Positions 1-64,000 of a DNA stretch of 64,000 nt are shown here, one piece after another. The position numbers and the translations under genes are program-made. Source of the DNA: Bryobacteraceae bacterium (GTDB lineage: Bacteria; Acidobacteriota; Terriglobia; Bryobacterales; Bryobacteraceae); contig JANWXD010000006.1 in NCBI GenBank assembly GCA_025055455.1, positions 62,001-126,000 of the forward strand, given 5' to 3'. The notes under the pieces were generated by a model. It made no database searches. It was not told the DNA's origin and saw only the letters and a list, made by a program, of their open reading frames with translations. The first letter of the stretch is position 1. Each line of letters begins with the position of its first letter.

Positions 1-287
1 TAGGGGTAGCTGGGGAAATCGAGCGGCGTGTGTTCGAGAATCAACTCCGGCCGGATCCGCTCCAACAGAGGCTGGATCCTCTCGTCCCGCCACAGCGCTT
101 GCGCAGCATCCGCGGCAAGCGTCCGCGTGATAACGACCCGCCCGGAGGCCATCCACTCGGACGCCACAGAAGAAGCCAGGAACGCACGAAGATCGGGGAC
201 CCCGTGGGAACTTACGAGTCGAAGGAGCCGACCATCCAGCGGGACCAGCACTCCGGCCGGATCCCGGAAGGAGAAAAGGGCCGGCAC
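1..287 (-). CDS. Class I SAM-dependent methyltransferase, N-terminal part (cut by window edge)
   Basis: Reading leftwards from a GTG at 287, directly after the TAA of the small gene at 288-428, the frame stays open for 95 codons to the window edge. It begins like a family of bacterial class I SAM-dependent methyltransferases that have a distinct N-terminal region: 'FRDPAGVLVPLDGRLLRLV' at the start and 'LDFPSYPY' near residue 90, where that family has a '(V/L)(P/D)F(P/V)SYPYEW' segment. The SAM-binding fold itself lies outside the window. The zero-gap junction with the small gene implies translational coupling. The family call is from memory of the N-terminal pattern only. Confidence 0.55.
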   Translation of the reverse strand, partial: MPALFSFRDPAGVLVPLDGRLLRLVSSHGVPDLRAFLASSVASEWMASGRVVITRTLAADAAQALWRDERIQPLLERIRPELILEHTPLDFPSYP

Positions 288-428
288 TTACTGATTCGAA
301 TCCTTCTTCTCGTTTTTGCCCCGGAACCACGACGTGAACTTGCGCACGTAGAAAAGCAATCCCACCACTCCAGCCATGAGGGCCTGCCAGAGCAGCGCGC
401 CGCTTCCAGGGTCGGTGTACAAGAGCAT
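288..428 (-). CDS. Small single-pass membrane protein (46 aa), unknown function
   Basis: A 46-residue protein starting at ATG 428. It opens 'MLLYTDPGSGALLWQ', continues with one hydrophobic segment (about residues 11-27) and ends in a basic, charged tail ('FRGKNEKKDSNQ'), so it should be a single-pass inner-membrane protein with the tail in the cytoplasm. Its stop codon directly abuts the GTG of the methyltransferase that follows, which suggests one transcript. I recognise this type of short 'DPGSG' membrane protein as a companion of such methyltransferases but know of no assigned function. Confidence 0.6.
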   Translation of the reverse strand: MLLYTDPGSGALLWQALMAGVVGLLFYVRKFTSWFRGKNEKKDSNQ

Positions 429-571
429 ACCGAAACGTCCACATTTTACTACGTCGCTGGCGGGGCACCTGCGACAACTCGGGCACGCTGGCACGGCGGG
501 CAACGGCACGGCCCAAGCGCTAGCTCCGGCGGCCGCTCGCGGGGTATCCTGAAGGGAAACATCGGTCGCGC

Positions 572-1615
572 ATGAGCCACCTGCCTTCTTATCGGAGATT
601 GCTCGCCGACGGTGAGCTGGCCCGGCGCGCGGCGGCACTCGAAGCGATGCTGGCCTCGTGCACGATCTGCCCGTGGGACTGCCGGGTCAACCGGCTGGCC
701 AACCAGACGAAGGTGTGCGTCGCGGGCTACCTCCCGATCGTGTCTTCTTGGGCGCCACATTTTGGCGAGGAGCCGGCTTTGAGCGGGACCCACCTGCCCA
801 AAGGGCAGGCCCGGGGCACGGGCAATATCTTCTTTGGCCACTGCAACCTGCGCTGCGTGTATTGCCAGAACTGGCAAATCAGCCAAAACTTTCGCGAGAC
901 CCGGCCGGGAGGCGAAGTCAGCTTCGAACGTTTAGCGGAGATCATGCTGGAGCTCCAGGCTCGCGGCTGCCACAACATCGGGCTCGTCTCGCCCACGCAC
1001 TTCGTTCCCCAGATCGTTCGGGCCGTAGAGATCGCCGCCAGGCGGGGATTGCGGCTGCCGTTGGTCTACAACACCAACGCTTACGACAGCGTAGACGTGC
1101 TGCGGCTCCTGGACGGCATCGTGGACATTTATTTGCCGGATTTGAAGTACTCCGACGACGAAGTCGGACGCGAGCTTTCCCGCATCCCGGACTACGTCGA
1201 GCGGGCGCGTGCCGCCATCGCGGAAATGTACCGCCAGACCGGCGAAGAGCTGATCCTGGACGAGCGCGGCTTGCTCCAGCGGGGCTTGGTCATCCGCCTG
1301 CTGATTCTGCCCAACGATCTGGCCGGAGTGCGGGATTCGCTGCGATGGATCCGCACGGAGCTGTCGCCTCGCGTGACGCTCAGTGTCATGACGCAGTACT
1401 TTCCGACCAACAAGGTGAGTGACGAACGATTCCCCCTGCTCAACCGGAAGATCCGGGAGCGGGAGTACGAGAAGGTGCTCGAGTGGCTGGAGGAGTTTGG
1501 CTTTGAAAACGGCTGGATCCAGCCGCTCGAGGCCGAGGCTGCCAGTTACTACCGCCCGGACTTCCGTGACCGCGAGCTACCGTTCAAAGACGCCTTGGAT
1601 TTTGTCGCCGGCTAA
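572..1615 (+). CDS. Radical SAM protein, PflX/pyruvate-formate-lyase-activase-like (COG1313 type)
   Basis: 347 aa. The radical SAM cluster motif CxxxCxxC is at about residues 92-99 ('GHCNLRCVYCQNW'), preceded by a second cysteine group ('CTICPWDCRVNR', about residues 30-41) and another Cys at about 49, typical of the PflX/COG1313 family. 'LPLVYNTNAYDSVDVLRLLDG' type segments and 'DIYLPDLKYSDDE' in the middle fit this family. These are PFL-activase relatives of unknown substrate; no glycyl radical enzyme is nearby, so activation of a neighbour is not supported. Start ATG 572 leaves a usual length. It is divergent from the small membrane protein gene. Confidence 0.8.
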   Translation: MSHLPSYRRLLADGELARRAAALEAMLASCTICPWDCRVNRLANQTKVCVAGYLPIVSSWAPHFGEEPALSGTHLPKGQARGTGNIFFGHCNLRCVYCQNWQISQNFRETRPGGEVSFERLAEIMLELQARGCHNIGLVSPTHFVPQIVRAVEIAARRGLRLPLVYNTNAYDSVDVLRLLDGIVDIYLPDLKYSDDEVGRELSRIPDYVERARAAIAEMYRQTGEELILDERGLLQRGLVIRLLILPNDLAGVRDSLRWIRTELSPRVTLSVMTQYFPTNKVSDERFPLLNRKIREREYEKVLEWLEEFGFENGWIQPLEAEAASYYRPDFRDRELPFKDALDFVAG

Positions 1616-1650
1616 CCCCGAGGTTGGCGACCTTCGCCGTGGCAGGGAGA

Positions 1651-2610
1651 TCAATCCGCGAACATCCCATCGAACAGCGCGGTGCTGAGGTAGCGTTCGC
1701 CGGAGTCCGGGAAGATGGCGACGATGGTCTTGCCCTCGAAGGCGGGGTCGAAGGCCAGGCGGGTGGCGACGGCGGCGGCGGCCCCACAGGAGATCCCTGA
1801 GAGAATTCCTTCCTCGCGCGCCAGACGGCGGGCGAACTCGAAGGCCTCGTCGTTGGTCACCGTCTCGACGCGATCCACCATGGACAGGTCCAAGGTGTCC
1901 GGGATGAAGCCCGCTCCGATGCCTTGGATCATGTGGGGCCCGGGCCGCAGGGGCTGGCCGCGCAGCGTCTGAGTGATCACCGGGCTGGAGGCCGGCTCCA
2001 CCCCCACCGAGAGAATCGGCTTGCCTTGGGCGAGCTTGATGTAGCGCGAGACGCCCGTGATCGTGCCCCCGGTGCCAATGCCCGCCACCAGCACGTCCAC
2101 CGCCCCGCCGGTGTCCTCCCAGATCTCGGGACCGGTGGTCTTGAAATGAATCTCCGGGTTTGCCGGGTTCTTGAACTGCTGGAGCATGACGTAGCGGTCC
2201 GGATCGGAGGCGACGATCTCCTCAGCCTTAGCGATGGCGCCTTTCATGCCGAGCGAGGCGTCGGTGAGCACGAGCTTCGCGCCGAAGGCTCTCAGGATTT
2301 TCTGACGCTCGACCGAATAGCTCTCCGGCATAGTCAGCGTCACGGGATAGCCCCGCGCGGCGCCGACAAAGGCCAGGGAGATCCCGGTATTGCCGCTGGT
2401 GGGCTCGATGATTTCCTTGCCCGGTTTGAGCACGCCGCGCTTTTCGGCATCCCAAACCATCGCCGCTCCGATGCGGCACTTGACCGAGTAGCCGGGATTG
2501 CGCCCCTCGATCTTGGCCAGCACGGTGGCGTAAGCCCCTTTTGTGATCCGGTTGAGTCTCACGAGGGGCGTGCGACCGATGCTGAAGGAATTGTCGTCAA
2601 AAACCGCCAA
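1651..2610 (-). CDS. cysK: Cysteine synthase A (O-acetylserine sulfhydrylase)
   Basis: 319 aa PLP enzyme making cysteine from O-acetylserine and sulfide. '[12 protein letters not shown]' near the N-terminus, '[12 protein letters not shown]' (substrate loop), '[14 protein letters not shown]' (PLP phosphate loop) and '[15 protein letters not shown]' are all present. The PLP lysine is expected in the 'NPGYSVKCR' segment. The frame is open far upstream, but an AGGAGG at 2622-2617 is followed by three TTG codons; the third (2610) has 6-nt spacing and gives the family-typical start '[12 protein letters not shown]'. It lies 79 bp downstream of an Rrf2-type regulator on the same strand, an arrangement that suggests CymR-like control of cysteine synthesis. 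Confidence 0.92.
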
Positions 2611-2689
2611 CAACAACCTCCTCGGATTCTCGACGCCGATTCCCCACTGTCGGGCCACGCGGCACGGGCCGGACACGGAGCGGCACAGC

Positions 2690-3130
2690 CTAAATCTCCC
2701 ACATGGGAACGTACTGGGCGCGCTTCTGAGCCCAGTCGCGAGCCAATTCGGCAAAGGTGGTGCGATCCAGGATGGCGGAAACCGCTCGATCCACGCTTCG
2801 CCACAGTTCGGTGAAAGGCGTCTCCTCGCGGCCGCGCCGGCGCGCCCCGCGCGAGCCTTCGCCCGCCGGCCCTTCAATATGGCGCAGGACTTCTCCCACC
2901 GTGATGGTCTCCGGGGGACGGGCCAGCAGGTAGCCGCCCTCAGCCCCGCGCCGCGACTCCACAAATCCCCCTTGCTTGAGATTGGCCAGAATCAGCTCCA
3001 GAAACTTCTGAGGAATCCGCTGACGGCGGGCGATCTCAGCGATCTTGACCGGCGCGCCCTGGGGCTGGGTGGCCAGATCAAAGACCGCCTGCAAGGCATA
3101 CTGGCCCTTGACCGAAATCTTCGGGACCAC
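2690..3130 (-). CDS. Rrf2-family transcriptional regulator, CymR-like
   Basis: 146 aa. The N-terminal winged helix '[16 protein letters not shown]', the recognition region '[19 protein letters not shown]' and the wing '[14 protein letters not shown]' are classic Rrf2 features. The protein contains no cysteine at all, so it cannot carry the Fe-S cluster of IscR or RsrR types. This, and its position directly upstream of cysK, favour a CymR-like cysteine/sulfur regulator (in Bacillus, CymR works in complex with CysK). The GTG start at 3130 precedes the conserved '[10 protein letters not shown]' by three residues; its ribosome-binding site is weak. Effector and targets are inferred. Confidence 0.85.
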
Positions 3131-3198
3131 CTGGAATCACCACGTCCTGAGTAGAGATTAGCACAAGCCGCTGCGATTCCACGCGCCCGGGGAGTCGG

Positions 3199-6099
3199 TC
3201 AAGCCTGGAACAAGCGGTCGAAGAATTCTCGGGTGCGGAGCTGGATCTGGGCTAGCTCCACATCGAGCGGCTGATCGTGGAGGTGCTGAGGCGTCCAGCG
3301 GCACACCAGTTCCTGGAGATTGTCGAGCTGCGCTGGGGCGGTGGGCAGGCTGCCTTCCGCGTGTCCGGTGGAAACGCGCAGGCCATGGTCCACGGCGCGA
3401 TAGAAAGTGGCGGCGTCACGAAGGAAATCGGCGTCGGCCCGCTCGAGGTGTCCCATCTTTTCGATGACGTCAATACGGGCGGGAGTATTGAGAACTTTGT
3501 AGAAGATACCAGCGCCCTTCAGCCGCAGATACATCAGAGCGAAGTCGATGTCGTAGTAGCCGCCGCGGCCAGCCTTCAGCGGATTGGCCGGTCCCTGCTC
3601 TCTCTCCAGCCGCATGCGCATCTGCGCCAGTTGCTTGCGAGAACGGCCGCTTTGACCATAGCGCCGCCAGTCGATGTCCTGCAGCTCGTGTAGGAATTCG
3701 GTCCCGCGCTCGATGTCGCCTGCCACCGTGCGCGATTTCATGTAGGTAATGCCTTCCCACGCTTCCGCGTGTTTGGCGAAATACTCCTTGTAGCCCCGCT
3801 CGAGCTGGACCAAGGGGCCCTCCCGGCCATTCGGACGCAGGCGCGTGTCCACGGCGAACATCACGCCCTGGCCGGTGTAGGCGGTGAGCAGGTCGATGAT
3901 CCGCTCCGCGACGCGCGTCCAGAACCGCATTTCGGCGCTGTCCGCATCGGGGAGGATGAAAACCAGATCGGCGTCGGATGCCAGGTCGAACTCGAGCATG
4001 CCGAGCCGGCCTAGAGCGACCACCAGCATCTGGTCCCGGGGCCGGTAGCTCGACGTCACGGGCGGGTGCGCAGCCAGCACGTGCTCGATGGCCATCCGGT
4101 ACACGACGCGGATCACGGCATCGGCCAGCTCGGAGGTGCGCTCGAGCGTCGTAAAGATGGGTGCTTGGAGGCAAATGCTTTCGGCCTGGATCCGGAACAT
4201 CTGGCGCTGAAAAAAGCGCCGCAGTTCGGAGATGTCGCGCGCGGCGCCGGCCATTTCGTCGAAGGGGGGACGCTCCGCGGGATGTTCGCGGACTCTCTTG
4301 AGCTCTGCGAGCAGCTCCGGCGTGCGGATCAACTGTTCCGCAAAGTATGGGCTGTGTTCGAACAGATCGAGGATCCAGCGGGCGAGGGTGGCATCTCCAT
4401 CCAGCCAGCCGAGCCACTCGGGCCGGTCCAAAACTTTCTCCAGGAAGTGCTCAAGGTAGCGCTGTCCCCGCTCCAAGCGTCCCGCCGCCACTACAGCAGC
4501 CAGCCGCGGCGCACGTTGGTCCAGGAATCGGACGAGGTTGCTCGCCGGGGGTTCTACGGCGACCATGCCCGCCTCGGCAACCGTCTGAGAGGCCACGGCG
4601 CCGTAGTAGATCGGCTGCTGCGCGTGAATCACCCGCTCGTAAATCTCTTGCACCTCCTCGAGATGATGATTGAGCCGCTGGAGCAGTAGGGAAGCCGACG
4701 GGCTCGATCCCATCAACGAGGGCGGCATCTTGCGGGCGAGAATTTCCAGCTCCTCCGGATCGGAGGGCAAGGTATGCGTCTGTCGGTCTTCGTCGAACTG
4801 CAGCCGGTGTTCCAAATGCCGGAGGAACTGGTAAGCCGTGGCGAGGCGCGAGTACTCCGAATCCGACAGTAGGTCTTTGTCCCGGAGGCGCGCCAAAGCC
4901 AGCAGCGTGCCTCCATGGCGCACCCAGGGTTCTCGGCCGCCGTGGAGCCGCTGGAGGCACTGAACCAGAAATTCGATGTCCCGGATGCCTCCCCGCGCGA
5001 GCTTGATGTCCATGTCGGAGAGGTTCTTGCGCCGGGCGGCGAGCTTTTCGCTGATCCGGTCGCGCGTGGCGGCCAGGGCCTCTACCGCGGAAAAATCCAG
5101 GGTGGTGGCGTAGATCAGCGGCTCGACGAACTCCAGAAACTCGCGGCCGACCCAGCGGTCTCCTGCCGCCACCCGCGCCTTGATGAGCATCTGCAACTCC
5201 CAATCGCGCGCTCGGGTCCGGTAGTAGTGTTTTGCCCCGTCCAGCGAGACGCAGACTTCGCCCCACCGGCCCTCCGGCCGTAGCCGCAGGTCCACGCGGT
5301 AACACATCCCCTCCGAAGTATAAGTCGAGAGTAACTCGGTGTAGTGGTTGGCGACCTTTTTGAAAAATTCCTTGTTACTGATGCGCACCGGGCCGTCCGT
5401 CTCGCCGTTCGCTTCATAAAGGAACATCAGATCGATGTCGGAGCTGTAGTTGAGACCGCGGCCGCCCAACTTACCCAGCGCGATGACGGCGAAACCGCTT
5501 TCCCTCCGCTCATCGCCGGGCGCCGTACATAGGGGCGCGCCGTGCCGGCGGACCAAGTCCTGACGGATCCGCCGGAGGACCACCTCCAGGACGGCGTCGG
5601 CCAAGTTGGACAACTCCTCGGTGGCTTCGGCCAGCGTGGCAAAGCCCAGGACGTCGCGCAGCAGGATGCGCAGAATCTGCCGGCGCCGGAAAACGGCCAA
5701 ACACCGAGGTTCCGGAACGCCAGGCATACTGAGAATCCGCTCCAGGCGTTCTCGGTACTCCTCCGGGGAGAGCATGCGGTGCATTTCCGGGCTGCCGGCC
5801 AGCTCCTCGAGCCACTCGGGGTGTTTGACAAGTTCCTCCGAAAGAAAGCGACTGTAGGCAAAGACCGTGACGAGATACTGCAGACCCGAGGCGGATGCGC
5901 TCAGGCGGAGGAAGGAGTCCGGGTGCTCGGCGCGCAACCGGTCGAGGTAATGGAGAGCTTCGTCGGGATCCGGGCAGGCCGCCAACAGGCTTTGCAGGCG
6001 GACCCGAACCCCCTCGGGCAGCTCCGCAGCTAGGGAAGCGACCCGGGCCGCGGCGCGATCCGGGTCGCGAAACTTCACCGCCTCCAAAAGGTGCTGCAT
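3199..6099 (-). CDS. glnE: Bifunctional glutamine synthetase adenylyltransferase/adenylyl-removing enzyme
   Basis: 966 aa, the full family length. Two nucleotidyltransferase domains are visible: an N-terminal adenylyl-removing domain with 'LGKLGGRGLNYSSDIDLMF' around residues 208-226 and a C-terminal adenylyl-transferring domain with 'LGRLGMLEFDLASDADLVF' near residue 700, each with the paired metal-binding aspartates. A helical region lies between and another follows each domain. GlnE adds or removes AMP on the regulatory tyrosine of type I glutamine synthetase in response to PII. It is 67 bp downstream of glnA on the same strand, so enzyme and target are probably cotranscribed. No PII gene is in the window. 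Confidence 0.95.
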   Translation of the reverse strand: MQHLLEAVKFRDPDRAAARVASLAAELPEGVRVRLQSLLAACPDPDEALHYLDRLRAEHPDSFLRLSASASGLQYLVTVFAYSRFLSEELVKHPEWLEELAGSPEMHRMLSPEEYRERLERILSMPGVPEPRCLAVFRRRQILRILLRDVLGFATLAEATEELSNLADAVLEVVLRRIRQDLVRRHGAPLCTAPGDERRESGFAVIALGKLGGRGLNYSSDIDLMFLYEANGETDGPVRISNKEFFKKVANHYTELLSTYTSEGMCYRVDLRLRPEGRWGEVCVSLDGAKHYYRTRARDWELQMLIKARVAAGDRWVGREFLEFVEPLIYATTLDFSAVEALAATRDRISEKLAARRKNLSDMDIKLARGGIRDIEFLVQCLQRLHGGREPWVRHGGTLLALARLRDKDLLSDSEYSRLATAYQFLRHLEHRLQFDEDRQTHTLPSDPEELEILARKMPPSLMGSSPSASLLLQRLNHHLEEVQEIYERVIHAQQPIYYGAVASQTVAEAGMVAVEPPASNLVRFLDQRAPRLAAVVAAGRLERGQRYLEHFLEKVLDRPEWLGWLDGDATLARWILDLFEHSPYFAEQLIRTPELLAELKRVREHPAERPPFDEMAGAARDISELRRFFQRQMFRIQAESICLQAPIFTTLERTSELADAVIRVVYRMAIEHVLAAHPPVTSSYRPRDQMLVVALGRLGMLEFDLASDADLVFILPDADSAEMRFWTRVAERIIDLLTAYTGQGVMFAVDTRLRPNGREGPLVQLERGYKEYFAKHAEAWEGITYMKSRTVAGDIERGTEFLHELQDIDWRRYGQSGRSRKQLAQMRMRLEREQGPANPLKAGRGGYYDIDFALMYLRLKGAGIFYKVLNTPARIDVIEKMGHLERADADFLRDAATFYRAVDHGLRVSTGHAEGSLPTAPAQLDNLQELVCRWTPQHLHDQPLDVELAQIQLRTREFFDRLFQA

Positions 6100-6166
6100 C
6101 CCGCGCGAGAGCCGGCTGGCCCGCTGGTGCGATTATACCCTGTGCCGGGTGCCAGGCGGCGCGGGA

Positions 6167-7576
6167 TCAGATGTCGTAATAGAGCGCAAACTCGTAGGGG
6201 TGCGGCCGAAGGCGGACGGCGTCGGCCTCGTTCTTTCGTTTGTAGTTGATGTAGGTCTCGAGCAGCTCCTCGGTGAACACGTCACCCTTGAGCAGGAAAT
6301 CGTGATCCTCTTCTAGGCAGTCCAGCGCCTCTTCGAGGGAAGCGGGCATGGAGGGTACGTTCTTCAATTCCTCCGGGCTGAGGTCATAGATGTCCTTGTC
6401 CAGGGGCTCGCCAGGGTCGATCTTGTTCAACACCCCGTCCAATCCGGCCATGGTCATAGCGGCAAAGGCGAGGTACGGATTGCAAGAGGGATCCGGGGGA
6501 CGGAACTCGATGCGCTTGGCCTTCGGATTGGCTGAGTACATTGGGATGCGCACTGCCGCGGAGCGGTTACGCCGCGAGTAGGCCAGATTGACGGGCGCTT
6601 CATAGCCCGGCACCAGCCGCTTGTAACTGTTGGTCGTGGGCGCAATGATGGCGGAAAGCGCCCGGGCGTGCTTGAGCAGGCCGCCGATGTACCACAACGC
6701 CAGTTGGCTCAAACCCGCATAGCAGTCTCCCGCAAATAGAGGCTGGCCGTCCTTCCACAAGCTCTGGTGGGTGTGCATCCCGCTGCCGTTGTCGCCGAAG
6801 ATGGGCTTCGGCATGAAGGTCACAGTCTTGCCGTACTGGTTGGCCACGTTGCGGACGATGTACTTGTACAGCATCATGTTGTCGGCCGCCCGGACTAGCG
6901 TGTCGTAGCGCTGGTCAATTTCCGCCTGGCCCCCGGTGGCCACCTCGTGATGGTGGCATTCGATCTTCATGCCGCAGCGCTCCATGGTCTGCACCATCTC
7001 GCTGCGCAGGTCCTGGTAGTGATCCGTAGGCGGAACCGGGAAATATCCTTCCTTGTAACGCGGCCGGTAGCCGAGGTTGTTGGTCTCGCGCCCGGAGTTC
7101 CAGCGGCCTTCCTCGGCGTCGATGAAATAAAAACCGCAATGTTCGTTCTGGTCGAAGCGAATGTTATCGAAGATGAAGAACTCCGCCTCCGCTCCGAAAT
7201 AAGCGGTGTCGGCGACGCCGCTGTTGCGCAGGTACATCTCGGCCTTCTTGGCGATCCACCGCGGGTCGCGCTCGTAGTGCTGGCGCGTAATGGGATCGAT
7301 CACGTCCGAGATCATGACGAGCGTGGGAATCTCGGCGAAGGGATCCATGAACGCCGTGGTCGGATCGGGCACCAGTAGCATGTCGCTTTCGTGGATCACG
7401 GCCCAGCCGCGGATGCTCGATCCGTCGAAGCCGAAGCCTTCTTCGAAGGATTCGAGCGTAAGCTCGCCGATGGGATAGGAGACGTGATGGGTAAGCCCAG
7501 GCAGGTCGGTGAAGCGCAAGTCCACCTGCTTGGCGTCGTTTTTCTTGGCAAATTCGAGTACTTCCTTGGGACTCAT
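6167..7576 (-). CDS. glnA: Glutamine synthetase, type I
   Basis: 469 aa. Makes glutamine from glutamate, ammonia and ATP in the cytoplasm. '[10 protein letters not shown]' (N-terminal signature), '[10 protein letters not shown]' (metal ligands), '[11 protein letters not shown]' (active-site His), 'NRSAAVRIP' and '[12 protein letters not shown]' are present. Tyr397 in '[10 protein letters not shown]' is at the same position as the adenylylated tyrosine of the Escherichia coli enzyme, matching the glnE gene downstream. The start is ATG 7576 with GGAGG four bases upstream; a TTG one codon earlier is too close to that site. A TTGACC-N17-TATGCT promoter lies about 50 bp upstream. Confidence 0.97.
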
Positions 7577-7633
7577 CAATCCTCCGTGGATGGATACAAT
7601 AACTCTCAGGCCGGCGCAGCCTTAACGATCCTC

Positions 7634-7662
7634 AGCATATCGAAGGTTCCCGCGCGGGTCAA
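7634..7662 (-). promoter_or_regulatory. Sigma-70-type promoter of glnA-glnE
   Basis: On the minus strand TTGACC (7662-7657) is followed, after exactly 17 bp, by TATGCT (7639-7634). Transcription would start near 7627 and give a leader of about 50 bases before the glnA ATG. No sigma-54 GG-N10-GC element was noticed in this gap, so basal housekeeping expression is likely. Confidence 0.7.
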
Positions 7663-7726
7663 ATAGAAAAAAGTGATCGGGCGACAAACAAAAGCGAATG
7701 AGGCCGCCTGTGGCGGGATCTGAGCC

Positions 7727-10607
<2,881 letters not shown>

Positions 10608-10659
10608 CTACACGACTACGGCCACGACATGTTGCGCGGATCCGGATGACGAAACGGTC

Positions 10660-13600
10660 ATGTTCAAACAGACGCCGCGGCCGAGCCTCTTGATAGTGTT
10701 TCTTCTGGCGGGGTGCCTAGCGCAGGTTCTCCGCTGCCAGTCGCGCACGAGCGGCATCTCGGGAACGGTCCGAGATGAAAGCGGCGCGCCCGTCCCCGGC
10801 GCCCGCATCCGTGCGCAGAACGCCTCGACGGGCGCGATCCATCACGCCGAAACCGACAGCAGCGGCTTCTTCCGCCTGGCGGCTCTCGAGCTGGGCGCGT
10901 ACGAAGTTTCCGCCTCCAAGGCAAGCTTCCAAACCGCCGTCATCCCCAGCGTGATGCTGGAACTGGATCGCGAAGCGGTGGTCCATTTCCGGCTCCGGAC
11001 GGGCGAGCTTTACCACCGGGTGACCGTGACGGCCGAAGCTTGGCTGGTGGAAGCGACAGCCTCGGCGGTTTCCAGCCGGGCGGATTCGAAAACGATCGAG
11101 GAGCTGCCGCTCAACGGGCGCGACTACGTGCAACTCGCCACGTTGCAACCCGGCGCCGCCGTGGCCCGGGGGCAATACCGGAACGTCAATAACGGCTTTG
11201 GGATCCAACTGAGTTTCTCCGGCTCGCGCCCTTACCAGAACCATTTCCAGCTCGATGGGGTCAGCCTGACCTCTTACAGCGGCTCCACGCCGGCGAGCAT
11301 CAACGGAGTCAACCTCGGCGCCGAGGCGATCCGCGAGCTCAGTGTGCTCTCCAGCGTCTATAGCGCTCAATACGGACGGGCGGCCGGAGGTGTCGTCCAC
11401 GCGGCCACCCGCTCGGGCGGCAACCAACTGCGGGGCAGCCTTTTCTATTTCCACCGCAACGACAATTTCGACGCCCGTAACTTTTTCGACGGCGCGGAGC
11501 CACCGGAGTTCCGCCGGCACCAGTTTGGCAGTTCGGCGGGCGGACCCATCGTCCGACAACGTGCGTTCTTCTTCGGCAGTTACGAGGGATTTCGCGAACT
11601 GCGAGGAAATACTGCGATCGACACGACCTTGAGCGACGAAGCACGACGGGGCAACCTGGTCGCGGGGCGTGTGACGATCGATCCGGCCGTGGCGAAATTT
11701 CTCGCCTTCTATCCGCGGCCCAACGCGACGGTGCTCGGCGATACAGGGCTGTTTGTCTATCCCAACGACGAGGCCGGCCGCCAGGACTTCGCCAGCCTCC
11801 GCGTGGATCACCACCACTCGGACCACGACAGGCTGTTCCTGCGCTACACCCTGGATGACGGGCGCCGGAGCAACGACACGGCCTTTGGGCTCGGACGGCG
11901 TCAGGCGAGCACGCGCTGGCAGTCGGTAGCCGTGGAGCACTCGCGGATCCTTTCGCCGACACTGTGGAACACGGCCCGGTTCGGGTTCTTGCGTTCCCAC
12001 ACCGTCGGCGGGCGCACGGTCACAAAAGTACCGGCGACGGACGAACCCGAAGCAGCGTTCCTGCCCGGGGCGCGGTCTGCCGGAGTCATCCTCGTTCCGG
12101 GGCTGACCGATTTCCCGGGCGGATCGGGAGCTCTGGATACCGACATCCATGCGTTCAATTCCTTTCAATTCACCGAGGATCTGGCGTGGCTCCGAGGGCG
12201 CACCAGCCTCAAGCTGGGAGGCCGACTGGAACGCATCCGGTTCAACACCGACAGCCAGAGCACGAGCCGGGGCGAATATCGCTTCCGAACGCTGGCCGAT
12301 TTCCTGCGCAATCTTCCGGAGCGTTTCCGGGCCCAACTGCCCGGTTCCGACACGGTGCGCGGACACCGTCAGTGGATCCCAGCCTGGTATGTGCAAGCCA
12401 GCCTCCCGCTGGCGGCACGCCTGACGCTGGACGCCGGAATGCGGCACGAATGGGCCAGCGTGCCGACCGAGGTGAACGGCAAAGTGGCTAATTTGGAAAC
12501 CCTCACGAGCCCAGAGGTGCGCGTGGGAGATCCTCTGTTTGCCAACCCGTCGCTCGAGAATTTTTCGCCGCGAGTGGGCCTAGCCTGGGACGTGTGGGGC
12601 GATGGCCGGACCGTTCTTCGCGGAGGCTACGGACGCTTTCCGGACCTGATCCTCGTGCACTTTATCTTGCAATCCGGCGTGCGCAATCCGCCGTTTTTCC
12701 TCCGGGGAGTGGCTCGCGGATTGCCTCAAGGCGCGTTTCCAAAGGGGGGATTTCCGGCTTTGGTGGCAGGCGGTACACGCGAGTACCAAGTCGAGCGCCT
12801 CGAGCCCAAACCGCGGCAGCCGTTGGTGCACCATTGGAACTTCCAGATCGAACAGCGCCTGCCTGCGGACTGGACCCTGCGGCTCGCTTACGTCGGGTCG
12901 CGCGGGCGAAACCTCTCCTCGGTGACCGAAGACGCCAATCTGGTGACTCCGATCCAGCTCGCGGACGGCCGACTGTTCTTTCCAGCCGACGGCCCCCGGC
13001 TCAACCCCCACTTTAGCCAGATTCGGAATCGTGCTTTCGATGCCGAGTCCTTTTACCACGGTTTGCAAGCACAGTTGCGGCGCCGTTTCGGCCCGCACCT
13101 CCACGGGCAGCTGTCGTACACGTTTTCCAAAAGCATTGACGACAGCTCGAATTTCTTCCTGGCCACGGAAGGGGACAACGCCATGGCGTTGCCGCTCAAT
13201 GGTAGTCCGAGGTTCAACCGCGGACTTTCTGCCCATGACGTCCGCCACCACGTGGCCGCCACCGCCATGTGGGACCTGCCACAGCCGGGCGGCCCAGCGC
13301 GGAGCATCTTCGGAGGCTGGCGGCTTGGCCTGATCGCGACCTACGGTTCTGGCTTGCCTTTTTCGGCACGACTGGGCTACGACGCGGCCCGGACGAAAAC
13401 GGCGCGGGCGGATTTCCGTTCCGGTCAGCGTCCCGACTTGGCCCCGGGCGCCAGCCCCAATCCCGTCACCGGGGATCCGCAGCGCTGGGTGGACGTCAAT
13501 GCCTTCCGGAGACCGCAACCGGGCTTCTTGGGCAACCTGGGCCGCAACACAATCATCGGGCCGGACTGGGCAACGCTGGACGGAGCCTTGATCAAGCGAT

Positions 13601-13803
13601 TCCGGCTGGCGGTCCTGGGTGACCAGGCGAACGCGGAGCTCCGCCTGGAGGGATTCAATCTCTTCAACCGAACCAACTTCCATCTTCCGTCTCCCTCCCG
13701 CATGGAGATCTTCGACAGCACTTCGGTCCGGGAAGACGCAGGACGGATCACCAGCGCGGCCCCGAGCCGGCAGCTGCAATTCGGCCTGCGGTTCCGCTTT
13801 TAG
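10660..13803 (+). CDS. Oar-like TonB-dependent outer-membrane receptor with carboxypeptidase-regulatory domain
   Basis: 1047 aa. A signal peptide (about 1-27) is followed by a carboxypeptidase-regulatory-like/CnaB domain (about 33-115, 'ISGTVRDESGAPVPGARIRA'), a plug domain with 'EELPLNGRDYVQLATLQPGA' and a long beta-barrel ending in a terminal aromatic residue ('LQFGLRFRF'), as for outer-membrane barrels. This is the large receptor type expanded in Solibacteres; the ligand is unknown. It is followed after 17 bp by the adenylate-forming enzyme gene and after another 15 bp by an Nramp-like transporter gene, all on the plus strand, so the three probably form an operon. Confidence 0.9.
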   Translation: MFKQTPRPSLLIVFLLAGCLAQVLRCQSRTSGISGTVRDESGAPVPGARIRAQNASTGAIHHAETDSSGFFRLAALELGAYEVSASKASFQTAVIPSVMLELDREAVVHFRLRTGELYHRVTVTAEAWLVEATASAVSSRADSKTIEELPLNGRDYVQLATLQPGAAVARGQYRNVNNGFGIQLSFSGSRPYQNHFQLDGVSLTSYSGSTPASINGVNLGAEAIRELSVLSSVYSAQYGRAAGGVVHAATRSGGNQLRGSLFYFHRNDNFDARNFFDGAEPPEFRRHQFGSSAGGPIVRQRAFFFGSYEGFRELRGNTAIDTTLSDEARRGNLVAGRVTIDPAVAKFLAFYPRPNATVLGDTGLFVYPNDEAGRQDFASLRVDHHHSDHDRLFLRYTLDDGRRSNDTAFGLGRRQASTRWQSVAVEHSRILSPTLWNTARFGFLRSHTVGGRTVTKVPATDEPEAAFLPGARSAGVILVPGLTDFPGGSGALDTDIHAFNSFQFTEDLAWLRGRTSLKLGGRLERIRFNTDSQSTSRGEYRFRTLADFLRNLPERFRAQLPGSDTVRGHRQWIPAWYVQASLPLAARLTLDAGMRHEWASVPTEVNGKVANLETLTSPEVRVGDPLFANPSLENFSPRVGLAWDVWGDGRTVLRGGYGRFPDLILVHFILQSGVRNPPFFLRGVARGLPQGAFPKGGFPALVAGGTREYQVERLEPKPRQPLVHHWNFQIEQRLPADWTLRLAYVGSRGRNLSSVTEDANLVTPIQLADGRLFFPADGPRLNPHFSQIRNRAFDAESFYHGLQAQLRRRFGPHLHGQLSYTFSKSIDDSSNFFLATEGDNAMALPLNGSPRFNRGLSAHDVRHHVAATAMWDLPQPGGPARSIFGGWRLGLIATYGSGLPFSARLGYDAARTKTARADFRSGQRPDLAPGASPNPVTGDPQRWVDVNAFRRPQPGFLGNLGRNTIIGPDWATLDGALIKRFRLAVLGDQANAELRLEGFNLFNRTNFHLPSPSRMEIFDSTSVREDAGRITSAAPSRQLQFGLRFRF

Positions 13804-13820
13804 ATCGGTACGAACGGGAG

Positions 13821-15398
13821 ATGCTCGCTGCGGCGGCAACTTTTTTTCGCTATGCGCGAGAGTTGCCCCGGTTTCTGCGTTCCCCGCTTACGCCCACAGA
13901 CTGCCGGGCCCTCATCGAGGGCAGCCTTCGAGCACGGGAGCAAAATTTTCTGCGCCTGGTGCGCCGGGCCATCTACGAGGCGCCCGAAAGTCCCTACCGG
14001 AAACTGCTACGCTGGGCGGGGGTCCAGTACGGGGACCTGGAGCGGACGGTGGTGGCCGACGGGATCGAGAGCACGCTGGAGCGGCTGTTGGACGCGGGCG
14101 TGTTTATCACGCTGGAGGAATTCAAGGGCCGCCGTCCCATTCGGCGGAGCAATTTGACGATCGACGTCACACCGCACAGCTTCGACAACCCCGTCCTGAC
14201 GCCCGAATTCGAAGTGGAAAGCGGCGGCTCGACCGGCCCCCGGAGGCGCATGAAAATTGACCTCGACCTGCTCGTTTACGACGCAGCCTGCCGTTACTGC
14301 TACTTCGCGGCCTGCGGCGTGCAAGAGTTTCCGCACGCTCTGTGGCGGGCCGTCCCTCCGGATTCCTCCGGGCTGAAACAAGCGCTGATCGCAGCCAAGC
14401 TGGGCCGCCCTGTAGAACGGTGGTTCACCCCGATCCCTGTCTCGTGGAGTCCAGCTTCGGTCCCCTTCGCACTGGTCACGCAGTACGCGCTGTGGACCGG
14501 GGAGCGCCTGGCCGCCCCGATCCCGAGGCCGGAGCACGTCCCCTTGGATCATCCGGAGCCCGTGGCGCGCTGGCTGGCGGAGAAGGCGCACCAAGGCACG
14601 CCGGCGGTACTTTCGGCGGCCGCGGGCAACGCCGTGCGCGCGGTGATTTCGGCGCAAGACCTCGGCCTCGATTTGGCGGGCACCGTGTTCCGGGTGGGCG
14701 GCGAGCCGCTGACGGAAGCCAAACGGCGGCTCATCGAGCAAGCCGGGGCGCGGACCTTCAGCGCCTGGGCGATGTCGGAGACAGGGCCCCTCGGGGGTGC
14801 TTGCGGGAATCCCGAGGCGATCGACGAAGTCCATGTGTTCCGCGGAAAAGTCGCTGTGCTTCAGCGGCCGAAAATACTGAACGACGGCCAGACCTGCGTG
14901 CCGGCGCTGTACTTGACCACGCTGCTGACCGCCACGCCGAAGATCATGCTCAATGTCGACACCGGCGATTACGGCGTTTTCGGTCGGCGGCGCTGCGGCT
15001 GCCTGCTCGAGGAGATCGGATTTCCCGATCACCTGCACACGATCCGCAATTACGAGAAGCTCACGGCCGGCGGCATCCAGTTTCTCGGCAGCGACCTGAT
15101 CGCATTGGTGGAAACCGTTCTGCCCGAACGGCACGGGGGGCATCCCACGGACTATCAAATCGTCGAGGAGCAAGAGGGAGCCCTCACCAAGGTCAAAATC
15201 CGGATCCATCCCCGAGTGGAGCTCCGTGACGAGGAGCAGGTGTGTCAAACCGTGCTCCGATTCCTCGCCGGGCGAGACGCCGGAGGCCGCTTGATGTCAG
15301 CATTTTGGCAGCAAGGAGGGACTTTGCAGGTAGAACGAAAAGAGCCGTACGTGACCCCGGCGCACAAGACCCCTCCACTCGTAGTGATGAACAAATGA
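13821..15398 (+). CDS. PaaK/CapK-like adenylate-forming enzyme (phenylacetate-CoA ligase family)
   Basis: 525 aa. 'VESGGSTGPRRRMKIDL' (about residues 133-149) is the phosphate-binding loop of adenylate-forming enzymes, and 'SAWAMSETGPLGGACG' plus 'LNVDTGDYGVFGRRRCGC' match the later core motifs. The helical N-terminus ('LVRRAIYEAPESPYRKLL') resembles PaaK/CapK proteins rather than the fatty acyl-CoA ligases. The substrate is unknown. ATG 13821 sits immediately after a GGGAG, closer than usual, so the start is uncertain. It is embedded between a TonB receptor and an Nramp-like transporter with gaps of under 20 bp, which hints at processing of something taken up or exported by them. Confidence 0.75.
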   Translation: MLAAAATFFRYARELPRFLRSPLTPTDCRALIEGSLRAREQNFLRLVRRAIYEAPESPYRKLLRWAGVQYGDLERTVVADGIESTLERLLDAGVFITLEEFKGRRPIRRSNLTIDVTPHSFDNPVLTPEFEVESGGSTGPRRRMKIDLDLLVYDAACRYCYFAACGVQEFPHALWRAVPPDSSGLKQALIAAKLGRPVERWFTPIPVSWSPASVPFALVTQYALWTGERLAAPIPRPEHVPLDHPEPVARWLAEKAHQGTPAVLSAAAGNAVRAVISAQDLGLDLAGTVFRVGGEPLTEAKRRLIEQAGARTFSAWAMSETGPLGGACGNPEAIDEVHVFRGKVAVLQRPKILNDGQTCVPALYLTTLLTATPKIMLNVDTGDYGVFGRRRCGCLLEEIGFPDHLHTIRNYEKLTAGGIQFLGSDLIALVETVLPERHGGHPTDYQIVEEQEGALTKVKIRIHPRVELRDEEQVCQTVLRFLAGRDAGGRLMSAFWQQGGTLQVERKEPYVTPAHKTPPLVVMNK

Positions 15399-15413
15399 CA
15401 CTCGGGAGACCAC

Positions 15414-16727
15414 GTGGAGGTTAGCTCGTCGGCACCGACATTGGCGGACCCGCAAAACGTTCAGCGGAAGCCATCCTGGGCGTTCGGCCCCGGCTTGGTC
15501 TTTGCCGTAGCGGCACTGGGGCCGCAAGATCTGGTGACGAATGCGGCTGCGGGGGCCAGCTACGGTTACGGATTGTTATGGACGGTGGCGCTGGTGGTAG
15601 CCGCCAGGTACGTAATGCTGGAAGCGACGGCGCGCTACGTCGTCGTCACCGGTGAAAGCCTCATGACCGGCTACGCCCGGGCAGGCCGCTGGGCGCCGTG
15701 GCTGATTCTCGTTTCGATCGGCCTCAAGCGTCACCTGCTCGGCCTGTCGCATCTCTTGCTGCTGGGGAGCTCGCTGGAGCTTTTGCTGGGCGCCCGCAGC
15801 GGCTGGGTTCGGACAGCGGGCGCCCTGGCGTGCTGGGCTGCGGGGTTCGCTCTCATGTACTGGGGCCGCTATCCCGTCGTGGAAAAAGCCAGCAGGCCCC
15901 TAATGGCGGTGCTGGGAGGAGCCCTGGCGTTAGCGGCGCTGCTGAGCCGGCCGGACCCAGCGGCAGTCGTGCGGGGCGTGATTCTGCCGATGGCCCCAGC
16001 CGGGCAGGGCGCCTACGGAACGGCCTTCTTGCTGTTGGCCCTGCTCGGCAGCGGCGCCGGCGCCCTGAGCAATCTCAAGTACGCCGCCTTCGTGCACGAG
16101 AAGGGCTGGCGTGGCGTTTCCGACCTCCGGCTGCAACGCACCGATCTGCTGCTCAGCGGCATCGGCTTCTATCTGATGTTGCTCTCGGTGCAGGTCGCGG
16201 CAGCCGCGGCCTTGTATCCTTCGGCGGCCCCATTGCGGGAGGTAGCGGATCTGTTACCGATATTTTCGACCACCCTGGGCGATGCGGGCCGGATCCTGTT
16301 AGGGGTAGGACTCTGGGCGGCGGTGTTCACCACCTACACCGGCGCCACGACCGGTTACAGTCTACTAGTGGCCGACATCTGGCACAACGTTCTGCGGCCT
16401 GCTTCGGCATACCGGAAAGAAGCCCTGGGAAACTCGCCCGCCTACCGTGTGGCGCTGGTGATCTTTTCGACGTCGCCTCTCTATGCGCTGCTGACCGACT
16501 GGGAGCCGTTGTGGCTGGTCCTCACCCAATCGGCCGTGCTCGCCGCCTTGGTGCCGGTGCTTGGGGTCATCTTAATCTGGCTCACCAACGACCGCCGCAG
16601 GATGGGGCCGCACGCCAACGGTTGGATCGCCAATTTTGCGATGGGCCTGGTGCTGCTCGCCATCGCCGGGCTGTCGGTCTACAACTTGAGGGTCTGGTTT
16701 GGAGCACGTGCCTTCTCAGGGAGCTAA
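15414..16727 (+). CDS. Divergent Nramp-family membrane transporter
   Basis: 437 aa with about 11 hydrophobic segments. The N-terminus 'FGPGLVFAVAALGPQDLVTN' aligns with the first transmembrane helix of Nramp metal transporters, but the metal-binding Asp-Pro-Gly-Asn is replaced by Gly-Pro-Gln-Asp, and the sixth-helix Met-Pro-His motif is replaced ('GALSNLKYAAFVHEKG'). Mn/Fe transport is therefore doubtful; Mg, Al or an organic substrate are alternatives. The GTG start at 15414 has GGGAG five bases upstream. It is the last gene of the TonB receptor operon and its stop overlaps the convergent radical SAM gene by 4 bp. Confidence 0.75.
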   Translation: MEVSSSAPTLADPQNVQRKPSWAFGPGLVFAVAALGPQDLVTNAAAGASYGYGLLWTVALVVAARYVMLEATARYVVVTGESLMTGYARAGRWAPWLILVSIGLKRHLLGLSHLLLLGSSLELLLGARSGWVRTAGALACWAAGFALMYWGRYPVVEKASRPLMAVLGGALALAALLSRPDPAAVVRGVILPMAPAGQGAYGTAFLLLALLGSGAGALSNLKYAAFVHEKGWRGVSDLRLQRTDLLLSGIGFYLMLLSVQVAAAAALYPSAAPLREVADLLPIFSTTLGDAGRILLGVGLWAAVFTTYTGATTGYSLLVADIWHNVLRPASAYRKEALGNSPAYRVALVIFSTSPLYALLTDWEPLWLVLTQSAVLAALVPVLGVILIWLTNDRRRMGPHANGWIANFAMGLVLLAIAGLSVYNLRVWFGARAFSGS

Positions 16728-18379
16728 ATCGGTTCGGCCTCCGGTCGTCTGGCGCCGATGGCAACCAGCCTCTCCCGCGGCGACGGCCGCTCGAGCGGCC
16801 GGGAATACTTCTTCTCGATCTTCTCGCGGAACGTGGGCCCGGCGTTGTAAGCGCAAAACGGGTAAAGGAGTCCGTTGGGCGCGGCATAGTGGATCACGCA
16901 GCGCCTGACACGTTCGACGTCGTAGTTGTAGACGTCCATGAAATGCATGCTGGCCACCATCAGCGTCTTGTACGTGTACCCCTTCCGCTCGAGCTGTCCT
17001 CGGCCGTAGCGCTTGTCGGTGAAGCCCTGGAGCGTCCGCAGGAACCGCTGGAACGTGAGCCCCTCCGGCGCCCGGTCCGCATGGAAGTGGCGCCGCAGGG
17101 CCTGCCAGGCGCGCACCTTGGAGAACAGCTTGATGCGCTGCCGCGGGATGCGCCGCGCCAGCTGATCCAGATCCCGCATCATACCCCCGACGTCCACGAA
17201 GCGCGTGACCGGGACGGCCCGCTTGTGCGGGTCCACGAACAGATACGTCCCCATGGAGCAATGCGGGTGAGGGGTCAATGTGGGAGCTTCCTCGCCCCGG
17301 AGGGCGCCCAGGAAACGGGAAAACGGGGCGACACAGGCGAGCGGAAACCAGTCCTCATACGGGTCGCACAGGCCGGTCTGCTGGTGGACGGCGTGCGCCA
17401 AATCCGACTGGGTAAAACGCTTGGCTTCGAGTTCCTGGCGCGAGATGCGGCCGCAAAAGCTCACCGGCTGGAAGCTGACGGCGCTGATGACGTCGATGTT
17501 GTCGATTGCCAGGCGGATGATGTCGCCGATCTGGTGGTCGTTGATGCCCTTGACGATCGTGGGCACCAGACAAATTTTCAAGCCAACTTTGCGGACGTTT
17601 TCGATGACGCGCAGCTTCGTCTCGAGGAGCGGCCGGCCGCGCGTGCGCCGGTAGACGTCGTCGGTGACGCCGTCGAACTGCAGATACAGTGTGTGCAGTC
17701 CGGCTTGCTCACAGGCTTGAGCGAATTCGAGCTCCGCGAACCGCAGGCCGTTGGTCGCCACCTGAATGTGCGTGAAGCCCATCTGGCGAGCCAGACGCAC
17801 GGCGTCGAGGAACCGGGGATAGAGGGTCGGTTCCCCGCCGGAGAACTGAACGATGCGGCCGGCCACGGGGCGTTCGTTCCGCAGGGTCTGGAGCATCCGG
17901 CGCACCTGCTCGAAACTCGGCTCGTACAGATAGCCGGCGGCGTTGGCATTGGCGAAACACACCGGACAGGTGAGGTTGCAACGGTTGGTCAGGTCGATAT
18001 TGGCGAGGCTGGTGTGGCTGAGGTGCATGGAACAGAGGCCGCACTGCTCGGGGCAGCGGGTGGCATTGGGGATGGCAGGATTTTCAACGCCCCGGTTGTC
18101 CCCGAAGTGCCATTCCTCCATCTTGAGGTACAACCGGACGTCGGAGTACACCACGTCGCGGTAGAGGCCGTGCTCGGGGCATGTTTTCTCCATGATCACC
18201 TTGCCCCCCTCCTCGAACAGACGCGCCTCGACCAGGCGCACGCATTCCGGGCACAGGGACTGGGTGCTCTTAGGCAAGCCTTTCTTGAGAGGCTGGATCG
18301 GAGACCCAGCGTAGGTCGTCTCGGGTTGGAAGATCGGGAGCCGGCCGGATTGGGCCGGTGGGCATGCAACGCTGCTCAC
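16724..18379 (-). CDS. Radical SAM protein of the tetraether lipid synthase (Tes) type
   Basis: 551 aa. Order of features: a Cys pair 'SLCPEC' (C43, C46) with 'KTCPEHG' (C67), a second Cys group 'CPEQCGLC' (C109, C113, C116), then the radical SAM motif 'NRCNLTCPVCFANA' (C134, C138, C141), 'FSGGEPT' near residue 180, and further cysteines at about 309, 338, 349, 374 ('HPHCSMGTYLF'), 494 and 509. This layout is that of archaeal Tes, which couples lipid tails to make membrane-spanning tetraethers and holds several Fe-S clusters. GTG 18379 was chosen because AGGGAGG lies eight bases upstream. Acidobacteria make iso-diabolic acid and branched tetraethers, so a role there is plausible but inferred. 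Confidence 0.75.
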   Translation of the reverse strand: MSSVACPPAQSGRLPIFQPETTYAGSPIQPLKKGLPKSTQSLCPECVRLVEARLFEEGGKVIMEKTCPEHGLYRDVVYSDVRLYLKMEEWHFGDNRGVENPAIPNATRCPEQCGLCSMHLSHTSLANIDLTNRCNLTCPVCFANANAAGYLYEPSFEQVRRMLQTLRNERPVAGRIVQFSGGEPTLYPRFLDAVRLARQMGFTHIQVATNGLRFAELEFAQACEQAGLHTLYLQFDGVTDDVYRRTRGRPLLETKLRVIENVRKVGLKICLVPTIVKGINDHQIGDIIRLAIDNIDVISAVSFQPVSFCGRISRQELEAKRFTQSDLAHAVHQQTGLCDPYEDWFPLACVAPFSRFLGALRGEEAPTLTPHPHCSMGTYLFVDPHKRAVPVTRFVDVGGMMRDLDQLARRIPRQRIKLFSKVRAWQALRRHFHADRAPEGLTFQRFLRTLQGFTDKRYGRGQLERKGYTYKTLMVASMHFMDVYNYDVERVRRCVIHYAAPNGLLYPFCAYNAGPTFREKIEKKYSRPLERPSPRERLVAIGARRPEAEPI

Positions 18380-18620
18380 GGCATCTGCCTCCCTGCGGAC
18401 GTGATCTGGAATGGAGCCAAGGCGGCCGGTGCCGCACCGCCCCCGCTTTGCAGTATAAACGGTGATCTCAGATAAAACCATCTTCTTATACTGGATTGGC
18501 CCTGTCCGAGGCTGGTCGGAGAAAATCGGAGGCTGAACGGGCCCCCGCGGAGGTCCGGCATGGTATATTGGAGGTTTCGCGTCCACCGCGCCACCCATCC
18601 GGGGAATCCAGAGGAGGACA
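18380..18620. promoter_or_regulatory. Divergent promoter region between the Tes-like gene and rpmI
   Basis: The 241-bp gap drives genes in both directions. On the minus strand TATACT (about 18456) could serve the Tes-like gene, but its -35 is poor. On the plus strand TATATT at 18564-18569 lies upstream of the rpmI ribosome-binding site (GAGGAGG, three bases before the ATG), again without a convincing -35. The usual infC gene is not upstream of rpmI, so the ribosomal operon must have its own promoter here. Confidence 0.35.
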
Positions 18621-18821
18621 ATGCCCAAGCTGAAAACACACAAGGGCGCCGCGAAGCGTTTCAAAAGGACCGGCTCGGGCAAGCTGATGCGCCGCCATTC
18701 GTTTGCGCGCCACTTGCTCACCGGCAAGTCGCGGGCGCGCAAGCGGCGTCTGAGCAAGCCCGCCGAGGTGTCCCCGGGGGACGCCGCGCGGATCGCGAAC
18801 ATGCTCCCGTATTCGCGGTGA
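18621..18821 (+). CDS. rpmI: 50S ribosomal protein L35
   Basis: 66 aa, highly basic, starting '[20 protein letters not shown]' and ending '[10 protein letters not shown]', the standard bL35 sequence. It is preceded by GAGGAGG and followed by rplT, the conserved rpmI-rplT order. The infC gene (initiation factor 3), normally just upstream, is replaced by a divergent radical SAM gene. Confidence 0.97.
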
Positions 18822-18905
18822 GCCCGCCTCCGAGCGCGGACGGCGCGCAACGGCACGTGCCCGCTCCGCCTCGTACCGGCAACTTCGTGGAAGGAGACAC
18901 AAAGC

Positions 18906-19271
18906 GTGCCCAGAGTCAAGCGCGGCCCCAAACGCCGCAGAGCGCGGAAGAAAGCCCTCAAGCGCGCATCCGGTTATTTCCTCACCAAGAGCAAGCTGCA
19001 CCAGGCGGCCGTTGAGGCCGTCGAGAAGGCGTTGCGCTACGCCTACGTGGGGCGACGCCAGAGGAAGCGGGATTTCCGCTCGCTGTGGATCGTGCGCATT
19101 GGCGCAGCGGCGCGGCAATGCGGGCTCTCCTACAGCCGCTTCATGAACGGTCTGAAGAAGGCGGGCGTCGAGCTCAACCGCAAAATGCTGGCAGAGACCG
19201 CCGTCAACGACATGCCGGCCTTCCAGGCGCTGGCCGAAAAGGCCAAGGCCGCGCTGGCCGGAGCGCAGTGA
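18906..19271 (+). CDS. rplT: 50S ribosomal protein L20
   Basis: 121 aa. '[20 protein letters not shown]' and '[20 protein letters not shown]' followed by '[20 protein letters not shown]' are the bL20 hallmarks. It binds 23S rRNA early in 50S assembly. It lies 84 bp after rpmI, and its TGA overlaps the ATG of the next, coiled-coil gene, so the downstream division gene set is translationally coupled to it. Confidence 0.97.
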
Positions 19272-19558
19272 TGCAGCCGGTGCCGCAGGAAGAGACCGAC
19301 GCCCTGGCGCGGCTGGAGGAACAGATCCGGCGAACCGCGGAGCTGGTGGCGCGTTTGCGGGCCGAGCGGGACGCAGCCCTCCAAGCCAAGGAGACGGCCC
19401 TAGCCGAACGGGACGCTGCGCTCCAGGAGGCCGCCACCGCGCGCCGGCAGATGGAACGCATGGCCGAGGAGCTCGAATCCCTTCGCAGCGAGCGGCGCCA
19501 AGTGCGCGCCCGGATCGAGAAGCTGTTGGGGCAAATGGACCTGCTGACGGCAGGATAG
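19271..19558 (+). CDS. Small coiled-coil protein upstream of zapA (ZapB-like role possible)
   Basis: 95 aa. Starts at ATG 19271 overlapping the rplT stop (ATGA type). After a short N-terminus almost the whole protein is a heptad-rich coiled coil made of Ala, Arg, Glu and Leu ('ALARLEEQIRRTAELVARLR', ending 'IEKLLGQMDLLTAG'). The next gene, 16 bp on, is zapA. In several bacteria a short coiled-coil protein (ZapB) partners with ZapA at the Z-ring; sequence alone cannot prove that here, since coiled coils give little family signal. Confidence 0.7.
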   Translation: MQPVPQEETDALARLEEQIRRTAELVARLRAERDAALQAKETALAERDAALQEAATARRQMERMAEELESLRSERRQVRARIEKLLGQMDLLTAG

Positions 19559-19574
19559 CGCGGCGGCCCCAATT

Positions 19575-19880
19575 ATGGAACCCGAGGGTCCCAAGGGCCA
19601 GCTCATCCGCGTGACGATTTTCGGGCAGACCTATACTCTGCGTTCCCGTTCCCAGCCGGGCGAGGTCGAGGCACTGGCGCGCCAAGTGGACGCCCTGATG
19701 GACTCCATCGCCTCCGGAACCGGCCAGACCGAAGTGGGACGCGTGGCGGTGCTCGCCTGTTTGCACTTGGCGGATCGGCTGCGCGCGCTCGAATCGGAGC
19801 TGGCGGCCCTCAAGGAGCGAGTGGACAGCAAGAGCCGGGAGTTTTCGTCCCTGCTCGAGGACCTGGCGAAACAGGACTGA
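19575..19880 (+). CDS. zapA: Cell division protein ZapA
   Basis: 101 aa. The N-terminal globular part 'IRVTIFGQTYTLRS' and 'VEALARQVDALMDSIA' with a C-terminal coiled coil ('LADRLRALESELAALKERVD') is the ZapA pattern. ZapA cross-links FtsZ filaments at the division site. It follows the coiled-coil gene by 16 bp and is followed after only 6 bp by the phosphodiesterase, so there is no room for the 6S RNA gene that often follows zapA in other bacteria. Confidence 0.88.
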   Translation: MEPEGPKGQLIRVTIFGQTYTLRSRSQPGEVEALARQVDALMDSIASGTGQTEVGRVAVLACLHLADRLRALESELAALKERVDSKSREFSSLLEDLAKQD

Positions 19881-19886
19881 GGCGGT

Positions 19887-21131
19887 ATGTTTCTGCGTCT
19901 GCTCGTCGTTCTGCTGGTTCTGGTCGGCGGGTTGCGGGGCCAGCCGCGCAATGACCCGCGCCAGCAGCACAAGCCGTACGTTTTGCTCGTGGGACTCGAC
20001 GGCTTCCGCTTCGACTACGCCGATCGTTACGGCGCCAGGAATCTCTTGTCCCTGCGCGATCGCGGCGCTTCCGCCGAGGCTCTTGTTCCGGCATACCCCT
20101 CTCTGACCTTTCCCAGCTTTTACACCCTCGCTACCGGACTGTACCCGGAGCGTCACGGCATCGTGGGCAACCGCTTCTTTGACCCGGAGCGCGGCGAAGA
20201 GTTTTACTTCCGCGAGAACCAGTCGGACGGCTCCTGGTACGGAGGGACCCCCATCTGGGTGCTGGCCGAACAGCAAGGGCTGCGGACCGCGACCTATTTC
20301 TGGCCTGGCACGAGCGCCCCCATCCAGGGCTGGCTGCCAACCTTTTTCTACGCCTACAATCCCGAGACCACGCGCGAGGAACGAGTGCGGCAGGTCCTCG
20401 AGTGGTTCCACCTGCCGGAGGAGCGGCGGCCGCATTTAGTGATCGTGTATTTCTCCGACGTCGACAGCGCCGGCCACCAGTACGGGCCGGACAGCGAGGA
20501 GACGCGGCGGGCGGTCCAGGCGGTGGACCGTTCGCTGGGTCAGCTGTTGGACGGCCTCCAACGCGTGCGACCGGCGGTGAACGTGGTCGTCGTCTCCGAC
20601 CACGGAATGATGGCGTGCGAGCCGTTCGTGGACGTCACGGATCATGCCGATTTCAGTCGTTTCCGGGTGGTCAGCGATACAGTTCACGTGATGTTGTATT
20701 CCGAGGATCGCCGTCTGGTGGAGGAGACCCGACGGGCCCTGCACGGCAAAAGCAAATTGTACGAGGTGTGGCAGCGCGAGCAGATTCCTTCCCATTTGCG
20801 CTTTCGAGAGAATCGGCGCATCGGGGACTTGGTCATCATGAGCACGGGTCCCCATCCGCTGAGCGTGCGGCTGGCGGGGCGGGCTACCGGCGCGCCGCGA
20901 AGCCAGCCGCGAGGCATGCACGGATGGGATCCCGAGCGGTTCCCGCTGATGTGCGGGATCTTCTACGCCGCTGGACCGCAGATCCGCCCCGGAGTCCGGC
21001 TGAAAGCGATCCGCGCTGTGGACGTGTTTCCGCTGTTGAGCTCGCTGCTCGATCTCGAGGCCCCGGGAAACCTGGACGGCAGCTGGGACGTCGCCAAAAA
21101 GGTACATTGCCGCACCTGTCCGGTGCGGTAG
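19887..21131 (+). CDS. Exported nucleotide pyrophosphatase/phosphodiesterase (ENPP, alkaline phosphatase superfamily)
   Basis: 414 aa with an N-terminal signal peptide (about residues 1-18). 'VGLDGFRFDY' carries the first metal-binding Asp, 'YPSLTFPSFYTLATGLYPE' the nucleophilic Thr, and 'FSDVDSAGHQYGP' and 'VVSDHGM' further metal ligands; 'GMHGWDP' supplies a last His. These are the ENPP catalytic elements, so a periplasmic phosphodiesterase acting on nucleotides or phosphodiesters is likely. It sits 6 bp after zapA and 29 bp before a DUF481 gene on the same strand. Confidence 0.87.
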   Translation: MFLRLLVVLLVLVGGLRGQPRNDPRQQHKPYVLLVGLDGFRFDYADRYGARNLLSLRDRGASAEALVPAYPSLTFPSFYTLATGLYPERHGIVGNRFFDPERGEEFYFRENQSDGSWYGGTPIWVLAEQQGLRTATYFWPGTSAPIQGWLPTFFYAYNPETTREERVRQVLEWFHLPEERRPHLVIVYFSDVDSAGHQYGPDSEETRRAVQAVDRSLGQLLDGLQRVRPAVNVVVVSDHGMMACEPFVDVTDHADFSRFRVVSDTVHVMLYSEDRRLVEETRRALHGKSKLYEVWQREQIPSHLRFRENRRIGDLVIMSTGPHPLSVRLAGRATGAPRSQPRGMHGWDPERFPLMCGIFYAAGPQIRPGVRLKAIRAVDVFPLLSSLLDLEAPGNLDGSWDVAKKVHCRTCPVR

Positions 21132-21160
21132 CCCGCAGCAAATCGGCACAGGAGGAGAGT

Positions 21161-22198
21161 TTGCCCGCAGTCTGGCGTGTGCGAGCGGCGATGGTCGCAG
21201 CGGTGGCGGCCTTCGAGGGACGCCCCGACACGGTGATTCTCAAGAACGCGGACCGCATCAGCGGCGAGGTGCTGAAACTGGAAAACAACAAGTTGGTCAT
21301 CAAGACCGAGTACGCCGGAACGATCCAGGTGGACTGGTCCGCCGTCGAGCGGCTGCAAAGCGGCAAGCGCTTCCGCGTCGAGGTCGAAAATCAGCGTCAG
21401 CTGACGGGACTCGTCGCCGTCTCTCCGCGAGGAGTGAATGTGATTTCCGGCGACGATGTGGTCTCGGTCGACCCGCTGCGCGTGGTGGCCATGGCTCCGG
21501 CGCCGGAAAGCCGCCCCGAGCCGGGCTTCTGGCGCGCGCTGGAGGGCAGCGTGGATGTGGGCTACAGCCTCGCCCGGGGCAACTCCCGCCTGAACCAGTC
21601 CTCCCTCGGCGTGCGCGCACAGTATCGCGCGCCGGCCTGGCGAGCCCAGGCCGACGCGAGTTCGCTGTTCAGCCGCCAACCCGGTTCCCCTTCCACGAGC
21701 CGCCACGCCGGCTCGTTGCGCTTGGACCGTTTCCTCGGCACCGAGACATTCGTGTTTGCCCTGTCCTCCCTCGAACGGGACGAACGCCAACTCCTGGACC
21801 TGCGGACCAACCTGGGCGGCGGATTCGGTTGGAAAGTGGTCCGTTCGCCGCGGACCGAACTTTCCCTGCTGGGCGGCGCGACCTTCGTCAACGAGGATTT
21901 CCGCCGCCGCGCTCCCGAGGAGCTCGCGCGGGGCGGCTCGAGCGGCGAGAGCCTGGTGGGCTACAGCTTGGAGCGTGCGGTCGTCGGGCGCGCAGTCCTC
22001 ACCAGCAAGGCCTCCGCCTTCCGCAACTTTTTCGGACCAGCCCGCTATCGCATTACTTTCGACAGCGGCCTCCGCGTTCCCGTAGCCGGGCCGTTCAGCT
22101 GGAGCCTGCGGCTCTTCGATCGGTTCGACAGCCGGCCGCCGGAACGCGTGGTGCGCAACGACTACGGCGTCATCAGCAGCTTCGGCGTGGCGTTTTGA
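21161..22198 (+). CDS. DUF481 outer-membrane protein (YdiY-like)
   Basis: 345 aa. The start TTG 21161 has AGGAGG five bases upstream and gives a short hydrophobic leader. Residues about 20-120 hold a beta-rich region ('DTVILKNADRISGEVLKLEN', 'AGTIQVDWSAVERL') and the rest is a DUF481 barrel ('VDVGYSLARGNSRLNQSSLG' to the terminal 'SSFGVAF' with a final Phe). The family includes salt-induced outer-membrane proteins, with no known transport role. A frame open further upstream inside the phosphodiesterase gene was rejected as a shadow. Confidence 0.75.
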   Translation: MPAVWRVRAAMVAAVAAFEGRPDTVILKNADRISGEVLKLENNKLVIKTEYAGTIQVDWSAVERLQSGKRFRVEVENQRQLTGLVAVSPRGVNVISGDDVVSVDPLRVVAMAPAPESRPEPGFWRALEGSVDVGYSLARGNSRLNQSSLGVRAQYRAPAWRAQADASSLFSRQPGSPSTSRHAGSLRLDRFLGTETFVFALSSLERDERQLLDLRTNLGGGFGWKVVRSPRTELSLLGGATFVNEDFRRRAPEELARGGSSGESLVGYSLERAVVGRAVLTSKASAFRNFFGPARYRITFDSGLRVPVAGPFSWSLRLFDRFDSRPPERVVRNDYGVISSFGVAF

Positions 22199-22210
22199 GG
22201 CCGGCAAACA

Positions 22211-22232
22211 CGGCGGGACCCACGACCCGCCG
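22211..22232. terminator. Possible stem-loop between convergent genes
   Basis: CGGCGGG (22211-22217) and CCCGCCG (22226-22232) form a 7-bp stem with an 8-base loop in the 121-bp gap between two convergent genes. There is no T-run on either side, so it may only assist termination. Confidence 0.3.
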
Positions 22233-22319
22233 CCCGGCAAACTTCCTCCAGCACAAAAGCCTCCGTGGGCCGACCCAGCACGGACTTCGCCCGCGGGGCT
22301 CCGTGGCGCCCGAGCCGCT

Positions 22320-24158
22320 TCAGTTCACGGGAACGCGGGCCGCTGGACTCGACACCTCTGCCGCCGTGACGACGAGCTCCAGATTCCCGCGGGGCGCCGA
22401 CGCCGGAACACGAATGTTGACCTGAAACACTCCCACCAGCCCAGGCGCCAGCCCGGCGAACAGAACTTCGCAGTCCACGCCTCCCAGCGTCACTCGCACT
22501 GGCGCCAAAGCGCGCCTCGGCGGCCCGGACGGAGCGGCGGCCCCACTCGGCGGAGGCTGCACCACCTCGCCCAGGCCCGTCGCGTAGAAATACGCGAGCT
22601 CCCCGGCACGAAGCGGCCTCTCCGGCGTCACCAGCGTATGGTCGGCGTGGTGGACGACGATGGCTCGGGTGCCGTCCGTCGTAAAGATCCCAGGCTGCGC
22701 CGCGAGCAGCGGCGCCTCTACTGCCTCGCTCGCCACCGCATTCCTCCGGACAGTCAGCGAAACCACCGCCAGGCCATGGACCTCGTAAGGAACCTGGAAG
22801 TTGATCTGCTCGATGTTTCCGAGCCGCGCCACGGCGAGCACGGGCGCCCGCATGCCGTTGACGAGCACCTCGACACCGTCGAGCATCCGCGGCAAGGGCA
22901 TTCTGGAAGCCGCGCGAACTCCATCCGACGCCGTCACACGCTGCCCGAAGATCGTGGCGAGCGAGCCGGCGACAAGACCAGGTTGGAAGCTCGCCGCGTT
23001 CACCACCGCGCTCGGAACCAATGCTGGCGGCGCGCCGGTATCCGGACGGCCTTGCAGCGCGAAAATCTCCCCCGAGAGGTAATCGGCCAGGTACAGCTCC
23101 CCGTCCTCGTCTTCGCCGAAGGTCGAAATCGGCCTCCCCGCCGCCAGCAGCAAGCGATTCACCCAGCGGTCATTCTCCCGGCGAAGCCCCCAGATCCGGC
23201 CGCTGCCGTAGTCCCCATAGATGTACATCCCGCGCAATTCCGGATAGCGCGCTCCGCGATAGACGAAGCCACCAGTGACGGAGATCCCCTCGCTCCGCCC
23301 ATACTCGTGCACCGGCAGCACGAAATCCGGTCCCGGACGGCAGCCGGTCTGGAAGCACTGCGAGCCTTCCATGAGATTCCAGCCGTAGTTTTCCCCGCCC
23401 CGGCTCCACGCGGGTTGAAAGTTGATCTCCTCCACTCGGTTCTGTCCCACATCGGCAATCCAGAGGTCGCCCGTTTCCCGGTCGAAACTAAAGCGCCAGG
23501 GATTGCGGAGCCCCAGCGCCCAGATCTCCGGCAGCGCCGCCGCGCCGGACGCAAACGGGTTCGTGGCGGGAATCATGTAGCGCGCCGGGTCGCTCTCGGT
23601 GTCCACTCGGAGCATCTTGCCCAGCCATGTCCGAGGATTCTGCGCGTTGTTTTGCGGATCTCCGGCGCTGCCGCCATCGCCGAATCCGATGTACAGCCAT
23701 CCGTCCGGTCCGAACGCAAGCTGGCCGCCGTTGTGGTTCGGAAATGGCTGCCGTTGGGTCAAGACGATGGTTTCGCTCGACGGATCCGCCGCGTCGGCGT
23801 TCGGGGAACGAACGCGGTAGCGCGCAATCACGCTGTCCCCGCGGACGTCGGTGTAGTGGACGTAGAAGTGTCCTTTGGCGGCGAAATCCGGCGGGAAGGC
23901 CAGGCCGAGGAGCCCGCGCTCGCCACCCGCGCGCGTCTTGTCTCGGATGTCCAAGAACGGCTCGGCGAGCAGAACCCCGTCCCGCATGACCCGAATGATG
24001 CCGTCCTGTTGCACGAAGAACAGGCGCCCGCTGCCGTCGTGCGCGGCTTGGATATCCGTCGGGTTTCGCAAGCCGGAGGCGATGCGTGTCAGCCGCAGCG
24101 GCGCCTCCTGGGCGTAAAGCATGCTGCCCGTTACCGCGACCAGAAGCCACCGGCTCAC
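22320..24158 (-). CDS. Secreted sorbosone/glucose dehydrogenase-like propeller with Solibacter-type C-terminal domain
   Basis: 612 aa. A signal peptide (about 1-16) precedes a six-bladed PQQ-type propeller ('IASGLRNPTDIQAAHDGSGR', 'GGERGLLGLAFPPDF', 'PNHNGGQLAFGPDGWLYIG', 'WALGLRNPWRFSFD', 'DVGQNRVEEIN'), as in soluble glucose dehydrogenase and its YliI-like relatives. From about residue 385 the Solibacter-type (TIGR03437-like) domain follows: 'SAVVNAASFQPGLVAGSLAT', 'IEQINFQVPYEV', 'FYATGLGEVVQPPP', 'GLVGVFQVNIRVP'. It may oxidise sugars in the periplasm or at the cell surface; the true substrate is unknown and PQQ synthesis genes are not in the window. Confidence 0.85.
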   Translation of the reverse strand: MSRWLLVAVTGSMLYAQEAPLRLTRIASGLRNPTDIQAAHDGSGRLFFVQQDGIIRVMRDGVLLAEPFLDIRDKTRAGGERGLLGLAFPPDFAAKGHFYVHYTDVRGDSVIARYRVRSPNADAADPSSETIVLTQRQPFPNHNGGQLAFGPDGWLYIGFGDGGSAGDPQNNAQNPRTWLGKMLRVDTESDPARYMIPATNPFASGAAALPEIWALGLRNPWRFSFDRETGDLWIADVGQNRVEEINFQPAWSRGGENYGWNLMEGSQCFQTGCRPGPDFVLPVHEYGRSEGISVTGGFVYRGARYPELRGMYIYGDYGSGRIWGLRRENDRWVNRLLLAAGRPISTFGEDEDGELYLADYLSGEIFALQGRPDTGAPPALVPSAVVNAASFQPGLVAGSLATIFGQRVTASDGVRAASRMPLPRMLDGVEVLVNGMRAPVLAVARLGNIEQINFQVPYEVHGLAVVSLTVRRNAVASEAVEAPLLAAQPGIFTTDGTRAIVVHHADHTLVTPERPLRAGELAYFYATGLGEVVQPPPSGAAAPSGPPRRALAPVRVTLGGVDCEVLFAGLAPGLVGVFQVNIRVPASAPRGNLELVVTAAEVSSPAARVPVN

Positions 24159-24238
24159 CGTGTCTTTGCTCAGCCTAGCAAAACCCGAGCCGGGGATACG
24201 GCACGCGCAGCCTCAGTCAGCAGGCGAGCAGCGGCGCT

Positions 24239-24877
24239 TCAACGCAGCGTGACCGTCAAACCGAAAGCGGGTACGACGTCGTGCAGCCAACCGCGAATCT
24301 CTGCGCCCGGCGCCGGAGTGAGCAGTTTGTCCGGGGCGGGGCTGACGTAGTCACGGGCCTCCAGGCGGAAGCTCAGCCACCGCGAGACGCGGATCTTCAC
24401 GCCGCCGCCGACGCTGAGAACCGGCAGCGTCTGGTGCGTCCGGGTCAGGAGGACGAACTGGCTGAGGGGCTGCACGGCGCGCTCCAGTCCGGTCCCGCGA
24501 AAGGCTCTGGCTCCGCCCCCAACGGCGAAAAAGGGGCGCACCCAAGCGCCGCGATCGGCCGCGTGCACCACCACGTCATAGTGAACCAGGTGGGCGTGTC
24601 CCCGCATGGTGGCCTTTTGACCGCCGCGTTCCACTCGGAGATCACCGCGCCGGAATGCATACCGGATCTCGCCGCCCACCAGCCGGTGCGGATTGTGTCC
24701 GGCCAGCACTCCCCAAGCGTAGCCTGACGCAAACCCGGTGGTGGCCGTTCCCACCGGTGCATAGGCCGCCAGACCTCGGCTAAAGCCGTAGCTTCCTACA
24801 CCGCCCAATTCCCATTCCTGCGCCGTCGCCGGAATGAAAACGGCCGCCGTCAGGCTGGCCAAGACCAAGCTGCGCAT
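24239..24877 (-). CDS. Outer-membrane beta-barrel protein, small porin-like
   Basis: 212 aa. A signal peptide ('SLVLASLTAAVFIPATAQ') precedes alternating amphipathic strands ('WELGGVGSYGFSRG', 'GGEIRYAFRRGDLRV', 'VLSVGGGVKIRVSRWLSFRL') and a C-terminal strand ending in a basic residue ('FGLTVTLR'). The pattern is that of 8-stranded OmpA/OmpX-like barrels. No function can be assigned. It lies on the minus strand between two Solibacter-type propeller genes, 46 bp after the larger one. Confidence 0.6.
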   Translation of the reverse strand: MRSLVLASLTAAVFIPATAQEWELGGVGSYGFSRGLAAYAPVGTATTGFASGYAWGVLAGHNPHRLVGGEIRYAFRRGDLRVERGGQKATMRGHAHLVHYDVVVHAADRGAWVRPFFAVGGGARAFRGTGLERAVQPLSQFVLLTRTHQTLPVLSVGGGVKIRVSRWLSFRLEARDYVSPAPDKLLTPAPGAEIRGWLHDVVPAFGLTVTLR

Positions 24878-24923
24878 TCTATCCCTCCACGTGGTTTCGA
24901 ACCCGCGACGCGCGCGGGCTCTG

Positions 24924-27900
24924 TCATGGCTTCACCACCCGCACGTTCACTGTGGTCGACGCTCCCGCCTGCTCGATTCGGAGCGGCACACTCATGCCTT
25001 CCGGAATCTGGTCCGTCACGGAGACGTTGATCTGATACAACCCAACCTGCCCGGGCGCCAGGCCCGCGAAGTGGACCGGAAGGGGTGCCCCGCCGAGCGT
25101 CACCGACGGCGGCAGCACGACGGAGGAAAGCGGCTGGATGGGTGCGGCCTCTCCGGCGCTGACCGGCGGCGTTACCGCGCCCAGGCCCGTCGCGTAGATC
25201 GTGAGCACATCTTTCGGGTGCACCGGATTGGTTAACGTGACCAGTTGATTATTTCTCGCGCGCACGATCGCCGGTGTCGAGTCCTCCCCGAGGCGAAAGA
25301 TCGCTGGCGCCGCCGGCAAGATCTGGAAGTCCAATGGCGCGCTGTTCCCCCCCGGAGCGCGCACCACCAGTCGCGCCGGCCCGGTGAGGTTGTCCGGCAA
25401 CTGGGCCTGGATGAGATCTTCGGAGACCAGCAGCAGGGGCAGCGCTCGGTCATTCACCGCGACGCACACGCCCCCGAGGACCGTTGGCAGCGGTGTTTGC
25501 CGGCTAGCGGCCGTCGTCGAAGCCAAAGCGCGCCCTTGAATCGAAATCAGGCCTCCGGGCGCCACCCCGGGCGAGTGATCAGCGGCGTTGACGACCGCGC
25601 TGACGACGGGCGCAGCGGACGGGGCGTCAAAATCCCAGGGCACCACCAGCAGCCCGGAACGGCTCAAGGAGACCAGATAACGGCGGTTGGACAGCGCGGC
25701 CAGCGTTCGTGTGAAGGGCAAGATCGTCTGGCCGGTTTGTCCCACCGGAGGCGAGGCCATAGCCGAGGCAACCAGGGGCGCTTCGGCCAAGCTCACCGCG
25801 CCCCGCAGCTCGAAGGTACGCGGATGCAGGCGCTGGATCAGGCCGGGCTGATCGGCGCCCGCCGAGATCGTTCGCACCAGCCAGCCGTCGGCGATCGCAA
25901 AGCCCGAGGAGGAGCCGCCTGTGGAGTCCAGAGTCGCCTCCGGTACTAGCGAGCCGTTCAGCATGCGATTTTCCACAAGGAAGGCCGGCTCCCCCACGGC
26001 GGCCACCGCGCCGGAAAGGCTTTCGAAATCTTTGCGGGCCACCACGAAGGTGTCCGCGTGGGCGTCGTAAAGCAGCACGCGCCCGTCGCGCATCGCCGCA
26101 AAGACGAATCCGCGATCCACCGAGGGCAGCAAGATGGTCTCATCGTCGATGTCGTTTTGGTAGATTCCCAGGCTGGGCGGGGTCGAAGCGTGGCGAAGGT
26201 CGAAGTGGATGCGGTCGATGGCGTGCCGCAGATCCATGGATCGCACCGCCGCCCAGATGGCCCACCGGCTCACCGCTACCGAACGGGGATAGTGCCCCGA
26301 CGGGAACTCGACGGGCTCGCGCGCCTCGAGCCGGTCCAAATCGAACACGCTCACGAGCTGGGAATTGTCGTTGCCAACCAACAGCAGGCGATGGTCCAAG
26401 CTGAAGGCCATTTGCACTGGGGTGTTTCCGGTGCGCAGGCGCGCGATCGGCTCGAGCGTCGAGCCGTCGAAGACCAGCACTTGATTCTGGTCCTGTCGCA
26501 GCACGTAAAAGCGATCGCGCACCGGATCCGCCAGAATGTCCACCAGCTTGCCCGGCACGCTGACGATCTCGCCGCGCTGGTCCGCGTCGCGGACGTTGAC
26601 CAACAGACGAACCTTCGGGGGAATGTTGACCGCCTGTTCGGACAGGATTTCGATGTCGGCCGTGATCGTCCCGCGCCGATTCTGGTATGCCATCGGGTCC
26701 AAGTGGATGCGCACCCGCGCCGGCGTCAGGCCCATGCTCGGCTCCAGGCGGACTCCCGGCGCGGTGGTCCGCAAGCGGAACGGCGTGGCACCTCCGCCAG
26801 GATTGACGAGTTCGAGCTCTTCCACCATCGGGCGCCAGTCGCAACCCCGCACGCGAAACAGCACGTCCTCGCGGTTGGCCACGACGCGGTGGGCCTGTGA
26901 CAGGGATCCCAGCGGCAGGATCGTCACGCCACTGTCCGAAGCGGCATAAAGCGTGGATCCGTCCGAGCTGAACACCACACGACCGGAAAGGCCTTCACGC
27001 AACTGAAGCCGTTCCCGAACCGTTAAATTGTCGGCCTCGAAGACCGTCAGCACCGGCGGTTCGTCGGCCGCGGCGGGTAGGTGGGCGTAAATCAGACCGC
27101 GGCGCTCCTCCCAGCCGTGGCCGCCGCGGTGCAGATCCCCCAACGGATACGGGAATTGCGCCCGGACGACGCCCCGGCTGTTGAAAATCCCCCAACCGAT
27201 CAGCGCCAGCGAGCCGTCGCGGTTGACGCTGACCACACGGGGCCCGAGCGGCGGATGCGCGGTCACGCCCAGAAACAACAGCTGCTGCGTGCTCACCTCG
27301 TACCGGAGCAGATAATCGCGCACCGAGGAACTGGAACCTGCACCACTGCCGCTGTCCCCACTCGAGTCGGCTTTCGCCAGCATCCAGATGAAACGCCCGT
27401 CGCCAGACACCCCGGCCGCCGCCTGGACGATCTGAGCCGGGAAGGTTGGGATCGGAACCGGCAACGTGCGCCCGTCGAGCGGCCGCTCGATGTCCCAGCT
27501 TTGCGGATAGATCTTCGTGATGGTGCCTTCGAAGGGCTCGAGCAGGTAAAAGGCCCGCGTGGTGGCCACGAGGGCTTGGGGGCTTGCCCCGAAAGCCACG
27601 GCCAAGGGCACCTCGGCGGGAGGGAAAGCCAGCACCCGCCTGCCCGGGCCCTCCAGATCCACCACCGTCACGGCCGGATAGGAACTAGCCGGCGGCGCCC
27701 ATTTCGAAAAATGGGCTACCACGAGAAAGCGGGCATCCGGCGACAGCGCCAGCGCCGCCGGCTGGGGCGACAGAGCGATCGTCCCGCGACGGGTGTAATC
27801 CCGCGTGGAGATGACTTCGATGCGATTGGCGGTGAAGTTAGCCGCGTAGAGCAGCCCCCGCCGCTCATCGAGCGCCACGTCGGAGACATGCCCCCCGACG

Positions 27901-27998
27901 GTAACCACCGTTCCGAACGGCGCCGCGATTGCCAGATGCACCCACAGCAGCCCCCACGTGCCCGAACCCAGGATCCGCCCGACCGGGATCCGCATCAT
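24924..27998 (-). CDS. Large secreted beta-propeller protein with Solibacter-type C-terminal domain
   Basis: 1024 aa. After a signal peptide (about 1-26) come YncE-like propeller repeats ('DVALDERRGLLYAANFTANR', 'LALSPDARFLVVAHFSK', 'VQMAFSLDHRLLLVGNDNSQ'), a beta-sandwich region near residues 380-470, more propeller, and from about 780 the Solibacter-type domain ('SAVVNAADHSPGVAPGGLIS', 'IQAQLPDNLTGPARLVV', 'GLYQINVSVTDQIP'). No catalytic residues stand out; it is probably an extracellular binding or structural protein. Confidence 0.75.
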   Translation of the reverse strand: MMRIPVGRILGSGTWGLLWVHLAIAAPFGTVVTVGGHVSDVALDERRGLLYAANFTANRIEVISTRDYTRRGTIALSPQPAALALSPDARFLVVAHFSKWAPPASSYPAVTVVDLEGPGRRVLAFPPAEVPLAVAFGASPQALVATTRAFYLLEPFEGTITKIYPQSWDIERPLDGRTLPVPIPTFPAQIVQAAAGVSGDGRFIWMLAKADSSGDSGSGAGSSSSVRDYLLRYEVSTQQLLFLGVTAHPPLGPRVVSVNRDGSLALIGWGIFNSRGVVRAQFPYPLGDLHRGGHGWEERRGLIYAHLPAAADEPPVLTVFEADNLTVRERLQLREGLSGRVVFSSDGSTLYAASDSGVTILPLGSLSQAHRVVANREDVLFRVRGCDWRPMVEELELVNPGGGATPFRLRTTAPGVRLEPSMGLTPARVRIHLDPMAYQNRRGTITADIEILSEQAVNIPPKVRLLVNVRDADQRGEIVSVPGKLVDILADPVRDRFYVLRQDQNQVLVFDGSTLEPIARLRTGNTPVQMAFSLDHRLLLVGNDNSQLVSVFDLDRLEAREPVEFPSGHYPRSVAVSRWAIWAAVRSMDLRHAIDRIHFDLRHASTPPSLGIYQNDIDDETILLPSVDRGFVFAAMRDGRVLLYDAHADTFVVARKDFESLSGAVAAVGEPAFLVENRMLNGSLVPEATLDSTGGSSSGFAIADGWLVRTISAGADQPGLIQRLHPRTFELRGAVSLAEAPLVASAMASPPVGQTGQTILPFTRTLAALSNRRYLVSLSRSGLLVVPWDFDAPSAAPVVSAVVNAADHSPGVAPGGLISIQGRALASTTAASRQTPLPTVLGGVCVAVNDRALPLLLVSEDLIQAQLPDNLTGPARLVVRAPGGNSAPLDFQILPAAPAIFRLGEDSTPAIVRARNNQLVTLTNPVHPKDVLTIYATGLGAVTPPVSAGEAAPIQPLSSVVLPPSVTLGGAPLPVHFAGLAPGQVGLYQINVSVTDQIPEGMSVPLRIEQAGASTTVNVRVVKP

Positions 27999-28124
27999 CG
28001 AACTCGCCTTTCCTCCGCTAGGGGGCAGGGTGCCCGCCTGCCCCCCCAGCTCCTATCGGATGGCTTCGCCGAGGGGATTAGTGTGTGCGAAGGTGGCAGC
28101 GCGCGGTCATGGTACAACTCGGAT

Positions 28125-29198
28125 ATGCCCTCCTTTGAGGTGGCCACACCGCAGCAGCGCTATCCCGCGGTCGTCGAGCGCGGCATCCTGCGCCAAACCT
28201 CCCGGTTCCTGCCCGAGCGGTCGGGCAAACTTTTTGTGGTCACGACCGCCGATGTCTGGCAGTGGCACGCGGGCCGCCTCCAAGAAGGCTTGGCCGGCCG
28301 GCCCTATGAAGTCCTCTTCTTCCCCGGAGGTGAGCACCGCAAGCGGCTGTCCGAAGTCGAAACCCTGGCCGAGGAAATGGTCCGCCGCGGCGCGGACCGC
28401 TCCAGCATCCTGTTGGCCTTCGGCGGAGGGGTCGTCAACGACGTCGGCGGCTTCCTGGCAGCCGTGTTCATGCGCGGCATCCCGGTGCTGCAACTGCCGA
28501 CCACTCTGTTGGCGCAGGTCGACGCCGGCCTCGGGGGAAAAACCGGGGTCAACCTCGATTCCGGCAAAAATCTAATCGGCGCCTTCCATCAGCCTCTGGC
28601 CGTGCTCATCGATCCGGAGGTGCTGGCGACGTTGCCCGAGCGGGAGTATCGGGCTGGGCTCTACGAAGTCCTCAAGTACGGCGTCATCCGAAGCCCGGAG
28701 CTGTTTGTCCTCATGCGGGAGAGGGCGACAGAGGTCCTCGAGCGCACCGCCGACGTCGTCGATCGCCTCATCGCCGAGTCCGTGCGGATTAAAGCCGAGG
28801 TAGTCTCGGCCGACGAACGCGAAAGCGGCCTGCGGCGGATCTTGAATTTCGGACACACCTTCGGCCACGCGCTCGAGGCCGAGACCGGCTACTGTCGCCT
28901 GCTCCATGGGGAGGCCGTCGCGTGGGGCATGCGCGCGGCCGTACACCTGGCTCAGATGCTGGGCCGCCTCGACCGAGCTGAGGCAACCGCCATTCTGGAA
29001 ACCATCGGCCTTTATGGGCCGATTCCTCCGCTCGACGGGATCGCGCCCGAGCGCCTGCTGGCGCGGATGGCGGCCGACAAGAAGACCCGCCACGGCCAGA
29101 TCCATTTCATCCTTCCCGACCGGATCGGGCAGGTCAGTGTCGTCACCGGCGTGGACGAAAAGGCGATCCTTGCGGCCATCGAGGCGGCGTTGTCATGA
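28125..29198 (+). CDS. aroB: 3-dehydroquinate synthase
   Basis: 357 aa. Second step of the shikimate pathway, NAD- and Zn-dependent. 'LLAFGGGVVNDVGGFLAAVF' (nucleotide site), 'PTTLLAQVDAGLGGKTGVN' and the metal-binding 'RRILNFGHTFGHALEAETG' and 'LLHGEAVAWGM' are all present. ATG 28125 was chosen because it gives the family length and N-terminus; the frame is open for more than 1 kb upstream across the neighbouring antisense gene, which is a GC-rich shadow. Its end overlaps the ubiE start by 4 bp (ATGA), so the two are translationally coupled. Confidence 0.94.
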   Translation: MPSFEVATPQQRYPAVVERGILRQTSRFLPERSGKLFVVTTADVWQWHAGRLQEGLAGRPYEVLFFPGGEHRKRLSEVETLAEEMVRRGADRSSILLAFGGGVVNDVGGFLAAVFMRGIPVLQLPTTLLAQVDAGLGGKTGVNLDSGKNLIGAFHQPLAVLIDPEVLATLPEREYRAGLYEVLKYGVIRSPELFVLMRERATEVLERTADVVDRLIAESVRIKAEVVSADERESGLRRILNFGHTFGHALEAETGYCRLLHGEAVAWGMRAAVHLAQMLGRLDRAEATAILETIGLYGPIPPLDGIAPERLLARMAADKKTRHGQIHFILPDRIGQVSVVTGVDEKAILAAIEAALS

Positions 29199-29953
29199 CC
29201 GCGGAAACTCGCCAGCCGGCGCGGGGAACCCGAATCCCTGACGCGGCCGACGAGCAGGAGACGGCCCGCCGGGTCCGGTTGCTGTTCGAGCGCGTCGTGC
29301 CACGCTACGACCTGCTCAACCACCTGCTGTCGTTCCAATTGGATCGCTGGTGGCGCAAACGTACGGCCCAACGGTTGCGCGAGACGCTCCGGCGCCCCGG
29401 GGCGCTGGCGCTCGATCTTTGCTGCGGCACCGGCGACCTGCTGCGGGCACTGCTCGCCGAAGGAGCTTCCGCCGTCGTTGGGGCGGACTTCTGCCACCCC
29501 ATGCTGGTCGCAGCCCGGCGCAAGACGGCGCGGCACCCCTCGGTCCGCCTGGTGGAGGCCGACGCCCTCCAACTGCCGTTCCCCGCGGGCCTCTTCGACG
29601 CCGTTACCTCTGCCTTCGGCTTCCGCAATCTCGCCAATTACCGCTGCGGCCTGGCGGAGATGTTCCGCGTCCTGCGACCGGGAGGCGTGGCCGCCATCCT
29701 GGAACTTTCCCAACCTCGCCACTCCCTGCTGGCGAGACTCTATGGCTTCTACTCACGGCGCATCCTGCCCCGAGTCGGGGGGTTGGTCTCCGGATGTGCT
29801 GAAGCCTACGCGTATCTGCCCCAGTCGGTGCGCAACTTCTTGACTGCGGAACAATTGGCCTCGGAGATGGCCCAGGCCGGATTTCGCCCGGTCGACTTCG
29901 AACGGCTCACGGGCGGCATTGTCGCTTTGCATCTGGGCTGGAAGCCAGCTTGA
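29195..29953 (+). CDS. ubiE: Demethylmenaquinone methyltransferase
   Basis: 252 aa. The SAM site 'ALDLCCGTGDLLRALLAEGA' and the UbiE/MenG signatures 'YDLLNHLLSFQLDRWWRK' and 'SAFGFRNLANYRCGLAEM' are present, with 'YLPQSVRNFLTAEQLASEM' near the end. It methylates demethylmenaquinone in the last step of menaquinone synthesis (the menG name is equally suitable). Its ATG overlaps the aroB stop, linking it to chorismate supply. It converges on the DUF2103 gene with a 43-bp gap. Confidence 0.9.
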   Translation: MTAETRQPARGTRIPDAADEQETARRVRLLFERVVPRYDLLNHLLSFQLDRWWRKRTAQRLRETLRRPGALALDLCCGTGDLLRALLAEGASAVVGADFCHPMLVAARRKTARHPSVRLVEADALQLPFPAGLFDAVTSAFGFRNLANYRCGLAEMFRVLRPGGVAAILELSQPRHSLLARLYGFYSRRILPRVGGLVSGCAEAYAYLPQSVRNFLTAEQLASEMAQAGFRPVDFERLTGGIVALHLGWKPA

Positions 29954-29996
29954 GCGGCTCGCCGGGCCGAGTTACTGCGGCCAGGCGAAGCGGCGC

Positions 29997-30296
29997 TCAG
30001 TCGGCGTTCAGCGCCCGTTCGAGCGCGGAGGCCAAATCCTCCTTGCCGAGCGTCGTGCTGATGAACAATTCTTGCCGCGCCCCTGCCGCGAGCGCGATCG
30101 CCTTCCAGCCGTTGGTCGTCGGCACCGTGACGCGGATTTTGATCTTTCCCTTCGCCTGCCGCACGGGCCGGATCACGCCCGGAATCACCGAACGGACTTC
30201 GGCATTGTCGGCGAGCAACCGCTCGAGCACCGGCCGCAATCCCTCGAGGATGCTGTGCTCGACCTTCAGCCGGCCTTGCGCCGTCCTCGACCGCAC
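29997..30296 (-). CDS. DUF2103-like predicted metal-binding protein
   Basis: 99 aa. 'VEHSILEGLRPVLERLLAD', 'VRSVIPGVIRPVRQAKGKIK' and 'VTVPTTNGWKAIALAAGARQ' resemble the DUF2103 family of small predicted metal-binding proteins. The GTG start at 30296 lies 4 bp after the stop of the ArsC/Spx-like gene, with AAAGGT seven bases upstream inside that gene's end, so the two share a transcript and are translationally coupled. The function of the family is not known. Confidence 0.55.
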   Translation of the reverse strand: MRSRTAQGRLKVEHSILEGLRPVLERLLADNAEVRSVIPGVIRPVRQAKGKIKIRVTVPTTNGWKAIALAAGARQELFISTTLGKEDLASALERALNAD

Positions 30297-30300
30297 GGGT

Positions 30301-30639
30301 TCAACCTTTCACCAGCCGCTCGTACTCCTCCTGGGCGAAACCGGTCAGGAGGCGCTTCCCCTTGACCAGAATCGGCCGCCGGATCAGGTTCGGATCCTTC
30401 GCCATCAAACGCAAAGCCTCGGCGCGGCTCGGTGGGTTCTGCTTCATCTTGCGCTCGCGGTATAGCGGGTGCTTGGGATTCAGAAACTGCGTGTAGTCGC
30501 GTTCGCCGATGAGCGCCTCGAGCTCCTCGACGCTCAATCCCCGGCTGAGGTCCACCTCCTCGAAGACGACCCCTTTATCGCGCAGGAAACTCCTGGCCTT
30601 TCGGCAGGTCGTTCAGGTCGGTTTCAGATACAGCCGCAT
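30301..30639 (-). CDS. ArsC/Spx-like thioredoxin-fold protein with in-frame TGA, probable selenoprotein
   Basis: 112 codons from ATG 30639, read through a TGA at codon 9 (30615-30613). The N-terminus is M-R-L-Y-L-K-P-T-(TGA)-T-T-C-R-K-A-R, which is the ArsC/Spx/YffB motif 'KPTCTTCRKAR' with TGA at the first, nucleophilic Cys. The rest ('SFLRDKGVVFEEVDLSRG', 'LIRRPILVKGKRLLTGF') is an intact ArsC fold of normal length. A hairpin with a GUU loop lies 22 bases after the TGA and a good promoter upstream. Selenocysteine insertion is the best reading; a sequencing error or a nonsense mutation of a TGC codon are the alternatives. A restart at GTG 30555 would delete the active site. Confidence 0.75.
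30580..30597 (-). promoter_or_regulatory. Candidate bacterial SECIS hairpin
   Basis: In the mRNA, 22 bases after the TGA, CAGGA (30595-30591) pairs with UCCUG (30587-30583) around the 3-base loop GUU (30590-30588); two more G-C pairs extend the stem past a single bulged C. A short stem with G at the first loop position, about 16-37 bases after UGA, is the geometry described for bacterial SECIS elements read by SelB. The hairpin lies inside the coding frame, as it does in bacteria. Confidence 0.6.
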
Positions 30640-30659
30640 CGTGGCTTGTCGAGAAGACG

Positions 30660-30688
30660 AGTATAGTGGCAGCGGCCGGTGCGGTCAA
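30660..30688 (-). promoter_or_regulatory. Sigma-70-type promoter of the putative selenoprotein gene
   Basis: On the minus strand TTGACC (30688-30683) and TATACT (30665-30660) are separated by exactly 17 bp. The -35 overlaps the stop codon of the upstream dCMP deaminase gene. Transcription would start about 13 bases before the ATG at 30639, so the leader is very short and no clear Shine-Dalgarno is visible. Confidence 0.75.
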
Positions 30689-31155
30689 ACACGCCGCACC
30701 GTGACGCCGGCCTCGGCAAACAGCTCCTCGACGAGCTTGAAGTGCTCGTCATAGTACTGGCTCGAGTATTGCGCCATCCGCTCCGCGGAGATGACCACCT
30801 CCTTGATGCCAGCCTGAACGATGGCGCGGGCACAGTCCATGCACGGCATGATCTCGACGTACAACGTACAACCCTCGAGCGGCGTGCCACACCGGGCCGC
30901 GTTGCAGATGGCGTTGCGCTCGGCGTGCTCCATCCACAGATACTTGCCGGGGCGGGCCAGCCTTTCGGGCACGTCGTCCCGGATGCCGCGTGGAAACGAG
31001 TTGTACCCGGTCGAGCGGATCTCGTGGGCGGGTCCCGCGATGATGCATCCGACCTGGGTGTTCGGGTCTTTGCTGCGGGCGGCCACGACCTTGCAAATCT
31101 CCAGGTAGTAGCGGTCCCAGCTCGGCACCGCTCGGGGTTTCGGGGGCTCGTCCAT
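30685..31155 (-). CDS. Deoxycytidylate (dCMP) deaminase
   Basis: 156 aa zinc enzyme converting dCMP to dUMP for thymidylate synthesis. The catalytic 'HAERNAICNAA' (His ligand and Glu) and 'IMPCMDCARAIVQAGIKEVV' (two Cys ligands) are complete; 'SWDRYYLEICKVVAARSKDP' and 'VGCIIAGPAHEIRSTGYNSFP' match ComEB-type dCMP deaminases. It begins 3 bp after a coiled-coil gene and its stop codon carries the -35 box of the next gene. Confidence 0.9.
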   Translation of the reverse strand: MDEPPKPRAVPSWDRYYLEICKVVAARSKDPNTQVGCIIAGPAHEIRSTGYNSFPRGIRDDVPERLARPGKYLWMEHAERNAICNAARCGTPLEGCTLYVEIMPCMDCARAIVQAGIKEVVISAERMAQYSSQYYDEHFKLVEELFAEAGVTVRRV

Positions 31156-31158
31156 GGG

Positions 31159-31791
31159 TCAGGGTTTCTTTTTGGGTTGTTCGCCCTTGCGGTACAGCGT
31201 GGGCGCTTTCCGCTTCTGTTCCGCCTCTTTCTTTTCCGCCTCGCGCTTGGCCTCGAGCTCCTCGGCCGACATCAAGCTTTCGCGCTCCTTGCGCTCCCGC
31301 TCGTCGCGGGCGGCCACCTCCTCGCCCCGTTTCTGGAGGTCCTCCATGGACAGCTCCAGGCTGTCGGCCGTAGTCTCGATCGCCTGCTCCAGGACGAACT
31401 GGTACATCGCCAAGTCGCGCGGCTGGCTGGCCTGGAAGGCCCGGAGCATTTCGAGGAGCTTTTTTTCCGACTCGACGACTGCCGCCATGCCGGCTGTGAT
31501 GTCGAGTTTCCGCCGGAGGGCGTCGTCAGCGACCGTGTCGATCGCGTCAATGATTTCGGTGTATTGCTCCAGCGCCTCATGGATGAGGGTGGAGCGACCG
31601 GGCCGGTCCGAGGCCAGCAGTTGCTTGACCAGCTCCAGCCGCTGCTCGGCGAATTTCAGGTACAGTTTGAGCCGTTCGTTGGGCTCCTGCACCAGACGAA
31701 CCTGATCGGCTTCGTCCGCCGTGAGGAAATCCCGCTGCGCCACCAGGGGCAGCGCCAGCCACAACACTGCTGGCAACACGAGAAGTTTCAT
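31159..31791 (-). CDS. Secreted coiled-coil protein, unknown function
   Basis: 210 aa. A signal peptide ('MKLLVLPAVLWLALPLVAQ') is followed by a mostly helical protein ('NERLKLYLKFAEQRLELVKQ') and a highly charged Lys/Glu-rich tail ('EELEAKREAEKKEAEQKRK'). The ATG at 31791 overlaps the stop of the upstream 148-aa gene by 4 bp. I do not recognise a family. With the TPR gene two places upstream it forms a set of translationally coupled envelope proteins. Confidence 0.65.
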   Translation of the reverse strand: MKLLVLPAVLWLALPLVAQRDFLTADEADQVRLVQEPNERLKLYLKFAEQRLELVKQLLASDRPGRSTLIHEALEQYTEIIDAIDTVADDALRRKLDITAGMAAVVESEKKLLEMLRAFQASQPRDLAMYQFVLEQAIETTADSLELSMEDLQKRGEEVAARDERERKERESLMSAEELEAKREAEKKEAEQKRKAPTLYRKGEQPKKKP

Positions 31792-32234
31792 GTCTTGCTC
31801 CAGTCTACTGTGCCCAGGATGCCGCCCAACAGCTCGTCGTGGACCTTGCGAATATACTCTTCGACGGCGTCGATGTGTTGGCGTTCTTCGATGCTGAACT
31901 TCTGCCGCAGGTCCCGCAGGCGCCGCAGCAAGTTCCGCGTCCGTTGCTCGGCATGTTTGAAATGCCTCGGACTCCGCCGCGGATTCTTGCCCGTCGCCTT
32001 GAGCGCGAGGTAACTCACCTCGACCGACTTTCGGACTTCCTCGAGGGCCTCGAGCGTCGCATCCCACTGGCCGACCTGGTATGCTTCCGCAGCCCGCCGC
32101 AGGGCGGCTTCCGCATTTTCCAGCGCCAGACGCGACCGCTTCTCCAGATTCGGCTCGGCCAGCGCGCGCGAAAGCTCGACCGCCCCGAGCCCGCCCCAAG
32201 CCAATGCGACGAGTCCGCCGAGGAACCGTTGCAT
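31788..32234 (-). CDS. Helical protein with N-terminal hydrophobic segment, unknown function
   Basis: 148 aa. The start ATG 32234 overlaps the TPR gene stop by one base. The N-terminus ('MQRFLGGLVALAWGGLGAVE') is hydrophobic and could be an uncleaved anchor or signal; the rest is helical and charged ('RLALENAEAALRRAAEAYQ', 'RNLLRRLRDLRQKFSIEERQ'). It resembles the next gene product in style (helical bundle, ATPG-type coupling), and both may act with the TPR protein. No family was recognised. Confidence 0.6.
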   Translation of the reverse strand: MQRFLGGLVALAWGGLGAVELSRALAEPNLEKRSRLALENAEAALRRAAEAYQVGQWDATLEALEEVRKSVEVSYLALKATGKNPRRSPRHFKHAEQRTRNLLRRLRDLRQKFSIEERQHIDAVEEYIRKVHDELLGGILGTVDWSKT

Positions 32235-33448
32235 CACCGCCGATCCAACTCCCTTTTCAAGATGCGAACGCGCTGCCGGGCCACGAACTCCTCGTCCGGA
32301 TTGGCTCCCCCGCTCATCGCGAGGAACTTTTCGTAGGCTTCGATGGCCAGCCGGATCTGCTGCATCTTGTCGAAGATCATTCCGCGGAAATAATGATGGG
32401 CGGCCGTCTCCGCCCCGAGCGTCTTCAACCGGTCCAGCGCCGCCAACGCCCGCGGATAATCCTCGAGCAGAATCAACATGCCCGTCAGTTCTTTCCACGC
32501 CTCGACAAAGTCCGGCCGCGCTTGCAGAACGCGGGTAAACTCCCGTGCCGCTTCTGCATACCGTCGGCTGTCCCGCAGCACGCGACCGTACATCATGCGC
32601 AGATCCGCATGGTCCGGCGCTTCCTGGAGCGCTCGCTCGAGCAGCGGCAGCGCCTGGTCCGGCTTATTGGTGCGGAGATAGGCCGCGGCCAGCGCCAAGC
32701 GGTTGGCTGGCGTCGGCGAGCGGGCCACGGCCCACTCTAAGTGCGGAATCGCCTCGGCTGGCCGTCCCGCTTCGAGCAGCAGTTCCCCGAGTCGCTCCCG
32801 CGCCCCGGCGTTATCGGGAAACTGCTCGTAGAGCTCGGCAGCCTCTTGTTTCTGTCCGGCCCTCTCGAGCAGCGCCCCCAGCTCCAACAGAACATCCCTG
32901 TAGGACGGATCTAATTCGGCGGCCCGCCGGAAGTCATTCGCAGCCTCTGTGAGGCGCCCCTGCCGGGCGCGCACGCGGGCCAGCCCCAGCCGCGCCGCTG
33001 CTGAGCGGGGATCGATCTCCAAAGCCCTCCGGTAGGCACGCTCGGCACGAGCGTCCTGGCCGGCGATGCGGAGCGCTTCCGCCAGGTAATACGCCGGACG
33101 GAACTCGGCCGGCTTCTGCTCCGCCGCCGCCTCCAGATAGGGGATCGCAGCCGTGGCGTCGTTCTGTTCGAGCAAGAGAATGCCCAGGTTCAGCTGCGCC
33201 TCGAACAAACCCGGTTTCAGTTCGAGCACCGCTTTATAGCCGGCAATGGCTTCAGCATGGCTGCCGGTGAGGCTCAGCGCCAAAGCGAGGTGAAACCGGG
33301 CAGCGTAATCCTCCGGATTGGCCTCCACGGCCTTGCGGAAATGCCGGACCGCCTCGTCGTACCGCTTGGCCTCGAGCGCCTTCCAGCCCTCGAGGGCTGG
33401 GTCCGCGGCCTGCGTCCACAGCATTATCACGAGGGCGGCGGCCCGCAT
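32234..33448 (-). CDS. Tetratricopeptide-repeat protein
   Basis: 404 aa. A short hydrophobic leader is followed by at least nine TPR units, for example 'AVRHFRKAVEANPEDYAARF', 'AIAGYKAVLELKPGLFEAQL', 'AERAYRRALEIDPRSAAARL' and 'AAREFTRVLQARPDFVEAWK'. TPR solenoids bind other proteins. It is upstream of, and overlaps, two helical envelope genes, so it may scaffold a complex with them. Confidence 0.8.
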   Translation of the reverse strand: MRAAALVIMLWTQAADPALEGWKALEAKRYDEAVRHFRKAVEANPEDYAARFHLALALSLTGSHAEAIAGYKAVLELKPGLFEAQLNLGILLLEQNDATAAIPYLEAAAEQKPAEFRPAYYLAEALRIAGQDARAERAYRRALEIDPRSAAARLGLARVRARQGRLTEAANDFRRAAELDPSYRDVLLELGALLERAGQKQEAAELYEQFPDNAGARERLGELLLEAGRPAEAIPHLEWAVARSPTPANRLALAAAYLRTNKPDQALPLLERALQEAPDHADLRMMYGRVLRDSRRYAEAAREFTRVLQARPDFVEAWKELTGMLILLEDYPRALAALDRLKTLGAETAAHHYFRGMIFDKMQQIRLAIEAYEKFLAMSGGANPDEEFVARQRVRILKRELDRR

Positions 33449-33480
33449 ACACTTCCAGTCTAGCCCCGCCCGCAGCCCGT

Positions 33481-34485
33481 TCAGTCAGGCAGAAACACGG
33501 GCTGGGTCCAAGCCGTGTCGCCGCTCGAGGCCACCACGCGCGCCCGAACGTAACGCTCGCCTCCGCGGAACTGATACGCCGGCTTCGTGTCGTACGATTT
33601 GGCGAGCACCTGCCCTCCCGCTCCAATGAAGTAAGTGGTGTACCGCAACGCCGGGTCGGTCCGAATCTCGAGCCGCAGCTCCCGCTCGTCAGCTTCCACC
33701 GCGTTCAGCTCCACGCCCGTCGAGGCGTAGAAATTTCCGGATTCCAGCCCCCGAAGTATTTCCTCTACCGTGAGCGCCGCCGCCCGGACCATGACCCACC
33801 CGCGCCCGGGATTGGAATACTCCCGCCCCCAACTCTTGAAATGGTGGGCGTCATCCACGGCGATCCCATACAAACGCCGCCCCGCGGTCAGCAACGCATC
33901 CCACATCTCCTCCAACGATTCGAAGCCGCCTCCGCCGAGGTTATTTACTTTGGGATGGCCGTTGTATATCTCGAACAGGCTGAGGTCGCGGATTTGGAGC
34001 AGATCGCGGGAGCTGATGGCCCAGCCGAAGTTTGGGTGATTGAGCGACGGAAGCCCTTTCGCCGCGCGGATGGCATCCACGTTGCGCTGGATGGTGTCGA
34101 CCAGCGTAGCCCCACCCGCGGGTTCCACGAGCCTGATGGGGTTGTATGCGTTCACATGGACCGGCTTGTCTTCGAAACGGTCCGTGACCTCCTCGCCGGG
34201 AATCAGCAGGAATTTTTCCTTTGCGCCGTGCACCGCGTTGAGTCCCTCCACTTCCGTCAAGTAGTTGTGGTCGGAGAGCACGAGGAAGTGATAGCGGTTC
34301 GCCCGGTACCAGGCGGCCACTTCGCTCGGCGTCGAGTCGCCGTCGCTGTTGAGCGTGTGGGTGTGCAGGTTACCCTTGTACCAGCGCAGCGGCGGCGCCT
34401 GCGTGGCGCGCCCGCTCCCCACCGTGAGCAGGCCCCACAACGCCGCGCTTCCCAGCACAACCCGTATCGCCAGTACCCGTCTCAT
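33481..34485 (-). CDS. Secreted PHP-domain metallohydrolase (CehA/McbA-like)
   Basis: 334 aa. A signal peptide (about 1-27) precedes the PHP domain with 'KGNLHTHTLNSDGDSTPSEV' (metal-binding HxH), 'FLVLSDHNYLTEV' and 'SLNHPNFGWAI', then 'YGIAVDDAHHF' as a late metal site. CehA/McbA relatives include carbaryl hydrolases, but most have unknown substrates (phosphoesters or amides). Its ATG overlaps the bshA stop by 4 bp. A second, larger protein of this superfamily is at 55834-58353. Confidence 0.78.
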   Translation of the reverse strand: MRRVLAIRVVLGSAALWGLLTVGSGRATQAPPLRWYKGNLHTHTLNSDGDSTPSEVAAWYRANRYHFLVLSDHNYLTEVEGLNAVHGAKEKFLLIPGEEVTDRFEDKPVHVNAYNPIRLVEPAGGATLVDTIQRNVDAIRAAKGLPSLNHPNFGWAISSRDLLQIRDLSLFEIYNGHPKVNNLGGGGFESLEEMWDALLTAGRRLYGIAVDDAHHFKSWGREYSNPGRGWVMVRAAALTVEEILRGLESGNFYASTGVELNAVEADERELRLEIRTDPALRYTTYFIGAGGQVLAKSYDTKPAYQFRGGERYVRARVVASSGDTAWTQPVFLPD

Positions 34486-35600
34486 CGCGACATCACCTCC
34501 CGGTAGTAGCCCTCGTACAGCGGAATCACCTGGGCGCTGGCATACTGCCGCACCGCCTTTGCCCGGGCGGCTTCCGCCATCCGTTGGTAAAGGCCTTCGT
34601 CGGTGAGCAGTTCGACCACCCGCGCCGCCTGCGCGGCGATGTCCCCCGGCGCTTCCAGGAACCCGTCTTCGCCGTGGGTCACCAGTTCCGGCACGCCGCC
34701 CACGCGCGTGGCGACCGGAGGCACACCGCAGGCCATCGCCTCGAGCGCCGCCAGCCCGAAGGCTTCCATCTCGCTCGGCAGCAGCAGCACGTCGGCCTGC
34801 GGGAGGAGGCGCTCCACATGGCTCTGTTTGCCGAGAAAGGTCACGTGCCGGCCTACGCCCAGCTCCCGCGCCAGCCGCTCCGCAGGCCCGCGGTCGGGCC
34901 CGTCGCCCACCATGACCAAGTGCGCTTTCACGCGCCGCCGAACCTCGGCCAAAATCCGGACGCAGTCGAGCACGCGCTTGACCGGCCGGAAATTGGAGAT
35001 GTGGATGAGGATCTTCTCACCGGGGGCTCCCCAAAACCGCTCGCTCTTGGCCTGAGGCCGGTAGAGATCGCAGTTGACGAAGTTGCGGATGACGCGGATC
35101 TCGTTCTGCACGCCGAAGACCTCTGCGGTGCGCGCCCGCAGATACTCGCTGATCGCCGTCACCCCGTCGGACTGCTCGATGGAGAACTTCGTGATGGGGA
35201 AGTAGGACCGATCGGTTCCGACCAGGGTGATGTCCGTCCCGTGGAGCGTCGTCACGAAGGGCAAGCGGCGACGCGGCGCGAGCATGTCGCGGGCCAGCAT
35301 GGCCGCAATCGAGTGGGGAATCGCATAGTGCACGTGGAGCAGGTCGAGCCCGTACTGCTCGGCCACCTCGGCCATGCGGGAGGCCAGCGCCAGGCAATAC
35401 GGCGGGAACTGAAAGAGCGGGTAGGTGGAGACTTCGACCTCGTGGTAGTGCACCCCCGGGGTGTCCGGGTCGAGCCGGATCGGATTGGCGTAGGAAATGA
35501 AATGGACTTCGTGGCCGCGGCTGGCCAGCTCCATGCCCAGCTCGGTGGCCACAATGCCGCTTCCCCCGTAGGTGGGATAGCAGGTGATCCCGATTCTCAC
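34482..35600 (-). CDS. bshA: N-acetyl-alpha-D-glucosaminyl L-malate synthase (bacillithiol synthesis)
   Basis: 372 aa GT4 glycosyltransferase. 'MRIGITCYPTYGGSGIVATE' (the BshA glycine-rich start), 'HVHYAIPHSIAA', 'VTTLHGTDITLVGTD', 'VIRNFVNCDLY' and the nucleotide-binding 'LLPSEMEAFGLAALEAMACG' are highly characteristic. BshA joins UDP-GlcNAc and L-malate as the first step to bacillithiol. BshB and BshC, which add the remaining cysteine steps, are not in the window. It overlaps its neighbours on both sides by 4 bp, so it belongs to a minus-strand operon. Confidence 0.93.
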   Translation of the reverse strand: MRIGITCYPTYGGSGIVATELGMELASRGHEVHFISYANPIRLDPDTPGVHYHEVEVSTYPLFQFPPYCLALASRMAEVAEQYGLDLLHVHYAIPHSIAAMLARDMLAPRRRLPFVTTLHGTDITLVGTDRSYFPITKFSIEQSDGVTAISEYLRARTAEVFGVQNEIRVIRNFVNCDLYRPQAKSERFWGAPGEKILIHISNFRPVKRVLDCVRILAEVRRRVKAHLVMVGDGPDRGPAERLARELGVGRHVTFLGKQSHVERLLPQADVLLLPSEMEAFGLAALEAMACGVPPVATRVGGVPELVTHGEDGFLEAPGDIAAQAARVVELLTDEGLYQRMAEAARAKAVRQYASAQVIPLYEGYYREVMSR

Positions 35601-36613
35601 TTCGACAGCGTAGCACCCAGGGGCTCCAGTTCCGCCAAGCCGATCTGTCCGTTGAGCCGCTCATCCGGACGCGGCCGGTCGCCACCTCCGAACCACACGC
35701 GCAACCGTCCGCCTTCCTCCAGCACTGTGGGATCACAGACCACTGCCGAATTCCAAGGCCGGCTTCCCTCGGCCAGCGCCGATTCGGACACCCGCCGCCA
35801 GCGCACGCCGTCCGGCGAACGGGCCAAACCGATGCGACGATACTCAGCCCGGTCGCGGCCCGTGTACAACATCCAGTAGCTGCCGTGGGAGGCCCACACC
35901 GCCGGCTCCCCCAGCCCGTTCTCGTCGAAGGCGCCCGCCTCGCCCAGCTCCAGGATCGGGTTGGCGCGCAACTTCCGCCACGTCACGCCGTCTTCGGAGC
36001 GTGCCACGCCGAGCCTCTGCCGCCGCGCCCGATCCTGTCCGAGAAAGTACATGTAGAGCATGCCCGCCACTTCGATGACATAAGGATCCGCCACGCCGCG
36101 TTCGTCCCAACTTCCGCGCGGGCCGCGCCGCAGCACGGGTTCTGGATGCTTCCGCCACGTCCTGCCGTCGGCGGACCGCGCCAGGCCGATTTGCGGCGGC
36201 TCGCCGGCTTGATACCAGCAGTAAAACTCCCCGCGAAAGCGTCGAGCGGAGCCGTTTGCCGCGATGTAGCCGCCCTCCCAAGTGCGCGGATCCGGCTCGA
36301 GCACGCGGCCCAGTTTCTCCCAGGCCACACCGTCCGCCGAGACGGCCAGCCCCGTGCGCCACGTCTGGCCGTCGAAGCCAGAGTAGAAGTTGTAATAGCG
36401 CCCGGCATAGCGCACCACGGACGGATTCAGAGCGTCCACTCCATCCCAGTCTCCCGGGCGGCCTCGGGGCAGCACGGGCGCAGGATGTTCTAACCAGCGA
36501 AAGCCGGCCGCCGATGGGGAAGCCCCCGGGGACGGCAGCACGAAGTCCTCGTAGCCGCCGCAGCCAGCCAACATCCCGAGCGCCGCAAGCAGCGCGGCGC
36601 AGTGGCCCCTCAT
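35597..36613 (-). CDS. Lipoprotein with glycosidase-like beta-propeller (GH43/GH130 style)
   Basis: 338 aa. The N-terminus 'LLAALGMLAGCGGYE' has a lipobox with Cys18, so the protein should be lipidated. The body is a five-bladed propeller of repeated 'GLA(V/R)S(A/P)DG(V/R)(A/T)W' units (for example 'GLAVSADGVAWEKLGRVLEP', 'GLARSADGRTWRKHPEPVL', 'GVARSEDGVTWRKLRANPIL'), as in GH43/GH32/GH130-like families. The catalytic acidic residues could not be fixed, so enzyme activity is uncertain. Start ATG 36613 overlaps the kinase gene by 4 bp. Confidence 0.65.
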   Translation of the reverse strand: MRGHCAALLAALGMLAGCGGYEDFVLPSPGASPSAAGFRWLEHPAPVLPRGRPGDWDGVDALNPSVVRYAGRYYNFYSGFDGQTWRTGLAVSADGVAWEKLGRVLEPDPRTWEGGYIAANGSARRFRGEFYCWYQAGEPPQIGLARSADGRTWRKHPEPVLRRGPRGSWDERGVADPYVIEVAGMLYMYFLGQDRARRQRLGVARSEDGVTWRKLRANPILELGEAGAFDENGLGEPAVWASHGSYWMLYTGRDRAEYRRIGLARSPDGVRWRRVSESALAEGSRPWNSAVVCDPTVLEEGGRLRVWFGGGDRPRPDERLNGQIGLAELEPLGATLSK

Positions 36614-37767
36614 ACGGGCACGCGCAGGCGTAGCCGCGTGCCGCGGCCTGGGCGCGAGTCCAGCACCAGATCTCCGCCCAAGCTCCGCACCCGCCGCATG
36701 ATGCTCTTCGGCCCGAGTCCCAAGGTCTCCAGCTCCTCCAGGTCGAACGAGCCGCTGAAGCTCAAACCGCGGCCGTTGTCTTCCACCGAGAGTTCGAGCC
36801 AGTCCTGCGACTGCGCCAAGGTCACGGCCGCGCGTGTGGCTTGCGCGTGCTTCTGCACGTTGTGCAACGCCTCGCGCACCAGTTGAACGACCTCGTGGGA
36901 CTTCTCCGTGGGGATGCCGTCGGCCTGGCCCGTGTGACGAAACGAGGCGACGATGGGGCTGTTTTTTTGAAAATCGCGCACCGTCTGTTCCAAAGCCACC
37001 ACCAACCCCGTGCGCTCCACTTCGAGCGGCCGGATGTTCCGCAAGAACGCTCGCATCTCCTGAACCCGGCTCTGGGCTAACTGATGCAGCTCCTCCAGTT
37101 CGCGGGGCGCTTGGGAGGGATCCCGCTCCAGACGCTTTCGAGCCAGGTCCAATCGCATTACCAGGCCGATGCAATCCTGGAGCGGTCCGTCGTGGAAGTC
37201 AGCAGCGATGCGCTGACGTTCGGCGCGCCGCGCCTCTTCGGCTTCGTGCCGCAAGCGTTTGGCATGTTCCAGACTGGCGCTCAGGCGGCGCTGGAGCTGG
37301 CGCTTGCGGGCGCCGGCCGCCAGGGCAAACGCCGGGAGCCCCAGATACACAGGCCAGCGTTCTACGAGCTCGTTGCCTCGCGTGGCCGCCAGGAAAGTCC
37401 CGCACACGCCCGCCACCAGGGCGATTTCGCGCCACTCATGCAAGCTGACGGCCGACGCCATCAGGTACCAAACAAAAACCGGCGCCAGCCAGGAATGTTG
37501 GGCTCCCAACCGATCCACCAGCAACAAAAACAACGCCGTGTCCGCCAACAGCGAAGGCAGCGTCCATCGCCGGAGGCGACGGCTCCACAAGGCGGTCAGG
37601 CTGAAGAGGGTGAACACCGCCACGGCGGCGGCCCCGGCAGCCGAGTCTCGCCAGTCCGCCAGCATCAGCAAGGCGGCGGCCAGGCCCGCGCGGGCCCACG
37701 AAATTGCTCTCCGCCACGGCCAAGAGTCCGCTTCCATCACAGCGGACTCCAGACCTTCGTCCCTCAT
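36610..37767 (-). CDS. Membrane sensor histidine kinase (HisKA_3 type)
   Basis: 385 aa. Several hydrophobic helices occupy about residues 20-150, followed by a coiled coil and the HisKA_3 dimerisation motif 'AERQRIAADFHDGPLQDCIG' with the phospho-accepting His, then a HATPase_c domain ('VREALHNVQKHAQATRA' N-box, 'LSVEDNGRGLSFSG' G1 box, 'LGPKSIMRRVRSLGGDL'). NarX/DesK-type kinases normally pair with a LuxR-type response regulator; none is adjacent. Its end overlaps the lipoprotein gene. Confidence 0.85.
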   Translation of the reverse strand: MRDEGLESAVMEADSWPWRRAISWARAGLAAALLMLADWRDSAAGAAAVAVFTLFSLTALWSRRLRRWTLPSLLADTALFLLLVDRLGAQHSWLAPVFVWYLMASAVSLHEWREIALVAGVCGTFLAATRGNELVERWPVYLGLPAFALAAGARKRQLQRRLSASLEHAKRLRHEAEEARRAERQRIAADFHDGPLQDCIGLVMRLDLARKRLERDPSQAPRELEELHQLAQSRVQEMRAFLRNIRPLEVERTGLVVALEQTVRDFQKNSPIVASFRHTGQADGIPTEKSHEVVQLVREALHNVQKHAQATRAAVTLAQSQDWLELSVEDNGRGLSFSGSFDLEELETLGLGPKSIMRRVRSLGGDLVLDSRPGRGTRLRLRVPV

Positions 37768-37794
37768 CTGCCGCCTCGTGGTCCGTCGAGCCGC

Positions 37795-38340
37795 CTACCG
37801 GCGGTACAGATACAAGGTATGGCTCCGTCCCTCGCCGTCGTCCTCGATGTGTTCGACTTTTTCCGGCGTCCATCCGGGGATTTCGAAATCGTGCGCCACC
37901 ACCCGCGCCCCTTTCTTGAGCTGCTTTTCCAGCATGGGACGCACTTTCTCGTTCGACGACGGCAAAAGGTAGATCGTGACCAAATCCGCAGAGCGGATGT
38001 CCTGTTTGAGCAGATCGCCGTGAATGATGCGCGCGGTTTTCTGCAAACGCAGGCTCTGAATTTTCTCGCTGCTTTGCCGTACCAGCTCGGCGTCGAGCTC
38101 GATGCCGGTGGCGTCGGCGTGAAACTTCTGCGCCGCCATGATCACGATCCGGCCGTCTCCGCTGCCCAGATCGAACATCTTTTCTCCCGCCTTGAGCTCG
38201 CCGAGCTGGAGCATCCGTTCGACGATGGTCTCGGGCGTCGGGTAGTATGGAGCCAGCTTTTCCGGCTCCTCCTTGGGGCTTTGCGCCACCAACAGCAAGG
38301 AGGCCGCCGCAACGGGCCATATCCAGTGGACTTTGCGCAT
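37795..38340 (-). CDS. Exported class I SAM-dependent methyltransferase
   Basis: 181 aa. 'EKMFDLGSGDGRIVIMAAQK' is the SAM-binding motif I and 'ATGIELDAELV' motif post I, with 'ADLVTIYLLPSSNEKVRP' further on. The surprising feature is the N-terminus 'VHWIWPVAAASLLLVAQS', a signal-peptide-like hydrophobic stretch followed by a Lys/Glu/Pro-rich spacer, since SAM is not available outside the cytoplasm. It may instead be a membrane anchor. The substrate is unknown. It lies 27 bp upstream of the histidine kinase gene. Confidence 0.7.
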   Translation of the reverse strand: MRKVHWIWPVAAASLLLVAQSPKEEPEKLAPYYPTPETIVERMLQLGELKAGEKMFDLGSGDGRIVIMAAQKFHADATGIELDAELVRQSSEKIQSLRLQKTARIIHGDLLKQDIRSADLVTIYLLPSSNEKVRPMLEKQLKKGARVVAHDFEIPGWTPEKVEHIEDDGEGRSHTLYLYRR

Positions 38341-38390
38341 ACCTCACTCCCTGAAAACTCGCAGTGTACCGCAGCCGGCCCCGGCCTGCC

Positions 38391-40259
38391 TCACGGCTCC
38401 AGGTAGATCCGCACGCGGTTGCTCTCCCTGCCGTCGGCCTCCAGGTACAGCTCGGCCGGACCGTAGACGGCAAGCAAGGGCAGTTGAACCTCCACTAGAT
38501 AGAAGCCCATGTAACCCGGCGCGAGCACCGCGCGCACGACCTCGACTGGTTGCCGGTCCACGTACGCCCGGATGCGCGCGGCCACGCGCGGCGGGGCATC
38601 CACGGGCGCGGCCACGCCGGCCTCCCAGTCCGGAATGACACGTCCTAACCCCGCCGCCAGGATTTGGACGCGCGTGCCGGAGCGTGCAGGGTTGGCCGCG
38701 TCCAACAGCGCGCCGGTCGCCGAATCCAAAAGCAGGGGAGTCCCGGAAGGATCCACGAAGATTGCGGGCGCCACCGGTTCCAGCGGCACCTGGAGGGTGA
38801 TCCGCTGCGTGGCGCCCTCGAGATCCAGCACAGCCGCCGTGCCGGAAATCGAAAACGGAATCTGAATATGCGATTCGAGCTCCGAGGCGTGCAGCACGGG
38901 TGCGGTCAGCAGACCCGCCCGGGCCCGCAGCAGCCGGGCCCCCAGGACGCTGAGCAGCGCCCCCGGCGCCGCGGGCCGCTCACGATAGTCGGCCACGCTC
39001 ACCACCCGAACCTGCCGGAAGCGGTGAGGGGCGGGGGCCGCAAACACCCCGTAGCCTTCCAATAGGATGTAGACTTGGTTGTCGGCTTCATCCAACCGTA
39101 CGTCCAGCGCCCGTGCGGAGGGCAGGTTCGTGCTCAACGGAATCCAGTCCGATCCGGCCAAGCCCCCCCAGACGCCGGTAAAGGTCAAGAACACTCCGCG
39201 GTCGGTCGCTACGTAGACGGCGCCCCCGTCCCGGTCCACGCTGAGACCGTTGACTCGGCCAGCAGGGAGCTGGCCCGTGAGATCTTCCCAGGAGAGGCCC
39301 CCGTCGAGAGTCAGCAAGACTCGGGGGCCTCCGTCGCTGCGTTCCAGCGCCGCTGCAGCGATCCGGGATGTCGACGCGACCGTGAACAGCACGGCAATGG
39401 CGCTCTGCTCTTCGCGCACCAGCCGCCAAGTCGCACCGTGATCGAGCGAGACCCAGATGCGCCCGTCCGAGGCGCCCGCGTAAAGGTGCTGATCCCCTAG
39501 GGCGACCACCGAAATCGGCGCCCCCAAACTCGCTCGCGCTGCTCGGTGGGCCGAACGCTCGGCCGCATACTCCGGTGGATCCTCTGTGGGCCGCCAAGCG
39601 TCTCTCTCGCCCGGCGCCCATTCGACAACCCCCACGAGATCCAGCAGAACGCGCACGCCACGCATGCCCTCCGGCAGGCTCAACAAACGGCGAGCCGCCA
39701 AATTGGGGAGCATGGAGTTCACCCCCGCCCAGGAAAAGCCACCGTCTACCGATCTCCAAACCCCACAATCATTTACGGCAACGATGTGGTCCGGATCCTC
39801 GGGTGAAACCGCAAGGTCTCGTACCGGGGCGCCGAGCAAGGAACGTCGGCGGTGGCGTGTCATGTTCGTCCAGTGCAGGCCGCCGTCGTCGGACCGGTAA
39901 ACGTCCCCCACGAGTGCGTAAACACGGCTCGCATCGCCCGGTGAAAAGCGCAACGGCCTGGGGTCGAGATCCGGCTCGGTCAGCTGGTCGACCGGCTTCC
40001 ATTGCTCGAACTCAGCCGTGACGAAGTACCGGCCGGAGCGGGTGCGCACTGCCACGGTTCCCTCGTCGGTGAACCAGACCCGGTCTACGGGCCCGCCGGC
40101 CAGCGACGAAAGGGATCGATCAACGGCGTAGCCGCCAATTCGTTGCCAGTCCGGGCGAAGGGGCGTCGGCGCTAAGGACTGCGCCCAGCTCAGTCCGCCC
40201 CATAGCGCAAAGCCGACCAACAGGGCCTTACGCGGGGCAATTGGCCCATCTTGACACAT
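38391..40259 (-). CDS. Secreted BNR/sortilin-like propeller protein with Solibacter-type C-terminal domain
   Basis: About 622 aa. A hydrophobic leader ('KALLVGFALWGGLSWAQS') precedes BNR/VPS10-like propeller repeats ('VYRSDDGGLHWTNMTRHRRR', 'VWRSVDGGFSWAGVNSML', 'WVSLDHGATWRLVREEQ', 'LLTLDGGLSWEDLTGQL') and, from about residue 420, a Solibacter-type domain ('RPAAPGALLSVLGARLL', 'MGFYLVEVQLPL'). ATG 40259 was taken because it puts the hydrophobic stretch near the start; an ATG at 40298 is in frame. The function is unknown. Confidence 0.75.
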   Translation of the reverse strand: MCQDGPIAPRKALLVGFALWGGLSWAQSLAPTPLRPDWQRIGGYAVDRSLSSLAGGPVDRVWFTDEGTVAVRTRSGRYFVTAEFEQWKPVDQLTEPDLDPRPLRFSPGDASRVYALVGDVYRSDDGGLHWTNMTRHRRRSLLGAPVRDLAVSPEDPDHIVAVNDCGVWRSVDGGFSWAGVNSMLPNLAARRLLSLPEGMRGVRVLLDLVGVVEWAPGERDAWRPTEDPPEYAAERSAHRAARASLGAPISVVALGDQHLYAGASDGRIWVSLDHGATWRLVREEQSAIAVLFTVASTSRIAAAALERSDGGPRVLLTLDGGLSWEDLTGQLPAGRVNGLSVDRDGGAVYVATDRGVFLTFTGVWGGLAGSDWIPLSTNLPSARALDVRLDEADNQVYILLEGYGVFAAPAPHRFRQVRVVSVADYRERPAAPGALLSVLGARLLRARAGLLTAPVLHASELESHIQIPFSISGTAAVLDLEGATQRITLQVPLEPVAPAIFVDPSGTPLLLDSATGALLDAANPARSGTRVQILAAGLGRVIPDWEAGVAAPVDAPPRVAARIRAYVDRQPVEVVRAVLAPGYMGFYLVEVQLPLLAVYGPAELYLEADGRESNRVRIYLEP

Positions 40260-40308
40260 CGACTGAGTCCATTGTATCCCGCCGAATTCGCCGTTCATTG
40301 AGAATGTG

Positions 40309-40337
40309 TTGAATTCGGGGGACTTTTGTCATACAGT
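40309..40337 (+). promoter_or_regulatory. Sigma-70-type promoter of the FecR-domain gene
   Basis: TTGAAT (40309-40314) and TACAGT (40332-40337) are separated by 17 bp. Transcription would begin near 40344, leaving a leader of about 90 bases before the ATG at 40433. Confidence 0.55.
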
Positions 40338-40432
40338 ACCTAAGGTTGGCAACGTGCAAGCAAACCAGTGCGCACACCAACGTGCAGCCGGCGCTGGGCC
40401 CTCCAGTAACGGCCCACGGCGGGACTGTTGAG

Positions 40433-41242
40433 ATGTCGGCAGCAGCACGGCTTGCGGCCTTCATCGCGCTGCTCGCAGCGGGGGCCGGGGTGTGCTCTGC
40501 CCAGATCCCATCGTGGCTGGCGCCATCGCCGGGCGCTGCGAAAGTGCTTGTCCTGAGCGGCCAAGTGTCCGTGTTGCGGGACGGCCAGCCCTGGGCCCTC
40601 AACGTCGGCGATTACGTCCAAGTCCAGCAAACGATCCTGAGCGGGAGCGACGGCTTCGCGGTCTTCCAAGTGTCCGACGGCAGTACCTTCGAGGTCTACC
40701 CGAATTCCCAAGTCGTGTTCCGGAAGACGCCCGGCAACTGGCGTGACCTACTCGACGTCCTCATCGGGCGCGTGAAGGTGCACATCCAGAAGTGGGGCGG
40801 CCAGCCGAACTTCAACCGGATCCGGACCCCCACGGCCGTGATTTCCGTTCGCGGCACCGTGTTTCACGTCGAAGTCGAAGACGACAACGAAACCACGCTC
40901 ATCGTCGTCGACGAGGGCGAAGTGGAAGTGCTGCACGCCCGCCATCCGGGTCAGCCCAAGGTTTTGCAGGCGGGCGAGTGGCTGCGGGTTTATCGTGATC
41001 AGCCCTTGGCGCGCTCCCGGATCGACAAGAATTCCGTTCTGAAGGCCGCCTTCCGCGCTCTGGCTGACGCCTTGTATACGCTCGTCCACCGCACGAGTGG
41101 GCCCGCCGGAGCCACCTTGCCCGGTGGCGGTACCGCTGGGACCCCGTTGCCCGGCGATCCGGCTCCCGTTCCTCCTCCGCCTCCGCCCCTCCCGGGCGAT
41201 GGCGGCGGCGCCGCCCCACCGCCTCCACCGTCCGGTCCCTAA
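40433..41242 (+). CDS. Secreted FecR-domain protein with proline-rich tail
   Basis: 269 aa. A signal peptide ('LAAFIALLAAGAGVCSAQ') is followed by a FecR-like domain (about 35-190: 'VLVLSGQVSVLRDGQPWAL', 'SDGSTFEVYPNSQVVFRK', 'RTPTAVISVRGTVFHVEV', 'TLIVVDEGEVEVLH') and a low-complexity Gly/Pro-rich tail (about 225-269). FecR domains usually sense periplasmic signals, but without a transmembrane segment or a nearby sigma factor this is more likely a surface or periplasmic structural protein. ATG 40433 is preferred over an earlier in-frame GTG/ATG because it starts the signal peptide. Confidence 0.78.
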   Translation: MSAAARLAAFIALLAAGAGVCSAQIPSWLAPSPGAAKVLVLSGQVSVLRDGQPWALNVGDYVQVQQTILSGSDGFAVFQVSDGSTFEVYPNSQVVFRKTPGNWRDLLDVLIGRVKVHIQKWGGQPNFNRIRTPTAVISVRGTVFHVEVEDDNETTLIVVDEGEVEVLHARHPGQPKVLQAGEWLRVYRDQPLARSRIDKNSVLKAAFRALADALYTLVHRTSGPAGATLPGGGTAGTPLPGDPAPVPPPPPPLPGDGGGAAPPPPPSGP

Positions 41243-41279
41243 CCGCGCCCCGGCTTGGCGTCGTGCGAAACTGTAAGCA

Positions 41280-41870
41280 GTGAGATCCTATTCACGCCCG
41301 GTACGCTGGCTGACGCTCACAATGTTGGCTCTGGGGACCACCCTGGCGAGCCGAGCACAATCTCCTTCGCTGCCGCCGGAGTGGGAGGTGCGCGAGCAAC
41401 TCCGAACTCTGGAGCAAGGCTTACAACGTCTCAAGTCTTTGTTGAACGGCATCCGGCCTGAGGATTGGGTCAGCAAAGGGGCCCCCGAGGCTTACGAGGC
41501 CCAACTCCGCTCGCTCGACAACGAAATCGGGTACTTGGGGAATTCCTTCCAACGGTTGTCGGAGGACCCGGAGCGGTTGACGCTCGCCCTCGAAGTTTGG
41601 CTCCGCTTCCAGGCGGTGCAAGCTTTGCTCGAGTCGCTCAACGAGGGAGTGCGCCGGTATCAAAACCCGGCGCTCGCCGACCTCGTCCGGGAGACCTTCG
41701 CGGAAACCGCGCCCACGCGCGAAAAGTTGCGCGGTTACCTGGTTCAACTGGCCGCCGTCAAGGAAGCCGAACTCAAGGTCATGCACGAGGAGGCACAGCG
41801 ATGCCGGACGATGTTGCTCCGCGCGCCGCAGACCAGACAAGATCCCAAGTCAAATCCGGAGCGCCGCTGA
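41280..41870 (+). CDS. Secreted helical protein, unknown function
   Basis: 196 aa from a GTG at 41280. 'WLTLTMLALGTTLASRAQS' is a signal peptide; the remainder is helical ('EVREQLRTLEQGLQRLKSLL', 'FQAVQALLESLNEGVRRYQ', 'REKLRGYLVQLAAVKEAELK'). No family was recognised. It lies 37 bp after the FecR gene, and its last 70 bp overlap, in another frame, a small Cys-rich gene that has a strong ribosome-binding site. Confidence 0.6.
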   Translation: MRSYSRPVRWLTLTMLALGTTLASRAQSPSLPPEWEVREQLRTLEQGLQRLKSLLNGIRPEDWVSKGAPEAYEAQLRSLDNEIGYLGNSFQRLSEDPERLTLALEVWLRFQAVQALLESLNEGVRRYQNPALADLVRETFAETAPTREKLRGYLVQLAAVKEAELKVMHEEAQRCRTMLLRAPQTRQDPKSNPERR

Positions 41871-42034
41871 ACTACACCTTCTGGTGCAGCATCTGCGGCG
41901 AGGCATCGGCGCAGATTTGTGTCTGGTGCACCAAAGACGCCTGCGACAATCACCTGTGCGAGAAATGCCGGCGGTGCAGCGACTGCTGCCGGTGCGAGGA
42001 GCCGGTGGCCGCCTCCGACCATCACAGCCCGTAG
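41801..42034 (+). CDS. Small cysteine-rich (zinc-binding-like) protein
   Basis: 77 aa. ATG 41801 has GAGGAGG seven bases upstream, a strong start signal placed inside the end of the previous gene. After 25 residues it carries eleven cysteines in CxxC-type pairs ('FWCSICGEASAQICVWC', 'HLCEKCRRCSDCCRCEE') plus His, as in zinc ribbons or B-boxes. It is likely a metal-binding, perhaps redox, protein; no partner is known. It overlaps the previous gene by 70 bp and the convergent isomerase gene by 13 bp. Confidence 0.65.
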   Translation: MPDDVAPRAADQTRSQVKSGAPLNYTFWCSICGEASAQICVWCTKDACDNHLCEKCRRCSDCCRCEEPVAASDHHSP

Positions 42035-42903
42035 GCCTCGCGGACTCGCCGGCGAAGAAATTCGAAATCGTGGGCGATGGCCGCCCGCTCATCCGCCGGG
42101 TGATATTCCAAGTGGAGCGAAATGGGACCCGCGAAGCGAGCGGCCGCCAGCGTGGCGAAAAAGTCCGTCCACTCCACCATCCCCTCCCCCAACGGGCACA
42201 TGCGCATTTGCCACCGGCCGTCGCGTTTTTCCCAGTAAAAGTCTTTGACCGCGACCATCTTGAGACGCGGCAGAGCCAGCCGCAGGGCGATCCGCCAGCC
42301 GGCCGCACCTCCCTCGGCCACTGCATGGCAGACGTCGAAGTAGTAGCCGGCCCAGCGCGGATCGCAGTTGGCCAGGATTTCGCGCACCTCCCACAGCGAG
42401 TGGCCTACGAAGCTGCCGGAGTGATTGTGGAAACCCATCACGATGCCGTACTCCCGCCCGAGCGCAGCGAGTTCTGCGGCAGCTCTCCGCACCTCCCCCA
42501 GCCGGGTTTCAATGTCGTCGGTTTCCCGATAGAGCCAATATCCGGGCTTGAAATACGGAATTCCCAGTCTCCCGGCGGTGGCCAGGATCACCCGGGCGGT
42601 CGGATCCGCAGCAGATGTGAGCGCGGTCGTGATCATGGGCACTTCCACCCCCGCCGCTCGGATCTGCTCGACGGCCTGAGGCAACTCCTGCGCCGCCCGC
42701 TCCGGCAGCACGTGGCCCTTCGGACGGACGGTGAGGTCCACGCCGTCGAAGCCGATGTCGCGGACCACCCGCCCCAAGTCCTTCCAGGCGAGCTCGGGCA
42801 GGTGCTTGGAAAACAGACAAAGGCTGGGACGGGGCGTTGCCGGAGCCGCCAATCTTGCTGCGGCAAGCGAGCCCAGTAGCAACTCTCGCCGGCTCATCGC
42901 CAT
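42022..42903 (-). CDS. Twin-arginine-exported sugar phosphate isomerase/epimerase-like TIM barrel
   Basis: 293 aa. The N-terminus '[20 protein letters not shown]' is a twin-arginine-type leader. The body is a xylose isomerase-like barrel with 'IGFDGVDLTVRPKGHVLPE', 'FHNHSGSF' (metal-binding His), 'YYFDVCHAVAEGG' and 'ISLHLEYHPADE'. It acts, by family, on sugars or inositols. It follows the Gfo/Idh/MocA oxidoreductase by 9 bp, the usual pairing of these two secreted families in Solibacteres, so both probably modify the same sugar. Confidence 0.8.
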   Translation of the reverse strand: MAMSRRELLLGSLAAARLAAPATPRPSLCLFSKHLPELAWKDLGRVVRDIGFDGVDLTVRPKGHVLPERAAQELPQAVEQIRAAGVEVPMITTALTSAADPTARVILATAGRLGIPYFKPGYWLYRETDDIETRLGEVRRAAAELAALGREYGIVMGFHNHSGSFVGHSLWEVREILANCDPRWAGYYFDVCHAVAEGGAAGWRIALRLALPRLKMVAVKDFYWEKRDGRWQMRMCPLGEGMVEWTDFFATLAAARFAGPISLHLEYHPADERAAIAHDFEFLRRRVREAYGL

Positions 42904-42912
42904 AGCTTTCTC

Positions 42913-44262
42913 TCAGGAAAGCCGGTAGGGCGGACGGTATCGGTAGTGCAGGAACCGATTTGCCGTCTCGTTGTTCGTAAATCTCTCGTTGCGGGCGTCC
43001 CACTCGAGGTAGCTTTTCGTCTTGTGCGCAATGTTGCCGATGATGGTGGCCGCCGTGGAAAGATGCCCTGTGAGCGTGTCGCAATTACACTTGCCGCGCG
43101 TCTTGATGCAATCCAGAAAGTTCCGCACGTGAAAGGCGGTGTCCTGACTGCCGGTTCGGCTTCGGGGCTCGATCCTCGGCTGCTTTGACGCGCCGTAGGC
43201 ACGCTCGCTGCGCCGGTCGAGCGGCGTGCGCGCGAAGCGAGCCATCTCGGTCACCGGCTCCGGGACCACTTCCCAGCGGTTGCCGTGGATATACATCGTT
43301 CCCAGGGTTCCCCGCAACTCCATTTCGGCATTCTGGACGTTGCCCGGCGCGGCATTGGCGTTGTACTGAGCGAAAACCACGAGCGTGGGGCCGTCGAATT
43401 CCCACAGCACTTCGAGCGTGTCCGGGATTTCGCGGTTGTCCCGCACGGCATACTTGCCGCCCAAGGCCGTAACAGCCCGGGGGGCGTCCTGGCCGAGACA
43501 CCAGCGGATCATGTCGATGTAATGCACGCCGAAGTTAGTAAGTTGTCCGCCAGAGTAATGATAAAACCACCGAAAGTTGTAGTAAGTGCGGTTGCGGTTA
43601 TAGGGCACTCTCGGCGCCGGCCCCAGCCACATCTCCCATTCTTCCTCGCTGGGCGGCGGCTCATCCGGAGGGTTGCCGATGCCGTTGGGCCACTCGTTGA
43701 GGATGTGATACGACTTGGCTACGGTCACCTGGCCGATGCCGCCCGAGCGAACCAGCTCGGCGGCCTCCTTCAAGAAGGGGGACGAACGGCGATGGATGCC
43801 GACCTGGACCACCCGCTTGGTCCGCTCGGCAGTCTCCACCATTCGGCGGCCCTCCACGACGGTGAGGGACAGAGGCTTTTCCACATACACGTCCTTGCCG
43901 GCGTTGCAGGCGTCGATGAACATCAGCGCGTGCCAGTGATCCGGGGTCGAGATGACCACCGCGTCCACGTCGTGGTCTTCGAGCAGCTTGCGGTAGTCCT
44001 TGTACTTTCGGGGATTGGCCCGCGACTTCCTCGCGGCGAAGTCCATATAGTCCTCGCGCAGATCGCACAGGGCCACGGTGAGCTGATCGCCGTGTTCCAA
44101 GAAGGCGTCGTGCACCTGATCGCCGCGGTTGCCCAAGCCGATATAGCCGATGCCGACGCGCTCGTTGGCGCCCAGGATCCGCGAGTAACTCAGCGCCGTG
44201 GCAGCCGCCGCCCCGCGGGAAAATTCCCTGCGCGTCACGACCGTGCCCTTGGCGTCCGCCAT
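42913..44262 (-). CDS. Twin-arginine-exported Gfo/Idh/MocA-family oxidoreductase
   Basis: 449 aa. '[19 protein letters not shown]' is a twin-arginine signal, '[20 protein letters not shown]' the NAD(P)-binding loop, '[17 protein letters not shown]' the EKP motif with its catalytic Lys, and '[20 protein letters not shown]' the conserved second-domain motif. Tat export indicates that it folds with its cofactor before crossing the membrane. Substrate unknown; probably a sugar oxidation step with the isomerase gene downstream. Confidence 0.88.
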
Positions 44263-44328
44263 CCTCCACCTCCTCTTTCAGGGATGGGCTACGCCATCCC
44301 GAGATTGTCCTCCGCCCCGCCGCACAGC

Positions 44329-44934
44329 TCAGAATAACACTCGCAGCGACAGCTGCCAGTTACGGGCGTCGCCCTGCGTGGCTGTGACCCGGCCGAACGC
44401 CGTGCTGGTCGGCGACGTGTTCGGGTTGTCGAGGTTTGTTTGGTTCCAAGCGTTGTACACGTCGGCCCGGAAGCGCATCTTGAGTCGCTCTCCCTGTACA
44501 GGAAAGTCCTTGGCAATCGAAAAATCCCAGCTCCGCTGATCGTCGCCCCGGATGCCGCTGAAGCGCAGGGGGAAAGCCCGCCAATTGAACGCAAGTTGCT
44601 GGGCGGAGTTGCGGTTGAAACCGGCTTCAGTGTTGAACCAGCGGTCCACGTCCCTCTGGCTCTTGGGAAGCGGAATGTTCTTGATATCCCCGATGAAAAT
44701 CGCATTTCCAAACCCGAGCGGTGCTCCGCTCTGCCGCGCCACGATGCCGCTGAGCTGCCAGCCCCCCAGAACGAAGTTCAGGGGCCCGGTCCAGTCGCTC
44801 CCGAAGCGACGGCCTCGGCCAAGCGGAATCTCCCAGATCCCGCTCGCCGTGAGCCGATGCGGACGGTCGAAAGAGCCAATGGACTCGTACGGCATCGGAT
44901 CGGGGACGTTCCGAAACCCGGCCGCTTCCATCAC
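44329..44934 (-). pseudogene. TonB-dependent receptor remnant (C-terminal barrel only)
   Basis: About 200 codons match only the end of Oar-like TonB-dependent receptors: 'SIGSFDRPHRLTASGIWEIP', 'GRGRRFGSDWTGPLNFVLGG', 'WQLSGIVARQSGAPLGFGNA', and the last strand 'WQLSLRVLF' with a terminal Phe. Normal members have about 1000 residues, and the in-frame sequence upstream of 44934 no longer resembles the 'YTWSK'-type segment expected there. The gene is therefore truncated at its 5' end, probably by an old deletion or rearrangement. It is not the missing end of the receptor remnant at 49266, which is on the other strand and of another subtype. Confidence 0.7.
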
Positions 44935-45169
44935 GGAGCAAATTGGCGCGCGAAACGGTGTGGCCTCGGAGAGGGTACAAGTCGAAGTACCGAGTTTGCG
45001 AGGTCCGGCTCAGAGCTTCCCCAAAAATCCCTCAGCCTGGCCTCCCCGCGTTGGTACCCGCCGCAAGAAGCGCACTCGCTCGCACTTGCCGTTCGGCGGG
45101 GCGGCCGAACACGGAAATCGATGCTCCTTTCCTCCTCCCGGCGTTAGCCAATCGACTCCGTTCCAGCCG

Positions 45170-45682
45170 TTACGGCATGAGGCCCGCCGCTGAGATTTGC
45201 ACGACCAGCTCGTCCGGGTCGCGAAAGTAGACCCGATCCGTGCCTGCCGGCCGATTTCGGTTCAGGCCCTGCCGCCGCAGCTCCTCGACCGCCGCATCGG
45301 CGCGGAAGTGTTCGACCGCGATGCAGCAGTGATCCAGCTCGGCTCTTTGCCCGCGGAACAAAGCCAGAAAACCCTCCGGCCCCAAGCCCAGGAAACAGCT
45401 CGAGGCGGAGTGGCTCAGTACCGGCAGCTCGAAACGCTTCTGATAGAAGTCGCGCGAGCGCGCGACGTCGGTCACTCGCACGGCCACATGGTTGCACTCG
45501 AGCGCCCGGAACGTCGAAGCCGCACCTTACGCCGCCGACCGTCCCGATGCCAGGGCCGGGAGCGCCACCACCAGATCCCTTCGGCGGATGGCCCCGCGTT
45601 CGTATCGCGCCAGCATTTCCTCGATCACCTCGCCCACCGAATCTCCAGGACAGGCTACGTAATCCGCCAGTTCCTCCCTCAT
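45170..45682 (-). pseudogene. VOC/glyoxalase-family gene interrupted by an in-frame TAA
   Basis: From ATG 45682 the frame codes a leader with 'GAIRRRDLVVALPALASGRS' (a twin-arginine-like start seen on exported VOC proteins), hits TAA at 45529-45527, and resumes in the same frame with 'ALECNHVAVRVTDVARSRDF' and a full VOC domain to 45170 ('SSCFLGLGPEGFLALFRGQ', 'LDHCCIAVEHF', 'DRVYFRDPDELVVQI'). Frame and homology continue across the stop, so this is a recent nonsense mutation, or two pieces with a restart at GTG 45487 that would lose the first metal His. Confidence 0.6.
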
Positions 45683-45760
45683 CGCATTGGCTCCGACGGA
45701 GGCATTGTGCCCCGATCGTTCCTCGGCGAGCCGCAGGGTGCATTTTGCGGCGCCGACGAG

Positions 45761-46930
45761 TTAAGACAGTAATTGCTCGGCCAGCTTTTCCAGCGCCGCC
45801 TGGTTCGGAACGCTGCCTTGCGCGATCCGTTCGTTGCCGCCCCCGCGGCCGCCCACCGCTGCGAGGGCCGCCCGCAGCGTTTCCCCCGCGTGGAGGCCCG
45901 CGTCTGCCGAAACCGCCAGCAGCACGGCTGACGGCTCCTCCACCAGCGCGACAAACAGCGCCTTGGGCAGTGACGTAAACCCCCGGGCGAGCGCCCTCAG
46001 CTCGTCGTCGACCGCGCCGGAGGGAAGCCGCTGCACCGCGCGCCGCAGGCCGGCTGCGTCCGGGGCAGTGGCCTGGTACAACTCCCGGCCCTGGCGCTCC
46101 GCCAGCTCAGCGGCGAGCTTGCGCCGTGCTTTGTGCTCGGCCTCGAGCTTCTCGCGTAACGCCTCCACGAGGGCCGGCGCCTCATCGAGCGGGGCGGAAA
46201 ACAGCCGCGCGATCCGCGCCAGAGCCTCGAAGTCTGCTCGGGCCCGCCGCACGGCACGCATCCCGCAGAGGAATTCGATCCGCACGTTGCCCCGCATCCG
46301 GTCGAGTTTCCGGATCAGGACCGGCCCCACCTCTCCGGTGGCGCGCACGTGCGTTCCGCCGCAGGCGCTCCGATCCAGGCCCTCGATGGTCACCACGCGC
46401 AGTACGCCTTCGCGCTCGGAGGGACGCCGCAAGTCGGAAGCCTGCTCCGGCGTCTCGAACGTGATTCGGACGGGACGGTTTTCCATGACGACTTCGTTTG
46501 CTCGCCGCTCCACCTCGCGGACCTGCTCCGGCTCCAGGCTGCCCACCGCGACGTCAATCGTCGAAATGTCCCGCCCCAAGTGAAAGCTCACGGTCGGAAT
46601 TCCAAACCGTTCCACCAATACGGCCGAAAGTACGTGCTGCCCGGTGTGCTGTTGCATGTGATCGAATCGCCGCCCCCAGTCGATCCGGCACGCGACTTCG
46701 TCCCGCTCCACCGGCGCTTCCATCAGGTGCGCGATGCGCTCGCCCTCGTCCACGACCTCGGTCACCGGCACTGCCTCGATCCAGCCGGTATCGTGCGGCT
46801 GTCCGCCGGAGGTCGGATAGAACGCGGTCCGGTCGAGATAGACGCGGCGGCCGTCGGGACTCGCCTCCACGACCCGCGCGCGGAATTCCCGCAGGTAGCA
46901 GTCGGTGTAGTAGAGGCGCTCCGTGGTCAC
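45761..46930 (-). CDS. Alanyl-tRNA editing protein (AlaX, long form)
   Basis: 389 aa. 'DRTAFYPTSGGQPHDTGWIE' opens the AlaX/ThrRS second additional domain; 'QQHTGQHVLSAVL' (HxxxH) and 'DRSACGGTHVRATGEVGPV' (CxxxH) form the zinc site. The C-terminal part has a DHHA1-like end ('GGRGGGNERIAQGSVPNQAA'). It hydrolyses Ser- or Gly-mischarged tRNA-Ala in trans. Its ATG overlaps the end of the Solibacter-type protein gene upstream by 4 bp, so the two share a transcript. Confidence 0.88.
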   Translation of the reverse strand: MTTERLYYTDCYLREFRARVVEASPDGRRVYLDRTAFYPTSGGQPHDTGWIEAVPVTEVVDEGERIAHLMEAPVERDEVACRIDWGRRFDHMQQHTGQHVLSAVLVERFGIPTVSFHLGRDISTIDVAVGSLEPEQVREVERRANEVVMENRPVRITFETPEQASDLRRPSEREGVLRVVTIEGLDRSACGGTHVRATGEVGPVLIRKLDRMRGNVRIEFLCGMRAVRRARADFEALARIARLFSAPLDEAPALVEALREKLEAEHKARRKLAAELAERQGRELYQATAPDAAGLRRAVQRLPSGAVDDELRALARGFTSLPKALFVALVEEPSAVLLAVSADAGLHAGETLRAALAAVGGRGGGNERIAQGSVPNQAALEKLAEQLLS

Positions 46931-48678
46931 TCGATCGCGATGCGCACGATGTTACTCACGTCTCCGTCGCGCTCCACACGCAGCGCCACGGCATCGCCCT
47001 TCGGCGCCCCGGGCGGAACGAAGACATTGATCTGATACAGCCCCACGAACCCCGGGGTGAGCCCTGCAAAGAACGGATCCGTTGTCACCTGCGTCGCAAA
47101 GGGCGTGTCGCCGCCGAAGACCACCTTGGGCTGCGGCGCCACCCAAGCCAACGGAGCGGAGGGGGCCGCCGCGCCCGTCGAAGCCGGCGGACTCGTCCGC
47201 CCCATCCCGATCGCGTAAATTACCAGCGCGTCGCCCTCCCGCGCCGGACGGCCGGGAACGCCCAGTTGAGCCGCCAGCGCCGCAGGGATGGGGAAGCTTC
47301 CGTCTTGATTGACGACGATGCCGTAGTCCCAGCCGCCTGCAGCGAAGCGCAGGATGCGCGACGCCCGCTCCGCCACTTGGATTGCCACGGCATTCCCCAC
47401 CTGACCGTCCCGCTCCACGCGCACCAGCGCTTCGCCCGGCGGCGTTTCGTAAGGAATCTGAAAATTGATTTGGCCATAGGAGGCGTAGTAGAGCGGCGCT
47501 GGCTGTCCGTTCACTAACACGCGCGCTTTGCCGAGCTGCTGCACCAAGGGCAGTTGCTTGCCCTCCTGCGGTTCCTCGAAACTGAACTGTTCCCCGAATA
47601 CCGCGCAAATGTCCCCTTGGCTCAGCGTCTCGCCTGCGGCGAAGGTCGCATTATTCACCACGCCCCCGAAGTAAGCCCAAGGCGGCCCGGACGCGACGAC
47701 CTCGAGCTCCACCGGTACGGTCTGCGGGCCGTTGGCGGCGTTCGACGCGACGACGACTGCGCCTTGATAAACACCCGGCGTCAACCCGCGGGCCTCTGCC
47801 GTGACCCTGTACAACCCGCTGACGCTGTCCACGCTGAGCCAGTTCTGGCCCGAAGGCTGGCTGACCGTGACGGAAGAAACCGCCAGCGTCCCCAGTCCAC
47901 GGTTGGCCACCCAAAGGAACTCGACGGCCTTGGGCGCGCCTTGGGCGAGGCGGAATCGCAGGCGCGCCGGCACGACTTGCGCGATCGGCTGCGACGTCAC
48001 GTGCAGCCGCACGGGGACGCGCTTGTTGTCCGGAGCGAAGCTCGAGTTGCTGATGAGTACGGCACCCTCGTAGCTGCCTTCCGCCATCCCGCTCAGGTGA
48101 CGACCTTCGATCCGGTAGAGAATGGGAAACCGAAACGTACCGGCGCCGTCCAGCGAAAAGAGGAGCCAGGGCCCGCCGCTTTGCGTGGTGACCTGCGCCG
48201 TCACGCTGCTGTTGGTGTAAAAGGTGACGCGATCGGCGCCGCCGTTCGGCGCCACGTACAGATCCACGCGGTCCGGCACGCCGCCGCCGACCTGCACCGT
48301 CACAGTGATCGTCTGCGGGGCGTCCACCGCGTTCGGATCCCTCACGGTGACCACGCCCGTGTGCATGCCCCGGGCAAGTGACGCGGTCTGGAGCGCGATC
48401 TGCACCGGCAGGCACACGCCCGCGCGCGTCGTGCAGGTCCGCTGCGGCCCCACCGAGGCCGCCAGCCACGGCACCGAAGAAGAAACGCTCAGGTTCAAAC
48501 TTCCGTCGCCCGCGTTGAATGCCTCCACTTCCTGGCTCGGGCCGGAAGACCCAACGGCTACCGATATGGGGCCCACCGCAGTGGTGCTCAAGCGCAATTT
48601 GGGCGCGGCGCTCAGCCAACCAGCCAGCAGCAGAAGGGCGAACGCGCTACGGAAGGCTTGCCGGCTCCCTACACCCAT
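46927..48678 (-). CDS. Secreted Ig-like/BACON-type protein with Solibacter-type C-terminal domain
   Basis: 583 aa from ATG 48678 (overlapping the nuoA end by 10 bp). A signal peptide ('SAFALLLLAGWLSAAP') precedes three repeated beta-sandwich units of BACON/Ig style ('LNLSVSSSVPWLAASVGPQR', 'GMHTGVVTVRDPNAVDAPQT', 'GSYEGAVLISNSSFAPDNKR', 'GVYQGAVVVASNAANGPQTV') and a Solibacter-type domain from about 345 ('FGGVVNNATFAAGETLSQGD', 'GLYQINVFVPPGAP'). The frame is open further upstream, but only ATG 48678 provides a signal peptide. The function is unknown. Confidence 0.75.
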   Translation of the reverse strand: MGVGSRQAFRSAFALLLLAGWLSAAPKLRLSTTAVGPISVAVGSSGPSQEVEAFNAGDGSLNLSVSSSVPWLAASVGPQRTCTTRAGVCLPVQIALQTASLARGMHTGVVTVRDPNAVDAPQTITVTVQVGGGVPDRVDLYVAPNGGADRVTFYTNSSVTAQVTTQSGGPWLLFSLDGAGTFRFPILYRIEGRHLSGMAEGSYEGAVLISNSSFAPDNKRVPVRLHVTSQPIAQVVPARLRFRLAQGAPKAVEFLWVANRGLGTLAVSSVTVSQPSGQNWLSVDSVSGLYRVTAEARGLTPGVYQGAVVVASNAANGPQTVPVELEVVASGPPWAYFGGVVNNATFAAGETLSQGDICAVFGEQFSFEEPQEGKQLPLVQQLGKARVLVNGQPAPLYYASYGQINFQIPYETPPGEALVRVERDGQVGNAVAIQVAERASRILRFAAGGWDYGIVVNQDGSFPIPAALAAQLGVPGRPAREGDALVIYAIGMGRTSPPASTGAAAPSAPLAWVAPQPKVVFGGDTPFATQVTTDPFFAGLTPGFVGLYQINVFVPPGAPKGDAVALRVERDGDVSNIVRIAIE

Positions 48679-49025
48679 TCCAGGGCGCCTTTCTTGTACG
48701 CCCAGATGTAGCCGACAATCAAGATCCCCAGGAAAACGGCCACCTCGGCCACGCCGAACCAGCCGAGCTTCTGATACCGGACTGCCCATGGGAACAGAAA
48801 GATGGTCTCCACGTCGAAGATGACGAACAGAATGGCGATGATGTAAAAGCGCACCGTGTAGCGGCCACGGGAATCGGAGGCCGCCTTGATGCCGCACTCG
48901 TAAGCGTCCAGCTTGACGACGTTGGGCAGCGCGGGACGAACCAGCTTGAAGATGAGGATGGTCGCCACGGGAAACAGAGTGGCGACCGCCAGGAAGATGA
49001 AGATTGGGACGTACCCTTCCGGCAT
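48669..49025 (-). CDS. nuoA: NADH-quinone oxidoreductase subunit A
   Basis: 118 aa with three transmembrane segments. 'KLDAYECGIKAASDSRGRYT' holds the conserved 'YECG' Cys loop and 'RFYIIAILFVIFDVETIFLF' the signature of subunit A (ND3 homologue). Start ATG 49025 gives the standard length; the frame extends upstream without family similarity. NuoA is part of the membrane arm of complex I. Unusually, it is not followed by nuoB but by a secreted-protein gene, so the rest of the nuo operon lies elsewhere. Confidence 0.9.
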   Translation of the reverse strand: MPEGYVPIFIFLAVATLFPVATILIFKLVRPALPNVVKLDAYECGIKAASDSRGRYTVRFYIIAILFVIFDVETIFLFPWAVRYQKLGWFGVAEVAVFLGILIVGYIWAYKKGALEWV

Positions 49026-49265
49026 CAACCCACGATGATAGCATCCGGTGGGCGCCACCGGACCATCCCTCCGCGGCAGCACGCCCGGTCATCACCGAAA
49101 CCTTGTGTTGAATCCCTTCTGCAACGTTCCACGTAGCCGCGGCCAGAGTTAAGGGAGTGTAACGGCGCAGGGTGAGTCCGCGACTCCGCTTCTAGCTCGC
49201 CGACGACGGCCATGTAGGGGATTCGCCAGCCGGTCGGCTTGCGCCGCTGCTTTCAACGACCCATA

Positions 49266-49944
49266 ATGTCGGCCGTGGGCGCGCACCTCCTGCTGGCGGC
49301 GATGCTTCTCCAGCCGTCCGGTGAAATTCGCGGCATCGTCCGCGACGCGGTCGGAGGCGAACCCCTCGCCCGGGTAGAAATCGTAATCGCGGGCACGCCG
49401 CATCGAACGGTCTCCGACTCCTCGGGGCGATTCTTCATGAGCGGCATTCCGCCGGGCACATACGTCCTCCGCGTCTCCACAGTCGGCTACCGGCTCCTGA
49501 CCAAGACGTTCGAACTGGCCGCGGACGACCCCAAAGAGTTCGAAGTGGTCCTCAGTCCGGACACCTTCCGCCATACCGAGACCGTCGAGGTGACCGCCGG
49601 ACCGTTCGATCCGCTCGTCCCGGCGAGTCCGTCCGAGGGCGCCTTCACCGGGCCGGAGGTCACGAACCTGGCCAGCGTTGTCGCCCACGACCGACTGCGG
49701 GCTATACAGCGGTTGCCCGGCGTCTCCTCGAACGACGACTTCAACAGCCGTTTTTCGCTGCGCGGCGCGGCTTTCCACCGCGTCGGCGTGTATCTGGACG
49801 ACGTGCTTCTGCACGCCCCTTTTCAAATAATCCGCGGGCGAGCCGGCCACCGGTACGCTGACGTTGGCTCAAGGCGACACCGTCGAGAGCCTGAGGCTGT
49901 TGCCGAGAGCTCGGCCTTCTCGCTTCCGAGACCGCACTCCCTGA
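49266..49944 (+). pseudogene. TonB-dependent receptor remnant (N-terminal, frameshifted)
   Basis: From ATG 49266 a signal peptide, a carboxypeptidase-regulatory domain ('GEIRGIVRDAVGGEPLARVE', 'DSSGRFFMSGIPPGTYVLRV') and a plug domain ('LRAIQRLPGVSSNDDFNSRF', 'SLRGAAFHRVGVYLDDVLLH') are intact. Near 49835 the frame breaks: the family sequence continues in another frame ('EPATGTLTLAQGDTVESLRL', then 'RFRDRTP' and TGA at 49942). The whole barrel is missing. It is a frameshifted, truncated remnant lying against the end of egtD. Confidence 0.7.
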
Positions 49945-49965
49945 CGGGCGGCGGCTCGAGGCCCT

Positions 49966-50955
49966 TCAACGAACCGCGCGCAGCAGATTCAGACTGAATC
50001 GCGAGTGCCGGTCGAGCCATCGAGCCTCGATTCGAAGGCCAGCGGCGTCGGCCAGCTCATCGATCTCCTCGAACGAGTACTTGTAAGAATTCTCGGTGTG
50101 GATCTCTTCGCCTTCCAAAAAAGCCACCTCCCAGTCGAGGGCGTCGATGCGCACCGTCTGGCGGGCCTCGCTCACGAGATACATTTCGATGCGCCCGACG
50201 TCCTCCCGATACACCGCTCGATGGGCGAAGCGGGAAACGTCAAAATGCCCCCCTAACTCGCGATTGATGCGCGCCAGCAGATTCCGGTTGAATTGGGCGG
50301 TGACACGTTGGGAATCGTCGTAGGCCCGTTCCAGGGTCGAAGCTTCTTTGCGCAGGTCGATACCTAGCAGCAGCCGGTCGTCGCTGCCCAGATCCTGCGC
50401 CAGACATCGCAGGAATCGCACGGCCTCAGGGCGATCCAGGTTGCCGATGTTCGAGCCGAGCCACAGCACGAGCTTCCGACCCGCCGCCGGGGGCAGTAAC
50501 TTGAGGGCGTGCCAGTATTCCGCCGCGACTGCACAGATTTTCAGCGGAGGAAAGTCCCGTAAGAGGGCGCGGCAACTGTCCTGCAAAGCTGTGCGGCAAA
50601 CGTCCACGGGCACGTAGCGGAGCTCGGCGCCATTACGCAGGAACGCCTCGATCAGCAAGCGCGTTTTGGCGGCATTGCCGCTACCCAGCTCGATCAGCGT
50701 CACGGGACCGGTAAACCGTGCGGCCAGCGAGGCGGCCTCCCGCTCGAGGATCTCCCGTTCGGCTCGGGTCAGATAGTACTCGTCCAATTCGCAGATCGCC
50801 TCGAATAGGCGGGATCCTTCCTCGTCGTAGAAGAACCGGCATGGCAGAAATTTCGGACTTGCCCCCAAACCCTCACGCACCGCCTGAGCAAAGGCTCGTA
50901 CCTCGTGGTCCCCCGGGATTTCGATCCACTCGAGCCGTTCGGCGTCAGCCCGCAC
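49966..50955 (-). CDS. egtD: L-histidine N-alpha-methyltransferase
   Basis: 329 aa, near the usual 321. It trimethylates histidine to hercynine with SAM. '[20 protein letters not shown]' is the SAM motif, and '[20 protein letters not shown]', '[17 protein letters not shown]', '[19 protein letters not shown]' and '[13 protein letters not shown]' are typical of EgtD. GTG 50955, with GGGGGGAG nine bases upstream, was chosen over the longer open frame; it overlaps senB by 11 bp. As last gene of senA-senB-egtD it supplies hercynine for selenoneine (or ergothioneine). Confidence 0.9.
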
Positions 50956-51922
50956 GGTGGTTCTCTCCCCCCTTGCGGAGCTCCCCGAGAAGCCGCTGCC
51001 AGCTCCGCCGCTCCCTTTGCGGGGAGACCAACGGCCGGAGCTTGACGCACCAATCGCGCAATCTGCCGAGGAACGTCTTGTCCGCCTCCACGCGCTGCAG
51101 CAAGCGAGCCAAGGCGGTCGTATCCCCAACCGGGAAAAACCCCGGGTAGTCGGCGCCGAGAATCCCGATCGAGCCCGGAATGCGGGAAGCCAGCGTCGGC
51201 ACCGAACAGGCGATCGCTTCACAGAGGGCGTTGGCGCCGCCCTCCATCTGGGAGCTCAGCACGTGCAAGCGGCAGCGGGCGAGAATCCGCAGCGCCCTCC
51301 AGCGTGGCAGCTCGCCCAGCCAGAAATAGCGGGGATTGTCGCTCATCTCTCGGCGAGCTTGCCGCCCCATCTCTGGGTCGAGAGCCGCGCCGATGTGCAG
51401 GATGCGAATCGCCGAGGACGAAGGCAACAGACGGGCGGCCTGCGCCGCGCGGAACGGGTCTTTGACCGGGCGTAGGTGCCCCAGGACGCACACTTCGAAC
51501 ACATCCCGGCGCGGCCGGAATCGGCCCGGAGGCTTCACGGCGGACTGGTAGATGACCCGGGCGCGCTCCCGCAAATCAGCGGGCAAGGCATCAAGGGCCT
51601 GCGCCTGCAGCACCACGAGCCGGTCCGCCATCTGCAGACTTTGCTGGGCGCAAAGGTCGCCGGGCAGATCCCCGTACAGGTCCGTTCCGGTTAGCGCCAC
51701 CACGAGGGGCCCGTCTGGATGCTGGCGGCGAAACCGTTCCACCGACCGGAAACTCTTCCGAGCGTGCAGCGCCACCAGCAGATCCCAACGCCCACCCGAA
51801 TATTCGGTGTGGATCGCGACGCGGTGCCCGAGGGTTCGCAAAATCTTCGCCCAGCGCAGAGCGGTGCGGCGGTTGCCGGAGCGCGAGCGAGGACCGGCCG
51901 GCGTAACGATACAAATCTTCAT
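50945..51922 (-). CDS. senB: Selenosugar synthase-type glycosyltransferase (SenB, TIGR04348-like)
   Basis: 325 aa. The sequence matches the SenB pattern in my memory closely: '[20 protein letters not shown]', '[18 protein letters not shown]', '[17 protein letters not shown]', '[17 protein letters not shown]', '[20 protein letters not shown]', '[20 protein letters not shown]' and '[20 protein letters not shown]'. SenB couples UDP-GlcNAc to selenophosphate to make a selenosugar. It starts 4 bp after senA and overlaps egtD. A SenB homologue is not part of ordinary ergothioneine clusters, so it is the gene that marks this locus as selenium-related. Confidence 0.8.
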
Positions 51923-51926
51923 CTCT

Positions 51927-53264
51927 TCATCGCTGCCGGCAGGTGCGGAAGCCCGCCCACACGTCGCGGCGATCCGGCGTGTAGAAGTTGCGATACGTGT
52001 TGCGCACCAAGCGCGACCGCGTCGCCCAGCAGCCCCCTCGCAGGACTTTTCGCGTGCCGAACCACGGCTCAGAGTACTCGCGATACGGATCCGGCGTGAA
52101 TCCCGGATAGGGCAGGAACGTGGAGGCCGTCCACTCCCACACGTTTCCGATCATCTGCCGACATCCGACCGGACTGTCCCCTTCCGGCCACGCCGCCACA
52201 TCCACCGTGCCCATCGCGCGCCAGTCGAGATTCGCCGGTGTCGGTTCCCCGCGCTCTTGGCCCCACGGATAGCGTCTCTTGTTCGCTCCCCCATGGGTCA
52301 CCCGGTCGGCGACTTCGACTGACGCCGCTGCTTCCCACTCGGCCTCGGTGGGCAAGCGTCGCCCCGCCCATCGACAGTATGCCTGGGCTTCGTACCAGTT
52401 GACGTGAAGGACCGGCCGGTACGGTTCCAGCGGGACCCAGCGGTCGAAGTGCCGCCGCAGCCAGCGGCCGTTGGCTTCCCTCCGCCAGTAAACGGGATGT
52501 TGGGCCCCGGCGTCAAGCCTCCATTGCCAACCCTCCGGGCTCCACAGCTCCGGGCGCTGATAGCCGTGGTCTTCGACGAAGGCGAGAAATTCGGCTTGAG
52601 TGACCGGGGCGCGGGCGATCCCGAACGGCTCCAACTCCACTTCGTGCTGCCACTTCTCGTTGTCGAACACGAACGGTTCCTCCGGGCTGGCGCCCAGGTA
52701 GAATTTGCCTCCTGGCACCTCGGCATCGCCCTTCAGCGCACCGGCGTCCGAGGATCCGGTTGAAGTTTCCGCCCCGCAGGGCTCTTTCCAGCCCACCGGC
52801 GCGGGGTATCCCAGCGTCTGTCGTGTGTAGGTGAATGCCTCGGTGTGCATGTCCTCGTGGAAGACGCTGTAGAGCGTATGGTAGACGAGCTCGTCGCTCG
52901 GCGCCGCGCGATGGAGCGCCTCGATCACCCGATCGCGGACCTGCGCCACGTAAGCGAAAGTCGCTTCGCGGTCCGGCAGCGGTAAGTCCCAACGCACGTC
53001 GTGAGGAATCGCGATCGAGTCGTACAGAAGGTCGGCGTCCCTCCGGCCGGGCGGTTGTCCCTCGACCTGGCGCAGCACCCACTTTTCCTGAAACCAAGCC
53101 ACGTGGCCGATTTCCCAAAGCAACGGGTTGACGATGGGAAGGCGCGGCCCCATCAGCTGTTCGTCGCTGAGATCAGCCACCAGCCACAGGCTTCGTTCGC
53201 GGGCATCCCAAACCCATCGAGCCAGCTGCTCGACCGTGAGTTGCAGTCTTTCCAGTAACCTCAC
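51927..53264 (-). CDS. senA: Selenoneine synthase (SenA), EgtB-like
   Basis: 445 aa. A DinB-like N-terminal domain with the EgtB-type iron ligands His54 ('[10 protein letters not shown]'), His136 and His140 ('[10 protein letters not shown]') is followed by an FGE-sulfatase domain ('[20 protein letters not shown]', '[11 protein letters not shown]', '[19 protein letters not shown]'). SenA joins hercynine and a selenosugar oxidatively. By itself it could be EgtB; the adjacent senB tips the call. GTG 53264 has AGGAG five bases upstream and is preferred over a longer frame. A TTGACA promoter lies about 60 bp upstream. Confidence 0.78.
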
Positions 53265-53302
53265 GCGGTCTCCTCCCTCTGAGCGCCGACTCCTCGGCCG
53301 AT

Positions 53303-53330
53303 AACGTACCACGGGGGCGTCGGATGTCAA
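53303..53330 (-). promoter_or_regulatory. Promoter of the senA-senB-egtD operon
   Basis: On the minus strand a perfect TTGACA (53330-53325) is followed after 16 bp by TACGTT (53308-53303), a weak -10. Transcription would start near 53296, about 30 bases before the senA GTG. The 176-bp gap to the divergent ABC transporter gene shows no clear promoter in the other direction. Confidence 0.55.
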
Positions 53331-53440
53331 GCTGGGCTATGCTGTTCCCCGCGGCGCACAGGCCCCCTGTGGGACCTGGCCAGCCGCTTACCAGCTCGAG
53401 ACGGAGGCGGGCGAACCGGGACGGCAACAGATCGGGCATA

Positions 53441-54214
53441 ATGAGGGGGTCGAAAGCTGGGATTCGCTGGGTGTTGGAGCTCCAGGGCGTCAGCAAGAGA
53501 TACGACAGCGGTTTCGCGCTTCACGGTACGGATCTCACGATCGCCGCAGAGCAAACTACGATCCTGCTCGGTCCCAGCGGGTGCGGAAAGTCCACCTTAC
53601 TGCGCCTCATGATGGGCCTGGTGTGGCCGGACACCGGAAGGGTCTTGCTCTCCGGGTTGGAACTGACTCCGCGCAACGTGCGAGCCATCCGGCGGCGCAT
53701 CGGCTACGTGATTCAAGACGGGGGCCTTTTCCCGCACCTGACCGCGCGCGACAACGTGACGCTCATGGCGCAGTACCTGGGCTGGGAGCGGCAGCGGATC
53801 CACGAGCGCCTGGCCCGACTGGTCGAACTGACGCAGTTTCCTTGGGATCGCCTGGACCAGTTCCCCGCGCAATTGTCCGGCGGACAGCGCCAGCGTGTCG
53901 CGCTGATGCGAGCCCTGATGCTGGATCCTGACGTAGTCCTGCTGGACGAGCCGCTGGGCGCCCTGGATCCCATGATCCGTTCGGAGTTGCAGAACGACTT
54001 GCGTGACATCTTCCGGACGCTGCGGAAAACCGTGGTCCTGGTGACGCACGACCTCGGCGAAGCCGCGTTCTTTGCGGATCGGATCGTGCTGATGCGGGAA
54101 GGCCGCATCATCCAGCAGGGCACACTGCGCGACTTGCTGGACTCGCCGGCCGAGCCGTTCGTAACTCAGTTCATCCGGGCCCAGCGCCGCCCCTGGGAAA
54201 CCTCGCCGGAGTAG
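53441..54214 (+). CDS. ABC transporter ATPase, betaine/ergothioneine-import type (OpuCA/EgtV-like)
   Basis: 257 aa. 'ILLGPSGCGKSTLLRLMMGL' (Walker A), 'YVIQDGGLFPHLTARDNVTL' (Q-loop), 'QFPAQLSGGQRQRVALMRAL' (signature) and 'DVVLLDEPLGALDPMIRSEL' (Walker B) are complete, and the protein is of the OpuCA/ProV subtype but without a CBS tail. ATG 53441 is one of several possible starts; GTG 53471 is the next. It is divergent from the sen operon and is followed after 8 bp by the permease-binding protein fusion, so the two form one importer. Confidence 0.85.
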   Translation: MRGSKAGIRWVLELQGVSKRYDSGFALHGTDLTIAAEQTTILLGPSGCGKSTLLRLMMGLVWPDTGRVLLSGLELTPRNVRAIRRRIGYVIQDGGLFPHLTARDNVTLMAQYLGWERQRIHERLARLVELTQFPWDRLDQFPAQLSGGQRQRVALMRALMLDPDVVLLDEPLGALDPMIRSELQNDLRDIFRTLRKTVVLVTHDLGEAAFFADRIVLMREGRIIQQGTLRDLLDSPAEPFVTQFIRAQRRPWETSPE

Positions 54215-54222
54215 CCTCGGCG

Positions 54223-55719
54223 ATGCGCATCCCGCCACCCGTGTTCGCCGCGCTGGCTTGCCTGGGTTCGGTGGCAACGGCGATTGCCCGCCCGGTCCAG
54301 GTCGGCTCGAAGAGCTTTACCGAATCCGTCATCTTGGGCGAGATCGCCACCCAGATCCTGCGCAGCTCCGGTGTGGCGGCGACCCACCGACGCCAGTTGG
54401 GTGGGACCCAAGTGCTGTGGCGGGCACTGCGCCGCGGAGAGATCGACATCTACGCGGAGTACACAGGAACGATCGCCGAAGAGATTCTGGCTGGCAGCGG
54501 CGTGCGAGGGCAGGAAGATTTGCGGCGGCTTCTCGCTGCCAGCGGGGTACGCATGAGCGGCCCTCTCGGCTTCGACAACACCTACGCCCTAGGGGTCAAA
54601 GAAGAGTTGGGCGCCCGCCTCGGGCTGCGGACCATATCGGACTTGCGCCGCTACCCGGGACTCCGATTCGGCTTCAGCAACGAGTTCATGGACCGCGCGG
54701 ACGGCTGGCCCAGCCTGCGCCGCCATTACGGCCTCCCGCAGCGCAACGTCCGGGGCCTGGATCACGATCTCGCCTACCGGGCCCTGGCGAGCGGCGCCCT
54801 GGACGTCACGGACCTGTACTCGACCGACGCGGAAATCGTCTACTACGGTCTCCGAGTTCTGAAGGACGACTGGAACCACTTCCCCCGATACGAGGCCGTG
54901 CTTCTCTATCGGGAGGATCTCCTCCGGCGCGTGCCTTGGGCCGAGCCGGCGTTGAAGCGCTTGGAGGGCCGCATCTCGCCCGAGGCGATGCGGGACATGA
55001 ACGCGCGAGTCAAGCTGCGCCGGGAGCCGGAAAGCCAGGTCGCAGCGGCGTTCCTGTCCACGAACTTCGGGGTCGGCGCCCAGACGCCGGAGGAAACTTT
55101 GGCTGGCCGGCTCGCAAGAAACACACGGGATCATTTGTTGTTGGTGGGAGTGTCGCTGGCGGCTGCCATCTCGATCGCGGTGCCGCTGGGCGTGGCGGCC
55201 GCCAAGCGGCCGCGTCTGGGGCACGTCGTGCTGGCCATCGCGGGCATCGTACAGACCATTCCCTCGCTGGCGCTGCTCGTCTTGCTGATCCCGCTGCTGG
55301 GCATCGGCGAACCTCCCGCCGTTGCCGCGCTGTTTCTCTACAGCCTGCTGCCGATCGTCCGGAACACCTGCACGGGGCTGCAGGACATTTCGCCGGCGAT
55401 CCGCGAGTCCGCCGCGGCGCTCGGCCTGCCACCCCTCGCGCAGCTGTGGCGCATCGAACTGCCCATCGCCTCCCGTGCGATCCTGGCTGGTATCGCGACG
55501 TCCGCCGTGATCAACGTGGGCACCGCCACGCTCGGTGCCCTAGTCGGCGCGGGCGGCTACGGCCAGCCGATCCTCACCGGGATCCGCCTGGACGATTTCG
55601 GCCTGATCTTGGAAGGCGCGCTCCCCGCCGCGGCGCTGGCGTTGCTGGTGCAAGGCCTCTTCGAAGCCCTGCAACGTCTCGTCGTGCCCAAGGGGCTGCG
55701 CCTCGAGCCCGCAGCCTGA
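54223..55719 (+). CDS. ABC importer: substrate-binding protein fused to permease
   Basis: 498 aa. After a signal segment (about 1-22) comes an OpuAC-type binding domain to about residue 290 ('VQVGSKSFTESVILGEIATQ', 'LGGTQVLWRALRRGEIDIYA', 'EYTGTIAEEILAG'), then a permease domain with about five or six helices ('VSLAAAISIAVPLGVAAA', 'VQTIPSLALLVLLIPLLGIG', 'ALGLPPLAQLWRIELPIA'). Such fusions carry betaine, choline or ergothioneine (EgtU has the two domains in the opposite order). Beside the sen operon, ergothioneine or selenoneine is the most attractive substrate, but this is inferred. Confidence 0.8.
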   Translation: MRIPPPVFAALACLGSVATAIARPVQVGSKSFTESVILGEIATQILRSSGVAATHRRQLGGTQVLWRALRRGEIDIYAEYTGTIAEEILAGSGVRGQEDLRRLLAASGVRMSGPLGFDNTYALGVKEELGARLGLRTISDLRRYPGLRFGFSNEFMDRADGWPSLRRHYGLPQRNVRGLDHDLAYRALASGALDVTDLYSTDAEIVYYGLRVLKDDWNHFPRYEAVLLYREDLLRRVPWAEPALKRLEGRISPEAMRDMNARVKLRREPESQVAAAFLSTNFGVGAQTPEETLAGRLARNTRDHLLLVGVSLAAAISIAVPLGVAAAKRPRLGHVVLAIAGIVQTIPSLALLVLLIPLLGIGEPPAVAALFLYSLLPIVRNTCTGLQDISPAIRESAAALGLPPLAQLWRIELPIASRAILAGIATSAVINVGTATLGALVGAGGYGQPILTGIRLDDFGLILEGALPAAALALLVQGLFEALQRLVVPKGLRLEPAA

Positions 55720-55833
55720 GACCCGGCACGCTCTTCGCCCAGCGTGGGCTGACCGCTTCTTACACCGGAGTGGACCGTCGTTTCATCAAGCCGTCATCGT
55801 AGCGGCGGTATGATGAGCCTTCTAGGTCCGGCG

Positions 55834-58353
55834 ATGAAAGCTCGATTTCTACTGGCGCTCGGCTTCACCGCGCTTCTCGGTTTTTTCTTGGCGGCGCAGC
55901 GCGACGCCGTCGAAGCGGTCGAAATCGGCAAGGAAAATACCCACCTGTTGCCCACGGGCAAGGAGGCGGACGGCATTGTGGGCGATTTCGTGCTGCGCAA
56001 CGACAAAATCCACGCTCTCATCTCCGGCGCGCAGCCCCTGCGCCGCGCCAACATGTCCACCGAGTACGGCTACGTCCTCCAGGGGGTGCTGTACGATTTG
56101 GACCTGCGCGGGGCGGGCAACGACCAGATCACGGCGTTCCGGCCCGGCGGCCTGGGCCGGGAGGTTTCCTGGGTCCGCGTGGCGGAACCCGGACCTCGCG
56201 TCGGTGCAATCGAGGTCGTGCGCACGGCCGCCAAAGGCAACGGCCTGTATGAGCGCCACGAGTACCGCCTCGAGCCGGGCTGGCAGCACCTGCTGATAAC
56301 CTCCACCTTCCGCAACGAAGGCCGGGATCCTAAAACCATTTCGCCCCAACCCGTGTGGAAGGGCCTCTCGACGGAGTGGACCGTGGGCGAGGTACGCGTG
56401 GGCGACAGCATCGATCCTTTCGACAAGCGGGCCTACGCTTGGGCCCCCATGGGTTCGCCGTTGGAAAAGCAGGCGCTGCTGAAGCCCGCTGAGGAGCGCA
56501 CCTACCGCGTGGCGCTGGCGGTGGCCGATTCGCCCCTGGCTGCCTACGGCATTATCGCCTCGCTCCTGGAGCCCACCGGTGAGGTTTCCGGATCGGTGGT
56601 CGATGCCTTGGGGGAACCGCCGATTCACGGCCGACTGATGGTTTCGGTCCGTGGCCAGCGCCTACCTCACTATCCGGACTCCAAAGGCGCTCTCGCCTTT
56701 CGCCTGCCCGTCGGCCAGTACCAGGCCGTTTTCGAAGACATCGGCCGTGACCCCACCGAGCGCGCGTTCGCCGTGAAGCCGAACCAGACCACCACCGTCC
56801 ACCTCAAGGTGCCGAACGCGGCGCGCGTGCGTCTCCACATTCGCGACGAGTCCGGGCAGCCTTCGCCGGGCAAAGTGCAATTCATCGGCGTGGACGGCAC
56901 GCCCACACCGAACCTCGGCACGGACTACCGCGCCCGCGGCTGCGACCATCAACACCACACTCACGACGGTCACGTCCTCCAGCAGGTCCCGCCCGGCCGC
57001 TATCTGCTGCGGATCACGCGCGGGCCGGAGTACGAACTGGCTGAGCAGACCGTCACCGTCGCCAAAGGGCAGACCGTCGAGCTGGCCGTCACCCTCCGCC
57101 GCAGCGTGGACACAACCGGATGGATCAGCGCCGACTACCACGCTCACTCGACTCCGAGCGGCGACAATTACACCAACACGGTGGACCGGATCATCAACTT
57201 CGCGGCCGAGCACCTCGAGTTCATCCCCACGACCGAACACAACCGCTTCTATGACTGGGCGCCGGTGATCGACCAGCTGGGCCTCAGCCGCCACCTCAAG
57301 ACGGTCAAAGGCATCGAATTGACCGGCAACGGCCCGCACCTCAATGCCTTCCCGTTCGTTGTCGATCCGTTCGCGCAGAACGGCGGTGCCCCGGTATGGA
57401 ACTACGACCCGCGCATCAACGCCATTGTCCTCCGCAACTGGGGCACCCCCACGACGCATCCGGAAGGCTCGCGCTTCGACACCGAAGCCAACGCCCGCAA
57501 CAAGGTCCCGCACTTCGGCGGCGGACCGGAGCGTTGGGTTCAGGTCAACCATCCGGTCGTCGGCCACGTGTTTTTCGACCGGGACGAAGACGGCGTCTTG
57601 GACGGCGGCTTTGTCGGCTTGGAAAATCTCATCGACGCCGCGGAATTCTGGAGCACGGAGATCCTCAACCTCAGCCCGACCTACAAAAAGCACGGCGTGG
57701 CGGGCGGAGGCAACGTCGGCCAACAGAACCGCACGTTCGGCTGGCTTCAGATGCTCAACCAAGGCCGCCGGGTCTGGTGCGTGGCCGTCAGCGACGCTCA
57801 TCGCGTCTTTGGCAACGGCGTCGGCTCCTGGCGCACCTATATCGCCAGCTCCACGGACGAACCGGGCCAGATCGATCCCTCGGAAATTATCCGCAACTCG
57901 AAAGCCGGCCGCATGCTCATCACCAATGGGCCGTTCCTAAAGGTGACGACCGGCGACGGGCTGCCCATCGGATCCACCGTCATCAGCGAAGGCGGCGTGG
58001 ACTTGAACATCCAAGTGCAAGCCCCGTCCTGGATGGAGGTGGATCGCGTCCAGATCCTGGTCAACGGACGACAGCCCCGCGAATACAATTTCACCGTGGC
58101 GACGCACCCCGCCAAGTTCCGCACCGGGGTGGTGCGGTTCCATGAGCGGGTCCACGTCAAGCTCCAGCAGGACGCGCACCTGATCGTCGTGGCCGTGGGG
58201 GAGAAAGCCGATTTGAAAAAGCTCTGGGGCCGCAACCCGTACGGCAACATGCACCCGATCGCCTACACGAATCCAATCTTCGTGGACGTAGATCGAGACG
58301 GCTTCGAGGCCAACGGCGACACCCTCGGCCACCCGCTCCTGACCAGCCCCTAA
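55834..58353 (+). CDS. Large secreted CehA/McbA-family metallohydrolase
   Basis: 839 aa. A signal peptide ('LALGFTALLGFFLAAQ') precedes a beta-rich N-terminal region, carboxypeptidase-regulatory-like segments ('VSGSVVDALGEPPIHGRLMV', 'PGRYLLRITRGPEYEL') and the PHP-type metal domain ('WISADYHAHSTPSGDNYT' with HxH, 'FIPTTEHNRFYDWAP', 'VQVNHPVVGHVFF', 'VAVSDAHRVFG'). ATG 55834 is chosen because it starts the signal; ATG 55810 is in frame. The substrate is unknown (phosphoester or amide). A smaller relative is at 33481-34485. Confidence 0.8.
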   Translation: MKARFLLALGFTALLGFFLAAQRDAVEAVEIGKENTHLLPTGKEADGIVGDFVLRNDKIHALISGAQPLRRANMSTEYGYVLQGVLYDLDLRGAGNDQITAFRPGGLGREVSWVRVAEPGPRVGAIEVVRTAAKGNGLYERHEYRLEPGWQHLLITSTFRNEGRDPKTISPQPVWKGLSTEWTVGEVRVGDSIDPFDKRAYAWAPMGSPLEKQALLKPAEERTYRVALAVADSPLAAYGIIASLLEPTGEVSGSVVDALGEPPIHGRLMVSVRGQRLPHYPDSKGALAFRLPVGQYQAVFEDIGRDPTERAFAVKPNQTTTVHLKVPNAARVRLHIRDESGQPSPGKVQFIGVDGTPTPNLGTDYRARGCDHQHHTHDGHVLQQVPPGRYLLRITRGPEYELAEQTVTVAKGQTVELAVTLRRSVDTTGWISADYHAHSTPSGDNYTNTVDRIINFAAEHLEFIPTTEHNRFYDWAPVIDQLGLSRHLKTVKGIELTGNGPHLNAFPFVVDPFAQNGGAPVWNYDPRINAIVLRNWGTPTTHPEGSRFDTEANARNKVPHFGGGPERWVQVNHPVVGHVFFDRDEDGVLDGGFVGLENLIDAAEFWSTEILNLSPTYKKHGVAGGGNVGQQNRTFGWLQMLNQGRRVWCVAVSDAHRVFGNGVGSWRTYIASSTDEPGQIDPSEIIRNSKAGRMLITNGPFLKVTTGDGLPIGSTVISEGGVDLNIQVQAPSWMEVDRVQILVNGRQPREYNFTVATHPAKFRTGVVRFHERVHVKLQQDAHLIVVAVGEKADLKKLWGRNPYGNMHPIAYTNPIFVDVDRDGFEANGDTLGHPLLTSP

Positions 58354-58735
58354 TTTCGGGGGCAGGCGACGCAACCTCAAATTCCGCTGCCGCGTTTGTT
58401 GGGGTCCGCCCTGGGAAGCGTGGCCTGACTGCGTGACAGCAATCGGCGTCGGGCGGGAGCGCCGGCGTGCCGTAAGGGCGGACAGGAGGGGGGAAACCGC
58501 CAAGCTGTTGCGGCATGACGAGGTTCACCGATTGACAACGATGGGCTCGCGCGACGCGAGCGGGTCTGCCCGGCGAAACCCGCCCTCCTGCGCCGGGGAC
58601 GGACCGTTAGGTCGTTGAACGTCGCAGAGGAATTGACCGAACAAACAAAAGGGCGCTCGACGGCGCCCTTGTCAATGACGGTAAACGCCGGACGACAGGC
58701 GGCGATGCCTGGCCGGGTTGGGTGACAACACGCCG
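58354..58735. other. Non-coding gap
   Basis: No gene was supported in this 382-bp stretch. It holds a terminator for the minus-strand gene on its right (58641-58671). Open frames running through it in both directions have codon use unlike the neighbours and no start signals. No tRNA pattern or repeat was seen. Confidence 0.5.
58641..58671 (-). terminator. Rho-independent terminator of the 58736-59236 gene
   Basis: AAGGGCGC (58650-58657) and GCGCCCTT (58664-58671) form an 8-bp GC-rich stem with a 6-base loop. On the minus strand it is followed by a T-rich run (reverse complement of 58641-58650: TTTGTTTGTT). It lies 65 bp after the stop of the minus-strand gene. Confidence 0.75.
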
Positions 58736-59236
58736 CTAAGCGGCAGGTCGCACCACCTGCAGGTTGCGCGCCGCCTGCCGGATCACGCTGGCCCGGGCAT
58801 ACATCGCCTGGGCGTTGCTGCCCAGCGTTTCGCGCTGCCAGAGCAGCGGTCGCCTGTCGGCCAGCGCACGGTAGGTCTGATTGAGGAACAATGTCAGCGT
58901 CGCCAGGCCGGCTTTCATCCGCTCGAACTCGCGAGCCTGCGCCTCGGTGAGCCTTGGCTCCATCCGCTCGAAAGCCGTGATCTCGCGCCGCAGATGGCGG
59001 ACGCGCTCCTCCAGGATGCCCATCTGAGCAGACACCCAACGCCAGTCGGGAGAACTATTGCGGAGATAAGCTTCCAGCTCCGCCGCCCCCCGTTGGACAT
59101 CCACCGCCTCCCGAGCGATCGCCTTCAGCTGCGAGGCTGCAGATCCGACCACGACGCATTTGGTTTCCAAAGCGAAGGATGAAACGGTGAGAACCAGAAG
59201 CAGCGCGAACAAACGAGACCACACACTGATCCTCAT
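58736..59236 (-). CDS. Secreted helical protein, unknown function
   Basis: 166 aa. A signal peptide ('LFALLLVLTVSSFA') precedes a helical protein ('QLKAIAREAVDVQRGAAELE', 'GILEERVRHLRREITAFERM', 'AQAREFERMKAGLATLTLFL'). The ATG 59236 has an excellent GGAGGTG about 8 bases upstream, and the gene ends in a good terminator, so it is well set up for strong, single-gene expression. A perfect palindrome lies about 35 bp upstream of its ribosome-binding site. No family was recognised. Confidence 0.65.
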   Translation of the reverse strand: MRISVWSRLFALLLVLTVSSFALETKCVVVGSAASQLKAIAREAVDVQRGAAELEAYLRNSSPDWRWVSAQMGILEERVRHLRREITAFERMEPRLTEAQAREFERMKAGLATLTLFLNQTYRALADRRPLLWQRETLGSNAQAMYARASVIRQAARNLQVVRPAA

Positions 59237-59270
59237 CGCTCCTCACCTCCTTTCTTTGGAATCCCTACCT

Positions 59271-59290
59271 CCCCGGGGTGAACCCCGGGG
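59271..59290. repeat. Perfect 20-bp palindrome
   Basis: CCCCGGGGT-GA-ACCCCGGGG, two 9-bp arms around a 2-base centre, in the 231-bp gap between ndk and the 166-aa gene. It could be an operator or a hairpin in the leader of the downstream gene or trailer of ndk; there is no T-run to make it a terminator. Confidence 0.5.
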
Positions 59291-59467
59291 GATCGCTCCC
59301 AATGGGACAGATGCGACGATGTCGCGGCAGGTTTCACGTACCGGGCAGCCGCCAGCCTTTGGGACGCAGCGCCTCGGAGGACGCCTGAAAGCAGGGCCTT
59401 CGACCTCCCGGCCTCGCGGTATGTGCAGCTTCGGGGCGACTCGGGCCAGGCACCGGCCCGAATTCCT

Positions 59468-59884
59468 TCACACCAGCTCCGAGGTGCTGAAGAAGAAGCG
59501 CAGCTCGCGTTCGGCCGTCTCGGGGGCGTCGGAGCCGTGGATGGCGTTGCGCTCGATGTTGGTTCCGTACAACTTGCGCACCGTGCCCTCACCCGCCTTG
59601 GCCGGATCCGTAGGTCCCATCAGATCCCGGAGGCGCGCGACGGCGTCCTCGCGCTCGAGCGCCATCACCACCACCGGCCCTTCCGTCATGAACCGCACCA
59701 GGCTTTCGTAGAAGTGCTTGCCTCGATGCACCTCGTAGAACTGCTCTGCCTGCTCGCGGCGCAGCCGCTGCATGCGCAGGGCCAGAATGCGAAAGCCGGC
59801 CTCCTCGATCATGGCTAGGATCTTGCCGGTGCAGCCCGCAGCCACGGCATCCGGCTTGATGATGGAAAGCGTTCGTTCGAGCAT
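59468..59884 (-). CDS. ndk: Nucleoside diphosphate kinase
   Basis: 138 aa. 'ERTLSIIKPDAVAAGCTGKI' and 'NAIHGSDAPETAERELRFFF' with the phospho-accepting His are the family signature, and the length is standard. It balances NTP pools with ATP. It lies 6 bp downstream of sucD on the minus strand; ndk next to sucCD makes sense because succinyl-CoA synthetase can produce the GTP or ATP that Ndk uses. Confidence 0.96.
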   Translation of the reverse strand: MLERTLSIIKPDAVAAGCTGKILAMIEEAGFRILALRMQRLRREQAEQFYEVHRGKHFYESLVRFMTEGPVVVMALEREDAVARLRDLMGPTDPAKAGEGTVRKLYGTNIERNAIHGSDAPETAERELRFFFSTSELV

Positions 59885-59890
59885 GTTGCG

Positions 59891-60760
59891 TCAATGAAGC
59901 AAACGGCGTACGGTCTCCCCGATTTCCGCGGGACTTTCGCAGACGTGGATGCCGGCTTCGCGCATGGCTCGGATCTTGTCCTCCGCCCGGCCCGTGCCGC
60001 CGGCGATGATGGCCCCGGCATGGCCCATGCGCCGACCTGGCGGAGCGGTGCGTCCGGCCACGAACCCCACCACCGGTTTGCGCATGTGCCGCTGGACGAA
60101 CCCCGCCGCCATCTCCTCCGCATTGCCGCCGATTTCTCCGATCATCACGACGGCGTCCGTCTCGGGGTCCTCGTTGAATAGAGCCAAGGCGTCGACAAAA
60201 CTGGTCCCGATGATCGGATCGCCCCCGATGCCGATGCAGGTGGACTGTCCGATGCCGAGCCGCGTCAATTGGTCCACCGCTTCATAGGTCAGCGTCCCCG
60301 AGCGCGACACCACGCCCACCCGCCCGGGCCGGTGGATGTGCCCCGGCATGATGCCGATCTTGCACTGACCCGGGGAAATGATGCCGGGGCAGTTGGGGCC
60401 GATCAACCGTGTCTTGCGACCCTGGAGGAACCGCCACACCCTCACCATGTCGAGCGCCGGAATGCCCTCGGTGATGCAGACCACCAGCTCCAGGTCCGCG
60501 TCGGCGGCCTCCATGATCGCGTCGGCGGCGAACGCCGGCGGCACGAAGATGGCCGAGGCATTCGCCCCCGTGGCGCGCACCGCTTCCTGCACGGTGTCGA
60601 ACACAGGCCGATCCAAATGGCGCGTGCCGCCCTTGCCGGGCACCACGCCGCCGACCACCTGGGTGCCGTATTCGATGCACTGCTGGGCGTGAAAGGTGGC
60701 CTCGCGGCCCGTGAAACCTTGAAACAAAACGCGCGTGTTCCGATCTACCAGGATGCTCAT
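59891..60760 (-). CDS. sucD: Succinyl-CoA synthetase, alpha subunit
   Basis: 289 aa. The CoA-binding '[20 protein letters not shown]', '[20 protein letters not shown]' and '[19 protein letters not shown]', and the phosphohistidine loop '[16 protein letters not shown]' are present. It forms succinate and NTP from succinyl-CoA in the TCA cycle together with SucC. ATG 60760 overlaps the sucC stop by 4 bp, coupling the two subunits. Confidence 0.96.
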
Positions 60761-61914
60761 TGCGCCAGCCGCACCACCTTCTCCGCCGCGTCCTTCATGT
60801 TCTCGGCGACCGTAAAGTTCAGGCCGGACTCCAGCAGAATGCGCCGTCCTTCCTCCACATTCGTTCCTTCCAACCGCACCACCACCGGCACGCGGATGTC
60901 CAGCTCTCGGGCTGCCGCCACGACGCCCGTGGCCAGGCGGTCGCACCGCAGGATCCCGCCGAAGATATTGATGAGCACCGCCTTTACATGCGGGTCCGAT
61001 AACAGGATGCGGAACGCGTTCTGCACCTGCTCGGCGCTGGCCCCGCCGCCCACGTCCAGAAAGTTAGCGGGATTTCCGCCCGCGTGCTTGATGATGTCCA
61101 TCGTGGCCATGGCCAGGCCCGCGCCGTTGACCATGCAGCCGACATTGCCGTCGAGCTTGATGTAGCTCAGCCCGTAGCGCGAGGCTTCCACCTCGAGCGG
61201 ATCCTCCTCGTTGACGTCACGCCACTCGAGCAGGTCTTTGTGACGGTACAAGGCGTTGTCGTCGAGATTGATTTTGGCATCCAGAGCGAAGACCCGCCCG
61301 TCGGTGGTTACGACGAACGGGTTGATTTCGGCGAGCGAGGCGTCCACCTCCTCGTAGGCCCGCGCCAGCGCCGCCATGGCCGAGGCCGCCGCCGCAGCCG
61401 TCGCACCCTGCAGCCCCATGCCGTAGGCGAGCTTGCGCGCCTGGAACGCCGCCAGTCCGAATCCCGGCTCGATGGACTCCTTGAGAATTTTCTCCGGCGA
61501 GGTAGCCGCTACCTCTTCGATCTCCACGCCTCCGGCGGCCGAAGCCATGAAAACCGCCCTTCCCTGTGCCCGGTCCAGCACCACCCCGAGATACAGTTCC
61601 TGCGCCACGGACAGCGTCTCCTCCACCAGCACACGCCGCACCAGGCGGCCTTCCGGTCCGGTTTGAGGGGTGACCAGGCGCATGCCTAGCATCATGCCGG
61701 CAATCTGCGCCGCTTCTTCTGCGTTTGCCGCGACTTTGATGCCACCGCCCTTGCCCCGGCCGCCGGCATGAATCTGCGCCTTGATGACCACGCTACCGCC
61801 GAGACGACGAGCGATCGCGCCCGCCTCCTCCGCCGTGCTCGCCACGTCGCCCTTGGGCACGGGAACACCGTAGCGGGCCAAGAGAGCCTTGGCCTGGTAC
61901 TCGTGGATTTTCAT
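60757..61914 (-). CDS. sucC: Succinyl-CoA synthetase, beta subunit
   Basis: 385 aa. The ATP-grasp domain begins '[20 protein letters not shown]' and has '[20 protein letters not shown]'; the C-terminal part has '[20 protein letters not shown]', '[20 protein letters not shown]' and '[18 protein letters not shown]'. It binds the nucleotide and forms the alpha2beta2 enzyme with SucD. First gene of a sucC-sucD-ndk operon; divergent from trpD with a 97-bp gap that holds a short direct repeat. Confidence 0.96.
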
Positions 61915-61975
61915 CGGGTTGCTGCTGTGTTTCCAGCTCGCGGCGCAAAGCGCGACCGCCGTGCTAGCATTCAGG

Positions 61976-61996
61976 AAAAGTCAACGCAAAAGTCAA
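61976..61996. repeat. Short direct repeat in the sucC-trpD gap
   Basis: AAAAGTCAA occurs at 61976-61984 and again at 61988-61996, a 12-bp period. In the minus direction each copy reads TTGACTTTT, so they could be alternative -35 boxes for sucC or half-sites of an operator. No matching -10 box was convincing. Confidence 0.4.
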
Positions 61997-62011
61997 AGAC
62001 TTCACTATAGC

Positions 62012-63037
62012 ATGTCGCTTCTTCCGTTCCTCCATTGCCTGCTCGACCGGAGGGATCTGAGCCGGGAACAAGCCGCCGCGGCCATGACGGCGATGCTGCG
62101 CGGGGAGGCCAGCTCCGCTCAGATTGCGGCGTTTCTGGCGGCGCTGCGGGTGAAAGGCGAAACCGTCGACGAGCTGGTCGGATTCGCCCGTGCCATGCGG
62201 GAGCATGCGATCACGATCGAGACCGGCTTGCCGGATGGCGAGGCGCTGCTCGATACTTGCGGCACGGGCGGCGACGGGGCCGGAACGTTCAACATCTCCA
62301 CCATCGCGGCGCTCGTCGCCGCAGGAGCGGGCGTCCGCGTCGCCAAGCATGGCAACCGCTCGATCTCCAGCCGCTGCGGCAGCGCCGATCTGCTGGAAAG
62401 CCTCGGCGTGCCGCTGGCGGCCGCACCAGAGGACATGAGCCGAGCCTTGCGGGAAGCCGGCATTGCGTTTCTGTTCGCTCCGGCGTTGCATCCGGCCATG
62501 AAGCATGCGCAACCGGCGCGACTGGAGTTGAAAACGCGCACCGTGTTCAACTTGCTCGGACCGCTGACCAATCCCGCGCGCGCCACCGCTCAACTCGTAG
62601 GTGCCCCCAGCGAGCGGGCGGCGCGCCTCCTGGCGGAGGCATTGGCGGCTCTCGACCTGCCTCGGGGCTTTGTCGTCCACGGTTCCGACGGACTGGACGA
62701 AATCACAACGACCGGCCCAACGCTGCTGCTCGAGATCCGCGACGGTCGAGTGCGCGAGCGCACCGTCGCGCCAGCCGATTTCGGCGTGCCTTCCGCCCGG
62801 CCGGACGAGCTGCGGGGCGGCGACCGCGACGTCAACTGCGCGATCGCCCGGTCGGTGCTGTCCGGCGCCCGGGGACCACAGCGAGATGTCGTGCTCGTTA
62901 ACGCCGCGGCGGCCCTGGTTGCTGCCGGGGCAGCCCGAGACTTTACCGAGGGGATGCAGCGCGCGGCGGACTCCGTCGATTCCGGAGCCGCTTGGCGAAA
63001 GCTGGAACAGCTGCGGTCGGTCTTGGGAGCGGCCTGA
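62012..63037 (+). CDS. trpD: Anthranilate phosphoribosyltransferase
   Basis: 341 aa. 'LLDTCGTGGDGAGTFNISTI' (PRPP-binding glycine loop), 'VAKHGNRSISSRCGSADLLE' and 'FLFAPALHPAMKHAQPARLE' with 'TVFNLLGPLTNPARATAQLV' are classic TrpD. It transfers phosphoribose to anthranilate in tryptophan synthesis. ATG 62012 gives the usual N-terminus ('LPFLHCLLDRRDLSREQAAA'). It is alone: no other trp gene is within the window. Confidence 0.95.
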   Translation: MSLLPFLHCLLDRRDLSREQAAAAMTAMLRGEASSAQIAAFLAALRVKGETVDELVGFARAMREHAITIETGLPDGEALLDTCGTGGDGAGTFNISTIAALVAAGAGVRVAKHGNRSISSRCGSADLLESLGVPLAAAPEDMSRALREAGIAFLFAPALHPAMKHAQPARLELKTRTVFNLLGPLTNPARATAQLVGAPSERAARLLAEALAALDLPRGFVVHGSDGLDEITTTGPTLLLEIRDGRVRERTVAPADFGVPSARPDELRGGDRDVNCAIARSVLSGARGPQRDVVLVNAAAALVAAGAARDFTEGMQRAADSVDSGAAWRKLEQLRSVLGAA

Positions 63038-63185
63038 CTGGCGCGCCTCATGCGTCAGCCGAGGGGAGGCTCGCTCGATCTTCGATTGCGAGCGTAGCCG
63101 CTCGACGGACTCCGCACCGCGGTGTACGAAGTCGAACCCAACGTACGGAGCCGAATGCAGCGGGGCGCCTTCCCCGACGTCGCCG

Positions 63186-63746
63186 CTAACCGTTGGCCAC
63201 GACCTTCCCAACCAGGAAAAGCGCCGCCGCGAGGAACGCGGCCAGGGCCTGGTATTCCTGATTGCGCCGGTAAAGCATCCACTCGAAGCGGCCCTGGCGG
63301 GAGTATGGCCGCAACCGCGGCCGCAGCATCGGCACGCGTTCGGCATAGCTGGCATACGACGGGAACAGTTTCCGGAGGTGTTGTTCTTCCAGCTCGATGA
63401 CCGGCAAATACACGCCCGCAAACACCGCGGCAAACACGAGGGCCAGCGCGAGGCGGCGAGAGGCTACGACCAGTCCAGCGGCGGCCACCAGCGTACCCAA
63501 ATACAGCGGATTCCGCACGTACGCATACGGACCCGTCGTGGCGAGCCGCTCGTTCTTGGCCAGGTGCCCTGCGGCCCAGGCGCGCAACGCGACCCCCAGC
63601 GCGGCCAGCGGGAGCCCGACCCAGAGAGATTCGGGCGTCGGATTGGCGAGCCACAAGTAGGTCCCCGCGAGCACGAAGCCCGCCGGGACACGCAGGCGCG
63701 CCACGAAATCGGCGTAAGGTTTCGGGAAAATGGGCCGGCGCCTCAA
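63186..63746 (-). CDS. Isoprenylcysteine carboxyl methyltransferase/PEMT-like membrane methyltransferase
   Basis: 186 aa with about four or five transmembrane helices. 'TTGPYAYVRNPLYLGTLVAA' (the NxxY/RNPxY(L/I)G motif) and 'IELEEQHLRKLFPSYASYAE' are the signatures of the ICMT/PEMT family, which methylate lipids or prenyl thiols with SAM. The substrate here is unknown; lipids are most likely in bacteria. The ATG overlaps the upstream GT9 gene by 4 bp. Confidence 0.82.
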   Translation of the reverse strand: MRRRPIFPKPYADFVARLRVPAGFVLAGTYLWLANPTPESLWVGLPLAALGVALRAWAAGHLAKNERLATTGPYAYVRNPLYLGTLVAAAGLVVASRRLALALVFAAVFAGVYLPVIELEEQHLRKLFPSYASYAERVPMLRPRLRPYSRQGRFEWMLYRRNQEYQALAAFLAAALFLVGKVVANG

Positions 63747-64000
63747 CTGCCGGATCCAGCCGACTGGCTCCGCACCGCCAGACGGGCGGCGAGGGCCTCG
63801 AAAACGGTCTCCGGCGCCACTGCGCGCATACTGTCGTCCTCGCGGCGACCGCGCTGGTAGCAGGTCTTGGCTTCCGCAGCCCGCAACACCGTAACGCTGT
63901 CGCCGTACGGCCCGTTGCGCGCCGGATCCGTGGGACCGAAGATCGCCACCCCCGGCTTTCCCAGAGCTGCCGCCAGATGTATGGGGCCGCTGTCGATGCC
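63743..64000 (-). CDS. Glycosyltransferase family 9 (heptosyltransferase-like), C-terminal part (cut by window edge)
   Basis: The last 85 residues of a protein that runs off the right edge. 'GIDSGPIHLAAALGKPGVAI' and 'FGPTDPARNGPYG' are the nucleotide-sugar site of GT9 ADP-heptose:LPS heptosyltransferases. Its stop overlaps the start of the membrane methyltransferase gene by 4 bp, so the two are probably co-expressed in envelope or lipopolysaccharide synthesis. Confidence 0.85.
   Translation of the reverse strand, partial: GIDSGPIHLAAALGKPGVAIFGPTDPARNGPYGDSVTVLRAAEAKTCYQRGRREDDSMRAVAPETVFEALAARLAVRSQSAGSGS

Follow-up and report, generated by a model that had tools for sequence, protein, structure and literature searches.

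On the minus strand of the window (the whole 64,000-nucleotide stretch analysed, from a contig of a Bryobacteraceae genome), positions 30301–30639 hold a gene for a 112-residue protein of the ArsC/Spx superfamily, provided that an in-frame UGA is read as an amino acid; its assignment as a selenoprotein gene draws on the open reading frame, family scores, 41 orthologues and a structural model. The frame starts at ATG 30639 and ends at an ordinary stop, TGA 30303–30301. The internal TGA (minus strand, 30615–30613) is codon 9, and reading through it gives the N-terminus MRLYLKPT-U-TTCRKARSFL, with the motif U9-T-T-C12. As the original prediction had it, this is the place of the first Cys in the CxxC motif of the ArsC/Spx family: when the UGA is translated as an amino acid, the protein scores 66.9 bits against Pfam ArsC (PF03960; cut-off 24), and it scores 34.2 bits against Pfam Glutaredoxin (cut-off 22.9). 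In a mechanical listing of open reading frames the gene is reduced to an 84-residue fragment starting 3' of the active site, and since such a fragment is without the catalytic residue, the active site is easily missed in annotation. Just upstream lies the predicted promoter-like sequence that had been pointed out, TTGACC-N17-TATACT (30688–30660, minus strand), which is a consensus match at 10 of 12 positions (one found, against a shuffle mean of 0.2) and overlaps the stop codon of the upstream gene. A general reassignment of UGA can be ruled out, since the selenoprotein gene and the upstream deaminase gene both terminate in TGA and machinery for selenocysteine (Sec) is encoded.

That machinery is complete in the host assembly (3.95 Mb in 145 contigs, 98.75% complete), where the recommended searches found a tRNA-Sec (75.5 bits, cut-off 47; anticodon TCA according to ARAGORN), selB (346.7 bits, cut-off 242.25), selA (513.7 bits, cut-off 267.9) and selD (378 bits, cut-off 125), so that the absence of selB or tRNA-Sec, named in the original prediction as a ground for abandoning it, does not apply. 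The tRNA-Sec model also matches all 14 control genomes, five of them above its cut-off. Several of these controls are, we presume, without Sec, and because of their matches tRNA-Sec was counted as present in relatives only at 58 bits or more. The host SelD (contig C79; L042:1501–2424) has an in-frame TGA of its own, in the context AAG-U-ASKLS, and is probably a Sec-containing selenophosphate synthetase.

Orthologues were sought in 101 genomes, the host included. There was a match at E 0.001 in 53 of them, consisting of 41 clear orthologues (E 5e-31 or better) and 12 weaker matches, and PF03960 matches all 41 members of the resulting alignment at E 0.001. Codon 9 is TGA in 34 of the 41 and TGT or TGC in the other seven. 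The frame is intact and homologous on both sides of the TGA, as had been claimed, through all 112 residues of the window protein, and the downstream frames of the relatives are likewise intact rather than decayed, decay having been a second declared ground for doubt. Eighteen positions are invariant in the 41-row alignment, among them 9 (Sec or Cys), C12, R13, R61, R88 and P89. A tRNA-Sec of at least 58 bits is present in 33 of the 34 TGA genomes (the exception, G052, is 91% complete and has a best match of 50.4 bits) and in six of the seven Cys genomes (in G077 the best match is 49.5 bits). Among the matches listed, record titles are mainly from Acidobacteriota (Bryobacterales, Solibacter, Terriglobia, Acidiferrales) and also from Binataceae, with some from Deltaproteobacteria, Proteobacteria, Betaproteobacteria, Bacillota or Arcobacter. 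When 297 genomes were drawn from the phylum, 41 had a match at 1e-15, and 20 of these 41 had a TGA somewhere inside it, at any position.

Of one set of 18 stretches that were extracted, 11 were orthologues, L058 belonged to another family and was excluded, and six (L057 and L059–L063) gave no match at E 0.01. A pattern scan of 84,980 species genomes supplied a list of the best 80 loci, in which the mix of Sec and Cys forms is no census because one of the two scan patterns contains the Cys motif. The first 38 of these (L064–L101) were used; the other 42, at most 35% identical and titled Bacillota (e.g. Enterococcus, Lactobacillus), were left out. The 41 orthologues and these 38 loci make 79 genes, of which 70 are distinct (52 Sec, 18 Cys).

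The window gene also has a SECIS-like hairpin, GC-CAGGA-GUU-UCCUG-(C)-GC (minus strand, 30580–30597), recognised in a 60-base fold and by a hairpin scan. Its core is CAGGA-GTT-TCCTG, extended in the 60-base fold by a further GC/GC pair outside it and a single bulged C, and its apical loop (30590–30588) starts after 22 bases from the UGA. A bacterial SECIS element is expected to have a G within the first two positions of the loop, and the loop about 16–37 nt from the UGA. The GUU-loop hairpin described in the original prediction is thus present, with its GTT loop at 22 nt, but the weight placed on this single copy, as a coincidence too improbable for a decayed gene, was misplaced: compared with synonymous recodings of the window gene it is within chance (z −1.07, P 0.22), and in a 45-base fold (z −1.13) the minimum-energy structure differs from the hairpin. 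The evidence lies instead in the relatives, in the contrast between Sec and Cys genes.

For that comparison, bases 13–36 after codon 9 were folded separately for each of the 70 distinct genes. The Sec genes (n=52) have a mean energy of −9.8 kcal/mol and a mean z of −2.61 against synonymous recoding, and the Cys genes (n=18) −3.3 kcal/mol and −0.07, respectively. The two classes are completely separated by fold energy (Sec at or below −6.5, Cys at or above −6.4 kcal/mol), although the gap is narrow and the threshold was set afterwards. With a bSECIS-type score, P 0.05 is attained by 30 of the 52 Sec genes and by none of the 18 Cys genes, and the loop opens with GT in 49 of 52 as against 1 of 18. 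The codon for Ser17 is AGT in all 38 Sec genes and AGC in all three Cys genes that have it, AGT accounting for just 13 of 215 Ser codons further downstream in the same genes. In eight independent Sec/Cys pairs, the threshold set afterwards gives 8.0 pairs in which the fold accompanies Sec (p 0.008); with a median-energy threshold, 5.2 of the same pairs favour the association without any contrary pair (sign test, median p 0.06), and for the GT loop the corresponding values are 5.8 and none (median p 0.03). A fixed pairing scheme applied to 34 Sec rows leaves 71.3% of cells paired, with modest covariation (0.176, versus 0.189 when the scheme is slid by +1), which we read as reflecting at least two stem registers. 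Between groups the stem is displaced by one base, which makes a single scheme a poor test, hence the per-sequence scoring. One Cys form, from Blastocatellia (L099, match 3001–3333), has a hairpin at the SECIS position, GCAAGAA-GCT-TTCTTGT (P 0.09), which is possibly a leftover of a change from Sec to Cys, or else due to chance.

These comparisons bear on the simplest objection, that the window gene is a decayed or mis-assembled Cys gene in which TGA represents a nonsense mutation or a sequencing error for TGC or TGT. The codons differ by a single base, the assembly is broken into its 145 contigs, and the hairpin of the window copy is not significant in itself; against this must be set the same-codon TGA and intact frames of 33 other genomes, the complete Sec machinery of the host, and a fold energy that, with the threshold set after the event, tracks TGA in all of the distinct genes (70 of 70). 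We reject decay or assembly error on the strength of the TGA shared with relatives, and give it very little credence. The window gene is very probably a selenoprotein gene rather than a decayed one, and the alignment supports the view that Sec9 replaces the nucleophile Cys of an ArsC/Spx-type protein. Sec at this position would plausibly make a stronger reductant, as predicted from its chemistry.

On the best protein tree (70 rows, 111 columns, with many unresolved forks), the Sec/Cys label requires 11 changes, eight of them forced by well-supported branches. From this, the family appears to have exchanged Sec and Cys several times. A single orthologous protein with at least eight well-supported switches, and with a hairpin linked to the Sec state, makes a clean comparative set, on which SECIS predictors could be tested and the retention of selenium in some lineages, and its abandonment in others, could be studied.

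What might such a protein do? Modelled with AlphaFold from the 41-row alignment, Sec being replaced by Cys, the protein gives a confident structure (mean pLDDT 95.8). Among the Foldseek hits, for which alone structural Z scores were computed, the best solved fold is the ArsC-related 3gkx (Z 17.1, rmsd 2.1, 110 residues aligned), followed by Spx 3ihq (Z 15.9, rmsd 2.4, 109 aligned), YffB 1rw1 (Z 15.8, rmsd 2.7, 111 aligned) and Escherichia coli ArsC 1i9d (Z 14.1, rmsd 2.5, 111 aligned). By sequence, the closest solved proteins are Spx (best E 1e-14), and the top NCBIfam model is TIGR01617, for Spx/MgsR, whose cut-off is passed (78.5 versus 75.05 bits). The window protein shares with that group the position of its CxxC motif as well as the fold, and it could be imagined as an Spx-like regulator that binds RNA polymerase, with U9xxC12 as a redox switch and Sec speeding the sensor. 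Yet against the Spx model NF002459 the protein scores 59.2 bits, below the cut-off of 123, and of four other family members scanned, only L030 passes TIGR01617 (76.3 bits), the other three falling short (61.4, 73.7 and 63.4). Moreover, Spx proteins have Cys, not Sec, at this place, and Arg47 and Gly52 of Spx, which we take to be its contacts with the alpha-CTD of RNA polymerase, align (in an alignment read by hand) with Gly45 and Tyr49 of the window protein, which falls some 20 residues short of Spx in length and does not keep its C-terminal tail. A role as a regulator of this kind seems unlikely. A selenium-dependent arsenate reductase seems more improbable still: Pfam ArsC membership and the resemblance to E. 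coli ArsC would be in keeping with it, but the arsenate reductase model TIGR00014 is not reached (37.8 of 106.05 bits), no ars family was found among the seven window neighbours scanned, and the neighbour that does recur in relatives is a rhodanese. Because TIGR00014 and NF002459 are both missed and the Spx contact residues are replaced, the protein is most likely a thiol/selenol oxidoreductase using the Sec9–Cys12 pair, and arsenate reduction and RNA polymerase binding are less likely functions. Taking all these comparisons of sequence together, we consider it highly likely that the gene specifies a small thioredoxin-fold oxidoreductase of ArsC/Spx type, UGA codon 9 being decoded as Sec.

The immediate neighbours in the window were considered as a clue to function and set aside: the upstream deaminase gene, the downstream DUF2103 gene and ubiE adjoin the family in none of 78 other loci (the flanks inspected were mostly 1.5–3 kb, some being ended by contig ends). 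The DUF2103 gene, just downstream (29997–30296, minus strand; 44.6 bits), is small and encodes a predicted metal-binding protein.

The recurrent association is with a single-domain rhodanese, which in 25 of the 70 loci (18 of the 52 with Sec and 7 of the 18 with Cys) is encoded immediately upstream in the same orientation, its end lying 29–172 bases before codon 9. The three of these rhodaneses that were scanned match PF00581 at 52.7–70 bits. Because the rhodanese recurs directly upstream, we infer a role for the selenoprotein near sulphane-sulphur or persulphide chemistry. In its most specific form, the oxidoreductase would be a persulphide or sulphane-sulphur reductase, or a rhodanese partner, in which Sec9 removes or reduces rhodanese-borne sulphur. 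The adjacency, seen with Sec and Cys forms alike, speaks for this; on the other hand, no rhodanese lies beside the gene in 45 of the 70 loci, the window locus among them, adjacency is no proof of substrate, and the loci are related, so that 25 cases are not 25 independent events. We offer this form as a possibility that falls somewhat short of an even chance. The nearest host homologue of the neighbour rhodanese is 54% identical and lies on a different contig. A rhodanese-like gene of the host (L145:1501–1773, G000:C52:34693–34965) has an in-frame TGA at the expected active-site Cys, ITA-U-NRGARA, and is probably a second selenoprotein gene of the same genome; Sec rhodaneses are already catalogued in a 2026 review (PMC13188914).

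The conserved-domain entry cd03032 we take to be ArsC_Spx. ArsC-like selenoproteins as such are already in print: UxxS arsenate reductase selenoproteins were reported from the Sargasso Sea (PMC1088965), ArsC-like selenoproteins were published in 2006 (PMC1794560), a 2008 survey of Global Ocean Sampling data described 'Arsenate reductase 2' (cd03032, UxxC, 42 Sec sequences together with Cys forms; PMC2398784), and UxxC ArsC-like selenoproteins figure in a 2022 review (PMC9312934). The 2026 review names a UxxC group, NF041106, which it credits to the 2008 survey (PMC13188914). The original prediction of a probable new selenoprotein is therefore upheld as to selenoprotein and only partly as to new, UxxC ArsC-like examples having been published while NF041106 (ArsC_rel_Se_1) is missed by the window protein (38.1 of 85 bits). 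NF041106 is similar in having UxxC at the same place in an ArsC-superfamily protein, and NCBI curates its members as having either Sec or Cys, but a candidate second ArsC-like selenoprotein of one relative (L058:2001–2315, motif UKTC), which does meet this model (103.8 bits), is only 34% identical to the window protein. Judged by this model, which L058 meets and the window protein misses, the two belong to separate groups. 'Arsenate reductase 2' resembles the window family in its superfamily, its UxxC motif and its Sec and Cys forms, but it comes from marine metagenomes and is compared here by its published description, NF041106 (the model credited to it) being missed (PMC2398784; PMC13188914). 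The Sargasso UxxS proteins likewise have Sec at the ArsC nucleophile, but have Ser for the second Cys and are placed in the 2026 review under TIGR00014, which the window protein does not reach (PMC1088965; PMC13188914). The part of the literature examined gives no description of a Spx-like UxxC branch, which may so far be unlisted.

Were the oxidoreductase reading correct, SelB and tRNA-Sec would decode UGA at codon 9 as Sec, directed by the hairpin whose start lies some 15 bases downstream of that codon. Sec9 would then attack as the nucleophile and Cys12 serve as the thiol that resolves the intermediate, with a Se–S bond formed in each cycle and reduced, presumably, by thioredoxin or a low-molecular thiol. 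The substrate may be a persulphide or a similar sulphane-sulphur species, as the rhodanese adjoining about one-third of loci would suggest, and this adjacency offers a concrete, testable suggestion as to substrate within a class of selenoproteins that the 2026 review describes as largely uncharacterized in function (PMC13188914). More speculatively, and with more doubt than we attach to the persulphide activity itself, there may be a distinct Spx-like Sec branch across Acidobacteriota and Binatota-type outliers, falling below every Sec-aware NCBIfam cut-off that it hits, and working together with a dedicated rhodanese to reduce persulphides, or to relay sulphur, in a selenium-dependent way. 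If this is true, the repeated exchange of Sec and Cys in the family, with accompanying loss or gain of the hairpin, would constitute a natural experiment on Sec decoding.
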